A stretch of 39,197 nucleotides of DNA, from the NCBI RefSeq assembly GCF_006937785.1, contig NZ_SJEE01000043.1:1-39197 (forward strand), written 5' to 3'. The translations under genes were made by a program, and so were the position numbers. This DNA comes from Pseudanabaena sp. UWO311. Lineage in GTDB: Bacteria > Cyanobacteriota > Cyanobacteriia > Pseudanabaenales > Pseudanabaenaceae. Shown piece by piece: positions 1 to 39,197 of the stretch; the first letter of the stretch is position 1, and each line of letters begins with the position of its first letter. The notes beneath the pieces are model-generated. The model did no database searches. It saw only the letters and a program-made list of their open reading frames with translations, and was not told the DNA's origin.

Positions 1-1
1 A

Positions 2-88
2 ATTACTATGGCTATTAATTCTATTACTGATGAAGATGCTCTTAATTGGTTTCATCATTGTGGTCTCTGCTTCGACCCTTTTAGTTAG
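2..88 (+). pseudogene. C-terminal tail of a possible transposase (cut by window edge)
   Basis: The frame is open from the left edge and ends with TAG at 86-88. The last residues include the string DALNWFHHCG. A WFxHCG-type ending is something I associate with cyanobacterial IS630-like transposases, but that is memory and not an alignment. Only about 28 residues are visible, so the piece could be the end of an intact upstream gene or a remnant. The truncated SUKH fragment 20 bases downstream makes an insertion-related breakpoint plausible. An ATG at position 8 could also start a tiny 26-codon ORF, which I consider less likely. Confidence 0.35.
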
Positions 89-109
89 CTTCTTTTGTGG
101 CGGGTTTGA

Positions 110-463
110 TCGGTATTTGCTGTAAAAAATATCCTCGACAACCAAGAGTTGGCTCTCGAACTATTGGAAGAGAACAAATTCCCTAAAGAGCTACCAAAAG
201 ATGCTTTTATATTCACTTCACACCACGGGTACGAGTTTGATTTTTTCGAGGTTTCTCAAGGAGACAATCCGCCTATATATTGTTACTCAGAGGGTTCCAA
301 TGAATCTTTCTTCAAATTAACATATCCTAGCTTTACAGATTATCTTATTGAGATTCTTGAACTTTCGGTAAAATCAATCAGATCCTACGGTGGTTCTCCC
401 TTTATGAAAAGTATCATATTATCCCCTGACGAAGAATTTAATGTCTTTGATGAAATAAAGTAG
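110..463 (+). pseudogene. SMI1/KNR4 (SUKH) family fragment lacking its N-terminus
   Basis: The visible protein matches the second half of the SMI1/KNR4 (SUKH) fold. It has the LPKDAFIFTSHHGYEFDFF stretch, then a DNPPIYCYSEG turn and a terminal amphipathic helix (FTDYLIEILE). The usual N-terminal part (helices and the E-x-x-LG-x-x-LP region, about 50-60 residues) is absent. The frame is open only back to 110, where a TGA at 107-109 closes it, and it contains no ATG before the conserved part. A TTG at 149 is the only annotatable start. SUKH proteins are often immunity proteins in contact-dependent or polymorphic toxin systems, or orphans. No toxin gene is visible here. The likely state is a truncated, non-functional remnant next to transposon debris. 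Confidence 0.6.
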
Positions 464-468
464 CGTAG

Positions 469-494
469 GGTGCGTTCATGAAATGAAACGCACC
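469..494. repeat. Short GGTGCGTT/AACGCACC palindrome
   Basis: Arms GGTGCGTT (469-476) and AACGCACC (487-494) sit just after the SUKH fragment stop. From memory, GGTGCGTT-type palindromes are common dispersed intergenic repeats in cyanobacteria. It could also act as a weak terminator, though no T-run follows. Confidence 0.45.
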
Positions 495-636
495 AAATAA
501 ATCTATTTGAAATCCATTCTATTATTCCACAGATCTCCATCCAAACAAGCAAGCGATTTTCTCAAGCTTGCGAGCGATCTTTTCAGCTATGGATTAAGCA
601 GTTCTCAATTACCCATGAGGATGATAAAATTCCGCA

Positions 637-1527
637 ATGATCGACAACATCTGTAAATTCCTTGCTGAAACCTTCCCCACCGACTTTGCCAGTTGGCTCT
701 TAGGAGAACCGATCGCATTCACAAAACTCGAACCATCGGAACTCTCAGTCGAACCAATTCGCGCTGACTCCGTTATATTTCTGAAATCATTAAAAATCAT
801 TCTGCATATTGAATTTCAGACCGACCCAAATAAAAATATTCCCTTCCGCATGACCGATTACCTGTTGAGGCTGCATCGTCAATTTCCAGACAGAGAAATC
901 TATCAAGTCGTAATTTACCTCACACCCAGCGAATCAAACCTTGTTTACGAAACCACATTTAACCTTAGCGGACTAAGCCATCAATTTAACGTGATCAGAC
1001 TATGGGAGCAGCCCACAGAAATATTTCAGCAATACCAAGGATTATTACCCTTTGCCACCCTCTCACAAACCAACAACCCCGAAGAAACCTTAAGACAAGT
1101 TGCCAGACAAATCGAACAAATTACTGATAAACAAGTACAAAGCAACGTAGCCGCATCGACCGCTATAATATCGGGTATAGCCCTAAATAAAGAAATCATC
1201 CAAAGACTTTTAAGGAGCGAAATCATGAAAGAATCAGTTATTTATCAAGAAATCTTGCTTGAGGGTAAGGCTGAGGGTATAGCCGAAGGCGAGGCAAGGG
1301 GTATAGCTAAGGGTGAAGCCAAAGGCAAAACTGAAACAGAAAATCAGATTGCTCTAAACATGTTACGTTCCAACGTTTCCTTAGAATTAGTCTCACAATT
1401 TACAGGACTAACTCTAAAACAAGTGCAAAAACTCCAAAAACTTGCCGCACAAAAATCCAAGATGCCAAAGTCTGCTAAAACAAAGCGGCGGAACGCATCT
1501 CCGCTTGGAGAGTCTCCACAACCTTAG
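637..1527 (+). CDS. Rpn-family PD-(D/E)XK nuclease-like protein
   Basis: A 296-residue protein of the Rpn (recombination-promoting nuclease / PD-(D/E)XK transposase-like) group that is expanded in cyanobacteria. The nuclease core is seen as Asp44 in RADSVIF followed by HIEFQT, giving Glu59-x-Gln61, the usual PD-(D/E)xK variant. A region typical of the family follows (YLLRLHRQFPDREIYQVVIYL, about residues 75-95). The C-terminal part has the characteristic Glu/Gly/Ala repeat (EGKAEGIAEGEARGIAKGEA, about 209-228), which is probably helical, and then a helical tail ending in a basic segment. The ATG at 637 precedes the conserved MIDNICKFLAE start; a GAGG lies about 16 bases upstream. Members act as DNA endonucleases that stimulate RecA-independent recombination in E. 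coli. The role here is inferred. Both this gene and its left neighbours are accessory-type, which fits a mobile or decaying zone. Confidence 0.85.
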   Translation: MIDNICKFLAETFPTDFASWLLGEPIAFTKLEPSELSVEPIRADSVIFLKSLKIILHIEFQTDPNKNIPFRMTDYLLRLHRQFPDREIYQVVIYLTPSESNLVYETTFNLSGLSHQFNVIRLWEQPTEIFQQYQGLLPFATLSQTNNPEETLRQVARQIEQITDKQVQSNVAASTAIISGIALNKEIIQRLLRSEIMKESVIYQEILLEGKAEGIAEGEARGIAKGEAKGKTETENQIALNMLRSNVSLELVSQFTGLTLKQVQKLQKLAAQKSKMPKSAKTKRRNASPLGESPQP

Positions 1528-1652
1528 TTTAGAAGTCCCTAGAAATTCTCCATGGATGGGAGTGATTGTCTCCCCAGTTACCATTAACAAAGCTCAGTAA
1601 CTTTGGGATAAAATGGAGAAAATCATGTATATCTCATTAGATATCAATACCT

Positions 1653-2630
1653 ATGCCACGTTATACAGGCATTTCTAGCGAAGCCTTTCGACATCCTCTC
1701 GATCGCCAAGCCGAACAAGCTCTCCGCAGCGTCCCTGGGTTTGACCTTGTGGCGGGGAAATTTGTCGAGTTTATGTATGAGCGTCCTCAGACGATTTACC
1801 ACATTGGCAATAGTATTCAGGTAAGTCATCGCCAATATGCAACGATTCATCGGATCTTTAGGGAATGTATTGCTGACCTAGACGTACAGCCAGAACCAAC
1901 TTTATTTGTCTCGCAAAATCCTGCTGCTAATAGCTATGCTCTTGGTAAAGATCATCCCTACATTGTGATTAATTCGGGATTATTAGATCTTCTGACTGAA
2001 GACGAAATACGTTCGGTGCTTGCCCATGAACTTGGTCATATTAAATGCGGTCACACCACATTAATCCAGATGGCAATGTGGGTAATGAGTATAGTTTCGA
2101 CTATTAGCGAAATGACTTTCGGCTTAGGTGGAATTGTCAGTAGTGGATTGATTTATGCCTTTTTTGAGTGGCGACGCAAGGCGGAATTATCCAGCGATCG
2201 CGCGGCGCTATTAGTCACCGATGAGCTAGATACAGTTCTCTCTACAATGATGAAGTTGTCGGGCGGAAGTTCTGCTTTTGCCCATGAGTTGAGCTTGCCT
2301 GAGTTTATTCGTCAATCGGATGCTTATCAAGAACTTGACAAAGACAATCTCAATCAAATTTATAAATTTATGCTCTACAACGGTTTTGGTGCTGGCTCGA
2401 TGCTCAGTCATCCATTCCCAGTTGAGCGGGTTCACTATATTCGTGAATGGGCAGATTCGGAAGAGTATCGCAATATTAAATCTGGCAATTATAAGCGTGG
2501 AGATACGACTGGCGCAGTTGATGTGTCTCAATCTCCCAAGGAAGAGAAAAAGTCAGAGAGCGAAGCAGAACGTCTAAAACGTCAAATTGACGAATTGCAA
2601 GCCGAAATTAATCGTATCAAGCGACAATAA
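1653..2630 (+). CDS. M48 family zinc metallopeptidase, membrane associated
   Basis: A 325-residue M48 peptidase. The zinc motif HExxH is at His125-Glu126 to His129 (VLAHELGHIKCGH), with Glu178 in RRKAELSSDRAAL as the probable third ligand. Residues about 137-172 are hydrophobic and could form a membrane hairpin between the motif and the third ligand, as in HtpX-like proteins. The last 45 residues are highly charged and heptad-like (SEAERLKRQIDELQAEINRI), probably a coiled coil. M48 enzymes degrade or process membrane and periplasmic proteins. The ATG at 1653 is the first in frame. The stop lies at the base of a 20-bp-arm palindrome shared with the convergent TPR gene. Confidence 0.88.
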   Translation: MPRYTGISSEAFRHPLDRQAEQALRSVPGFDLVAGKFVEFMYERPQTIYHIGNSIQVSHRQYATIHRIFRECIADLDVQPEPTLFVSQNPAANSYALGKDHPYIVINSGLLDLLTEDEIRSVLAHELGHIKCGHTTLIQMAMWVMSIVSTISEMTFGLGGIVSSGLIYAFFEWRRKAELSSDRAALLVTDELDTVLSTMMKLSGGSSAFAHELSLPEFIRQSDAYQELDKDNLNQIYKFMLYNGFGAGSMLSHPFPVERVHYIREWADSEEYRNIKSGNYKRGDTTGAVDVSQSPKEEKKSESEAERLKRQIDELQAEINRIKRQ

Positions 2631-2673
2631 TTTTTATTCTAAAGTTCTGCAAAGCAGAACTTTAGAATAAAAA
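2631..2673. terminator. Bidirectional palindrome between convergent genes, AAA loop
   Basis: Two perfect 20-bp arms (2631-2650 and 2654-2673) enclose a 3-base loop AAA. The element starts with a T-run and ends with an A-run, so either strand gives a stem followed by U residues. It fills the gap between the convergent M48 and TPR genes. Confidence 0.85.
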
Positions 2674-2676
2674 TAT

Positions 2677-4572
2677 TTATGAATCTCCTTGTCGATAGCG
2701 ATCGATCAAATTTGGTAAATGGTCAAATCCATCCACACCAATTAAAGCGATAAAATGCGATCGCATCTGTTGCAATAGATTAGAAAAACTCTCTGCTCCC
2801 AGCTTGCCTTGCAAAATCACCACCAAAGAAGCTGATTGTTGCCACGCTTTACTATGGCGCTGCTCTAGTAGATACATTCCCAAACAAGCGTGATAGATTG
2901 CAGATTCTAGTTGATTTAATTGATAGAAAGTTTCGCCAAGATAAGCATGGCTGAGTGCTTGCAAATCGCGATCGCCAATTTGTTGGGTTAGAGCTAAGCC
3001 TTTCTCTAAGGCAAGTTGCGCTTGACTTGGCTGCTCGATCGCAATATATGCAGTCCCCAATCCTACCCAACAAAGCGACTGATTTTGCAAGTCATTCATC
3101 TTCTCTGATAGCTTTTGTCCACGCTCCAAATGATTGATTGCAGTTTCCAACTCTTCAGGTGTAATCGATTCCTGTTGTCGCGCAATCATCACTTCGCTGT
3201 AGCCCAAATTAGCCAACGCATTTGCTTCTCCTTGGCGATCGCCATTTTGTCGTGCCAAAATCACCGCTCTCTGGGCTTGGGACTCACTAGTGCTAAAGTC
3301 TTTTTGAATGAGACTGATACGGCTGAGATGATTGAGATTAGCAATCTCGCAACGTTGATCACTAACTTCACGAGCAAGATTTACGGCTTCTTGATGGAGT
3401 GCGATCGCGTCTCTGTGATAACCCATCCAAGCTTTTGAATAGCCTAATACTGTGAGAATTCTCGCTTTCTCCTGCGTATTCTCGGCTTCTTTGAGTGGTT
3501 GATCGAGATAGCTAATTGTTTCTCGAAAACTCTCGCCAGAGAAAGAAGCAAATACGCCACCATAGAGCGGGAAATTTTCTCGTTGGGCAAAGGTTCTTAA
3601 GGTCTGTAGACTAATACGGAAGCAAATTTGGGCTAGAGACTGGCGATCGCGTTCCGAAAGTTGCTGTGCATTTTGGAAGCCACTGCTCAGTTCACCCCAG
3701 ATCATCGCAAAAGCAACGAAAGTAACCCCTGTCATATGTAGTCCTGCTTTAGCGTCATAGGGCTGCTGATCGAACCAACGCACCAAGCCATTTTGCAAAT
3801 ATCGCAACAAAATCGATAGCTCTACCCAAGCGCTGACATCAATACTAAGTTGAGTCTGTGCGATCGCTGCTGCCGATTGATTACTTGCCTGAGTCGAAAA
3901 TAGATCGCGAGGCAAAGGACTGGTAATCTGTTGCGCCCAACTATGCCAAGGTCCAGTCACTTTAGAGCGTTCAAATCCAACTTGTCTCTGAGATTCATAT
4001 AGCCAACTCACGAGGGAGCCTTCCAATAGATCAAAGGCTGCTAATCCACGAATAAGTCCGATCGCAAACTGACGCAATGTAAATGCCTCGGAATCATCGT
4101 GGAGAGTGTCGGCTGACTTCTGTAATAGTTGCGTGAGCAGTTGAATATGTTGACGCTCAAAAACTGGCGCATGATTTGGATCTAGAACTTGGATTAAAGT
4201 CAACAGACGTTCTTGAGGTTCGGCATTAAGGATTGTCTGTATACCTCTAGTACAAGCGTCTTGAACTTGATAATTATTTTGCCACTGTTCCCAAGCATCT
4301 TTGAGAATCTTCATTGCGCGGAGTTTCTGATTTGCTTTTGCCTGTTTCACTTCATCAGTTTGTGCAGCAAAGTTTGATTGAAGTAAATTAGCTTGTTCTT
4401 CTAAAGCTCGCTCAAATATTTCCCCTGTTCCCGATTCTAAACTCTCACTGAGAATGCGATAGACATGCTCTTTTGATAGCAGTTTTCCATTTTCGATATT
4501 AATAATTATGCGATCGACAAAAATAAGGTAGCGTTCAAGAGTTGTAAGTGGCTTGTTCGGAGAATCTGACAT
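2677..4572 (-). CDS. Tetratricopeptide-repeat protein
   Basis: A 631-residue protein. The N-terminal 330 residues are helical and unlike any family I recognise (ERYLIFVDRIIINIENGKLL onward). From about residue 345 there are tandem TPR-like units, visible as repeated A-x-x-L-G-Y/L-x-x-x-G-x-H patterns (ILTVLGYSKAWMGYHRDAI, ANALANLGYSEVMIAR, LCWVGLGTAYIAIEQPSQAQ, ALSHAYLGETFYQLNQLESA). TPRs are protein-protein interaction scaffolds. There is no signal peptide or transmembrane segment, so it is probably cytosolic. I cannot name a partner. The ATG at 4572 is followed by a hydrophilic start. It is transcribed alone: a separate plus-strand small gene lies upstream and a convergent gene downstream. 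Confidence 0.85.
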   Translation of the reverse strand: MSDSPNKPLTTLERYLIFVDRIIINIENGKLLSKEHVYRILSESLESGTGEIFERALEEQANLLQSNFAAQTDEVKQAKANQKLRAMKILKDAWEQWQNNYQVQDACTRGIQTILNAEPQERLLTLIQVLDPNHAPVFERQHIQLLTQLLQKSADTLHDDSEAFTLRQFAIGLIRGLAAFDLLEGSLVSWLYESQRQVGFERSKVTGPWHSWAQQITSPLPRDLFSTQASNQSAAAIAQTQLSIDVSAWVELSILLRYLQNGLVRWFDQQPYDAKAGLHMTGVTFVAFAMIWGELSSGFQNAQQLSERDRQSLAQICFRISLQTLRTFAQRENFPLYGGVFASFSGESFRETISYLDQPLKEAENTQEKARILTVLGYSKAWMGYHRDAIALHQEAVNLAREVSDQRCEIANLNHLSRISLIQKDFSTSESQAQRAVILARQNGDRQGEANALANLGYSEVMIARQQESITPEELETAINHLERGQKLSEKMNDLQNQSLCWVGLGTAYIAIEQPSQAQLALEKGLALTQQIGDRDLQALSHAYLGETFYQLNQLESAIYHACLGMYLLEQRHSKAWQQSASLVVILQGKLGAESFSNLLQQMRSHFIALIGVDGFDHLPNLIDRYRQGDS

Positions 4573-4739
4573 GTTCTTGCTGGTAGTGTTTGCTTAGTTA
4601 AGATTTGATGATACTCTTTTGGCTCTAAGTCTGTACTTAAGCTCAATAGTGATCGCGATCACAATAAACAGGAAGATTAATCACAAAAGTTTACTGTAAT
4701 TTAGGCGATTATAAGCTTGGCTTTGGATATGGAGTGTTT

Positions 4740-4916
4740 ATGAATTGTCGGTTCTGCAAAAGTTATGATCCAAAAGGTAGACAAGGTGGCTACTGCAATA
4801 TGTTATCAGTAAATGTTCAGGGGAGATGGGATGCTTGTAGTTGCTACTTAGACAAGTTCCCAAAAGATTCATTGTCAGACAACGAGAAACTAATAGCTAA
4901 TTTGATTTTGGTCTAA
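4740..4916 (+). CDS. Small Cys-rich conserved cyanobacterial protein
   Basis: A 58-residue protein with an N-terminal CRFC pair and later cysteines in GGYCNML and DACSCYLD. The pattern NCRFC-(K/S)Y-x-P-x-GR-x-GG-x-C-x-x-L-x-V-x-VQG-x-W-x-AC is one I recall from many cyanobacterial genomes as a short protein of unknown function. The spaced Cys residues suggest a metal or Fe-S site, which is inference. I chose the ATG at 4740 because GGAG at 4731-4734 sits five bases upstream. A GTG at 4734 would overlap that ribosome-binding site. Confidence 0.75.
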   Translation: MNCRFCKSYDPKGRQGGYCNMLSVNVQGRWDACSCYLDKFPKDSLSDNEKLIANLILV

Positions 4917-4973
4917 ATTTCCAATATTCAAAGAATAAAGTCCCTACAAAGCAACGTCTTTATTGTCTTCTCT

Positions 4974-6383
4974 TTAATGGTGTGATCGCCATGCCTCTAA
5001 AAAAGCATTAATTTCCTGTAGTAACCATTCCTTTTCAGGGCGACTAAGCCCCGACCCAAATTTATGGGCATAAATGCCTTGATTTAAACTCAACTCCATG
5101 ACTGGCTGATTATTCACTTTGTAAGAACTCTTTAGCTCAATCTGTCTTAAATCTTGAGTCTTGCCTTGGACATGGCGTTTGACTCCTAAAATGTCCCAGT
5201 CAATACTAAAAGTATGTTCTCTAATTATCAAGCAAACTTTGCCAAATACAATCGATAAACCTGTATAGGCTATACCAATACCAACAATCCAAAATGGAAT
5301 TGAGAAAAGAGCAAAAGCACCTGCCCTTAGGGCAAGTGATGTCCAAATGAACAGAAATCCATTCCAAAAAATCCCAAACAAAAGGAGGCTGAGACCCTCA
5401 CAATGCAAACCAGCAGACGGAATATCTACCTTTAAAATGTTGTCAGTCTTTTTAATTTCAATACGGCTACCAAGAGGCTTAGGATATTGATATTTAGCTG
5501 TGAGGCGATCGCTATTTAATCCAAGCGAATGACTAATTTCTAGAGCACTGATCCGACTTTCAAGTGATGGCAAGATTGGATTTTGCAAAGCCTTAAGCGA
5601 TTGCTTTGCACTGCTGAAACGATCTTCGATCGCAGGTTCTATCATTTTGTCCAGCCAGTCGGCAAAATGGGATGAAATGTTAACTGAGTTGCGAAAACTT
5701 AGCTTGAGTTTGATTTCAGGTAGCTCCGCAGGTGAGCGCCCTGTCAGTAAAAACAAAATCGTTGCACCGAGCGCGTACAGATCCGTAGCGGGGACAGCCT
5801 TGCCCCGAAATTGTTCGGGTGGCATATAGCCATAAGTGCCAAAGACCGTACTGCCACCCACCTGTGTACTACGATAGGTATCTTGAACTGCGCCAAAATC
5901 TACCAACGCAATTTTGTGATTAGGCTGAAGGATAACATTTTGTGGTTTGATATCACGATGGATCACAGGTGGTTTGAGTTCATGGAGATATATCAGCACC
6001 TCCAGAACTTGCTCAGCAATTTGTTTTATATCTTCTTCACTGCTATGCCAACCATCATCGATCGCTTGCCCTAGAGATTTACCCTCTACCAATTGCTGCA
6101 CAATGTAAAAATCACGATCGCGATCGCTATCAATCTGAAAGTAGTCTAAGTAACGAGGAATCGCGGGATGATCGAGTTGAGAGAGTACCCTTGCTTCTCT
6201 CTCAAAAAGTTCTAGCATCTTCCACTCATTCATCCTGCGAAATGATAAAACCTTAAGAGCTACGCGATCGCCTGTTTGAGCATCTAGGGCTGCATAGGTA
6301 ATCCCAATACCGCCCTGTCCAAGAACGCTGGCAATACGATATCGAGACTGTATGATTTCACCAATTTGATGTAGTTCTGTCAC
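4974..6383 (-). CDS. Serine/threonine protein kinase with C-terminal membrane domain
   Basis: A 469-residue Hanks-type kinase. The kinase domain spans about residues 14-270: glycine loop LGQGGIGITYAA (21-32), Lys44 in VALKVL, Glu63, catalytic loop HRDIKPQN (Asp144, Asn149), Mg site DFG at 162-164, then GTYGYMPPEQF and DLYALG. All key residues are present, so it should be active. After a linker, about residues 325-385 contain two hydrophobic segments, followed by a beta-rich soluble tail (FSIDWDILGVKRHVQGKTQD). This two-helix plus tail arrangement is common in cyanobacterial PknC-like kinases. It probably anchors the kinase at a membrane with the kinase domain in the cytosol. No substrate gene is evident nearby. 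Confidence 0.93.
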   Translation of the reverse strand: MTELHQIGEIIQSRYRIASVLGQGGIGITYAALDAQTGDRVALKVLSFRRMNEWKMLELFEREARVLSQLDHPAIPRYLDYFQIDSDRDRDFYIVQQLVEGKSLGQAIDDGWHSSEEDIKQIAEQVLEVLIYLHELKPPVIHRDIKPQNVILQPNHKIALVDFGAVQDTYRSTQVGGSTVFGTYGYMPPEQFRGKAVPATDLYALGATILFLLTGRSPAELPEIKLKLSFRNSVNISSHFADWLDKMIEPAIEDRFSSAKQSLKALQNPILPSLESRISALEISHSLGLNSDRLTAKYQYPKPLGSRIEIKKTDNILKVDIPSAGLHCEGLSLLLFGIFWNGFLFIWTSLALRAGAFALFSIPFWIVGIGIAYTGLSIVFGKVCLIIREHTFSIDWDILGVKRHVQGKTQDLRQIELKSSYKVNNQPVMELSLNQGIYAHKFGSGLSRPEKEWLLQEINAFLEAWRSHH

Positions 6384-6436
6384 AAACTTTTTTCACCTCA
6401 TGTTTCCCATCGTAATACCAATTTTCGATTTTTAGG

Positions 6437-6471
6437 TAAAGGATAGCCGCGCGGAGGGCGGCTATCCTTTA
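6437..6471 (-). terminator. Hairpin after aat
   Basis: Arms of 13 bp (6437-6449 and 6459-6471), with extra G/C pairing near a 7-9 base loop. It lies just beyond the aat stop and upstream of the kinase start, so it likely separates their transcripts. Unlike most palindromes here, it lacks the 3-base loop. Confidence 0.7.
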
Positions 6472-6476
6472 TCTCT

Positions 6477-7100
6477 TTAAGGTTTAGTTTCAGAAATTGG
6501 GCTGAATTTGCAAGATTTGGTTAAGGCTTTCTTTAGTAAGTCTTGATAACTGTCGTCATCAATCTCAAATGCCCCAAATCTCTCAAGATGGGGATTCATT
6601 AACTGGGCATCAAATAAACTGTACCCTTGCGATCGCAAATGTTCTACCAATTTCACCATCGCGACCTTAGATCCTTCAGGAATTTTAAAAAACATTGATT
6701 CACCAATAAATACGCCGCGAATCGCAATCCCCAAAATCCCTCCTGCCAATTGATCCCCTTGCCATGTCTCAAAACTATGCGCCCAACCAGCTTGATGTAA
6801 ATTGCTATAAAGCGATCGCAGTTCTTTAGAAATCCATGTAGTTTCGCGATCGGCACAGCCTGCAACGACTTCCTCAAAGGAAGTATCAATCCTCACTTCA
6901 AAGCGATTTTGATTGATTACCCGTTTCAAAGATTTAGGATATCGAAAGCGATGATCAAGTGGGATCAGGGTGCGACTGTTGGTGTAATACCACTCAATCG
7001 GCTCTCCATCACCTTCTGACATCAAAAAATACCCTTGGGTATACCCTTCAATAACGCTGCGGATATTAAATCTTTCCACGAATAGATTTCCAACTCGCAA
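6477..7100 (-). CDS. aat: Leucyl/phenylalanyl-tRNA--protein transferase
   Basis: A 207-residue L/F-transferase (Aat). It moves Leu or Phe from aminoacyl-tRNA to N-terminal Arg/Lys of substrates, feeding the ClpS/ClpAP N-degron pathway in the cytosol. Diagnostic stretches are GYTQGYFLMSE, WYYTNSRTLIPLD, AGCADRETTWIS, GWAHSFETWQGDQLAGGILG, GESMFFK and LFDAQLMNPHLERFGA. The open frame starts with TTG at 7100; a GTG at 7079 is an alternative start, and no ATG occurs before the conserved domain. The protein is shorter than the roughly 230 residues typical of proteobacterial Aat. It stands alone on the minus strand with a hairpin after its stop. Confidence 0.92.
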   Translation of the reverse strand: MRVGNLFVERFNIRSVIEGYTQGYFLMSEGDGEPIEWYYTNSRTLIPLDHRFRYPKSLKRVINQNRFEVRIDTSFEEVVAGCADRETTWISKELRSLYSNLHQAGWAHSFETWQGDQLAGGILGIAIRGVFIGESMFFKIPEGSKVAMVKLVEHLRSQGYSLFDAQLMNPHLERFGAFEIDDDSYQDLLKKALTKSCKFSPISETKP

Positions 7101-7110
7101 TTAGTTAATT

Positions 7111-7216
7111 TAGTAATGACTAAGCATCATTAAATGTAAAACCCAAAAAACTGTACCGTCCGCGCTGCAGGCGGCAAAGTTTTGGATTTGTTTTTTTAAT
7201 TATGCCAAGGTACTTA
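7111..7216. repeat. Degenerate palindromic element, MITE-like
   Basis: The inner part has ACCCAAAAA, a GC-rich core with a 7-base loop, and a T-run ending TTTAATTATG. The right end TTTAATTATGCCAAGGTACTT resembles the right end of the element at 19268-19371. CATCATTAAA at 7125-7134 pairs with TTTAATTATG at 7195-7204 with one mismatch. It also lies just upstream of aat. Confidence 0.45.
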
Positions 7217-7581
7217 TTGGTTTGAGATTAATTTAAAACTAGTGTAGAAAAGCAAATTAATTTTATGCAAATTAACTCGACTTGAATTTAGGTAGATACC
7301 TAAACAACTGTAACTTAATTTATTTCACAAGCTCTCTAGCCATAATCTCTCATAACAGTTGGTACTCAAACTGAATCAAGAAATATTTGGGTTGCTTGGG
7401 CAAAAATATTGTTGTATTTCTAGGTAAACAGGAAAATCATTTAATCTCGCAAATTATTTTACGATTGCTGTACTTCAACTTAATTAATTTAAAAAACTTT
7501 AAACAGATAATTAAACGAAAAATAAGCCGTGTATTAGTCAACTCGTTAAAGCGAAGATATAACTCCAAAAAGTCGTAGATA
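7217..7581. other. AT-rich non-coding stretch
   Basis: This is very AT-rich sequence with no supported gene. A 63-codon open frame at 7387-7578 has an Ile/Lys/Asn-rich composition typical of chance ORFs in AT-rich DNA, and I do not accept it as a gene. Confidence 0.5.
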
Positions 7582-7775
7582 AAATAAATGGCTTGCTCCA
7601 GCTAGGTAAATTTACCTGATCGAAGCAAACCATTTATTTGTATAAATTGTTCTTAAATTGGTATTGAGACTCAGAATCTTTAAATAAGCCGATTCCGTTT
7701 GAATGATCTTATTTTGCTAGATAGATCACAAAAACTGGGATCGCTTAACATTTTCTTTATAATCTGTTCTAGTAA
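7582..7775 (-). ncRNA. Structured repeat unit A, candidate small RNA gene
   Basis: This unit has a 58-bp imperfect palindrome (7582-7639, apex GGTAAATTTACC) next to a roughly 130-bp block that recurs in unit B. Shared blocks in order are TTGGTATT, TCAGA, ATAAGC, TCCGTTTGAAT, CTAGA, GGATCGCTTAA and TTTTCTTTATA. Read on the minus strand, TATAAAGAAAA could supply a -10 box, the conserved block the transcript body, and the palindrome followed by a T-rich tract the terminator. The strand choice is inference, and no coding potential is visible. Confidence 0.4.
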
Positions 7776-7789
7776 TATTTTTTGAGCCA

Positions 7790-7920
7790 AAATTCCTGAT
7801 TACGGATTAGATTCTAGTCAAGATTTTAATAAAAAATCAAGAATCGAAAACACTTACTCTCATTATACAGAGAGCATTATCATGATCCCCCCGCTTATCA
7901 AAACAAGATGAAATTATAAC
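7790..7920. other. Spacer between repeat units
   Basis: AT-rich sequence with small imperfect inverted repeats, for example GATTCT...AGAATC around 7810-7846 and CTCT...AGAG around 7857-7874. I see no gene. Confidence 0.4.
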
Positions 7921-7923
7921 GAA

Positions 7924-8122
7924 CACAAAAAACAAGTGTCCTGTTGCTAATGGGTAGAAACTACCGACTAGAATACAAGAACACTTGTTTTTTGTTTGTT
8001 TTATTAATTTGGTATTTAAATTCAGAGCCTATATATAAGCTGGCTCCGTTTGAATAATTGTATTGTCCTAGAAATTTTGCCACATTGGGGATCGCTTAAA
8101 CTTTTCTTTATAGTTATATTTT
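7924..8122 (-). ncRNA. Structured repeat unit B, candidate small RNA gene
   Basis: This has the same architecture as unit A. An outer stem (AAACAAGTGT with ACACTTGTTT, about 7929-7990) carries an inner GGTAG-AAA-CTACC hairpin, followed by the conserved block to about 8122. The two stems differ in sequence but keep the plan of an outer stem plus an inner GGTA/TACC stem, which suggests structure is conserved. On the minus strand the stem ends in a T6 run, as in an intrinsic terminator. Confidence 0.4.
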
Positions 8123-8372
8123 AGACCTTAGTTATTGAGTAACTATACTTATCATTCAAACCTCTAATAATGAGTATTTAAAGAAAGTTGTCAGAAAATA
8201 ATCAAACAACATAGTTTTATACTTTGTTCTTGATTATCTTGTCTCTTTCTTATCTATTTCACTTTGAGTTGATATTCATTTTAAAATCTTAGATTATTGT
8301 CGTAACTTCAAACAATATTTATAGAGACTGTCAGCGATCGCTACCTAATCTACCTGTTACCCATGTCACCAA

Positions 8373-8669
8373 CTACCTGAGCAATGCCTTTGCTATGTTG
8401 AGGCAAACAACAACTATTCCAAAAGCCCAGACAGGCAGAAAGAAAAGTGTGCCGCCAAATTCTCTTTGGGTAAGCCAGCCCTTTGACGGGCGAGAGCGGA
8501 AGCGTACTAATAAATCTATGGCGACCAAAGCGACTCCAACACAACACATGGTAATTGGATCGGCTAGTTTGAGGAGGAATCCACCTATTAAAGCTATGGG
8601 ACTAACTGCGACAAACATGAGCAGCCCCAAGATGTTCCCGCGAATTAGCAAAATAATCATAAACGGCAT
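8373..8669 (-). CDS. Small integral membrane protein coupled to a hybrid histidine kinase
   Basis: A 98-residue protein with three hydrophobic segments (about residues 3-35, 39-52 and 74-93) and a basic loop (RFRSRPSKGW) between the second and third. I do not recognise a named family, although similar short proteins with an ALIGGFLLKL-x-DP motif seem familiar from cyanobacteria. Its ATG (8667-8669) directly abuts the TAA of the kinase gene (8670-8672), reading TAAATG on the minus strand. Translational coupling is therefore likely, and the protein may help or modulate the kinase. No SD-like sequence stands out beyond this. Confidence 0.72.
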   Translation of the reverse strand: MPFMIILLIRGNILGLLMFVAVSPIALIGGFLLKLADPITMCCVGVALVAIDLLVRFRSRPSKGWLTQREFGGTLFFLPVWAFGIVVVCLNIAKALLR

Positions 8670-11600
8670 TTACTTTGTCTCTGAGGCTATGGATATGAGG
8701 TCTTGGATACTAATCGGCTTACTAATGAAATCATCCATACCTGCATCTAAGCAAGCTTGACGATCTTCGGGCATTGCATCAGCAGTCATAGCTACAATCC
8801 GCACAGGACTCTTTAAACCTTGCCGAATCATTTTTGTGGCAGTCAAACCATCCATTTCCGGCATTTGGACATCCATTAAGATCAAATCGTAGCTATCGTT
8901 TTGGACTGCTTGCACAGCCTCTAACCCATTATTAGCGATCGCATTAATTTGATAGCCTAGACGTTTGAGCATTAATTTAGCCACCATTTGATTTACTCGA
9001 TTGTCTTCTACTAGCAGAATTCGTAAAGGGAATTTCTTGGCAAAATTTTCGTTGATTTCAATCTCTTTTGCTAAAACTGTTGCTGGTTGATTAATCGTCT
9101 GGTTAATTAATAGAGCGATCGTGAAATAGAAAGTTGAGCCTTGAGATGTTAAGAGATCACGAGGTTGTGGTTTCCAATTTATGGGAGGGCTGCCGCCGAC
9201 TCGTCCGAGACTTTCTACCCAAATTGTGCCTTCCATCAAGTTTACGAGGCGTTTGCTGATTGCCAAACCTAGTCCAGTACCTCCATACTCACGACTAATA
9301 GAATTATCGGCTTGAGTGAATGATTGAAATAAGAGGTCAAGTCGATCGTTTTGAATGCCAATACCTGTATCGGAGATCGCAAACGTTAGCTCATATTTTT
9401 TATTGATCTCTTTGCCACTAACTGAAATTGAAACATGACCATTTTGAGTGAATTTAACAGCATTACCCACAAGATTGAGAAGGATTTGACGTAGTCGGGC
9501 AAGATCACCAATAACAGTTTTAGGAATGTTAGGTGAGATCGCATATTTAAGATCAATTTGTTTGGTGATTGCTTGATTTTCTAGTAGTTTACAAACTCCT
9601 CTGACTAATTCCTCTAGATTAAAATCTCTCGCTTCTAGTTCTAGCATTCCCGATTCAATTTTCGAGAAGTCCAAAATGTCGTTGATAATTGTCAACAGAG
9701 CCTGCCCACTATCTTTGATCGTTTTAACAAATTCTTTTTGCTCGGTTGTAAGTTCTGTCATTTCTAAGATCTGTGTCATCCCAATTACTCCATTCATTGG
9801 TGTGCGGATCTCATGACTCATACTTGCGAGAAATTCACCTTTAGCTTTAGTAGCAGCTTCGGCTTTTGCCTTAGCTTCGACTAAGGCAAGTTCTGCTTGT
9901 TTACGAGCAGAAATATCTCTGACAATTACTAAGCATTCATCTTTAGCGCAGGGAAAAACTCGTATTTCTTCATAACAGATCTGATCATTCTTGGTGATTT
10001 GATGCTCCCATATCTGTAACTCTCCTGCTGCGAGCGCTTGGGCAATCCTTTGCAACTGCAATTTTAACAAGTCTGGCGGTAGGACTTCCGAAAGGTGTTT
10101 TACCACAGGTAAAAATGTGCCAGATTGATCTACCAAAGGTGGGATAAATTCTATGCATGAGCCATCTCGCCTAACTCTCAATAGTAAATCTGGGATAGCA
10201 CTGAGAATAGCCCGATTTGACTGCTCACTTTGTTTTAGAGCGATTTCTACTTGTTTGCGATCGCTAATATCTGAAGAGATGATCGTCACCACCCAAGCGT
10301 TTTGGTGCGTGTCCCAGTGTGAACTATTTATTTGAGATATCCAACGCCAAGATCCATCTTTATGTTGCAATCTATAGTTATAAATTCCAGAACGTTCGGC
10401 AAAGATATTTTCGTATACCAGTGCTTCTACCGCTTGCCAATCTTCAGGGTTGGCGCGACTGAGCCAAAGTGATTGATCCGCGATTAATTCAGATGCACTG
10501 TAGCCGCTAACAGCTTCGCAACCATCAGAAATATAGTCAATTACAAGATTACCGTCAGCTTTGACAAGTAATCTTGTAATTGATGCTGTAGCACTATTTA
10601 AGATGTCATTGAGTTTAGTTTTTGAAATCTGGAGATCGATTTCTGCTTGTTTGCGATCGCTAATATTATGGGCAAGAGAAAGCATCGATATCAAATCGCC
10701 AGACTCATCGACTAATGTTGAGTTATACCATTCGCAATAAATGATGGAGCCGTTTTTGTGGTAGTTACGATTTTGGCAGATGACACTACTGGCTCCATCC
10801 AGCATTTTTGCTGTATCCCGAACCACGTACTCAAGATCATCCTCGAAGACAAACCGCCATTCATACAGGTACTTACCTAAGACTTCTTCGGCGCTCCAGC
10901 CAAATATTTCTTCGGCTTGTTTTGACCAGTAGATTACTCGAAATTCTCGATCCCATTGGATCGTCGCTAAAGGTGAGTTTTCGATGTGGTAGTTTAATTC
11001 ATTAAAAGTTCTCTTTAGATCGATTTCGGCTTGTTTGCGATCGCTAATATCGGTGATAGTGCTTAGATAGCTGACGATTTCCCCTTGATGATTCCGTTCC
11101 ACTCCAGATTGAACGGATACCCAAATGATAGAACCATCTGGATGCAGTCGCCGACATTCTGATTCATAGATGATATCGGGCTGAACTTTTACTTGTTCAA
11201 TATAGGCTGTCCAGTTGGCTAAAACTCTACCCCGATCTTCAGGATGTATATATTTAATCCATTCTTCACTGTAAAATTCTTCCAGAGATAATCCCGTAAT
11301 CTCCAAGCTCTTCTGATTTACATAAACACATTTGCCTTGTAGGTTATTCCGAAAAATTCCAACAGGAATTGACTCTAGCATTGAGTGATATTGTGCATCT
11401 GATTTACGAAGCGCTGCCTCAGAAACCCTGATATCCAATGATTCTTGCAACTGTTCAGACATCTGATTGAAAGACTGTGCCAGCCCATTTAACTCAGCGA
11501 TCGCATCATTCTCTGCTAAAGGCTCTTGCCATTCTCCTCTTGCGATCGCTTTGCTCGCTTGACTGAATCGCAAAATTGGCTTGGTAATCCAACGAGTTGT

Positions 11601-12710
11601 GATGACGCTAATCCCAGTTGCGACAATTAAAGTTATTCCACATAGCAGAAGTGTCCAGACTTTATTGGTTTGGATATCTGCCATAAATTCTGACTCAGGG
11701 ATGACAACGACAATTGTCCAATTCAGCCCATTGCGATCGCTGATCGATGTTACTTGAACGCTTTGCTGATCGCCATTAATCTCAAATTCAAATTGTTCTG
11801 ACTGACGAATATTTGCTAAGTTGCCATTGCGATCGCGTAAGTATTTTGCAGCACCACTAATTTGAAGATTTTGGCTGTCAATAGCTTTTAGTAACTTCTG
11901 ATCCTTCGCATTTTGCCCAAGCTGGTATGGCTTCTGGATCGCTGATGAAGTTGCTACCAAAGTTTGATCCTGCTCCATGATAAAGACTGTCCCTGTCTTT
12001 ATATCAATGGTTCGTAGAAAACGACTTATTTCTTCAAGGCTACGAATTCCATAGGTTACGCCCAAGAAATTTCCATTCTTGGGATCATAGACTGGCTCAG
12101 CTAGGGCAACTAATAGTTCTCCTGTATAGATATGGGGGTATACATTTGTCCAAGCAGCTCTCTGAGACTGCACGGCAGCTTTAAACCAAGGACGCTGACG
12201 GGAATCAAAGTTAACAGATGTTTCAGTAACTTGAGATGGAGAGCCATCAGGATTAGTGGTAAAGGTTCTATACTTGCCTCCACCATTTGGTGCTACCCGA
12301 ATACTAAATGTGCCATCCTTCAGCAATTCGACCGCGCGATGTCCTCCTGTAGGAGTTCCAAAACCAATAATTGTGATTGGCGACAAGGAATTAAGCTGCA
12401 TCTGTTGCCAAGCCTGTCGCTCTTGGCTAGAGAAGTCATCAAAGCTCCACAGGTTTCGACGGAAGTCACTGATGTTGTTTTTGTTGACTTGATCAATGGC
12501 TTGTAGATAGTTTGTGGTCTTTTCCGTAACGCGGGTAATTATTTCCGTCTTGAGTCTATTTGCTAGCTTATTAGCCGACTCCTGCGCACTTCGATAAGAT
12601 AAATATGCAACCAGTCCAACTGCACCAAAAATTTGTACCACAAACGCCAATAATATCAGCCATTGCAGTGGGATACTAAGTGCTCGAAAGGGTTTACGGT
12701 CAATAATCAT
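8670..12710 (-). CDS. Hybrid sensor histidine kinase, dCache-HAMP-4xPAS-HisKA-HATPase-REC
   Basis: A 1346-residue membrane sensor. An N-terminal membrane helix (about 14-36) precedes a periplasmic dCache_1-like sensor (about 50-345; signature [11 protein letters not shown] and ITVV/PESEF). A second membrane helix (about 352-372) is followed by HAMP ([15 protein letters not shown]) and four PAS/PAC units, each ending in I-(S/T)-DI-SDRKQ-type linkers. HisKA has phospho-acceptor His966 (MSHEIRTP). HATPase has N (LVGNAVKF), G1 (SDTGIGI) and G2 ([10 protein letters not shown]) boxes. The REC domain has Asp1280 ([10 protein letters not shown]). All catalytic residues are present. It likely passes phosphate from His966 to Asp1280 and then to an unlinked HPt protein. 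Its closest relative in the window is the interrupted kinase at 28108-31032. Confidence 0.93.
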
Positions 12711-12769
12711 GGAGGGCGTGGGAAACCATTACTATCTTGGCATTATTTGGGAAATATGGCTAACTGGTG

Positions 12770-12871
12770 TTACGCAGAACGCAGACGATGAATCTCTTGC
12801 TGGTTGCGAAGCAGGGCAATCCCTCTTGCCAGACGCAAACCTAGGCTATCGTAGGAATTCTATCTGCGTAA
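12770..12871. repeat. Element bounded by TTACGCAGA/TCTGCGTAA inverted repeats
   Basis: Nine-base inverted repeats (12770-12778 and 12863-12871) flank about 84 bp of non-coding DNA between the kinase and cyclase genes. It may be a small non-autonomous transposable element or a chance arrangement. I cannot see clear target-site duplications. Confidence 0.4.
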
Positions 12872-12886
12872 GATTAAGGTAAGTTA

Positions 12887-14488
12887 CTAATCTGTGAATA
12901 TCACTGACCGATTACGTCCTTGTTGCTTAGCGTAATAGAGCGCTTGATCGACTTGATTGATTAACACATAGGGAGATTGATCTGGTTTGGGAATGTCAGA
13001 AGCTACGCCCATACTGACTGTGACGATATTACTCACATCTGAATCTTGGTGTGGAATTTGTAAATCAGCGATCACTCTATGAAGATTTTTACCAACAGTG
13101 ATTGCACCCTCTAGATTAGTATTTGGCAAAATCACAATAAATTCTTCACCTCCATAACGAGCAACCAGATCCGCAGAACGGCATACTAATTGATCTACTG
13201 CTTGTGCAATCAGTAGAAGAGCCTGATCTCCTAATTGATGACCATAATAATCGTTATAACGCTTGAAATAATCAACATCAAACATTAGCAAAGACAATGG
13301 TAGGCGCTCGCGATAGAGTCTTTGCCATTCATAAATAACTCTTTCATCAAAACAACGACGATTAGCGATTTGAGTTAAGCCATCAAGATCAACTAATTTT
13401 TGGAGTTCTTGATTCGCTATCCTAAGATTAGATTCTACTTCTGCAAGAGCTAGTTCTGATTGTTTGCGATCGCTAATATCTAGATAAATTCCTGCGATCG
13501 CGTAGGGACTGTCATGGTCATCCATAAGTGGAAACTTAGTAATGAGAAAAGTATGCCGACCATCGGGTAGGGGTACAGTATCTTCAAAGGTAACGGAAAT
13601 TCCTTCAAAAATTACTTGCAGTTCATGATCACGGGAAATTTTGACATTTTCAGCAGGGAAAAGTTCATAGTCCTGCTTTCCTAAAACGTCTTCAGCAGGA
13701 ACTTGCATCCAATAGGCAAATTCACTGTTAATTGATAAATACTTTCCTTCTAAATCTTTGATTGCAATCGGTGTTGGCGCATTATTTATGAAGGTTTGCA
13801 ATCTTGATTCGCTAAGTCGTATTGCCTGTTCAGCAAATTTGCGATCGCTAATATTGACATGAACTAACACCACACCATAATTCTCTAAAGAAATCGGACT
13901 AGCACTCACACTAAACCATCGCAAAATTCCGTCAGAGCAAATAACACCCATTTCCTGATCATAAACAGCTTGATTATTTCTTAAAGCCTTAACACAGGGA
14001 TATTCTTCGACAGGCATTGGTGAGCCATCAGCACGAATAATACTAGGATTAATTTCAGGATATTGATGAAGGCTGCTCTCTCTTGACTCAGGTATTCCTA
14101 ACCAAAGTTCTGCGATCGTATTGCTTTCGATAATGCGAGATTCTTGATCCGTAATTGAAATTCCAATGGGAAGGGTTTGGAATAGAACTTTATATTTTTC
14201 CTGTGACTCCTTAAGGGCAACTTCGACTTGTTCTAAGGATTGATATCGCTGACTAATCCAATTCGCTACGATTGTGCCAAGCCCGCTGGATAGCATAATT
14301 GTCCATCCATAAACCCAGATCGGCCATTGACTATGGGACAGATAACCCGTCAGCCCCATAATAGCCATAGCCTGCACCACAAACGGCAATACCATCACCA
14401 ATTGTAAAGGGATGTTATGAAATATAAAAGGTGGCGTAGATGAACTAACAGTCATGGTTAAACGACTAGCAGATGCAAAGGAAAGCAT
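12887..14488 (-). CDS. Membrane-anchored PAS-PAS diguanylate cyclase
   Basis: A 533-residue protein. Two membrane helices (about 27-50 and 56-75) have little periplasmic sequence between them. Two PAS/PAC units follow (about 90-215 and 220-345, ending NISDRKF and DISDRKQ), then a short coiled coil and the GGDEF domain (about 365-533). The active-site motif is GGEEF in ARYGGEEFIVILP. The inhibitory I-site RxxD is intact as RSAD, five residues before the motif. It should therefore make cyclic-di-GMP under product inhibition. The ATG at 14488 is used; a second in-frame ATG at 14455 lacks a clear ribosome-binding site. The gene starts 21 bases after the DUF3352 stop, so the two are probably co-transcribed. 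The N-terminal helix (LPFVVQAMAIMGLTGYLSHS) resembles that of both hybrid kinases in the window. Confidence 0.92.
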   Translation of the reverse strand: MLSFASASRLTMTVSSSTPPFIFHNIPLQLVMVLPFVVQAMAIMGLTGYLSHSQWPIWVYGWTIMLSSGLGTIVANWISQRYQSLEQVEVALKESQEKYKVLFQTLPIGISITDQESRIIESNTIAELWLGIPESRESSLHQYPEINPSIIRADGSPMPVEEYPCVKALRNNQAVYDQEMGVICSDGILRWFSVSASPISLENYGVVLVHVNISDRKFAEQAIRLSESRLQTFINNAPTPIAIKDLEGKYLSINSEFAYWMQVPAEDVLGKQDYELFPAENVKISRDHELQVIFEGISVTFEDTVPLPDGRHTFLITKFPLMDDHDSPYAIAGIYLDISDRKQSELALAEVESNLRIANQELQKLVDLDGLTQIANRRCFDERVIYEWQRLYRERLPLSLLMFDVDYFKRYNDYYGHQLGDQALLLIAQAVDQLVCRSADLVARYGGEEFIVILPNTNLEGAITVGKNLHRVIADLQIPHQDSDVSNIVTVSMGVASDIPKPDQSPYVLINQVDQALYYAKQQGRNRSVIFTD

Positions 14489-14509
14489 ATGCTTTAAGCT
14501 TACCCATAA

Positions 14510-16159
14510 TCACTTCAGAATTAAGAAAAGTTCACCATTATGCATACTTTTATCGCTACTAGTAATCGCAAAACCACTTACTTCCATATGGTTAAGGGGT
14601 TTTGCAAGAGGAGAATTACTGATGTTTTGCGTAATTTCACTTGTGCTCTTGAAATTTAATAGACTTGTCTGTACCCAAGACAGATCGAGATTCTTGTCGA
14701 TATATCCATAGGTTAAGCGATCGCTAGGCAACTTCGCTGAAATAGTCTTGAAGAGTTTCGATGCAGTGATCGATTCACTATTCTTCAAAGTTAAACTAGC
14801 TTCTAAAACTGCGAGCGAATTTGACAAATATACATAATCTTTAGTTTGGGTATGCGCCGCCACTACATTTCCCGACACACCAGAATTATCGTTAGCCGAG
14901 AGATTTGTCCAGATAGTCACTGGTTGAGCCTTCAGTGAGATTTCTCCGACTGTGAGCTTATTTCTAACAAGACGATCAAGATTGGCAATCGCTTCTTTCG
15001 TAACGTTTGCATCTTCCACTTTTGCCACTAACAACCAATCGAGATCATGATTGGCTTTAGGGAGTAAGGCGATCGCATAGTCATGCTGCGCCCATGCCAA
15101 AGTACTGCTATCCAAGGTAATGGGTGCGATCGTTTTTATCAGTGATTGTTTCCATTCAGGAAGCAGAGTATTTTGCAGACCTTGTAAGGTTTCGCCAAGA
15201 TTATTGCCAATAATTACGGAATTAGCTAATGGAATCTTATTAGCAATATTGCCAGAGTTTTTGGGAGGAGTTTTGAGCTTAGGTGTTTGGGTGTCAACGA
15301 CAGTTTCGAGCTTTTCGCTTGCCAAGTTCAACGCTGTTTTGGCTCTAATTCCCGACTTGTCAAAACTGAGACTCATTAATAGGCTTTCTTTGGGTAGCTC
15401 TTCTCCTAACTCGGCAAGATTTATGTAAGCTACCCCAACTTTACCTACATTTTTGCCAGTATTAAACTGTGCTAGGCGATCGCGATAGTTTTCCAGATTC
15501 ATCAGCGACAAGTCAGGCTTTTGCAGCGCATCTATGGCTTTATGTAATACCCGCGTATCGTTTGCAAACAAGACAAATTTATCCAAAGTTGTCCCTGCGA
15601 TCGCAGGTTTATCTTCAGCAAAACTAGTATTTAAAATCGAAATGCCCTGATATTGCTCAAACCCTAAATCTGAGCCATTTACTGCCAACCTCTGCCAAAA
15701 AGCATCAATGCTTGTTTTGGCTAGTTCAGCATCTTTAGCTGCAAAAGCTAATAAATAGCCTGTTTGCAAACCATTAGCAGGCTGCTGATCGAGATCAACA
15801 TCGGTTACGGCTAAGGTGATTTCTTGATCGAGCCAAGGTTGGATATCGCGATCGTAGTCTAGCAACCAGTTTTGTTGCAATTGCTGTCTGAGGTTAGCCA
15901 GTTCATGCCGCACATCGCCGCGATCGCTTGGTTTCGCCGCCAACTGGGTAAATAATGCTAATTTGTCTGGATTGACCAAAAATGATACAAATAAAGGCGA
16001 TCGCTGCGGCAAAAACTTCACTGCTAGTGGTTGAGTTTTTACTCCTGCTAAAACATCTCGGGGATTTGCTCCAAAAATCTTGCCCACTGCGCTCAAGCTC
16101 AGCACCAGCAGCAAGACTCCAACTACCGCAATCCCAACAAAAACAGGTTTTATCTTCAT
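14510..16159 (-). CDS. DUF3352 domain-containing protein
   Basis: A 549-residue protein with a single N-terminal hydrophobic segment (about residues 8-29), then an extracytoplasmic-looking domain of the DUF3352 type common in cyanobacteria. Recognisable stretches are ARDVLAG-like (NPRDVLAGVKTQPLAVKFLP), the PLFVSFLVNPDKL segment and the WLDQEITLAVTDVD strand. Function is unknown. The segment lacks a lipobox, so it is probably membrane-anchored or secreted. It is the first gene of a likely pair with the PAS-GGDEF cyclase. Confidence 0.85.
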   Translation of the reverse strand: MKIKPVFVGIAVVGVLLLVLSLSAVGKIFGANPRDVLAGVKTQPLAVKFLPQRSPLFVSFLVNPDKLALFTQLAAKPSDRGDVRHELANLRQQLQQNWLLDYDRDIQPWLDQEITLAVTDVDLDQQPANGLQTGYLLAFAAKDAELAKTSIDAFWQRLAVNGSDLGFEQYQGISILNTSFAEDKPAIAGTTLDKFVLFANDTRVLHKAIDALQKPDLSLMNLENYRDRLAQFNTGKNVGKVGVAYINLAELGEELPKESLLMSLSFDKSGIRAKTALNLASEKLETVVDTQTPKLKTPPKNSGNIANKIPLANSVIIGNNLGETLQGLQNTLLPEWKQSLIKTIAPITLDSSTLAWAQHDYAIALLPKANHDLDWLLVAKVEDANVTKEAIANLDRLVRNKLTVGEISLKAQPVTIWTNLSANDNSGVSGNVVAAHTQTKDYVYLSNSLAVLEASLTLKNSESITASKLFKTISAKLPSDRLTYGYIDKNLDLSWVQTSLLNFKSTSEITQNISNSPLAKPLNHMEVSGFAITSSDKSMHNGELFLILK

Positions 16160-16182
16160 ACCACTAGCACCAAAAAAGAAGA

Positions 16183-16234
16183 TTAAATAAGAATAATAAA
16201 CGACGCAAAGCGTCGTTTATTATTCTTATTTAAT
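16183..16234 (-). terminator. Long palindrome, AAA loop
   Basis: Arms of about 23-24 bp with a single-base bulge meet at CGACGC-AAA-GCGTCG. It sits between the permease stop (16240) and the DUF3352 start, so it probably terminates the permease transcript. Confidence 0.8.
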
Positions 16235-16239
16235 AACGT

Positions 16240-17268
16240 TTAATAACGAATCCTTGGATCAATCCAAGCATTAACAATGTCTACGAGAATACTCGCGATC
16301 GTGACGATGATCGCAAAAAATACGACGATTCCCTGCACCACTGGATAATCACGCCCTGAGATCGCCTCAAATAATCGATTGGCTAGTCCCGGCCAAGAAA
16401 AAGTAACTTCGGTCAGCACTGCGCCACCTAACATCGACGCTAATGTCAAACCCAAAATTGTAATTACGGGGATCATCGCATTTTTCAGCGCATGATTAAA
16501 CAAGATTGTAGAGGAATTAATTCCTCTGGCTTTAGCCGCTTCCACATAGTCTGACAGCAAAGTTTGGCGCAAATTCACCCGCACGATCCGCTCAAAAATG
16601 CCGCTAATCACAATCCCTAAACTAGTCGCAGGTAAAATCAAATATTGAATACTAGTCCACAGACTTTGCCAATCACCCTTAATCAATGCATCAATCGTAT
16701 ATAGCCCAAATATCTGTACAGGCGGTTCCGCACTAGCAGGAAAGCGTGTTCCTATGGGCAGCCATCCCAACTGCACCGAAAATACTAATTGCAAGATCAT
16801 TCCCACCCAAAACAGTGGCAATGAATAGGTAATAATCCCAAATAATCTGCCACCTACATCCCATTTAGTATTGGGACGTAGAGCCGCCACGATACCTACA
16901 GTTAGTCCAACTACCAAAGCTACTATCAGCGCATACATCGCTAGTTCCGCAGTGGCTGGGAAAAAGTTTTTAATGATTTGCCAAACGGTTTGCTCGCGTG
17001 TACTAATCGATTTACCAAGATTAAAACGAGACAAATCTTGTATATATTCCCAATACTGCGAAAATATAGATCCAGTTAGCCCCACCTGTTCTCGCAGAGC
17101 AACCTTGACCTCTTCTGGAGCGCGTGGGCCTAAAATTGCATCGATCGGATCTCCAGGGGTCGCTCGCATTAGCAGGAATACGACGGTAGCGATCGCCCAC
17201 AACATGATCGGTGCAAGTAGCAACCGTGCCGTAATGTAATAAAACAGGGCTTTGAGGCGACTAGACAT
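16240..17268 (-). CDS. ABC transporter permease, DppB/OppB family
   Basis: A 342-residue inner-membrane permease of the dipeptide/oligopeptide/nickel (BPD_transp_1) type. It has about six membrane helices. The N-terminal signature is LLLAPIMLWAIATVVFLLMR followed by ATPGDP. The EAA loop that contacts the ATPase is DYVEAAKARGINSSTILFNHALKNA. The C-terminus, FSWPGLANRLFEAISGRDYPVVQG, is characteristic. Binding protein, partner permease and ATPase genes are not adjacent, which is usual for such systems in cyanobacteria. The substrate cannot be assigned. Palindromes flank it on both sides, so it is probably transcribed alone or after pfk. Confidence 0.92.
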   Translation of the reverse strand: MSSRLKALFYYITARLLLAPIMLWAIATVVFLLMRATPGDPIDAILGPRAPEEVKVALREQVGLTGSIFSQYWEYIQDLSRFNLGKSISTREQTVWQIIKNFFPATAELAMYALIVALVVGLTVGIVAALRPNTKWDVGGRLFGIITYSLPLFWVGMILQLVFSVQLGWLPIGTRFPASAEPPVQIFGLYTIDALIKGDWQSLWTSIQYLILPATSLGIVISGIFERIVRVNLRQTLLSDYVEAAKARGINSSTILFNHALKNAMIPVITILGLTLASMLGGAVLTEVTFSWPGLANRLFEAISGRDYPVVQGIVVFFAIIVTIASILVDIVNAWIDPRIRY

Positions 17269-17332
17269 AGGCTGAAGCTTTACTGGACAGATTTTTTAAC
17301 TATAGCGCTTTGCGTTCTAAGCAAACTCACAA

Positions 17333-17409
17333 AATATAAAAGCATTACGAAGCAATGCTTTTATATTGTTGTTGAGAGTGTTGCTTCACAACACTCTCAA
17401 CAACAATAT
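17333..17409. terminator. Two overlapping palindromes after pfk
   Basis: Palindrome 1 (17333-17367) has 14-bp arms around AC-GAA-GC. Palindrome 2 (17368-17404) has 16-bp perfect arms around CTTCA. The right arm of palindrome 1 can instead extend palindrome 2 outward (17363-17409, ATATTGTTGTTGAG with its complement), so the two foldings partly exclude each other. The core GTTGAGAGTGTTG recurs in the palindrome at 39105-39163. Confidence 0.75.
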
Positions 17410-17422
17410 TGGTTTTTATTTT

Positions 17423-18526
17423 TTAGGTTTGAGGCGATAGTTGATCGATTTCTCCCACGTAAGTCCCTAAACCGATCGCAGTCCGCACCAATGTGCCGTG
17501 AATATCAACGGCACTATATTTGGCGATCGCATCGGCAATTGGCACATCGATCACTTCTCGATTTGACCAAGCCACCATGCGATCGTATTTATTCTGCGCG
17601 ACTAAATCTACCGCAGCCACACCAAATGCTGCCCCAAGGATGCGATCGAGCGGCGATGGTGTACTTCCTCTCTGCACATGTCCCAAAACGCTGATACGAC
17701 TCTCCATACCAGTGCGTGTACTGATCTGATCGCCGAGATATTGACCGATGCCACCATAGAGCTTTTGCCCGAGACTATTCGTATATGTCACAGGTTCACC
17801 TGTAGGGGTTTTTACCGCTTCAGCAACTACCATCGTACTGAAATTAAAGCCACGTAAAGCACGATTCATCAAGCGATCGCATATTTCGTCAAGGTCATAG
17901 GGAATCTCTGGGATCAAGATAATATGAGCTCCCCCAGCTATGCCTGCACTCACAGCGATATGACCCGCATCGCGTCCCATTACTTCTAAAATCATGACGC
18001 GACTATGGCTGATAGCCGTATAGGTTAAGTGGTCAAGCGCCTCAACCGCTACACTCACTGCCGTATTAAATCCAATCGAGTTTTCGGTAGCGCCTAAATC
18101 GTTGTCAATTGTTTTCGGCACTGCTACGAGATTCATATTTCCCTGTTGAGCAAGACGGCGCAAGATTGCCAAGCTACCATCACCACCTATGCCAATCAGT
18201 CCATCTAGCCCGAGTTTGTGGTAGCCCTCAATCACTTCCTCAGCGCGATCGAGGATTGAGCCATCGGGCATAGGGTAAGCAAAGGGATTGCCTTTATTCA
18301 CGGTTCCCAAAATTGTGCCGCCATAGCGAAGGATACCTGAAACCTTTTTCATGTCCAGTAATTCCGCTTCCACTGGACGATTCATCAAGCCTTGGGTGGC
18401 TCCTTTAATACCATAAATTTCTATGTCGTAGTCACGGGCACGGCGTACAACTGCCCTAATCACTGCATTTAGCCCACCGCAGTCACCGCCACTTGTCAAA
18501 ATACCAATACGCTTAGGTTTTGTCAT
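17423..18526 (-). CDS. pfkA: 6-phosphofructokinase
   Basis: A 367-residue cytosolic PFK (fructose-6-phosphate to fructose-1,6-bisphosphate). Motifs are LTSGGDCGGLNAVIR at the N-terminus, GGDGS (114-118), PKTIDND (137-143, catalytic Asp141), MGRDAGH, and GHVQRGSTPS in the C-terminal half. The Gly after GGD is typical of ATP-dependent enzymes. The Lys in PKTIDND, rather than PGTIDND, is typical of the pyrophosphate and mixed-substrate group. Phosphoryl donor preference is therefore uncertain from sequence. Length and start agree with group III cyanobacterial homologues. It is divergent from the unknown gene at 18859. Confidence 0.93.
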   Translation of the reverse strand: MTKPKRIGILTSGGDCGGLNAVIRAVVRRARDYDIEIYGIKGATQGLMNRPVEAELLDMKKVSGILRYGGTILGTVNKGNPFAYPMPDGSILDRAEEVIEGYHKLGLDGLIGIGGDGSLAILRRLAQQGNMNLVAVPKTIDNDLGATENSIGFNTAVSVAVEALDHLTYTAISHSRVMILEVMGRDAGHIAVSAGIAGGAHIILIPEIPYDLDEICDRLMNRALRGFNFSTMVVAEAVKTPTGEPVTYTNSLGQKLYGGIGQYLGDQISTRTGMESRISVLGHVQRGSTPSPLDRILGAAFGVAAVDLVAQNKYDRMVAWSNREVIDVPIADAIAKYSAVDIHGTLVRTAIGLGTYVGEIDQLSPQT

Positions 18527-18586
18527 AAATCTTGTAATAGTTTCTCAATATTGATCGAGAGTTGAGGCTTGGCAATGCTTTACATC

Positions 18587-18694
18587 AATTATCCTCAAAC
18601 CCAATCCTGCTAATCTGCTTTGACTTATTATCACGACAAGATCTGTGTAGAGATTTTAAATATTTGTGAACTACGTTTGGCATTGAGGATAATT
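18587..18694. promoter_or_regulatory. 12-bp inverted repeats in the pfk upstream region
   Basis: AATTATCCTCAA (18587-18598) and TTGAGGATAATT (18683-18694) are exact inverted copies 84 bases apart in the 332-base gap upstream of pfk. They may be paired binding sites or element ends. No regulator is known. Confidence 0.35.
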
Positions 18695-18777
18695 ACACAT
18701 GAATTATTGCAAATTATGGCAATCTCCTAACACTAGGGACGCGCAATTTAATAAAGAACCCTTATACCAAAAAACGT

Positions 18778-18803
18778 AAGTTTGACGGTTAAGTTTGACG
18801 GTA
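18778..18803 (+). repeat. Two tandem 13-mers AAGTTTGACGGT(T/A)
   Basis: The unit occurs twice head to tail just before the unknown gene at 18859. TTTGAC could serve as a -35 box in either copy. The role is unknown. Confidence 0.45.
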
Positions 18804-18858
18804 AGGATTGCTGCGACTAGTATTGAACTTAACAAGTACTGATAGGCTCAATAAATCG

Positions 18859-19257
18859 ATGGGAACTAGAGAAATATCAAATTCGTTGCGAAAAGCCTTG
18901 CTGCAAGAAGAAAGTATGTCTCTATCTCTTTATCAAGACAAACTAGCAGAACATATCGATGAATGGTACGAAGAACTAACCGCTGAGAGTGGAGATTGTG
19001 TCTTTGTGATCACTGTAAGAGATGGCGATGTGGCAATGACCATGATTGATAAAGACAAAAATATCTATGTCAATGAAGAAGCCAGAGATCAACTATCAAA
19101 GCTATGGGCTAAAAACTACGTCAAAAATGCGAAGTTCCTACTTCCCAGAATGGCTGATCATATCAATGAGTATGGTTTGGCAATAACTGGAATTGCAATT
19201 GTGAAAACGCCAAAGCGCTCAAAGGCGATCGGGATGGGAAAAAGATCTCTCAGTTAA
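18859..19257 (+). CDS. Conserved-looking hypothetical protein
   Basis: About 132 residues, acidic, with no membrane segment. A segment such as DKLAEHIDEWYEELTAESGDCVFVITVRDGDVAM suggests an alpha-beta fold with a beta strand before a VRDGDVAMT turn. The C-terminus is basic (VKTPKRSKAIGMGKRS). I do not recognise the family. The frame extends to a TTG at 18808, but its AAGGA would be one base away, so I prefer the ATG at 18859. An ATG at 18916 (MSLSLYQDKL) is another possible start. Confidence 0.65.
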   Translation: MGTREISNSLRKALLQEESMSLSLYQDKLAEHIDEWYEELTAESGDCVFVITVRDGDVAMTMIDKDKNIYVNEEARDQLSKLWAKNYVKNAKFLLPRMADHINEYGLAITGIAIVKTPKRSKAIGMGKRSLS

Positions 19258-19267
19258 GATGCCATTT

Positions 19268-19371
19268 AAGTACCTACGCACAATTAAATATAAAAACCCA
19301 AAATCTGAACTGCCCGCGTAGCGGGCGGTTTAGATTTTTGACTCTGGTTTTTTAATTGTGTCGATGTACTT
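19268..19371. repeat. MITE-like palindromic element with nested arms
   Basis: Outer arms AAGTAC/GTACTT (19268-19273 and 19366-19371) and inner arms CACAATTAAA/TTTAATTGTG (19279-19288 and 19351-19360) enclose AAAACCCAAA and a CCCGC-GTA-GCGGG core. The ends resemble those of 7111-7216. It lies between the unknown gene and the 36-codon ORF. Confidence 0.5.
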
Positions 19372-19534
19372 ACAATGTTTTCAATAGTAAAATTGGTTAT
19401 AGAACTTACATAAGCAAATATGTAGAAGAATATGTATCCAACAGATCCTAATTCTTAGACTGATTCTGACAATCAAAGTTTTTCTCTTGGAATCGGGGCG
19501 ATCGCATTAGAGTAATTTTACAATTAACTTTAAA

Positions 19535-19645
19535 ATGGACGCTCTATCAACCAATAGTCAAAATATAGAAGATGCATCATCTTCTTCTGGCAAGGGCTTT
19601 TGGCGAAATCTCAAAGGAATGTTTTCTGGCTCAAAATCTGAATAA
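19535..19645 (+). CDS. 36-residue ORF upstream of the bilin lyase gene
   Basis: ATG at 19535 to TAA at 19643-19645. The peptide is Ser-rich at the N-terminus and ends in an amphipathic aromatic/basic stretch (GKGFWRNLKGMFSGSKSE), which could bind a membrane or a partner protein. The first strong start codon and the position 55 bases before the lyase ATG suggest a leader or small protein. I do not recognise it; conservation is the key test. Confidence 0.45.
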   Translation: MDALSTNSQNIEDASSSSGKGFWRNLKGMFSGSKSE

Positions 19646-19700
19646 CAAATTTCTCATTTAAACTGCTCATTCAATTTTTTTATATTTATCAACAATTATT

Positions 19701-20300
19701 ATGAATGCTTTAGAATTTTTTCAAAAAAGTGCAGGCAAATGGAAATCGCAGCGGACAACTCATCATCTAGCTTTTCGTAGAGCCGAAAAAGGTGGCTCGG
19801 AAATTTATGTTAATCCACTCAATGCTGATGATCCAAAAGTTATCGAAATCTGTCAAATGCATGAAGTAGAACCCGCCACTGCGATCGGCGGAGCCTATGT
19901 CAAGTGGGATGGCACGATGGCATGGGATAAAGAAGATGATGAGAATCATTCTGGTGAAACTGTATTTGCACTTGTGCCAGATGATGAGACAGGTCGTAAA
20001 GGTAAGCTTCTACGCGAACGTGGCTATGCAGAAATTATGCCCGTGATTGGTCGCTATGAAATCGATGACCAAGAAGCGCTGGTATTAATCACTGATTATC
20101 CTTCTATGAGTTCCTATGAGCGGTTCTGGTTCCCAGCTCCAAATGTGCGGATGCGGGCAAGCTCAGTCAAGCAATTTGGTGGATTTACTCAGGCGACTTT
20201 CTGTACTGAAGAACTGATTGAAGAATCTAATAGTTCTGAGGTGTCGGAAGAGAATAATGCTGTGGCACAGCCTGCGATCGCCTCAATTTTTGGCTGGTAA
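19701..20300 (+). CDS. Phycobiliprotein lyase, CpcS/CpeS family
   Basis: A 199-residue chromophore lyase (CpcS/CpcU/CpeS type). These enzymes attach phycocyanobilin to Cys of phycobiliprotein subunits for the phycobilisome. The family start is clear: EFFQKSAGKWKSQRTTHHLA followed by FRRAEKGGSEI. Further conserved parts are ICQMHEVEPATAIGGAYVKW, GTMAWDKEDDENHSG, LLRERGYAEIMPVIGRYE, and FWFPAPNVRMRAS with FGGFTQATFCTEE. The last 25 or so residues (EESNSSEVSEENN then QPAIASIFGW) form a Ser/Glu-rich tail that I do not recall in typical members, so it is probably an extension. The exact paralogue (S, U or E) cannot be assigned by eye. Confidence 0.9.
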   Translation: MNALEFFQKSAGKWKSQRTTHHLAFRRAEKGGSEIYVNPLNADDPKVIEICQMHEVEPATAIGGAYVKWDGTMAWDKEDDENHSGETVFALVPDDETGRKGKLLRERGYAEIMPVIGRYEIDDQEALVLITDYPSMSSYERFWFPAPNVRMRASSVKQFGGFTQATFCTEELIEESNSSEVSEENNAVAQPAIASIFGW

Positions 20301-20306
20301 AAACTA

Positions 20307-20363
20307 CCACCATTCCGATAAAAAAAGGAGCGCTTCGCGCTCCTTTTTTTATCGGAATGGTGG
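20307..20363. terminator. 27-bp-arm palindrome, TTC loop, covering a stop codon
   Basis: Perfect 27-bp arms (20307-20333, 20337-20363) meet at GGAGCGC-TTC-GCGCTCC. A7 and T7 tracts flank the core on both sides, so it can stop both convergent transcripts. The right arm encodes the last residues and stop of the amino-acid binding protein (stop at 20349). Confidence 0.9.
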
Positions 20364-21482
20364 CGCGTACATTAATCCGCCATTTTTCCAGAGTTCATTT
20401 TGTCCACGGGGCAATTTGAATGGACTATCTTTGCCAAGGTTGCGATCGTAAATTTCGGCATAATTCCCGACATGCTTAACCACTCGCGCCGTGAAGTCAT
20501 TGGCGATCCCCATATCTTTACCTAAGCTGCCATCAACTCCTAGAAATCTCCGAACTTCCGCATTTTTACTTTGTAATTGAGTCGAGAGATTAGTCGAAGA
20601 AATATCTAAATCTTCTGCCTCGATCGCAGAAAAAATAATCCACTTGACAATATCTGACCATTTCGAGTCTCCATCACCAACAGCAGGAGCTAGGGGCTCT
20701 TTGGAAATTACAAAATCTAAAACTACATGATTCTCAGGATCAGCGAGTCGAGTTCGACGCACTACCAGCGCAGAGCGATCAGCGGTAATTGCTTTACATC
20801 GCTGTGACTGATAAGCCGCAAAAGTAGCATTCACATCTTCATAAACAACAGGTTTATAAGAAAGGTTACGCTTACGCATTTGATCTGCGAGATTTTGCTC
20901 CGTGGTTGTCCCCGTTTGAGCGCAAATATCGGCATCCTTGAGATCAGCGATCGCCTTAATATTGCTATCTTTGCGTACCATCACTCCCTGACCGTCATAG
21001 AAAACTACAGGCATAAAAGCAAGACGAGAGGCTGTATCTCGGCTTAATGTCCATGTCGTATTGCGGCTTAACACATCGATTTCACCAGACTGCAAGGCTG
21101 TAAAACGCTCTTTGGCATTAAGGTTGCGAAACTGCACAGCTTCAGGATTGTCAAATATTGCCGCCGCGATCGCGCGACAAATATCGACATCTAGTCCCGA
21201 ATATTTGCCTTCTTTATTTACAAAGCTAAATCCTGGTAACTCGCCACTGACACCGCAAACCAACTTGCCACGACTAAGTACATTTTTGAGTCGATTGGCA
21301 CTACCAATAGTTGATTGATTTGGCTCTGGAATTGGCTCACAAGCAGCTAAGGCAAAAACACATAAACCTACTAATAACAAAGCGATCGCCTTTTGCCAGA
21401 ATGCGCTATGAATTAGTCTATTCAGAAACTTTTTCCAGACTTGCCAGATACCTTGATTAGGCGATCGCTTTTGATAATGCAT
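20349..21482 (-). CDS. Amino acid ABC transporter substrate-binding lipoprotein, AapJ/NatF type
   Basis: A 377-residue periplasmic binding protein of the general L-amino acid (AapJ/BztA) group. In cyanobacteria the related NatF serves an uptake system for acidic and neutral polar amino acids. An N-terminal hydrophobic helix (about 31-46) ends in a lipobox FALAAC, with Cys48 as the probable lipidation site. Family motifs are LVCGVSGELPGFSF, SGLDVDICRAIAAAIF, FTALQSGEIDVLSRNTTWTL, DICAQTGTTTEQNLAD and the C-terminal NYAEIYDRNLG with PRGQNELWKNGGLMYAPPF. Permease and ATPase genes are not adjacent. The C-terminal PPFR and stop lie inside the palindrome arm. Confidence 0.93.
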   Translation of the reverse strand: MHYQKRSPNQGIWQVWKKFLNRLIHSAFWQKAIALLLVGLCVFALAACEPIPEPNQSTIGSANRLKNVLSRGKLVCGVSGELPGFSFVNKEGKYSGLDVDICRAIAAAIFDNPEAVQFRNLNAKERFTALQSGEIDVLSRNTTWTLSRDTASRLAFMPVVFYDGQGVMVRKDSNIKAIADLKDADICAQTGTTTEQNLADQMRKRNLSYKPVVYEDVNATFAAYQSQRCKAITADRSALVVRRTRLADPENHVVLDFVISKEPLAPAVGDGDSKWSDIVKWIIFSAIEAEDLDISSTNLSTQLQSKNAEVRRFLGVDGSLGKDMGIANDFTARVVKHVGNYAEIYDRNLGKDSPFKLPRGQNELWKNGGLMYAPPFR

Positions 21483-21529
21483 GAATATTTTTAAGCTGCT
21501 TTTTTGATTGCATTATAGCGGCTTGCACA

Positions 21530-21566
21530 TAATAAAAAAGGCTCGCGTCGCAAGCCTTTTTTATTA
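21530..21566. terminator. Palindrome covering the cysE stop
   Basis: Arms TAATAAAAAAGGCT and AGCCTTTTTTATTA with one mismatch near a GTC loop. The cysE stop codon (21564-21566) lies in the right arm. Confidence 0.8.
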
Positions 21567-22340
21567 AATACCACCGCCTTCCGAAAACCCTTCATATTCT
21601 GGAGGATGGTCAAAATGATCAGCGCGATCACATGGCGTAAGGTGGCGAGGGCGAACATTCTTGAGCAATTCTGAATCAATAATATAGTTGTTAATGGGAT
21701 GTAAGGTATGAGCCTCGGCATGTCTTTCCAACTGTTCAACACGACCAATCAGCGATCGGATGACATCGCCTTCAGGATCGGGAACCTGAAAATGATCGAG
21801 AGCGGAAACTTTTACACCATGACGATGCACAATCCGTCCAGGAATGCCAACTACGGTGCAATCTGGAGGCACGCATTTCAAAACAACTGAGCCAGCGCCA
21901 ATCCGCGAATTGCTGCCAATTTCAATATTGCCTAAAACCTTTGCGCCAGCGCCAATAACTACATTGTCACCGAGGGTGGGGTGACGCTTGCCTGATTGTT
22001 TACCAGTACCACCAAGGGTAACGCCTTGATAGATCAATACATATTCACCAACGATCGCAGTTTCACCAATTACCACGCCCATACCGTGATCGATAAATGC
22101 ACCCATGCCAATTCTCGCGCCTGGGTGAATCTCGATGCCCGTTAGGAATCTCGCAAATTGCGAGATCATGCGGGGAATCACGGGTAACTTAAGAGTATGC
22201 AGCCAATGAGCAAAGCGATATAGGGCGATCGCATGGAGTCCTGGATAGCATAGCAGCACTTCTAGCCAGTTACGCGCAGCAGGGTCGCGCTCAAAAATGA
22301 TAGCGAAGTCAGCTCGCAATGTCTTGATAATATTTTTCAA
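21564..22340 (-). CDS. cysE: Serine O-acetyltransferase
   Basis: A 258-residue CysE. It acetylates L-serine with acetyl-CoA to O-acetylserine, the committed step to cysteine in the cytosol. An N-terminal helical domain (to about residue 65) is followed by a left-handed beta-helix of hexapeptide repeats (about 70-175). The catalytic region is [18 protein letters not shown], with Asp84-His85 in the expected place. [20 protein letters not shown] is the CoA-binding loop. The C-terminus is longer than in short plant-type enzymes and ends in a Gly-rich tail. Whether its Ser-inhibition or CysK-docking tail is functional is unclear, as the last residues are GFSEGGGI, ending in Ile as expected for CysK binding. 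Confidence 0.93.
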
Positions 22341-22480
22341 CGGTTTTAAAACCCTTTTTTAAATGCTACTGCTGATTTTAAGATCCTAACGGATGCTTTG
22401 TATCAAAAGTAACTACCCTTTGGAGTGAGTATTTGTTGAAGTATTGTGAAGTAACTCTTTTATTTGCTAAGTAGCTCAGA

Positions 22481-22553
22481 TCAAACGAAGCACATAATTT
22501 CTTGAAAGTGTTGCAAAGCAGCACTTTCAAGAAATTATGTGCTTCGAGTTTGA
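22481..22553. terminator. 34-36 bp arm palindrome, AAA loop
   Basis: The arms match except for a 2-base bulge and one mismatch, and meet at AGTGTTGC-AAA-GCAGCACT. It sits between the YqiA-like gene and cysE on the minus strand. A second mini-palindrome, GCGC-AAA-GCGC, follows at 22554-22564. Confidence 0.8.
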
Positions 22554-22570
22554 GCGCAAAGCGCTATATT

Positions 22571-23203
22571 TCAGAAATCACAAAAAAGCTTGATATCTTG
22601 CCAAATGCTTTCTAAATCTTTACCAAGAGCATGGTCGTCGTCTAATAACCTTAAAGTAACTTGCGATCGCCTTTTGGCAAACTCTTCACTGAGAGATGCT
22701 GGCACAACATCATCATGGATGCCGTGAAAAATAAGAGTAGGTAGCGATCGCGTGAGCTTTTCCTCGGAATATTTTTGAGCATCAGTAAAAAATTGAAATT
22801 GTAAATTTACATTACGCTTCATACCGTAATGATAAAACTCGCGAATTTCATCTTGTTGCCATTTAGTAACATTCTCTTCACCTAATGCTTTGGAGATTCT
22901 CTGACTAAATCCAAAAGCAGGGGCAAACAAAACTAGTTTTTGGACTTGTGTTTTTTGGGCGGCAAGTTGCACGGCTAAAAATCCACCAAGGCTAGAACCA
23001 ATCACCACAAGTGGTTCGCTGTTATCGAGATAAGTGCGATCGAGGTATGTAAGTTGGTCTGAGAGCGTCGTAGTCGAAAAGTCGGTGAGATTGAGATCGG
23101 GCACATGCAAAGTTAGCCCCACTTCGGCGAATTTTTTCTGCATAAATTTTGCCTTGGTAGACTGTGGACTAGACGCAAAGCCATGTAAATATAAATAATT
23201 CAT
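22571..23203 (-). CDS. YqiA/YcfP-type alpha/beta hydrolase (esterase)
   Basis: A 210-residue alpha/beta hydrolase of the UPF0227/YqiA group. Motifs are YLHGFASSPQSTKAKF at the N-terminus, the nucleophile elbow VIGSSLGG (Ser71), the acid loop HGIHDDVVPA and the catalytic His in LDDDHAL. The start ATG at 23203 gives MNYLYLHGFASSP, as usual for the family. The natural substrate is unknown; some homologues hydrolyse short acyl esters or thioesters. It is divergent from the oxygenase gene at 23228. Confidence 0.9.
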   Translation of the reverse strand: MNYLYLHGFASSPQSTKAKFMQKKFAEVGLTLHVPDLNLTDFSTTTLSDQLTYLDRTYLDNSEPLVVIGSSLGGFLAVQLAAQKTQVQKLVLFAPAFGFSQRISKALGEENVTKWQQDEIREFYHYGMKRNVNLQFQFFTDAQKYSEEKLTRSLPTLIFHGIHDDVVPASLSEEFAKRRSQVTLRLLDDDHALGKDLESIWQDIKLFCDF

Positions 23204-23227
23204 TTGAATTCAGGAATGATGTAATTG

Positions 23228-23836
23228 ATGACAGCCCAGAGAGATGACTGGTTTCCTACTCCGATTTGGCACTTTGATATTCCTAATTATGAGCAGCTAA
23301 ACAAAAAACTGCTGAAAGCAATTTATGATGAAAAGCAGAAAGACCATCAAGGTGTTAGTTGGTCAAATGGACTTGGCTGGCACAGCAAAGATAATTTAAA
23401 TCAACATGCAGACTTTCAAGCGATCGCCAAAATTGCCACAACCAACGCACTAGAGTCTGGACAAGAGATTGGTTTTGACTTAACAAAGTTCACAATGATT
23501 ATCACGAATTGTTGGGCAGTTGTAAATCCAAAATTCGCCTTTAATTTTGTCCATAATCATCCGAATTCGGTTCTCAGTGGAGTCTATTATGTGAAGGCTG
23601 AGGAGAACTGTGGGGGCATTTTCTTTAGAGATCCTCGTGATGTCGCTCATATGTTTATGCCTGCACTTACAGAACTCTCTCCTTGGACGATCCAAAAGAT
23701 CACCTATAAAGCAACTGAAGGTAAAATGATCATCTTTCCAAGTTGGCTAAATCATGGTGTGGAGCCGAATCTCAGCGATGAAGAGCGTGTTTGTATTAGT
23801 TTTAATATCAGCATGACTTACAAAGATTTACGTTGA
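23228..23836 (+). CDS. 2OG-Fe(II) oxygenase family protein (TIGR02466 type)
   Basis: About 202 residues. The pattern fits the TIGR02466 group of putative 2-oxoglutarate/Fe(II) oxygenases: FPTPIWHFDIP start, HNHPNSVLSGVYYV, GGIFFRDPRD, GKMIIFPSWLNHGVEPN and ERVCISFNISM. Likely iron ligands are His111 (or His109), Asp135 and His176, with Arg187 as the 2OG anchor. The substrate is unknown. The ATG at 23228 is preferred over the TTG at 23225. AGGA at 23212-23215 is a rather distant ribosome-binding site. Confidence 0.88.
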   Translation: MTAQRDDWFPTPIWHFDIPNYEQLNKKLLKAIYDEKQKDHQGVSWSNGLGWHSKDNLNQHADFQAIAKIATTNALESGQEIGFDLTKFTMIITNCWAVVNPKFAFNFVHNHPNSVLSGVYYVKAEENCGGIFFRDPRDVAHMFMPALTELSPWTIQKITYKATEGKMIIFPSWLNHGVEPNLSDEERVCISFNISMTYKDLR

Positions 23837-23856
23837 ACTAAAAACTAATATTTTCT

Positions 23857-23982
23857 ATGTTGTCTGAATTAATTATCACTTTTCATCATACGATCTCTGA
23901 TGGCTTATCTGGAGCTTATCTAATTCGAGATGAAGTTCTTCCAATTGGATTGATCTCACCATGCACTATTCATTGTAATTAG
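23857..23982 (+). pseudogene. Condensation-domain-like fragment with HHxxxDG
   Basis: A 41-codon ORF reading ELIITFHHTISDGLSGAYLI and then RDEVLP. HHTISDG is the HHxxxDG catalytic signature of acyl-CoA-dependent acyltransferases, NRPS condensation domains and alcohol acetyltransferases, and it sits in the right local context (strand before, helix after). The rest of a 400-residue domain is absent, so this is probably a decayed remnant. Confidence 0.5.
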
Positions 23983-24005
23983 CGATTACTTGCGAAGCGA
24001 TCGCT
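23981..24005. terminator. Small hairpin at convergent gene ends
   Basis: AGCGAT (23981-23986) pairs with ATCGCT (24000-24005), with TGCGAAGCG inside. It overlaps the Rieske gene stop. It is only a weak terminator candidate. Confidence 0.4.
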
Positions 24006-24997
24006 TATTTCGACAGACTAGGCTCAACTACATTGGGAAAACTTGCAAAATTCCTTTTTACCCAATCCATACCCACCTCATTATTTAGCTTCACTTTCTG
24101 CGGCGAATTGGGATAAATCTTGCCGAGAATATCAGCATCTTGGTCAACTATGACCTTGGCAAAATCTAGGAAAGTTTTACCGAATACTATAAACATGGGA
24201 TGGTTTACCTGAGCAAACAATAAAATATAGGTACGAGTGCGATTTTCATCTTCTGGAACAAAAAAATGGCATTGAGTGATTTTACCTAGAGAAGTTTCAG
24301 TGCAAAAAATCACAAAAGATGGGAAGTGATTCTCTAAATGAGCTTTTAATCTAGAAGGTAAAAGGAATAAATCTGGTTTTTTAATTTTTTCCGTCAAGCT
24401 ATAGGGAGCCGTGGGCATCTCGTAGAAGGCATGGGATAGATGTCCTTGATCAATAAATTTCTGAAAATGAACTTCCGTAATCCGAAACAATTCTCGATGT
24501 GTTCCGTTTTGGTGATTGTAGTCATGCATATTCAGCAGCATCGTCAACAAATCTGTCTTAACACTGCGATCGCCTGTATGACCGATAAATTTATAGCTTT
24601 TGACAATCTCATTCAAAACGTTGGGAATCTCTACCTTCGGTTCACATCCTCCATAAGTCCAGATGAAATCACCCTGCACGATTAGCTCTAATGGTTTCAA
24701 AAGTGGCAAAGTTTTTTTATGAGTATCAGGCAGTACTGTGCAACCTGACGCATCAAAACGCAAGGCATGGAACGGACAAGCGATCGCGCTTTCACCATTA
24801 CTTTCTATTTCACACCATCCCTCAGACAACATCGCTCCCATATGCGGACAAGCATTCGGCAAAGCATGAACATTGCCCTTAGCATCTTTCCACATTACAT
24901 AATCATTACCATATACAGAGACTTTGCTCGGCTGATTAGTTGCTAACATAGAGGTATGGGCAATCAACCAAGGTGCACCTTGCAGCATAGAAGCCAT
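24005..24997 (-). CDS. Rieske [2Fe-2S] non-heme iron oxygenase
   Basis: A 330-residue aromatic-ring-hydroxylating dioxygenase-like protein. The Rieske cluster ligands are Cys50-x-His52 (CPHMG) and Cys74-x2-His77 (CPFHAL). The mononuclear iron site is Asp159-x2-His162-x4-His167 (HDYNHQNGTH). Conserved features suggest a functional oxygenase of the VanA / chlorophyllide oxygenase-like group, needing a reductase partner. The substrate is unknown. It is transcribed divergently from a TetR gene with about 65 bases between starts, so control by that repressor is likely. Confidence 0.9.
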   Translation of the reverse strand: MASMLQGAPWLIAHTSMLATNQPSKVSVYGNDYVMWKDAKGNVHALPNACPHMGAMLSEGWCEIESNGESAIACPFHALRFDASGCTVLPDTHKKTLPLLKPLELIVQGDFIWTYGGCEPKVEIPNVLNEIVKSYKFIGHTGDRSVKTDLLTMLLNMHDYNHQNGTHRELFRITEVHFQKFIDQGHLSHAFYEMPTAPYSLTEKIKKPDLFLLPSRLKAHLENHFPSFVIFCTETSLGKITQCHFFVPEDENRTRTYILLFAQVNHPMFIVFGKTFLDFAKVIVDQDADILGKIYPNSPQKVKLNNEVGMDWVKRNFASFPNVVEPSLSK

Positions 24998-25062
24998 GAC
25001 AATACCCTCTCGATATAGTTAAATATTTATAAAATCATGAATAATCTGTCGCTTTTGAATAT

Positions 25063-25860
25063 ATGACGAATGATTCGTATTTGTCAACAAATAAATCTAC
25101 TGATGGTTTGCGTCGCCAACCTAGCCAAAAACGCGGCAAAGCTCGCGTTGAAAAAATTCTAGAAGCTGCCGCAGCTGTATTTGACGAGGTGGGTTATGAA
25201 GCTGCAACTACCCATCAGATCGCCGCCAAAGCAGGTACAGCCGTTGGTTCTCTGTACCAATTCTTTCCCGACAAGGCAAGTATTTTCAACACAATGGAAT
25301 TACGCCATACGGAGAGGGTTAAATCGATGTGGGCGCAGACTGATGTTGCAGCAATAGTCTCATTACCGCTACGGCAGATGATCAATTTGCTTGTAAAAGC
25401 TATTTCGCAACTATTTGCACATCCTGTATCACGAGTAATGTTTATCCAGTTTTATACAAACCGTCAAGTCTTTCAGTCTATAGATGAAAGCATGACTCAG
25501 GAAGCTATCAACTTTCTGGCGGATATTTTGCGGCATAGAAATCCATTGTTAAATGACTTGCAGTTAAGTCTGTTATCTGAGGTTTGCGTTCATAGCAGTA
25601 ATGCTGTAATTTTGTCAGCACTTCGCAACCCCGATTTGCAACATCGACAAATGCTAGCTCTGGAAATAGAAGATTTGCTGGTGGCTTATTTAGAGCCTTA
25701 TGTCGGCGATACAGTTGGGGATAAAATCCATAGTGTAATGAAAGTAATGATATGTCCTCATTGTTACTCTAAGCAGATATCAAAAAATGGACAGCGTAGA
25801 GGTAAGCAATGTTATCTATGCAAAAATTGTGGAAAGCAATTTGTTGAAACTATCGGGTGA
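25063..25860 (+). CDS. TetR family regulator fused to an IS1-type zinc ribbon
   Basis: A 265-residue protein. Residues 27-75 form the TetR helix-turn-helix (KILEAAAAVFDEVGYEAATT and GSLYQFFPDKASIF). Residues about 85-225 are the ligand-binding/dimerisation half. From Met229 the sequence becomes MICPHCYSKQISKNGQRRGK, then QCYLCKNCGKQF. This is the CPxC...CxxC zinc ribbon found at the N-terminus of IS1-family InsA transposase proteins (Cys231, Cys234, Cys253, Cys256). The break between the modules is sharp and an ATG sits at the junction (25747). A read-through fusion into an IS1 remnant is the simplest reading; a domesticated DNA-binding ribbon is the alternative. The protein likely represses the Rieske gene. 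Confidence 0.85.
   Translation: MTNDSYLSTNKSTDGLRRQPSQKRGKARVEKILEAAAAVFDEVGYEAATTHQIAAKAGTAVGSLYQFFPDKASIFNTMELRHTERVKSMWAQTDVAAIVSLPLRQMINLLVKAISQLFAHPVSRVMFIQFYTNRQVFQSIDESMTQEAINFLADILRHRNPLLNDLQLSLLSEVCVHSSNAVILSALRNPDLQHRQMLALEIEDLLVAYLEPYVGDTVGDKIHSVMKVMICPHCYSKQISKNGQRRGKQCYLCKNCGKQFVETIG
25066..25078. promoter_or_regulatory. Candidate TetR operator palindrome
   Basis: ACGAA-TGA-TTCGT overlaps the TetR start codon in the divergent promoter region. TetR proteins usually bind such palindromes near their own promoter. This is only a positional guess. Confidence 0.35.
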
Positions 25861-25877
25861 ATTGAGTTTAATTCACC
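25856..25877 (+). terminator. Hairpin at TetR gene end
   Basis: GGTGAATT (25856-25863) pairs with AATTCACC (25870-25877) around GAGTTT. It covers the TetR stop and may terminate it or be the end of an IS remnant. No T-run follows. Confidence 0.45.
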
Positions 25878-25916
25878 TATGTCAGGATCAATCGCATAAC
25901 TCAATAGGAGTCATCC

Positions 25917-26333
25917 ATGAATCGCCCATTCCAGCATCAATATACTCTTCTTGCGATCGTGATATTCAATCTTGTTTCGACTTGGCTGCACTATAGCGAC
26001 AATGCCATATTTTTGGATCAATATCCTGGCCCCGAATGGTTTACACCTATGGGTGTTTGGGCTACTGTAATCGTGATGACACCGATTGGACTATGCGGTT
26101 ATTGGTTATATACAAAAGGCTCATTCTTGATCTCCTATTTATTTCTAGGTGCTTACTCCATTACTAGTGTTTCAAGTCCAGGACATTACCTCTATCCCAT
26201 GACTATGCCAATGTCATTAAAAATGCATGGGCTAATTTGGCTTGATGCTTTATCAGGATTATCTTTGATTGGGTTCTTATTGTGGTCATCTGCGATCGCA
26301 CAAGAATGGCGTAGAGAAAAAGTTGAGAACTAA
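25917..26333 (+). CDS. Four-helix membrane protein of unknown function
   Basis: A 138-residue protein with four hydrophobic helices (about 10-24, 45-63, 70-88 and 104-125). It has periplasmic-like His/Tyr features (WLHYSDNAIF, SPGHYLYP, SLKMHGLIWLD). A strong ribosome-binding site, AGGAG at 25906-25910, precedes the ATG. It lies 56 bases after the TetR gene and in the same direction, so it may belong to the same transcription unit. I recognise no family. Confidence 0.78.
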   Translation: MNRPFQHQYTLLAIVIFNLVSTWLHYSDNAIFLDQYPGPEWFTPMGVWATVIVMTPIGLCGYWLYTKGSFLISYLFLGAYSITSVSSPGHYLYPMTMPMSLKMHGLIWLDALSGLSLIGFLLWSSAIAQEWRREKVEN

Positions 26334-26433
26334 AGATAGGTCAGATTTCGCAAGTCCCTAATTAGCGAGGTGAGCATTTCCCACCCTACTACTTTAGGAT
26401 TGCCTTAGTCGGTATTCTTGTGTATTGGAATTG

Positions 26434-27855
26434 TTAGGTAGTTAATGGATGTGCTTCTAGTACTTCAAGGCAGTATGTATTTCGTCCTTGTTGCTTCGAT
26501 TGATAGAGGAGATTATCGGCAATTTGCAATAATATTGCTGGAGAACTAGTTTGATCTGGAACTGCTGTGGCGACTCCCAAACTAATCGTGACGTAACCCG
26601 TTATTTTAGAAGAACTATGAGGTATTTCCAGATTTTTAATTTCATTGAGAATACTTTTTGCAACGCGCTCAGCACCACTACTATTGGTGTTTGGTAGAAC
26701 TACAACAAACTCTTCACCACCATAGCGGGCAACCAAATCTGAAGCTTGTCGAGTTGCTTGTCTCAGGGCATTAGCAATTTTGATCAAACATTCATCTCCA
26801 GCCAAATGCCCATAGGTATCGTTGTAAGCTTTAAAATAATCAACATCGCACATAATCAATGATAAAGGCTTCCCAAGATTTGCTAGACGTTCCCATTCAT
26901 GAGCAAGGAACTGATTAAGCTGACGACGGTTCAAGATTTGCGTTAGTTCATCTACACTCGATAGATGTTCTAACTCTACATTTGCAATTTGGAGTTTATC
27001 ATTGAGCTGCTGCAATTCCTTTGTCTGTTGATCGATAATTCCCTGCATTTGCTCCATGACATGATACATTTCAGTCGGGTCGAGCATTTTCAACATTTGA
27101 GTTTGAGTTACAATTCCAGCCAATTCACCTGTTGCATGTGTGATTACCAATCGACGGACATTTAGCTCCTGCATTCGCTGATGAACGCTCCAAAGAGAAT
27201 CCTGAGGATACATTGTAGAGAGTGGTGTACTCATCACATCTTTGGCAGGAACTTGAGTAAAATCTAAATTCAATTTATGAAACCGCACAACATCTCGCTC
27301 AGTGAGAATCCCTATAGGTGATAGGGTTTGAGGCTCGACAATAACGACACAACTGATCCGATGGATTGCCATCTGTTGAGCGACCACAAGAATTGAGTCG
27401 GATGGCAATCCATAGATCACCTGCTGACTCATTACTTCCATTACGCGAACATAACGAAGTAAATATTCAGGCTTTAGAAGATTTCGGATGCTATGAGGTG
27501 TAACAACTCCCACTACCTGATTTTGTTCGTCTATAACTGGAAGGTGACGGATTCGATTTCTGCTAAATAGTCGTGATAGTGCAAAGATATCTTCAGTTTC
27601 AGAAATTTTTAGTGTAATGACTTCTTTCGTCATCAACTCAGCTAAAGTCAGGATTTCAACGAGGTTTGTGTTTGTTGTAACGCGGACGACATCTCGTTCT
27701 GTGAAAATCCCCAGCAGCTTCTTATTCTCAATGATGATGGCACAGCTTGCTCGTGATTCTGCCATCATCTCGATCGCTTTCTTGATCGATATGGAAGGTG
27801 GTAAGGAGAGGAAAGATTTTTGAATCGGCGTATCTGGATTTTCTGATAATATCAT
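26434..27855 (-). CDS. Four-CBS-domain diguanylate cyclase
   Basis: A 473-residue soluble protein. Four CBS motifs occupy about residues 12-265 (seen as GIFTERDVVRV, VVGVVTPHSI, PIGILTERDVVRF and LAGIVTQTQML). A coiled coil of about 35 residues (MQGIIDQQTKELQQLNDKLQ) follows, and then GGDEF at about 305-473 with GGEEF in ARYGGEEFVVVLP. The I-site position reads QASD rather than RxxD, so product inhibition may be weak. CBS pairs usually bind adenine nucleotides, so cyclase activity may respond to energy charge. It is transcribed divergently from the interrupted kinase. Confidence 0.92.
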   Translation of the reverse strand: MILSENPDTPIQKSFLSLPPSISIKKAIEMMAESRASCAIIIENKKLLGIFTERDVVRVTTNTNLVEILTLAELMTKEVITLKISETEDIFALSRLFSRNRIRHLPVIDEQNQVVGVVTPHSIRNLLKPEYLLRYVRVMEVMSQQVIYGLPSDSILVVAQQMAIHRISCVVIVEPQTLSPIGILTERDVVRFHKLNLDFTQVPAKDVMSTPLSTMYPQDSLWSVHQRMQELNVRRLVITHATGELAGIVTQTQMLKMLDPTEMYHVMEQMQGIIDQQTKELQQLNDKLQIANVELEHLSSVDELTQILNRRQLNQFLAHEWERLANLGKPLSLIMCDVDYFKAYNDTYGHLAGDECLIKIANALRQATRQASDLVARYGGEEFVVVLPNTNSSGAERVAKSILNEIKNLEIPHSSSKITGYVTISLGVATAVPDQTSSPAILLQIADNLLYQSKQQGRNTYCLEVLEAHPLTT

Positions 27856-28107
27856 TTATTTAACTTGTCATATTACTTTATAATACCAATTTTCACGATG
27901 GCAATGCGATTTTGAGAAACTAGAGCTACTAATGGATTTAGTTTTCAGTACCCGAAATTGTAGGCATACTTTTCGGAAATTAATATGAATTTATTGCAAA
28001 ACTTTTTAACTTCTATATTCTCTACTTCATATTTTCCCTCTGTGATTGTGTTCCAATAACATCTAAATAATTCTGATTTTCCATTCCCTAATAGATTCTG
28101 TGAGTTA
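27856..28107. promoter_or_regulatory. Divergent promoter region, no gene
   Basis: This 252-base AT-rich gap lies between two divergently read signalling genes. I see no hairpin or ORF. AATACCAATTTT at 27883 also occurs near 6415 and may be a dispersed short repeat. Confidence 0.4.
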
Positions 28108-28482
28108 ATGATTAGCGATAAAAATCGAAAATCCCCAAAAAATCGCCAAATCTCTCTGAGATTAGTATTGATTATTCCCTTTGTTTTACAAATTGTCGGT
28201 GCAGTTGGTTTAGTTGGTTATCTTTCCTATAATAGTGGGCAAAAAGCAGTAGAAAATATTTCTAAATCTTTAATGAGTGAGGTAGGCGATCGCATTCATG
28301 AAAACCTAAAAAACTACTTTCGTAAACCTACAGAAGTTCTCCAAAGTAATGCTAATGCCATTAAACTCGATATGATTCCTTGGCAAGATTTTGGTAGTTT
28401 AGAGCAGTACTTTAGGCAACAACTGCAAGCTTTTGATGGCATCGGTTCTTTAGGTGTTATTAATAGACTTAATCGGAAATAA
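28108..28482 (+). pseudogene. N-terminal part of an interrupted hybrid histidine kinase
   Basis: 124 residues. It has a transmembrane helix (about 18-38, LVLIIPFVLQIVGAVGLVGY) and the first part of a dCache-like sensor (VENISKSLMSEVGDRIHENL). It ends at an in-frame TAA (28480-28482) where its relative at 8670-12710 continues. The next segment of the gene resumes in the same reading frame after the insertion. As it stands, this would make only a short membrane peptide. Confidence 0.8.
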
Positions 28483-28562
28483 GTGAAAGCCTTACTACAT
28501 AAGGTTTTCAGAAACACCCAAGAAATCGATAAAATGCTTATTGCATAAGAGTTTGATGGCAT
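28432..28562. repeat. 120-bp in-frame insertion with 11-bp direct repeats
   Basis: TTTGATGGCAT is present at 28432-28442 and 28552-28562, exactly 120 bases apart. Between them are two in-frame stops. An 18-bp inverted copy (28465-28482) of the gene sequence just downstream (28573-28590) lies inside the insertion. Removing one 120-base unit restores a continuous frame of about 934 residues. The simplest reading is an inserted small element with an 11-bp target duplication. Confidence 0.75.
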
Positions 28563-28563
28563 T

Positions 28564-31032
28564 TTGGCTGTTTTATTTCCGATTAAGTCTAATGAACAAA
28601 AAGAACTTTTGATTTTACAAAAAAATGACGATAATTCTCAGATGCTTAGTATCAGAGATCAATCAACTAATTACTTTTTTAATAGCTACATTGCCGACGA
28701 TCAAGGAAACCGACTTAAACTAGTTAGAAGTTCCAATAAATTTGATACCCATAAATATCCACCAAACGATCCTTGGTATGAAAAAGCCAAAAAAGCCAAT
28801 CGGTTGATTTGGATAATTAATGTTGAACGCATTAAGACTGATAAATCTGCCTTTGTTGCTTTAAACTTTATGCCCTTTTACGATCGCAACAATGTCTTTC
28901 AAGGAATTGTTGGTTCGTCAGTATCTTTAACACAACTGGGGGATTTCTTAAAAAGCCTAAAAATAGGCAAAACTGGTCAAGCTTTTATTATAGATCGAGA
29001 AGGCTTAGTGATTGGCACTTCCACTGGAGAAGATCCTTTTAGTAAGGAAATAACTACACCAACTCCTAAACAAAACTCTAGTAGAAATAATTCTATTTCC
29101 CAACGCCGACTAAATGTTCTTAATAGTAGTAACTTCTTATTTCAAAAAATATCTATTTATTTAAAATATTCCTTTAAGAGTTTTTACCAAATTAAAAATA
29201 GTCAAAATCTTAGCTTAATTATTGATAACCAGAAATATTACATTCAAATTGTTCCATTTCAGGATCAAGTAGATTTGGATTGGTTAACGGTTGTGATTAT
29301 TCCTGAATCTGATTTCATGGCAGAAATTCAGGCAAATACTCAATGGACAATTGTTCTATGTAGTTTTACCTTATTAATTGCTATTGGAATTGGTATTTTG
29401 ACTGCACGTCGAATTACCAAGCCGATCCAGAAATTAAGTCGAGCAAGCCAAACGCTAGCGCAGCAAGAATGGCAAAAATCTTCACTCGAACAAGACTTTT
29501 TAGGCTTTGAGGATATTACAGAATTAGCAACCTTATCGGAGTCTTTTAATCAAATGGCAACAGAGCTACAAACGTCATTTGCAACATTAGAAAATCGAGT
29601 GGAAGAACGTACCATAGAGCTAGTTATTGCTAAAGACAATGCAGAAGTGGCAAATCAGGCAAAAAGCACTTTTATTGCCAACATGAGCCATGAACTGCGA
29701 TCGCCTCTTAATGCAATCATTGGTTTCTCGCAGCTTACGTTACGCACCAAACATTTACCATCTGCACAGTATGAAAATGCAGGAATTATTCAGCATAGTG
29801 GAGAATATTTACTAACTTTAATCAATAATGTATTGGATTTTTCTAAAATTGAGGCAGGGAAAACGACTCTCAATCAAAAGGATATTGACCTCTATCAATT
29901 GCTTGATGATTTGGACGATATGCTGCATCTGCAAGCTGTAAATGCTGGATTAGAGCTAATCTTCGATCGCGGTGATAATTTGCCCCATTATATTTATACA
30001 GATGGAGTGAAATTACGTCAGGTTTTACTAAATTTATTGAGTAATGCGCTGAAATTTACGCATCAAGGCGAAGCGGTTTTGAGTGTCAATTCTATAGAAA
30101 ATCAAGATCCTCAAGAATATACTTTAAATTTCAGCGTTCGTGATACGGGAGTGGGGATTTCCTCTACAGAATTAGCCAAATTATTTGAGGCTTTTAGGCA
30201 AACAGAATCAGGACGAGAAGCTCAAGAAGGAACAGGATTAGGATTAGCAATTAGTCGTCAGTTTGTGCAGTTAATGGGAGGAGACATTACGGTCGAGAGT
30301 CAATTGGGTAAAGGGACAACTTTTAACTTCTCAATTCAGGCGCAATTAGGTAAGGAAACTAGTAATGAAGAGACTGAGCCAAGACGAGTCATGGCGATCG
30401 CCCCCAATCAACCGACTTACAAACTTTTAGCAGTGGATGATAAAGCGATTAACCGTCAATTATTAGTGAGGCTCCTCGCCCCTTTAGGATTTGAGATTAA
30501 AGAAGCCAGTAACGGACAAGAGGCGATCGCGATTTGGGATGAGTGGGAACCACATTTAATCTGGATGGATATGCGGATGCCCGTGATGGATGGTTATGAG
30601 GCGACTAAATATATTAAATCCACCAGCAAAGGTAATGCTACGGCAGTAATTGCTTTAACTGCAAGTGTGTTAGAAGAAGAAAAAGCGATCGTGCTTTCGG
30701 CGGGCTGCGATGACTTTGTTCGTAAGCCTTTCAAAGAACATATAATTTTTGATACTCTTGCGAAGCATATAGGCGTGCAATACATTTATCAGGAGATAGC
30801 TCCTGAAGGTACAATTAGCGATCGCCTCGAGCTGGTATTGTCATCTACAGATTTAGCCGTAATGTCTGAGCAATGGCGATCGCAAATATACAAAGCTTCA
30901 CTTGAAGCTGATAGTAATCGCGTTACAGAACTGATTCAAGAGATCCCTAACCAAGAATCGCATCTAGTAAAAGTTCTCAAGCAACATAACCGTCAATATA
31001 AATTTGATGAAATACTAGAGTTATTATCTTAG
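28564..31032 (+). pseudogene. Main part of the interrupted hybrid histidine kinase
   Basis: 822 residues from a TTG at 28564. It has the rest of the dCache sensor, a membrane helix (about residues 260-285), HAMP ([14 protein letters not shown]), HisKA with His376 (MSHELRSP), HATPase (N-box [24 protein letters not shown]) and a REC domain with Asp669 ([10 protein letters not shown]). Catalytic motifs are intact. No SD-like sequence precedes the TTG, so it may be expressed weakly or as a soluble-membrane hybrid lacking the first helix. The next gene starts 11 bases after its stop, so the response regulator-cyclase is probably its partner. Confidence 0.85.
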
Positions 31033-31043
31033 ATGAGAAAACC

Positions 31044-32447
31044 ATGTATCAATTAGTTAAAGGGGCTTTAGTGAATCTTGATTCTCTATCTAAGAAAAAA
31101 GGCAATATTCTCTTAATTGACGATTTACCAGAAAATTTAAAGTTGTTAACTGAGTCGCTCTCTAAACTTGGCTACACAGTTCGTTGTGCTATCAGTGGAA
31201 GTAGAGCACTTAAGACTATAAAGTCGAAACTCCCCGACATAATTATATTAGATGTGAAAATACCAGAGATGGATGGATATCAAATTTGTGAAGCTTTTAA
31301 AGCCGATCCTGATTTGCGTGATATTCCCATACTATTCATCAGTGCGTTAGACGAAGCTTTTGACAAATTAAAGGCATTTCAAGTGGGTGGTGTGGACTAT
31401 ATCACGAAGCCCTTTCAAATCGAAGAAGTCGTGGCTCGTTTAGAAGCTCATTTAACGATTCAGAAACAACATAGAATCTTGCAAGAAGAAATTATAAAAC
31501 GCAAGGAAATTGAAGAAATCTTATATCAATCCAGAGCTATCCTTTCTGGCATTTTAAATAGTTCATTAGATGGAATTGCGGCTATGCAAGCAGTCCGAGA
31601 TCCGCTTACGGGCGATATTCAAGATTTTTGTTGCTTGGCGGTTAATCCCATTGTCTCTAAAGTCCTCAACCATAAGCGTGAAGATTTAATTGGCAAATCA
31701 TTCCTGAAAGAGCTGCTTAAAAAAATTTCTCCAGACTTATTCGATCGCTTTGCGAAAGTTGTTGATTCGGGCGAACCTTTAGATGAAGATTTTCACTATG
31801 TTTCAGGGGATTCTTGTTGGTATCACTATGTTGTCGTGAAGTTAGGCGATGGGTTTGCGATTACGATCCGCGATATTACCACCCGCAAGCAAACTGAACT
31901 CGCTTTACAGAACTCAAATGACAAATTGGAATTAATTGCTAATTTAGATGGTTTAACCCAGATAGCCAATCGTCGCTGCTTTGATGATTACCTAGCAACA
32001 GAATGGCTACGCCATCAAAGAGAACAAAATCCTCTCTCACTAATCCTGATCGATATTGACTATTTCAAACGCTACAACGATAGTAATGGGCATCAGGCTG
32101 GAGACGATTGTTTAATTCGAGTTGCACAGGAAATTGCTAGAGTCACACAGCGTCCAACTGATTTAGTAGCTCGCTATGGTGGCGAAGAGTTTGCTGTGAT
32201 CTTGAGCAATACAAATATGGAAGGGGCGCTAAAGGTTGCATCAACCATCCAAACCGCGATCGCCAATCTCGCAATTCCTCACGATAATTCTGATATAAGC
32301 GATCTTATTACCCTGAGCATTGGTGTCGCTAGCCTGATTCCCTCATCGGAACGGCGTATCGAAGGCTTAATTGCCCGTACCGATCAAGCGATGTATGAGG
32401 CAAAAAATCGAGGAAGAAATCGGGTGATCGCATCACTTATACGATAG
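31044..32447 (+). CDS. Response regulator with GGDEF output
   Basis: A 467-residue protein. The REC domain (about 20-140) has Asp70 (ILDVKIPEMDG) with DD at 26-27 and Lys in YITKPF. A PAS-like segment (about 165-280) ends in ITIRDITTRKQTE. The GGDEF domain (about 295-467) has GGEEF and an intact I-site RPTD. Phosphorylation probably activates cyclase dimerisation, as in WspR or PleD. The short distance to the kinase gene suggests one operon and a direct kinase-to-REC signal. If the upstream kinase is broken, this regulator may depend on another kinase. Confidence 0.92.
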   Translation: MYQLVKGALVNLDSLSKKKGNILLIDDLPENLKLLTESLSKLGYTVRCAISGSRALKTIKSKLPDIIILDVKIPEMDGYQICEAFKADPDLRDIPILFISALDEAFDKLKAFQVGGVDYITKPFQIEEVVARLEAHLTIQKQHRILQEEIIKRKEIEEILYQSRAILSGILNSSLDGIAAMQAVRDPLTGDIQDFCCLAVNPIVSKVLNHKREDLIGKSFLKELLKKISPDLFDRFAKVVDSGEPLDEDFHYVSGDSCWYHYVVVKLGDGFAITIRDITTRKQTELALQNSNDKLELIANLDGLTQIANRRCFDDYLATEWLRHQREQNPLSLILIDIDYFKRYNDSNGHQAGDDCLIRVAQEIARVTQRPTDLVARYGGEEFAVILSNTNMEGALKVASTIQTAIANLAIPHDNSDISDLITLSIGVASLIPSSERRIEGLIARTDQAMYEAKNRGRNRVIASLIR

Positions 32448-32598
32448 ATCGTCATCTCACTCATCTCCAAATAATGCTCTTGCTGTAAGGCTTTAAAAAA
32501 TCGAATTTCTTGGTAACGAAAAATTAAAGACACCGACGACAATTCTGATCTCATAGTCACGCCACCATATTTTGGGGATCAATTATTTTATGTAAGCC

Positions 32599-32657
32599 CT
32601 TAAAACCCAAAGGAGAGTTGCGGCGCGAAGCGCCGCAACTCTCCTTTGGGTTTTAAG
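32599..32657. terminator. 28-bp-arm palindrome, AAAACCCAA type, GAA loop
   Basis: Perfect 28-bp arms (32599-32626, 32630-32657) meet at GCGGCGC-GAA-GCGCCGC. Outer ends read TTAAAACCCAAAGG. It sits between the cyclase gene and the DUF2839 gene. Confidence 0.88.
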
Positions 32658-32709
32658 AAACCTAACTGATATCATGGGATAAATTATTTAGTTAGTAGGA
32701 GCAATAGCT

Positions 32710-32928
32710 ATGGGCGAGTCAAAGCGCCGTAAGGAAGTCATGGGTGAAAAGTATGGAAGCTCAGAGCCGATCGCATCTTGGATACCTTTTTTAACCAAAG
32801 ACAAGGCTGACACATTTGTGAAAGTTTCTACCCAAGCGGCTTGGTATGGCATTGGTGCAATGGTAGTCATTTGGGTGACGATTCGGTTTATTGGCCCCGC
32901 CTTTGGTTGGTGGCATCTTGCCGATTAA
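32710..32928 (+). CDS. DUF2839 domain-containing protein
   Basis: A 72-residue protein typical of cyanobacterial DUF2839. It has a MGESKRRKEV start, a central linker, one transmembrane helix (about 43-63) and the conserved end RFIGPAFGWWHL. Function is unknown. TAGGAG sits at 32696-32701 before the ATG. The next gene, ispD, follows after three bases, suggesting co-transcription. Confidence 0.9.
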   Translation: MGESKRRKEVMGEKYGSSEPIASWIPFLTKDKADTFVKVSTQAAWYGIGAMVVIWVTIRFIGPAFGWWHLAD

Positions 32929-32931
32929 CCT

Positions 32932-33618
32932 ATGACCTGTCATTTATTAATTCCTGCGGCGGGTAGCGGCAAACGCATGGGGGCCGATCGCAATAAATTG
33001 CTGCTACCACTGCTAGACAAACCAATTTTGCAATGGACTCTAGAAGCCGCGATCGCGTCAGAAGCGATCGCTTGGATCGGCGTAATGGGACAACCCCATG
33101 ACTATCCAGAATTTCAAAAGATTTTTAATGAGATTAGTCAACTTAAACCAATTCGACTAATTCAAGGTGGAGCAACCCGTCAAGCTTCTGTATTTAATGG
33201 CTTAAAAGCTTTACCAATAGACTGCGATCGCGTTCTAATTCATGATGGCGCAAGATGCTTAGCCACTCCTGAATTATTTGATCGCTGTGATGAAGCTTTG
33301 CAAAAGATGCAAGGTTTCATTGCGGCTGTTCCCGTCAAAGATACTATTAAAATCGTCGATGGTCTAACCATTGTCGATACCCCCAACCGCGATCATCTCT
33401 GGGCTGCTCAAACTCCCCAAGGTTTCCAATTAGAAGTGATCAAAAATGCTCATCTCACTGCAATAGAGTTAGGATGGGAAGTTACCGATGACGCGGCTTT
33501 ATTAGAAAAAGTTGGCTTGGCAGTACAGATTGTGATGGGAGAAGAAACTAATCTCAAAGTCACCACTCAACAGGATCTAGCGATCGCTGAATTTATTTTG
33601 AAGCAAAGAGATGTATAA
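32932..33618 (+). CDS. ispD: 2-C-methyl-D-erythritol 4-phosphate cytidylyltransferase
   Basis: A 228-residue IspD of the MEP isoprenoid pathway (MEP + CTP to CDP-ME). Motifs are LIPAAGSGKRMGADRNK (CTP-binding loop), RLIQGGATRQASVFNGL, LIHDGARCLATPELF, VPVKDTIKIVDG, LWAAQTPQGF and VTDDAALLEKVG. Length is standard and the start agrees with the family (M-x-x-HLLIPAAGSGKRMG). The stop lies in a palindrome shared with the convergent peroxiredoxin gene. Confidence 0.94.
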   Translation: MTCHLLIPAAGSGKRMGADRNKLLLPLLDKPILQWTLEAAIASEAIAWIGVMGQPHDYPEFQKIFNEISQLKPIRLIQGGATRQASVFNGLKALPIDCDRVLIHDGARCLATPELFDRCDEALQKMQGFIAAVPVKDTIKIVDGLTIVDTPNRDHLWAAQTPQGFQLEVIKNAHLTAIELGWEVTDDAALLEKVGLAVQIVMGEETNLKVTTQQDLAIAEFILKQRDV

Positions 33619-33654
33619 AAAAAGATGGAGTGCGAAGCACTCCATCTTTTTTAT
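33615..33654. terminator. Bidirectional palindrome carrying both stop codons
   Basis: Arms of 18-19 bp meet at GAGTGC-GAA-GCACTC. The ispD stop (33616-33618) and the peroxiredoxin stop (33651-33653) fall in its two outer ends. Confidence 0.88.
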
Positions 33655-34103
33655 GCTTTGAGACTTCGCAATACGACCAAGAGTTCGGAATCTTCGCGTT
33701 TAAAAACTGGCAAAAACTCAATATGCTTATAACGGACGATGCCGTGAATATCGATGATGCAGTAGGCGCGTTTACTACCAAACAAACCTGCAACCCCATA
33801 TTTTTTGCAAACATCTTGGTTGCGATCGCTGAGCAGGGGAAACTGTAAGCCCAACTTTTTGGAAAAAGCAATATGTTTTTCGATTGGGTCAGTACTAATA
33901 CCTAAAATCTCTGCTCCAGCTTCACGAAACTTTGTCCAATCATCTGCAAAGCACTGCATTTCATTAGTACAAAGAGGCGAAAAATCCCCTGGGTAAAATG
34001 CTAGTACGACGTTTGTTTTGCCTTGGTAGCGACTGAGTGTAATATCACCGCGATCGCTAGGTAAAGTAAAATCTGGAGCTTTTTGACCAACTTCGACAGA
34101 CAT
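33651..34103 (-). CDS. Peroxiredoxin
   Basis: A 150-residue thiol peroxidase in the AhpC/TSA class, reducing peroxides with thioredoxin or a similar donor. It starts at 34103 (MSVEVGQKAPDFTLPSDRG), the conserved family start. The open frame extends to 34184 but has no support there. The peroxidatic Cys45 is in YPGDFSPLCTNEMQCF. Cys51 and Cys99 could be resolving residues. Spacing (PLCTNEM rather than PGCTKEA) points to AhpE/1-Cys-like rather than classical PrxQ, but this is a by-eye call. The neighbour at 34196 is divergent. Confidence 0.88.
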   Translation of the reverse strand: MSVEVGQKAPDFTLPSDRGDITLSRYQGKTNVVLAFYPGDFSPLCTNEMQCFADDWTKFREAGAEILGISTDPIEKHIAFSKKLGLQFPLLSDRNQDVCKKYGVAGLFGSKRAYCIIDIHGIVRYKHIEFLPVFKREDSELLVVLRSLKA

Positions 34104-34195
34104 AGAATTTCCTGTATTACCTTTTGATTTGGGATTTAGACTGGAGCATAGTACTTGTTCCGCAGCCAACCATAATCTTATCAAGAATACTCACC

Positions 34196-34696
34196 ATGGA
34201 ACATTCTAAACTTCAAAGCCCTAATCACCTAATGACGATTGAGCTATCTAGTGAACTTTATACAGCTTTGCTAAAACAAGTCAAAACAACTGGCAAAACC
34301 GAAACTGAGTTAGTTGTAGAGGGATTACGACAGATTTTAAGTCAGCCTGATGGCAAAAACACAGAAAAAGATCGTTTAGCGATCCTCGAAGCTAATTTAG
34401 AAAAAAAGCTCAAGCAATATGTAGACAGCTTAATCAAAGATCGCCAAAGCAATGTTGCTGCAAACCCAGAAATAAGCGATCGCAAATCATTGGAGCGAGT
34501 TCTACCAATTCCCACAATTAGACCATTACAAGTAGGCGATCGTGTATTAATTCTTGAGCCCGATAGTCCTTATTACATGGCAAAACTGTTAGTAATTCGC
34601 ACTAGCTTAATTAGGGCAACAGTGGATACTGATACAGGCGAAAAAACATTCTTAAAAAGAGATTTACGTTTTGTTGAATCTAGTTCAGAAAAGTAA
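34196..34696 (+). CDS. Ribbon-helix-helix-like protein with C-terminal beta domain
   Basis: About 166 residues from ATG 34196; ATG 34232 is the next possibility. Residues about 13-48 (MTIELSSELYTALLKQVKTT, TETELVVEGLRQIL) resemble a ribbon-helix-helix DNA-binding fold. A charged helix follows (NLEKKLKQYVDSLIKD). A C-terminal domain starts with LQVGDRVLILEPDSPYYMAK and resembles a small beta-barrel. I do not know this architecture. A sequence-specific regulator is likely, based on the N-terminus. Confidence 0.65.
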   Translation: MEHSKLQSPNHLMTIELSSELYTALLKQVKTTGKTETELVVEGLRQILSQPDGKNTEKDRLAILEANLEKKLKQYVDSLIKDRQSNVAANPEISDRKSLERVLPIPTIRPLQVGDRVLILEPDSPYYMAKLLVIRTSLIRATVDTDTGEKTFLKRDLRFVESSSEK

Positions 34697-34728
34697 AAGC
34701 GACACTTTTAGTCAATTTCTTATTTTAA

Positions 34729-34819
34729 ATTTACCCCACCCTAGCCCTCCCCTTGCAAAGGGGAGGGAACAAGATTTCTAGTTTTTCTCCTTTGCAAGGG
34801 GAATTTAAAAGGGGTAAAT
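34729..34819. repeat. Dispersed cyanobacterial palindromic element
   Basis: Terminal ATTTACCCC (34729-34737) and GGGGTAAAT (34811-34819) enclose CCCTCCCCTTGCAAAGGGGA and a second CCTTTGCAAGGGG half. From memory, this CTAGCCCTCCCCTTG-type element is present in many cyanobacterial genomes as a non-coding repeat. Confidence 0.75.
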
Positions 34820-34864
34820 CCGACTTATTTTTTGGCGAGGGGATGTTATTTACAAGAAAAGTAC

Positions 34865-35425
34865 TTACTTCCTAACTTTGGGCGATCGCAGAACTTTGAT
34901 GGCAGTGAATCCAGTAATTGCGCCATAGATTGCCCCTTGCAAAGCGCTAGCCAATATTGTGGATTTCGCCATATAGCCAAAATATAGCCCCAAAGTACTT
35001 AGCGACAAAGCGATCGGGCTAGCAAGTAGCCAACCACCCGCCGCCCGAAATGATTTGAGTAATTGCCATTGGCAAATACCAACAATAGTCCCAATAAGTG
35101 CAAAATCAATCATCAAAATTGATAGTGATGGCATGTTTTGCGCATGAGAACGTAGTGATAGGTTTGGCAGGAAAAATACAATCGCTAGCCCCAAAATCCA
35201 TCCCCACATAGTTAGTGGCAACCACCAGCCTTCCTTGGCAAAGCGATCGCGCAGCACTAAAGACTGAGCGATCGAAATCCCCACTCCATGCAGTATTTCA
35301 TTGAGAAAAATACGCGATCGCATATCATAAGGGTCTTCCCAAACAAAGCTAGATAACAGCATATTGCCAATAACATTTGCAATCAGCCATAGCAACCAAA
35401 AGCTCCGTCCTACTTTTTTTGACAT
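34865..35425 (-). CDS. Multi-pass membrane protein of unknown function
   Basis: About 186 residues from ATG 35425 (MSKKVGRSFWLLWL). The frame extends to 35455, but the extra N-terminus lacks support. It has about five hydrophobic helices and a WWLP-LTMWGWILGLA region near 68-85. The last helix ends in a basic tail. No conserved family is apparent. It is divergent from the SDR gene, 38 bases apart. Confidence 0.7.
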   Translation of the reverse strand: MSKKVGRSFWLLWLIANVIGNMLLSSFVWEDPYDMRSRIFLNEILHGVGISIAQSLVLRDRFAKEGWWLPLTMWGWILGLAIVFFLPNLSLRSHAQNMPSLSILMIDFALIGTIVGICQWQLLKSFRAAGGWLLASPIALSLSTLGLYFGYMAKSTILASALQGAIYGAITGFTAIKVLRSPKVRK

Positions 35426-35463
35426 AGACTTTTGACATAGACTAAAGGAAAACAAGTTAAACC

Positions 35464-36198
35464 ATGACAGATACAGTATCAGGTAAATTAGCAGGCAAGA
35501 GAGCGATCGTTACTGGTGCAAGTAGCGGTATTGGCAAAGAGGTAGCATTACGACTATTAGAATCAGGCGCACAGGTGAGTCTGGTTAGCCGTAATCCCGA
35601 TCGCATTCTCCACGAACTACCCGCAGGTAGCAATGCTAAAGGCTATGCGATTGACCTTGGTGATATCTCTCAAGTCTCAGCAAGGATACAAACAATTGTT
35701 GCTGATATGGGCGGCGTAGATATTTTAATTAACAACGCTGGCATGGCTTATATCGGTGAATTGATCGATATGCCCCTGACCGAATGGCAAAAATTGTTTG
35801 ATCTCAACTTAACCAGTATATTTCAGTGTCTACAAGCAACGTTGCCAACCATGCGATCGCAAAAAAGCGGAAAAGTAATTAACGTTGCTTCGATCGCTGC
35901 TAAGCAAGGGTTCCCTAATTGGGGCGCATATTGTGCCAGTAAATTTGCGCTACTGGGCTTAACTCAGGCGATCATGTTAGAAGAGCAGCCGCACGGCATC
36001 AAAGTCATGTCTATCTGCCCTGGCTCGGTCGATACGCCCCTATGGGATACCCTAGGTGATAAAGTGCCCCCAAGTTTTAATCGTGCAGCCATGTTAAGCC
36101 CAGCGACTGTTGCCGATGCAATTATGACTTTGGTAAATCTTCCTGCCGATGCGATGATCAATGATTTTGTGATCATGCCTAACGCAGAAGCTTTTTGA
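35464..36198 (+). CDS. SDR family oxidoreductase
   Basis: A 244-residue classical short-chain dehydrogenase. Features are the nucleotide-binding GASSGIGKEVA (TGxxxGIG), NNAG at about 89-92, catalytic Ser in INVASIAAKQG, Tyr-x3-Lys in YCASKFAL, and PGSVDTPLW after the active site. Typical NADP(H) enzyme size and start (ATG 35464). The substrate is unknown. The nearby palindromes separate it from folE. Confidence 0.93.
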   Translation: MTDTVSGKLAGKRAIVTGASSGIGKEVALRLLESGAQVSLVSRNPDRILHELPAGSNAKGYAIDLGDISQVSARIQTIVADMGGVDILINNAGMAYIGELIDMPLTEWQKLFDLNLTSIFQCLQATLPTMRSQKSGKVINVASIAAKQGFPNWGAYCASKFALLGLTQAIMLEEQPHGIKVMSICPGSVDTPLWDTLGDKVPPSFNRAAMLSPATVADAIMTLVNLPADAMINDFVIMPNAEAF

Positions 36199-36359
36199 GC
36201 CTATGGCTATTTGATGGGGGAATTATAGCTGTCGCCATTCTTGCTAGGACATAAAACCCAAATAGTGTGAGGTGGCGCTTTGCGCCACCTCACACTATTT
36301 GGGTTTTGATTTGTCCTGATACGGGTGACTATAGCTATATCTACCCCCTTCTAATACCA
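36199..36359. other. SDR 3' region and intergenic start
   Basis: This contains the palindrome at 36253-36307 and otherwise no gene. AGGACA (36246) and TGTCCT (36313) form an extra outer inverted pair. Confidence 0.5.
36253..36307. terminator. 26-bp-arm palindrome, AAAACCCAA type, TTT loop
   Basis: Perfect arms (36253-36278, 36282-36307) meet at GGCGC-TTT-GCGCC. The outer end matches the AAAACCCAAA family ends at 32601 and 37862. Confidence 0.88.
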
Positions 36360-36494
36360 AAACACAAAATGGCGTAGCCATTTTGTGTTTAATTGCGACA
36401 TAGTGGTGCAACCACTATGTCGCAATTAAACACAAAGCCCAAAAGCCTGTATTGTCTGTCTAGCAGGCAATACAGGCTTTTGGGCTTTGTGTTT
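36360..36494. repeat. Chain of three palindromes sharing arms
   Basis: Palindrome A 36360-36390 (GGC-GTA-GCC), B 36382-36436 (GGT-GCA-ACC) and C 36428-36494 (27-bp arms, larger loop). The 9-mer AAACACAAA is at 36360-36368 and 36428-36436; its complement TTTGTGTTT is at 36382-36390 and 36486-36494. Adjacent members share arms, so A and B, or B and C, cannot fold fully at once. Confidence 0.85.
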
Positions 36495-37084
36495 TGTTTT
36501 TTATAAAAAATTTGAAGACAGATTAATTTTAGATAAACGTTCTTTGTGTCAAGTAAATACTCTATCTGCTTCTATAAATTTTATGGATCACAAAAAATCA
36601 ATAAGTATTTGCTTATAGATGATATTGCAACGTAAAGACTATCCAAATCCAATTAGCCCTATAGAGGTTTTCAAATGAGTATGTATTTGAAACCCAAAAA
36701 CTCAATCCCAGTCAGGTCTTTGAGCTTTTAGCCTACCGCATAAAAAACAAAAACCGCTATATCTATCTTACGGATGGAATTAACTGAAACTTAACCATAA
36801 TCACTTATAGCAGCTAAGGAATAGTCTAGAATTATGAATGAATGTTAAATCAAGACAAAAAAATTTCAATCTATTGAGAGAAGCAATAACTCCCGCAGAT
36901 CTGCGAATATGGGAGAATATATTAAATTTTATAGTTTGAATTGCTAGTTAAACACCTTTTTATGCTGGTGGAGTTAGTTTGATTCAAGCGCAAAATTTTT
37001 GATGTTTAATTACTGTTTTCTCGGCATTTTTTCGGCTTCCTCACCTTTAAGTTAATTCACTGGATATCTAGTAAGTATCACACC
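36495..37084. other. Upstream region of folE, nothing recognised
   Basis: 590 bases of AT-rich sequence. I see short ORFs of no merit and a weak CTCAA...TTGAG inverted repeat near 36700. No riboswitch consensus that I know is apparent. It probably holds the folE promoter. Confidence 0.4.
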
Positions 37085-37852
37085 ATGACGATCAGTATTT
37101 CTCGCCCTGTCAGCAACACTTCTGAGAACGATTCAAAACTCGCCAAAGTCATCGAATCTCTACCCACTAGAAAAGCAATCTCACAAATTATTCGCGATCG
37201 CGTAATCGCGGCTGGCGATCCTTTCTTTGCCAATGACACGATCGCTCATCACATCAGCGATATTGAACGCGAAGAGCTAAAAAAAGAAATTGAAGGAAAA
37301 CTACAAGGAGTCTTTGACTCTTTGATTATTGATACCGCGAACGACCACAACACTAAAGAAACGGCTCGTCGCGTAGCTAAGATGTATGTAGATGAAGTGT
37401 TTAAGGGGCGTTATCATCCCATGCCTAAGGTTACAGATTTTCCTAATGCTAAAGAACTTGACGAAATCTATACTCTTGGTCCAATTACAGTCCGTTCGGC
37501 TTGCTCTCACCACTTTGTGCCAATCGTAGGTCAGGCATGGATTGGGATTGTTCCCAGCGATCGAGTAATTGGCATATCAAAATTTAATCGCATCGTGGAC
37601 TGGGTGATGAGTCGTCCTCATATTCAAGAGGAAGCGGCGATTATGGTTGCTGATACCATTGAAGATTTGATCAAACCTAAAGGACTTGCCTTTGTGATCA
37701 AAGCGCAGCATATGTGCATGACTTGGCGTGGAGTCAAAGAACCTGAAACTAAGATGGTTAACTCGATCGTGCGCGGTTCTTTCAGACAAGATCCATCGAT
37801 GAAAAAAGAATTCTTTGATCTGATTCGCGCCCACGGCTTTGGCGACTCATAA
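37085..37852 (+). CDS. folE: GTP cyclohydrolase I
   Basis: A 255-residue GTP cyclohydrolase IA (GTP to 7,8-dihydroneopterin triphosphate; folate/pterin route). The Zn site is Cys140, His143 and Cys211 (ACSHHFVPI, QHMCMTWRG). Conserved GISKFNRIVDWVMSRP and EAAIMVADTIEDL are present, as is the family end VRGSFRQDPSMKKEFF. The N-terminus (about 35 residues, MTISISRPVSNTSEND...) is longer than the minimal enzyme and may be regulatory or disordered. ATG at 37085. Confidence 0.93.
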   Translation: MTISISRPVSNTSENDSKLAKVIESLPTRKAISQIIRDRVIAAGDPFFANDTIAHHISDIEREELKKEIEGKLQGVFDSLIIDTANDHNTKETARRVAKMYVDEVFKGRYHPMPKVTDFPNAKELDEIYTLGPITVRSACSHHFVPIVGQAWIGIVPSDRVIGISKFNRIVDWVMSRPHIQEEAAIMVADTIEDLIKPKGLAFVIKAQHMCMTWRGVKEPETKMVNSIVRGSFRQDPSMKKEFFDLIRAHGFGDS

Positions 37853-37859
37853 AGTGTTA

Positions 37860-37916
37860 TTAAAACCCAAAGGGCATAAACGGCACTATGTGCCGTTTAT
37901 GCCCTTTGGGTTTTAA
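37860..37916. terminator. 27-bp-arm palindrome, AAAACCCAA type
   Basis: Arms meet at CGGCAC-TAT-GTGCCG. Outer end TTAAAACCCAAAGGGC. Located just after folE; a T-run follows. Confidence 0.88.
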
Positions 37917-37969
37917 TTTGTTATGGCTAGCATCTATAGTGATTGGTAGCAGAATTTATATTGAAGATA

Positions 37970-38551
37970 ATGAAAAATTGGCTGAAGCGATCTTTTGATG
38001 TGATTTTTTTGGTGGCGATCGCAAGTTGTATAAGCCTAAGTATATTGCTAGGAACTGTATTTGGTGATGCTCATCCCGTGCAAGCAAAACTTACCGATGA
38101 TACCTATGACGGTAATATATTTGCTCTCTATGGAGGCAATGGCTCCATTGTTCCACCTCGAATTAGCTTAGCTGAATCCCTTGAGCTAGGTCGAGCCGCA
38201 ATGTTAGTTTTTTATGTCGATGACAGCGCTGACTGTAAGCGCTTTTCGCCCATTCTCAACTTGGCTCAAGGATTTTATGGTAAAACGATTAGTCTGATTG
38301 CAGTTCCTGTCGATAGCTTAGACTTACAAACAAACAACTACACCCCAGCCGACGAAGCATATTATTACAAAGGGACAGTGCCCCAAACAGTACTAATTTC
38401 TGGTGAAGGCAAAGTTACTTATGATCGCGAAGGGCTGTTTGGATTTGAAGAACTAGACTCGGCAATTCGTGACTTACTGCATCTACCTGATGCTCCTCCC
38501 GAATTAAAATTCCGTAAAACCGATAAAGTCATCAACGAATTGAATCCCTAA
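37970..38551 (+). CDS. Thylakoid photosystem I accumulation factor-like protein
   Basis: About 193 residues with a basic N-terminus and a membrane/signal helix (about 10-32), then a thioredoxin-like domain. It matches the cyanobacterial family typified by slr1796, annotated as a thylakoid membrane photosystem I accumulation factor. Signature stretches are [44 protein letters not shown]-like [16 protein letters not shown] and [16 protein letters not shown] single Cys in the DSADC segment replaces the CxxC redox pair, so it is probably structural or chaperone-like. ATG 37970 is chosen over TTG 37943. Confidence 0.85.
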
Positions 38552-38597
38552 AGAAAAAAATTGTGACGCGGCTTCGCCGCGCCACAATTTTTTTCTT
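38551..38597. terminator. Palindrome, TTC loop, after the PSI factor
   Basis: Arms of about 22 bp with one mismatch meet at GCGGC-TTC-GCCGC. A- and T-runs flank it. It separates this gene from the ferredoxin gene. Confidence 0.85.
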
Positions 38598-38618
38598 AAA
38601 CGCTCTCCTTGTAAAGTG

Positions 38619-39002
38619 ATGAATGAAGATATTGTCTTAGATTTAGATTTGGTGCGTCAGCAACTAGCAACTCGTGCGGCAAATTTGTCGATTCCTCAAA
38701 TCGAGAAGCATTTATTCCTATGTGCTGATCAGACTAAGCCCCTCTGTTGCCAAAAAGAGATTGGCTTACAAGCATGGGACTATCTCAAGCGCCGTATTAA
38801 AGAACTCGATCTCGAAACAAAAATCTTTCGGACTAAAACTAATTGCTTGCGCGTATGCGATCGCGGCCCAATTTTATTAGTCTATCCAGATGGGGTTTGG
38901 TATCACTCAGCAACTGTCGAAGTACTAGAGCGAGTACTGCAAGAGCATATTATTGGTGGAAAAGTCGTCTCTGATTACGCCTTTGTGTCTCCAGAAAACT
39001 AA
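38619..39002 (+). CDS. Thioredoxin-like [2Fe-2S] ferredoxin (COG3411)
   Basis: A 127-residue protein with the thioredoxin-like ferredoxin pattern: [15 protein letters not shown] (Cys35, Cys43/Cys44) and [10 protein letters not shown] (Cys76, Cys80), then [20 protein letters not shown]. It carries one 2Fe-2S cluster for electron transfer; the partner is unknown. Start is ATG 38619, with GTG 38616 also possible. Palindromes flank it on both sides. Confidence 0.9.
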
Positions 39003-39016
39003 GGGACTTACACAAA

Positions 39017-39077
39017 ATATAAAACCCCAAAATATAGCGGCGGGCTACGCCCGCCGCTATATTTTGGGGTTTTATAT
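39017..39077. terminator. 29-bp-arm palindrome, AAAACCCC type, TAC loop
   Basis: Perfect arms meet at GCGGGC-TAC-GCCCGC. Outer end AAAACCCCAAAATAT. Just after the ferredoxin stop; its left flank (CTTACACAAAATATAAAA) resembles the flank of 19268. Confidence 0.88.
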
Positions 39078-39104
39078 GGATCATTTTTTCTTTGGAGTTC
39101 CCTA

Positions 39105-39163
39105 AATCCAAGAGTTTTGTTGAGAGTGTTGCCTCGCAACACTCTCAACAAAACTCTTGGATT
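39105..39163. repeat. 28-bp-arm palindrome, CTC loop
   Basis: Perfect arms (39105-39132, 39136-39163) meet at GTTGC-CTC-GCAAC. The core TTGTTGAGAGTGTTGC also occurs in the palindrome after pfk (17369-17404) inside different outer arms. Confidence 0.85.
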
Positions 39164-39165
39164 GT

Positions 39166-39197
39166 ATGACATTGACTACTGAGAAAGAGCAGCTTTG
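39166..39197 (+). CDS. Possible start of a gene running off the window
   Basis: ATG at 39166 opens a frame MTLTTEKEQL that continues to the window end. Position after the palindrome fits a gene start, but only ten residues are visible and no ribosome-binding site is clear. Confidence 0.35.
   Translation, partial: MTLTTEKEQL

What the first reader, a model, noticed from the sequence alone, without database searches (positions are those of the whole stretch)
7582..8122. Tandem structured units, possible paired small RNAs
Two copies about 350 bp apart share a roughly 130-bp conserved block (TCCGTTTGAAT, GGATCGCTTAA, TTTTCTTTATA). Each adjoins a stem with a nested inner GGTA/TACC hairpin. Stem sequences differ but the architecture is the same. 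Both copies could be read on the minus strand from a TATAAA box to a terminator-like stem. This is a good candidate for a duplicated regulatory RNA family.
Basis: partly seen in the sequence, partly recalled or inferred. Interest (0 to 1): 0.62.

Follow-up and report, generated by a model that had tools for sequence, protein, structure and literature searches.

The report
Tandem cyanobacterial small RNA genes
Two neighbouring stretches of non-coding DNA in this Pseudanabaena-type cyanobacterium look like twin genes for a small structured RNA whose relatives occur in most cyanobacterial genera examined and which I could not match to a catalogued RNA family.

Summary
Two intergenic units 351 bp apart (74% identical over 112 nt) each carry a conserved block and a long stem, read on the minus strand. 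Of 26 same-genus genomes 17 have two matches, 7 one, 2 none (E<=0.01). Stems covary, and a nearly invariant G-U pair puts the RNA on the minus strand. Covariance model R2 finds the family in 246 of 388 class genomes (122 of 160 genera). The next ORF downstream is on the same strand in 24 and opposite in 25 of 49 loci: stand-alone genes, not leaders. Rfam 15 has no match in the window; PsrR1, my first identification, was tested against a positive control and rejected. Most likely: a regulated sRNA family, probably trans-acting, duplicated in this genus into A and B. Regulator, trigger and targets are unknown; no transcript was measured; a name in print may exist that I could not find.

The parts
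7925..8055 (-). predicted small RNA A, about 131 nt (upstream copy); both ends inferred
   Evidence: purine +1 after a -10-like box; stem and T-rich tail; alignment A2; letters checked
7577..7704 (-). predicted small RNA B, about 128 nt (downstream copy); both ends inferred
   Evidence: as for A; alignment A3
8087..8112 (-). conserved upstream element of A, TATAAAGAAAAGTTTAAGCGATCCCC, about -57 to -32
   Evidence: alignments; 22-nt core found in the own genome only in the two units and, with 3 mismatches, at two other places; similar position in 47 aligned relatives
7737..7761 (-). conserved upstream element of B, TATAAAGAAAATGTTAAGCGATCCC
8062..8067 (-). probable -10 box of A, GACAAT
   Evidence: NANNNT with its last base at -6 to -9 in 47 of 47 aligned relatives, control stretch 16 of 47
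7711..7716 (-). probable -10 box of B, CAAAAT
8023..8048 (-). conserved 5' hairpin of A (7 pairs, 12-nt loop)
7672..7697 (-). conserved 5' hairpin of B (7 pairs, 12-nt loop)
7930..7990 (-). terminator-like stem of A with an inner GGTAG/CTACC hairpin, T-rich 3' end
   Evidence: 14 outer pairs, 97.1% of cells paired, 8 pairs with changes on both sides over 22 sequences
7584..7637 (-). terminator-like stem of B with an inner AGGTA/TACCT hairpin; weak T tail
   Evidence: 17 outer and 5 inner pairs, 95.5% and 97.6% of cells paired, 11 and 1 pairs with changes on both sides over 17 sequences
8138..8149 (.). palindrome AGTA-N4-TACT about 90 nt upstream of the predicted start of A; possible regulator site
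   Evidence: with up to 1 mismatch in 17 of 17 A copies, 9 of 17 B copies, 7 of 12 single copies; letters

Best explanation
The two units are tandem, separately promoted genes for two paralogous small RNAs of one cyanobacterial sRNA family. SHOWN by comparison: a structure conserved by compensatory changes on the minus strand; a conserved upstream element and a -10-like box at nearly fixed distance; a 3' stem; wide distribution in the class; no fixed orientation of the next gene; a well supported split of A and B copies. INFERRED: a regulator binds the -57 element and switches the promoter; the RNA ends at the 3' stem; the conserved unpaired 5' end (AUUCAAA), the hairpin loop and the A/U-rich linker pair with mRNAs or bind a protein, so that the RNA acts in trans; A and B arose by one duplication in the genus and differ in targets or timing.
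For: Covariation: over 47 aligned relatives 99.1% of 328 cells of the 5' hairpin pair (shuffled mean 86.4), 57 cells changed on both sides (shuffled mean 16.5; 0 of 500 reach it), covariation score 0.532 (0.276; 0 of 500); slid versions pair 22.6-52.3%. 3' stems: all five measures above all 500 shuffles. Strand: 325 of 328 hairpin cells pair as given, 272 on the other strand; G-U in 46 of 47 rows at one pair. Promoter: -10-like box 47 of 47 (control 16), purine at +1 in 45 of 47; upstream element starts at -54 to -60 in 47 of 47. No shared reading frame seen. Distribution: R1, trained on this taxonomic family alone, hits 117 of 350 class genomes outside it (recount); R2 246 of 388, of which 43 genomes supplied its training rows. 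In 14 genomes searched again at E<=10, twelve best loci were kept; the six from G388, G230, G265, G045, G048 and G064 (E 0.0096 to 2.2) all lie beside a YqeG-type gene, the other six do not. Nearest downstream ORF same strand in 24, opposite in 25 of 49 loci. One branch with support 100/100 parts all 16 A from all 16 B rows.
Against: No transcript data. The generic scan flagged neither proposed -10 box, and neither stem as a terminator (its loop limit is 8 nt). B's T tail is weak. In one search two of five measures do not exceed shuffles: pairs with a change on both sides (5 against 4.6; 328 of 500 as high) and further pair types (11 against 10.8; 396 of 500). Inside B alone the 5' hairpin never shows a double change. 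Alignment A4 was fitted to the model, and the promoter counts come from hits picked by a model that contains the promoter: both lean towards the reading. 142 of 388 class genomes have no hit at E<=0.001 (a lower bound on presence, strict filters), among them 2 of 26 of the same genus. No target was predicted.
Confidence: 0.82

Rival explanations
1. The units are PsrR1 (SyR1), the 131-nt high-light sRNA of cyanobacteria.
For: Predicted RNA A also has 131 nt; PsrR1 is reported as 131 nt and conserved in cyanobacteria (passages of PMC6091082 and PMC6202907).
Against: Rfam's PsrR1 model RF02701 finds the true gene beside hoxH in two Synechocystis-genus genomes (71.4 and 68.6 bits) but gives nothing in the window, at 15 family loci among 20 sources (gathering score), or at the members of those same two genomes at E<=10. 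A stretch of the PsrR1 core is in 0 of 47 relatives; no HLR1 in 47 upstream stretches, though shuffles give almost none either.
Confidence: 0.01
2. A cis-acting leader or attenuator of the gene downstream (aat in this genus, proB elsewhere).
For: aat follows on the same strand in the window and in 19 of 23 fetched same-genus loci (recount); proB follows in 14 of 49 wider loci.
Against: Nearest downstream ORF is on the opposite strand in 25 of 49 wider loci; in L047 aat faces the units and in 3 of 23 loci it was not found nearby; downstream genes differ between lineages; two tandem units each with a 3' stem are hard to read as one leader.
Confidence: 0.06
3. The family is already described under another name (for example IsaR1, 68 nt, or the iron-induced ~80-nt NC-1321 of Synechocystis, or an unnamed entry of a published sRNA table).
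For: NC-181 (the later IsaR1, by recall) and NC-1321 are short and iron-induced, and homologues of NC-181 were said to exist perhaps in widely different cyanobacteria (PMC3516471, section 19 and passages). The Synechocystis-genus member here would be about 85 nt (own count on the letters). Supplementary tables could not be searched.
Against: No passage read places a named sRNA beside yqeG, proB or aat; IsaR1 is given as 68 nt.
Confidence: 0.3
4. A repeat or mobile element (palindromic intergenic repeat) rather than a gene.
For: Inverted repeats and tandem arrangement.
Against: R1 finds only these two places in the own genome at E<=10 (150 of 3626 first-look candidates scored); one to three matches per genome where listed; recurring neighbours; A and B parted by one well supported branch.
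Confidence: 0.01

Closest known systems
PsrR1 / SyR1 (Rfam RF02701)
   Same: Intergenic cyanobacterial sRNA of about 130 nt with its own start and a 3' stem, widely conserved
   Different: Different sequence, structure and genomic place (fabF-hoxH); tested and rejected
IsaR1 (NC-181, by recall) and NC-1321 of Synechocystis
   Same: Short cyanobacterial sRNAs; homologues of NC-181 suspected in widely different groups
   Different: IsaR1 68 nt against about 85 nt for the Synechocystis-genus member here; sequences not available, not compared
Yfr1 and Yfr2 families
   Same: sRNAs spread widely over cyanobacteria; Yfr2 occurs in several copies per genome
   Different: Yfr1 core motif in 0 of 47 members; Yfr2 not compared directly; no Rfam match of any kind in the window, though I did not check that Rfam holds Yfr2
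NsiR1 of heterocystous cyanobacteria
   Different: Not compared by sequence; here two diverged copies about 350 bp apart

Membership tests
PsrR1 (RF02701) | match to the Rfam covariance model above gathering score | tested here: not met
   none in the window nor at 15 family loci among 20 sources; positive control found in G388 and G230
PsrR1 (RF02701) | place in the fabF-hoxH spacer | tested here: not met
   members lie beside aat or yqeG, proB, PAM68-like genes; in G388 and G230 the member and PsrR1 are at different places
PsrR1 (RF02701) | HLR1 site for RpaB upstream (consensus recalled) | tested here: not met
   0 of 47 upstream stretches (shuffled mean 0.1)
Yfr1 | conserved unpaired CACUCCUCACACC (PMC4734099) | tested here: not met
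   0 of 47
NtcA-activated sRNAs (NsiR4 type) | GTAN8TAC upstream (motif recalled) | tested here: not met
   0 of 47 (shuffled mean 1.9)
IsaR1 | sequence similarity to IsaR1 | not testable with these tools
   sequence not in the passages read; founding paper not looked up
trans-encoded bacterial sRNA with intrinsic terminator (general kind) | own promoter | tested here: met
   by comparison only, and on hits picked with the promoter in the model: -10-like box and upstream element; not flagged by the generic scan
trans-encoded bacterial sRNA with intrinsic terminator (general kind) | conserved secondary structure without a conserved reading frame | tested here: met
trans-encoded bacterial sRNA with intrinsic terminator (general kind) | intrinsic terminator at the 3' end | tested here: inconclusive
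   strong covarying stems, but weak T tail in B and not flagged by the scan
trans-encoded bacterial sRNA with intrinsic terminator (general kind) | discrete transcript and mRNA targets | not testable with these tools

The most novel reading that the evidence does not exclude
A nearly class-wide cyanobacterial sRNA family, so far uncatalogued, with its own conserved regulator site, often kept beside yqeG, and split in Pseudanabaena-type genomes into two tandem paralogues (A and B) that have each been kept with different stems and loops, as expected of two sRNAs with divided target sets under one regulator.
Probability: 0.6. Interest if true: 0.72.

Novelty: new member of a known kind. Interest (0 to 1): 0.6.

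Why it matters
Some of the best studied widely conserved cyanobacterial sRNAs regulate photosynthesis (PsrR1; passages) or iron acclimation (IsaR1; passages). A further family found in 122 of 160 genera searched, with a promoter element of its own and positional orthologues in Synechocystis-genus genomes and in a genome of the size I recall for Synechococcus elongatus PCC 6301, can be tested in model strains: induction, regulator and targets are within reach. The tandem A/B pair offers a natural test of how duplicated sRNAs divide their work.

Tried and rejected
PsrR1 was my working identification for a while because predicted RNA A has PsrR1's length (131 nt). Finding hoxH and running Rfam there settled it against PsrR1.

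Upstream site as NtcA box, HLR1 or Pho box: 0, 0 and 1 of 47 upstream stretches, against shuffled means of 1.9, 0.1 and 1.0. Leader of aat or proB: rejected by gene orientation. Small protein: longest frames in the predicted RNAs of the genus set are short and unlike each other between copies. Rfam matches in the region below gathering score (ten, of viral, microRNA and other families) are taken as chance. A phylum-wide search as negative control gave 107 of 386 genomes, every listed matching one in the own class; 259 non-matching genomes were not listed, so how many lie outside the class is unknown: a weak control. G014's and G298's only hits (E 7.0 and 1.0) have no YqeG neighbour and are taken as chance. 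An impression that upstream element and RNA loop share nine letters did not hold: both in only 2 of 47 rows. Literature searches for a name led nowhere.

Full report
What is there. The spacer between the Leu/Phe-tRNA-protein transferase gene (aat, 6477-7100, minus; Pfam PF03588) and a 98-aa ORF without Pfam match plus a hybrid histidine kinase (8373-8669 and 8670-12710, minus) holds two units. The repeat is 7650-7761 / 8001-8112, 112 nt, 74% identical, spacing 351, and each unit ends, on the minus strand, in a long stem. In the own genome (5.2 Mb, 61 contigs) covariance model R1 at E<=10 finds exactly these two places, with 150 of 3626 first-look candidates scored.

Relatives. A DNA query hit 34 of 58 related genomes at E<=0.1; several weak hits are short and probably chance. 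I fetched 28 loci. Iterated HMM search found 46 units over 50 bits in 29 sequences including the window: 17 with a pair 304-357 nt apart, 12 with a single unit. One of two near-identical loci (L046) was left out of the alignments, hence 44 rows in A1, 22 A-type in A2 and 17 B-type in A3.

Structure and strand. RNAalifold on the 44 core sequences predicts one 7-pair hairpin with a 12-nt loop; 5 of 7 pairs show double changes and the G-U pair is in 44 of 44. On 47 wider rows (A4; two from the window, 45 from other loci) 99.1% of cells pair, 57 cells have both sides changed against 16.5 in shuffles, and sliding destroys it; the two measures that count pairs or pair types do not exceed shuffles. 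A4 was fitted to the model, which favours the structure; the MAFFT alignments, not fitted to it, agree. Within B alone the 5' hairpin shows no double change, within A two of 7 pairs do. On the opposite strand 272 of 328 hairpin cells would pair, against 325 as given: the RNA lies on the minus strand of the window. The 3' stems covary: 8 of 14 outer pairs in A, 11 of 17 outer and 1 of 5 inner pairs in B have double changes. The letters GGTA/TACC at the tip recur in 14 of 22 A-type and 4 of 17 B-type sequences; in B the inner stem is kept with other letters.

Promoter. Upstream of the hairpin lie conserved blocks that the consensus fold leaves unpaired. In the 47 rows a NANNNT box ends at -6 to -9 in 47 (a stretch 25 nt further up: 16), 29 have TG in the extended position (the window's units do not), and the start base is a purine in 45. 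A second element, TAAAGAAAA-N2-TTA with up to 2 mismatches, begins at -54 to -60 in 47 of 47 (mean over base shuffles 3.0). Both counts are biased, because the rows were picked by a model that contains these columns. In the own genome its 22-nt form occurs in the two units, and with 3 mismatches at two other places. No excess of NtcA, HLR1 or Pho-type sites was seen. Predicted RNAs: A 8055 to about 7925, B 7704 to about 7577 (letters).

Spread. R1, built only from this taxonomic family, hits 152 of 388 genomes of the class at E<=0.01 (83 of 160 genera): by the listing 24 of 26 in the genus (17 with two matches, 7 with one), 11 of 12 others in the family, 117 of 350 outside. R2, built from A4, hits 246 of 388 at E<=0.001 (122 of 160 genera); 43 of the hit genomes supplied its training rows. 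Both searches used strict filters with 8 candidates scored per genome, so absences are soft. Fourteen genomes, mostly apparent absences, were searched again at E<=10: 12 of 14 have some match, and of the 12 loci kept, the six from G388, G230, G265, G045, G048 and G064 (E 0.0096, 0.014, 0.013, 0.011, 0.12 and 2.2) lie beside a YqeG-type gene, the other six (L277-L281, L283) do not. Three of the six (G388, G230, G265) were already among the 49 loci below; the other three are new. I take the six as positional orthologues.

Gene neighbourhood. In 49 wider loci (some from the same genome) a YqeG-type HAD phosphatase gene lies upstream in 23, mltG further up in 17, proB downstream in 14, both yqeG and proB in 12, a PAM68-like gene upstream in 9, aat nearby in 7. 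One YqeG and one proB protein were named by NCBIfam (TIGR01668, TIGR01027); mltG and PAM68 are recalled from sequence, the latter without a family match in that call. The nearest downstream ORF of at least 80 aa is on the same strand in 24 and opposite in 25 of the 49 (stop-to-stop ORFs, an approximation). In the genus, aat follows on the same strand in 19 of 23 fetched loci, faces the units in one (L047) and was not found in three. The RNA is thus not the leader of one gene.

History. In a tree of the 44 core sequences one branch with support 100/100 parts all 16 A from all 16 B copies, as expected from one duplication without later mixing; the root is not known. By eye six of the seven same-genus single copies look A-like and one (L050) B-like; the tree puts L050 with B, three of the A-like ones with A and three next to B, both weakly.

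What it is not. PsrR1 was tested with a positive control and rejected. Rfam 15 has no match above gathering score in the window.

Literature. Seen as passages unless said otherwise: PMC6091082 (also section 13), PMC6202907, PMC12850537, PMC5753348, PMC4734099 (also two of six parts of the text), PMC5069720, PMC5386190, PMC2662882 (also abstract and section 6), PMC3516471 (also section 19), PMC11126600, PMC12090762, PMC13362535, PMC7154689, PMC6753628, PMC5341163. None of what I saw names an sRNA beside yqeG, proB or aat. That is not proof of absence from print: supplementary tables, where such loci would be listed, could not be searched, and most subscription papers are not held.

Verdict. It belongs to a widely conserved family that I could not match to a catalogued one. 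Its function is inferred only at the level of kind: a regulated, stand-alone, probably trans-acting RNA.

Noticed in passing
L093, L100, L107, L109, L118 (first 80-90 nt of the predicted RNA): In these loci a second hairpin of the same type (GGGTC...GACCC) follows the first inside the same predicted RNA, as if duplicated.
   Followed up: no
window 8138-8149 and the same place upstream of other A copies: Palindrome AGTA-N4-TACT about 90 nt upstream of the predicted start, with up to one mismatch in 17 of 17 A copies, 9 of 17 B copies and 7 of 12 single copies; possible second regulator site.
   Followed up: partly
G014 and G008 (same genus): Two of 26 same-genus genomes have no family member at E<=0.01 with R1 or E<=0.001 with R2; both are in hundreds of contigs, so loss and missing sequence cannot be told apart.
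   Followed up: partly
G058 (L098, L104), G083 (L105, L114), G085 (L090, L110): Two family members per genome at distant places, one beside yqeG and one beside a PAM68-like gene in each of these three genomes: an older, dispersed pair of paralogues.
   Followed up: partly
L142 (JAAUUT010000238.1, 3870 bases): A match of the family pattern on a contig labelled Candidatus Gracilibacteria; probably a cyanobacterial contig binned wrongly.
   Followed up: no
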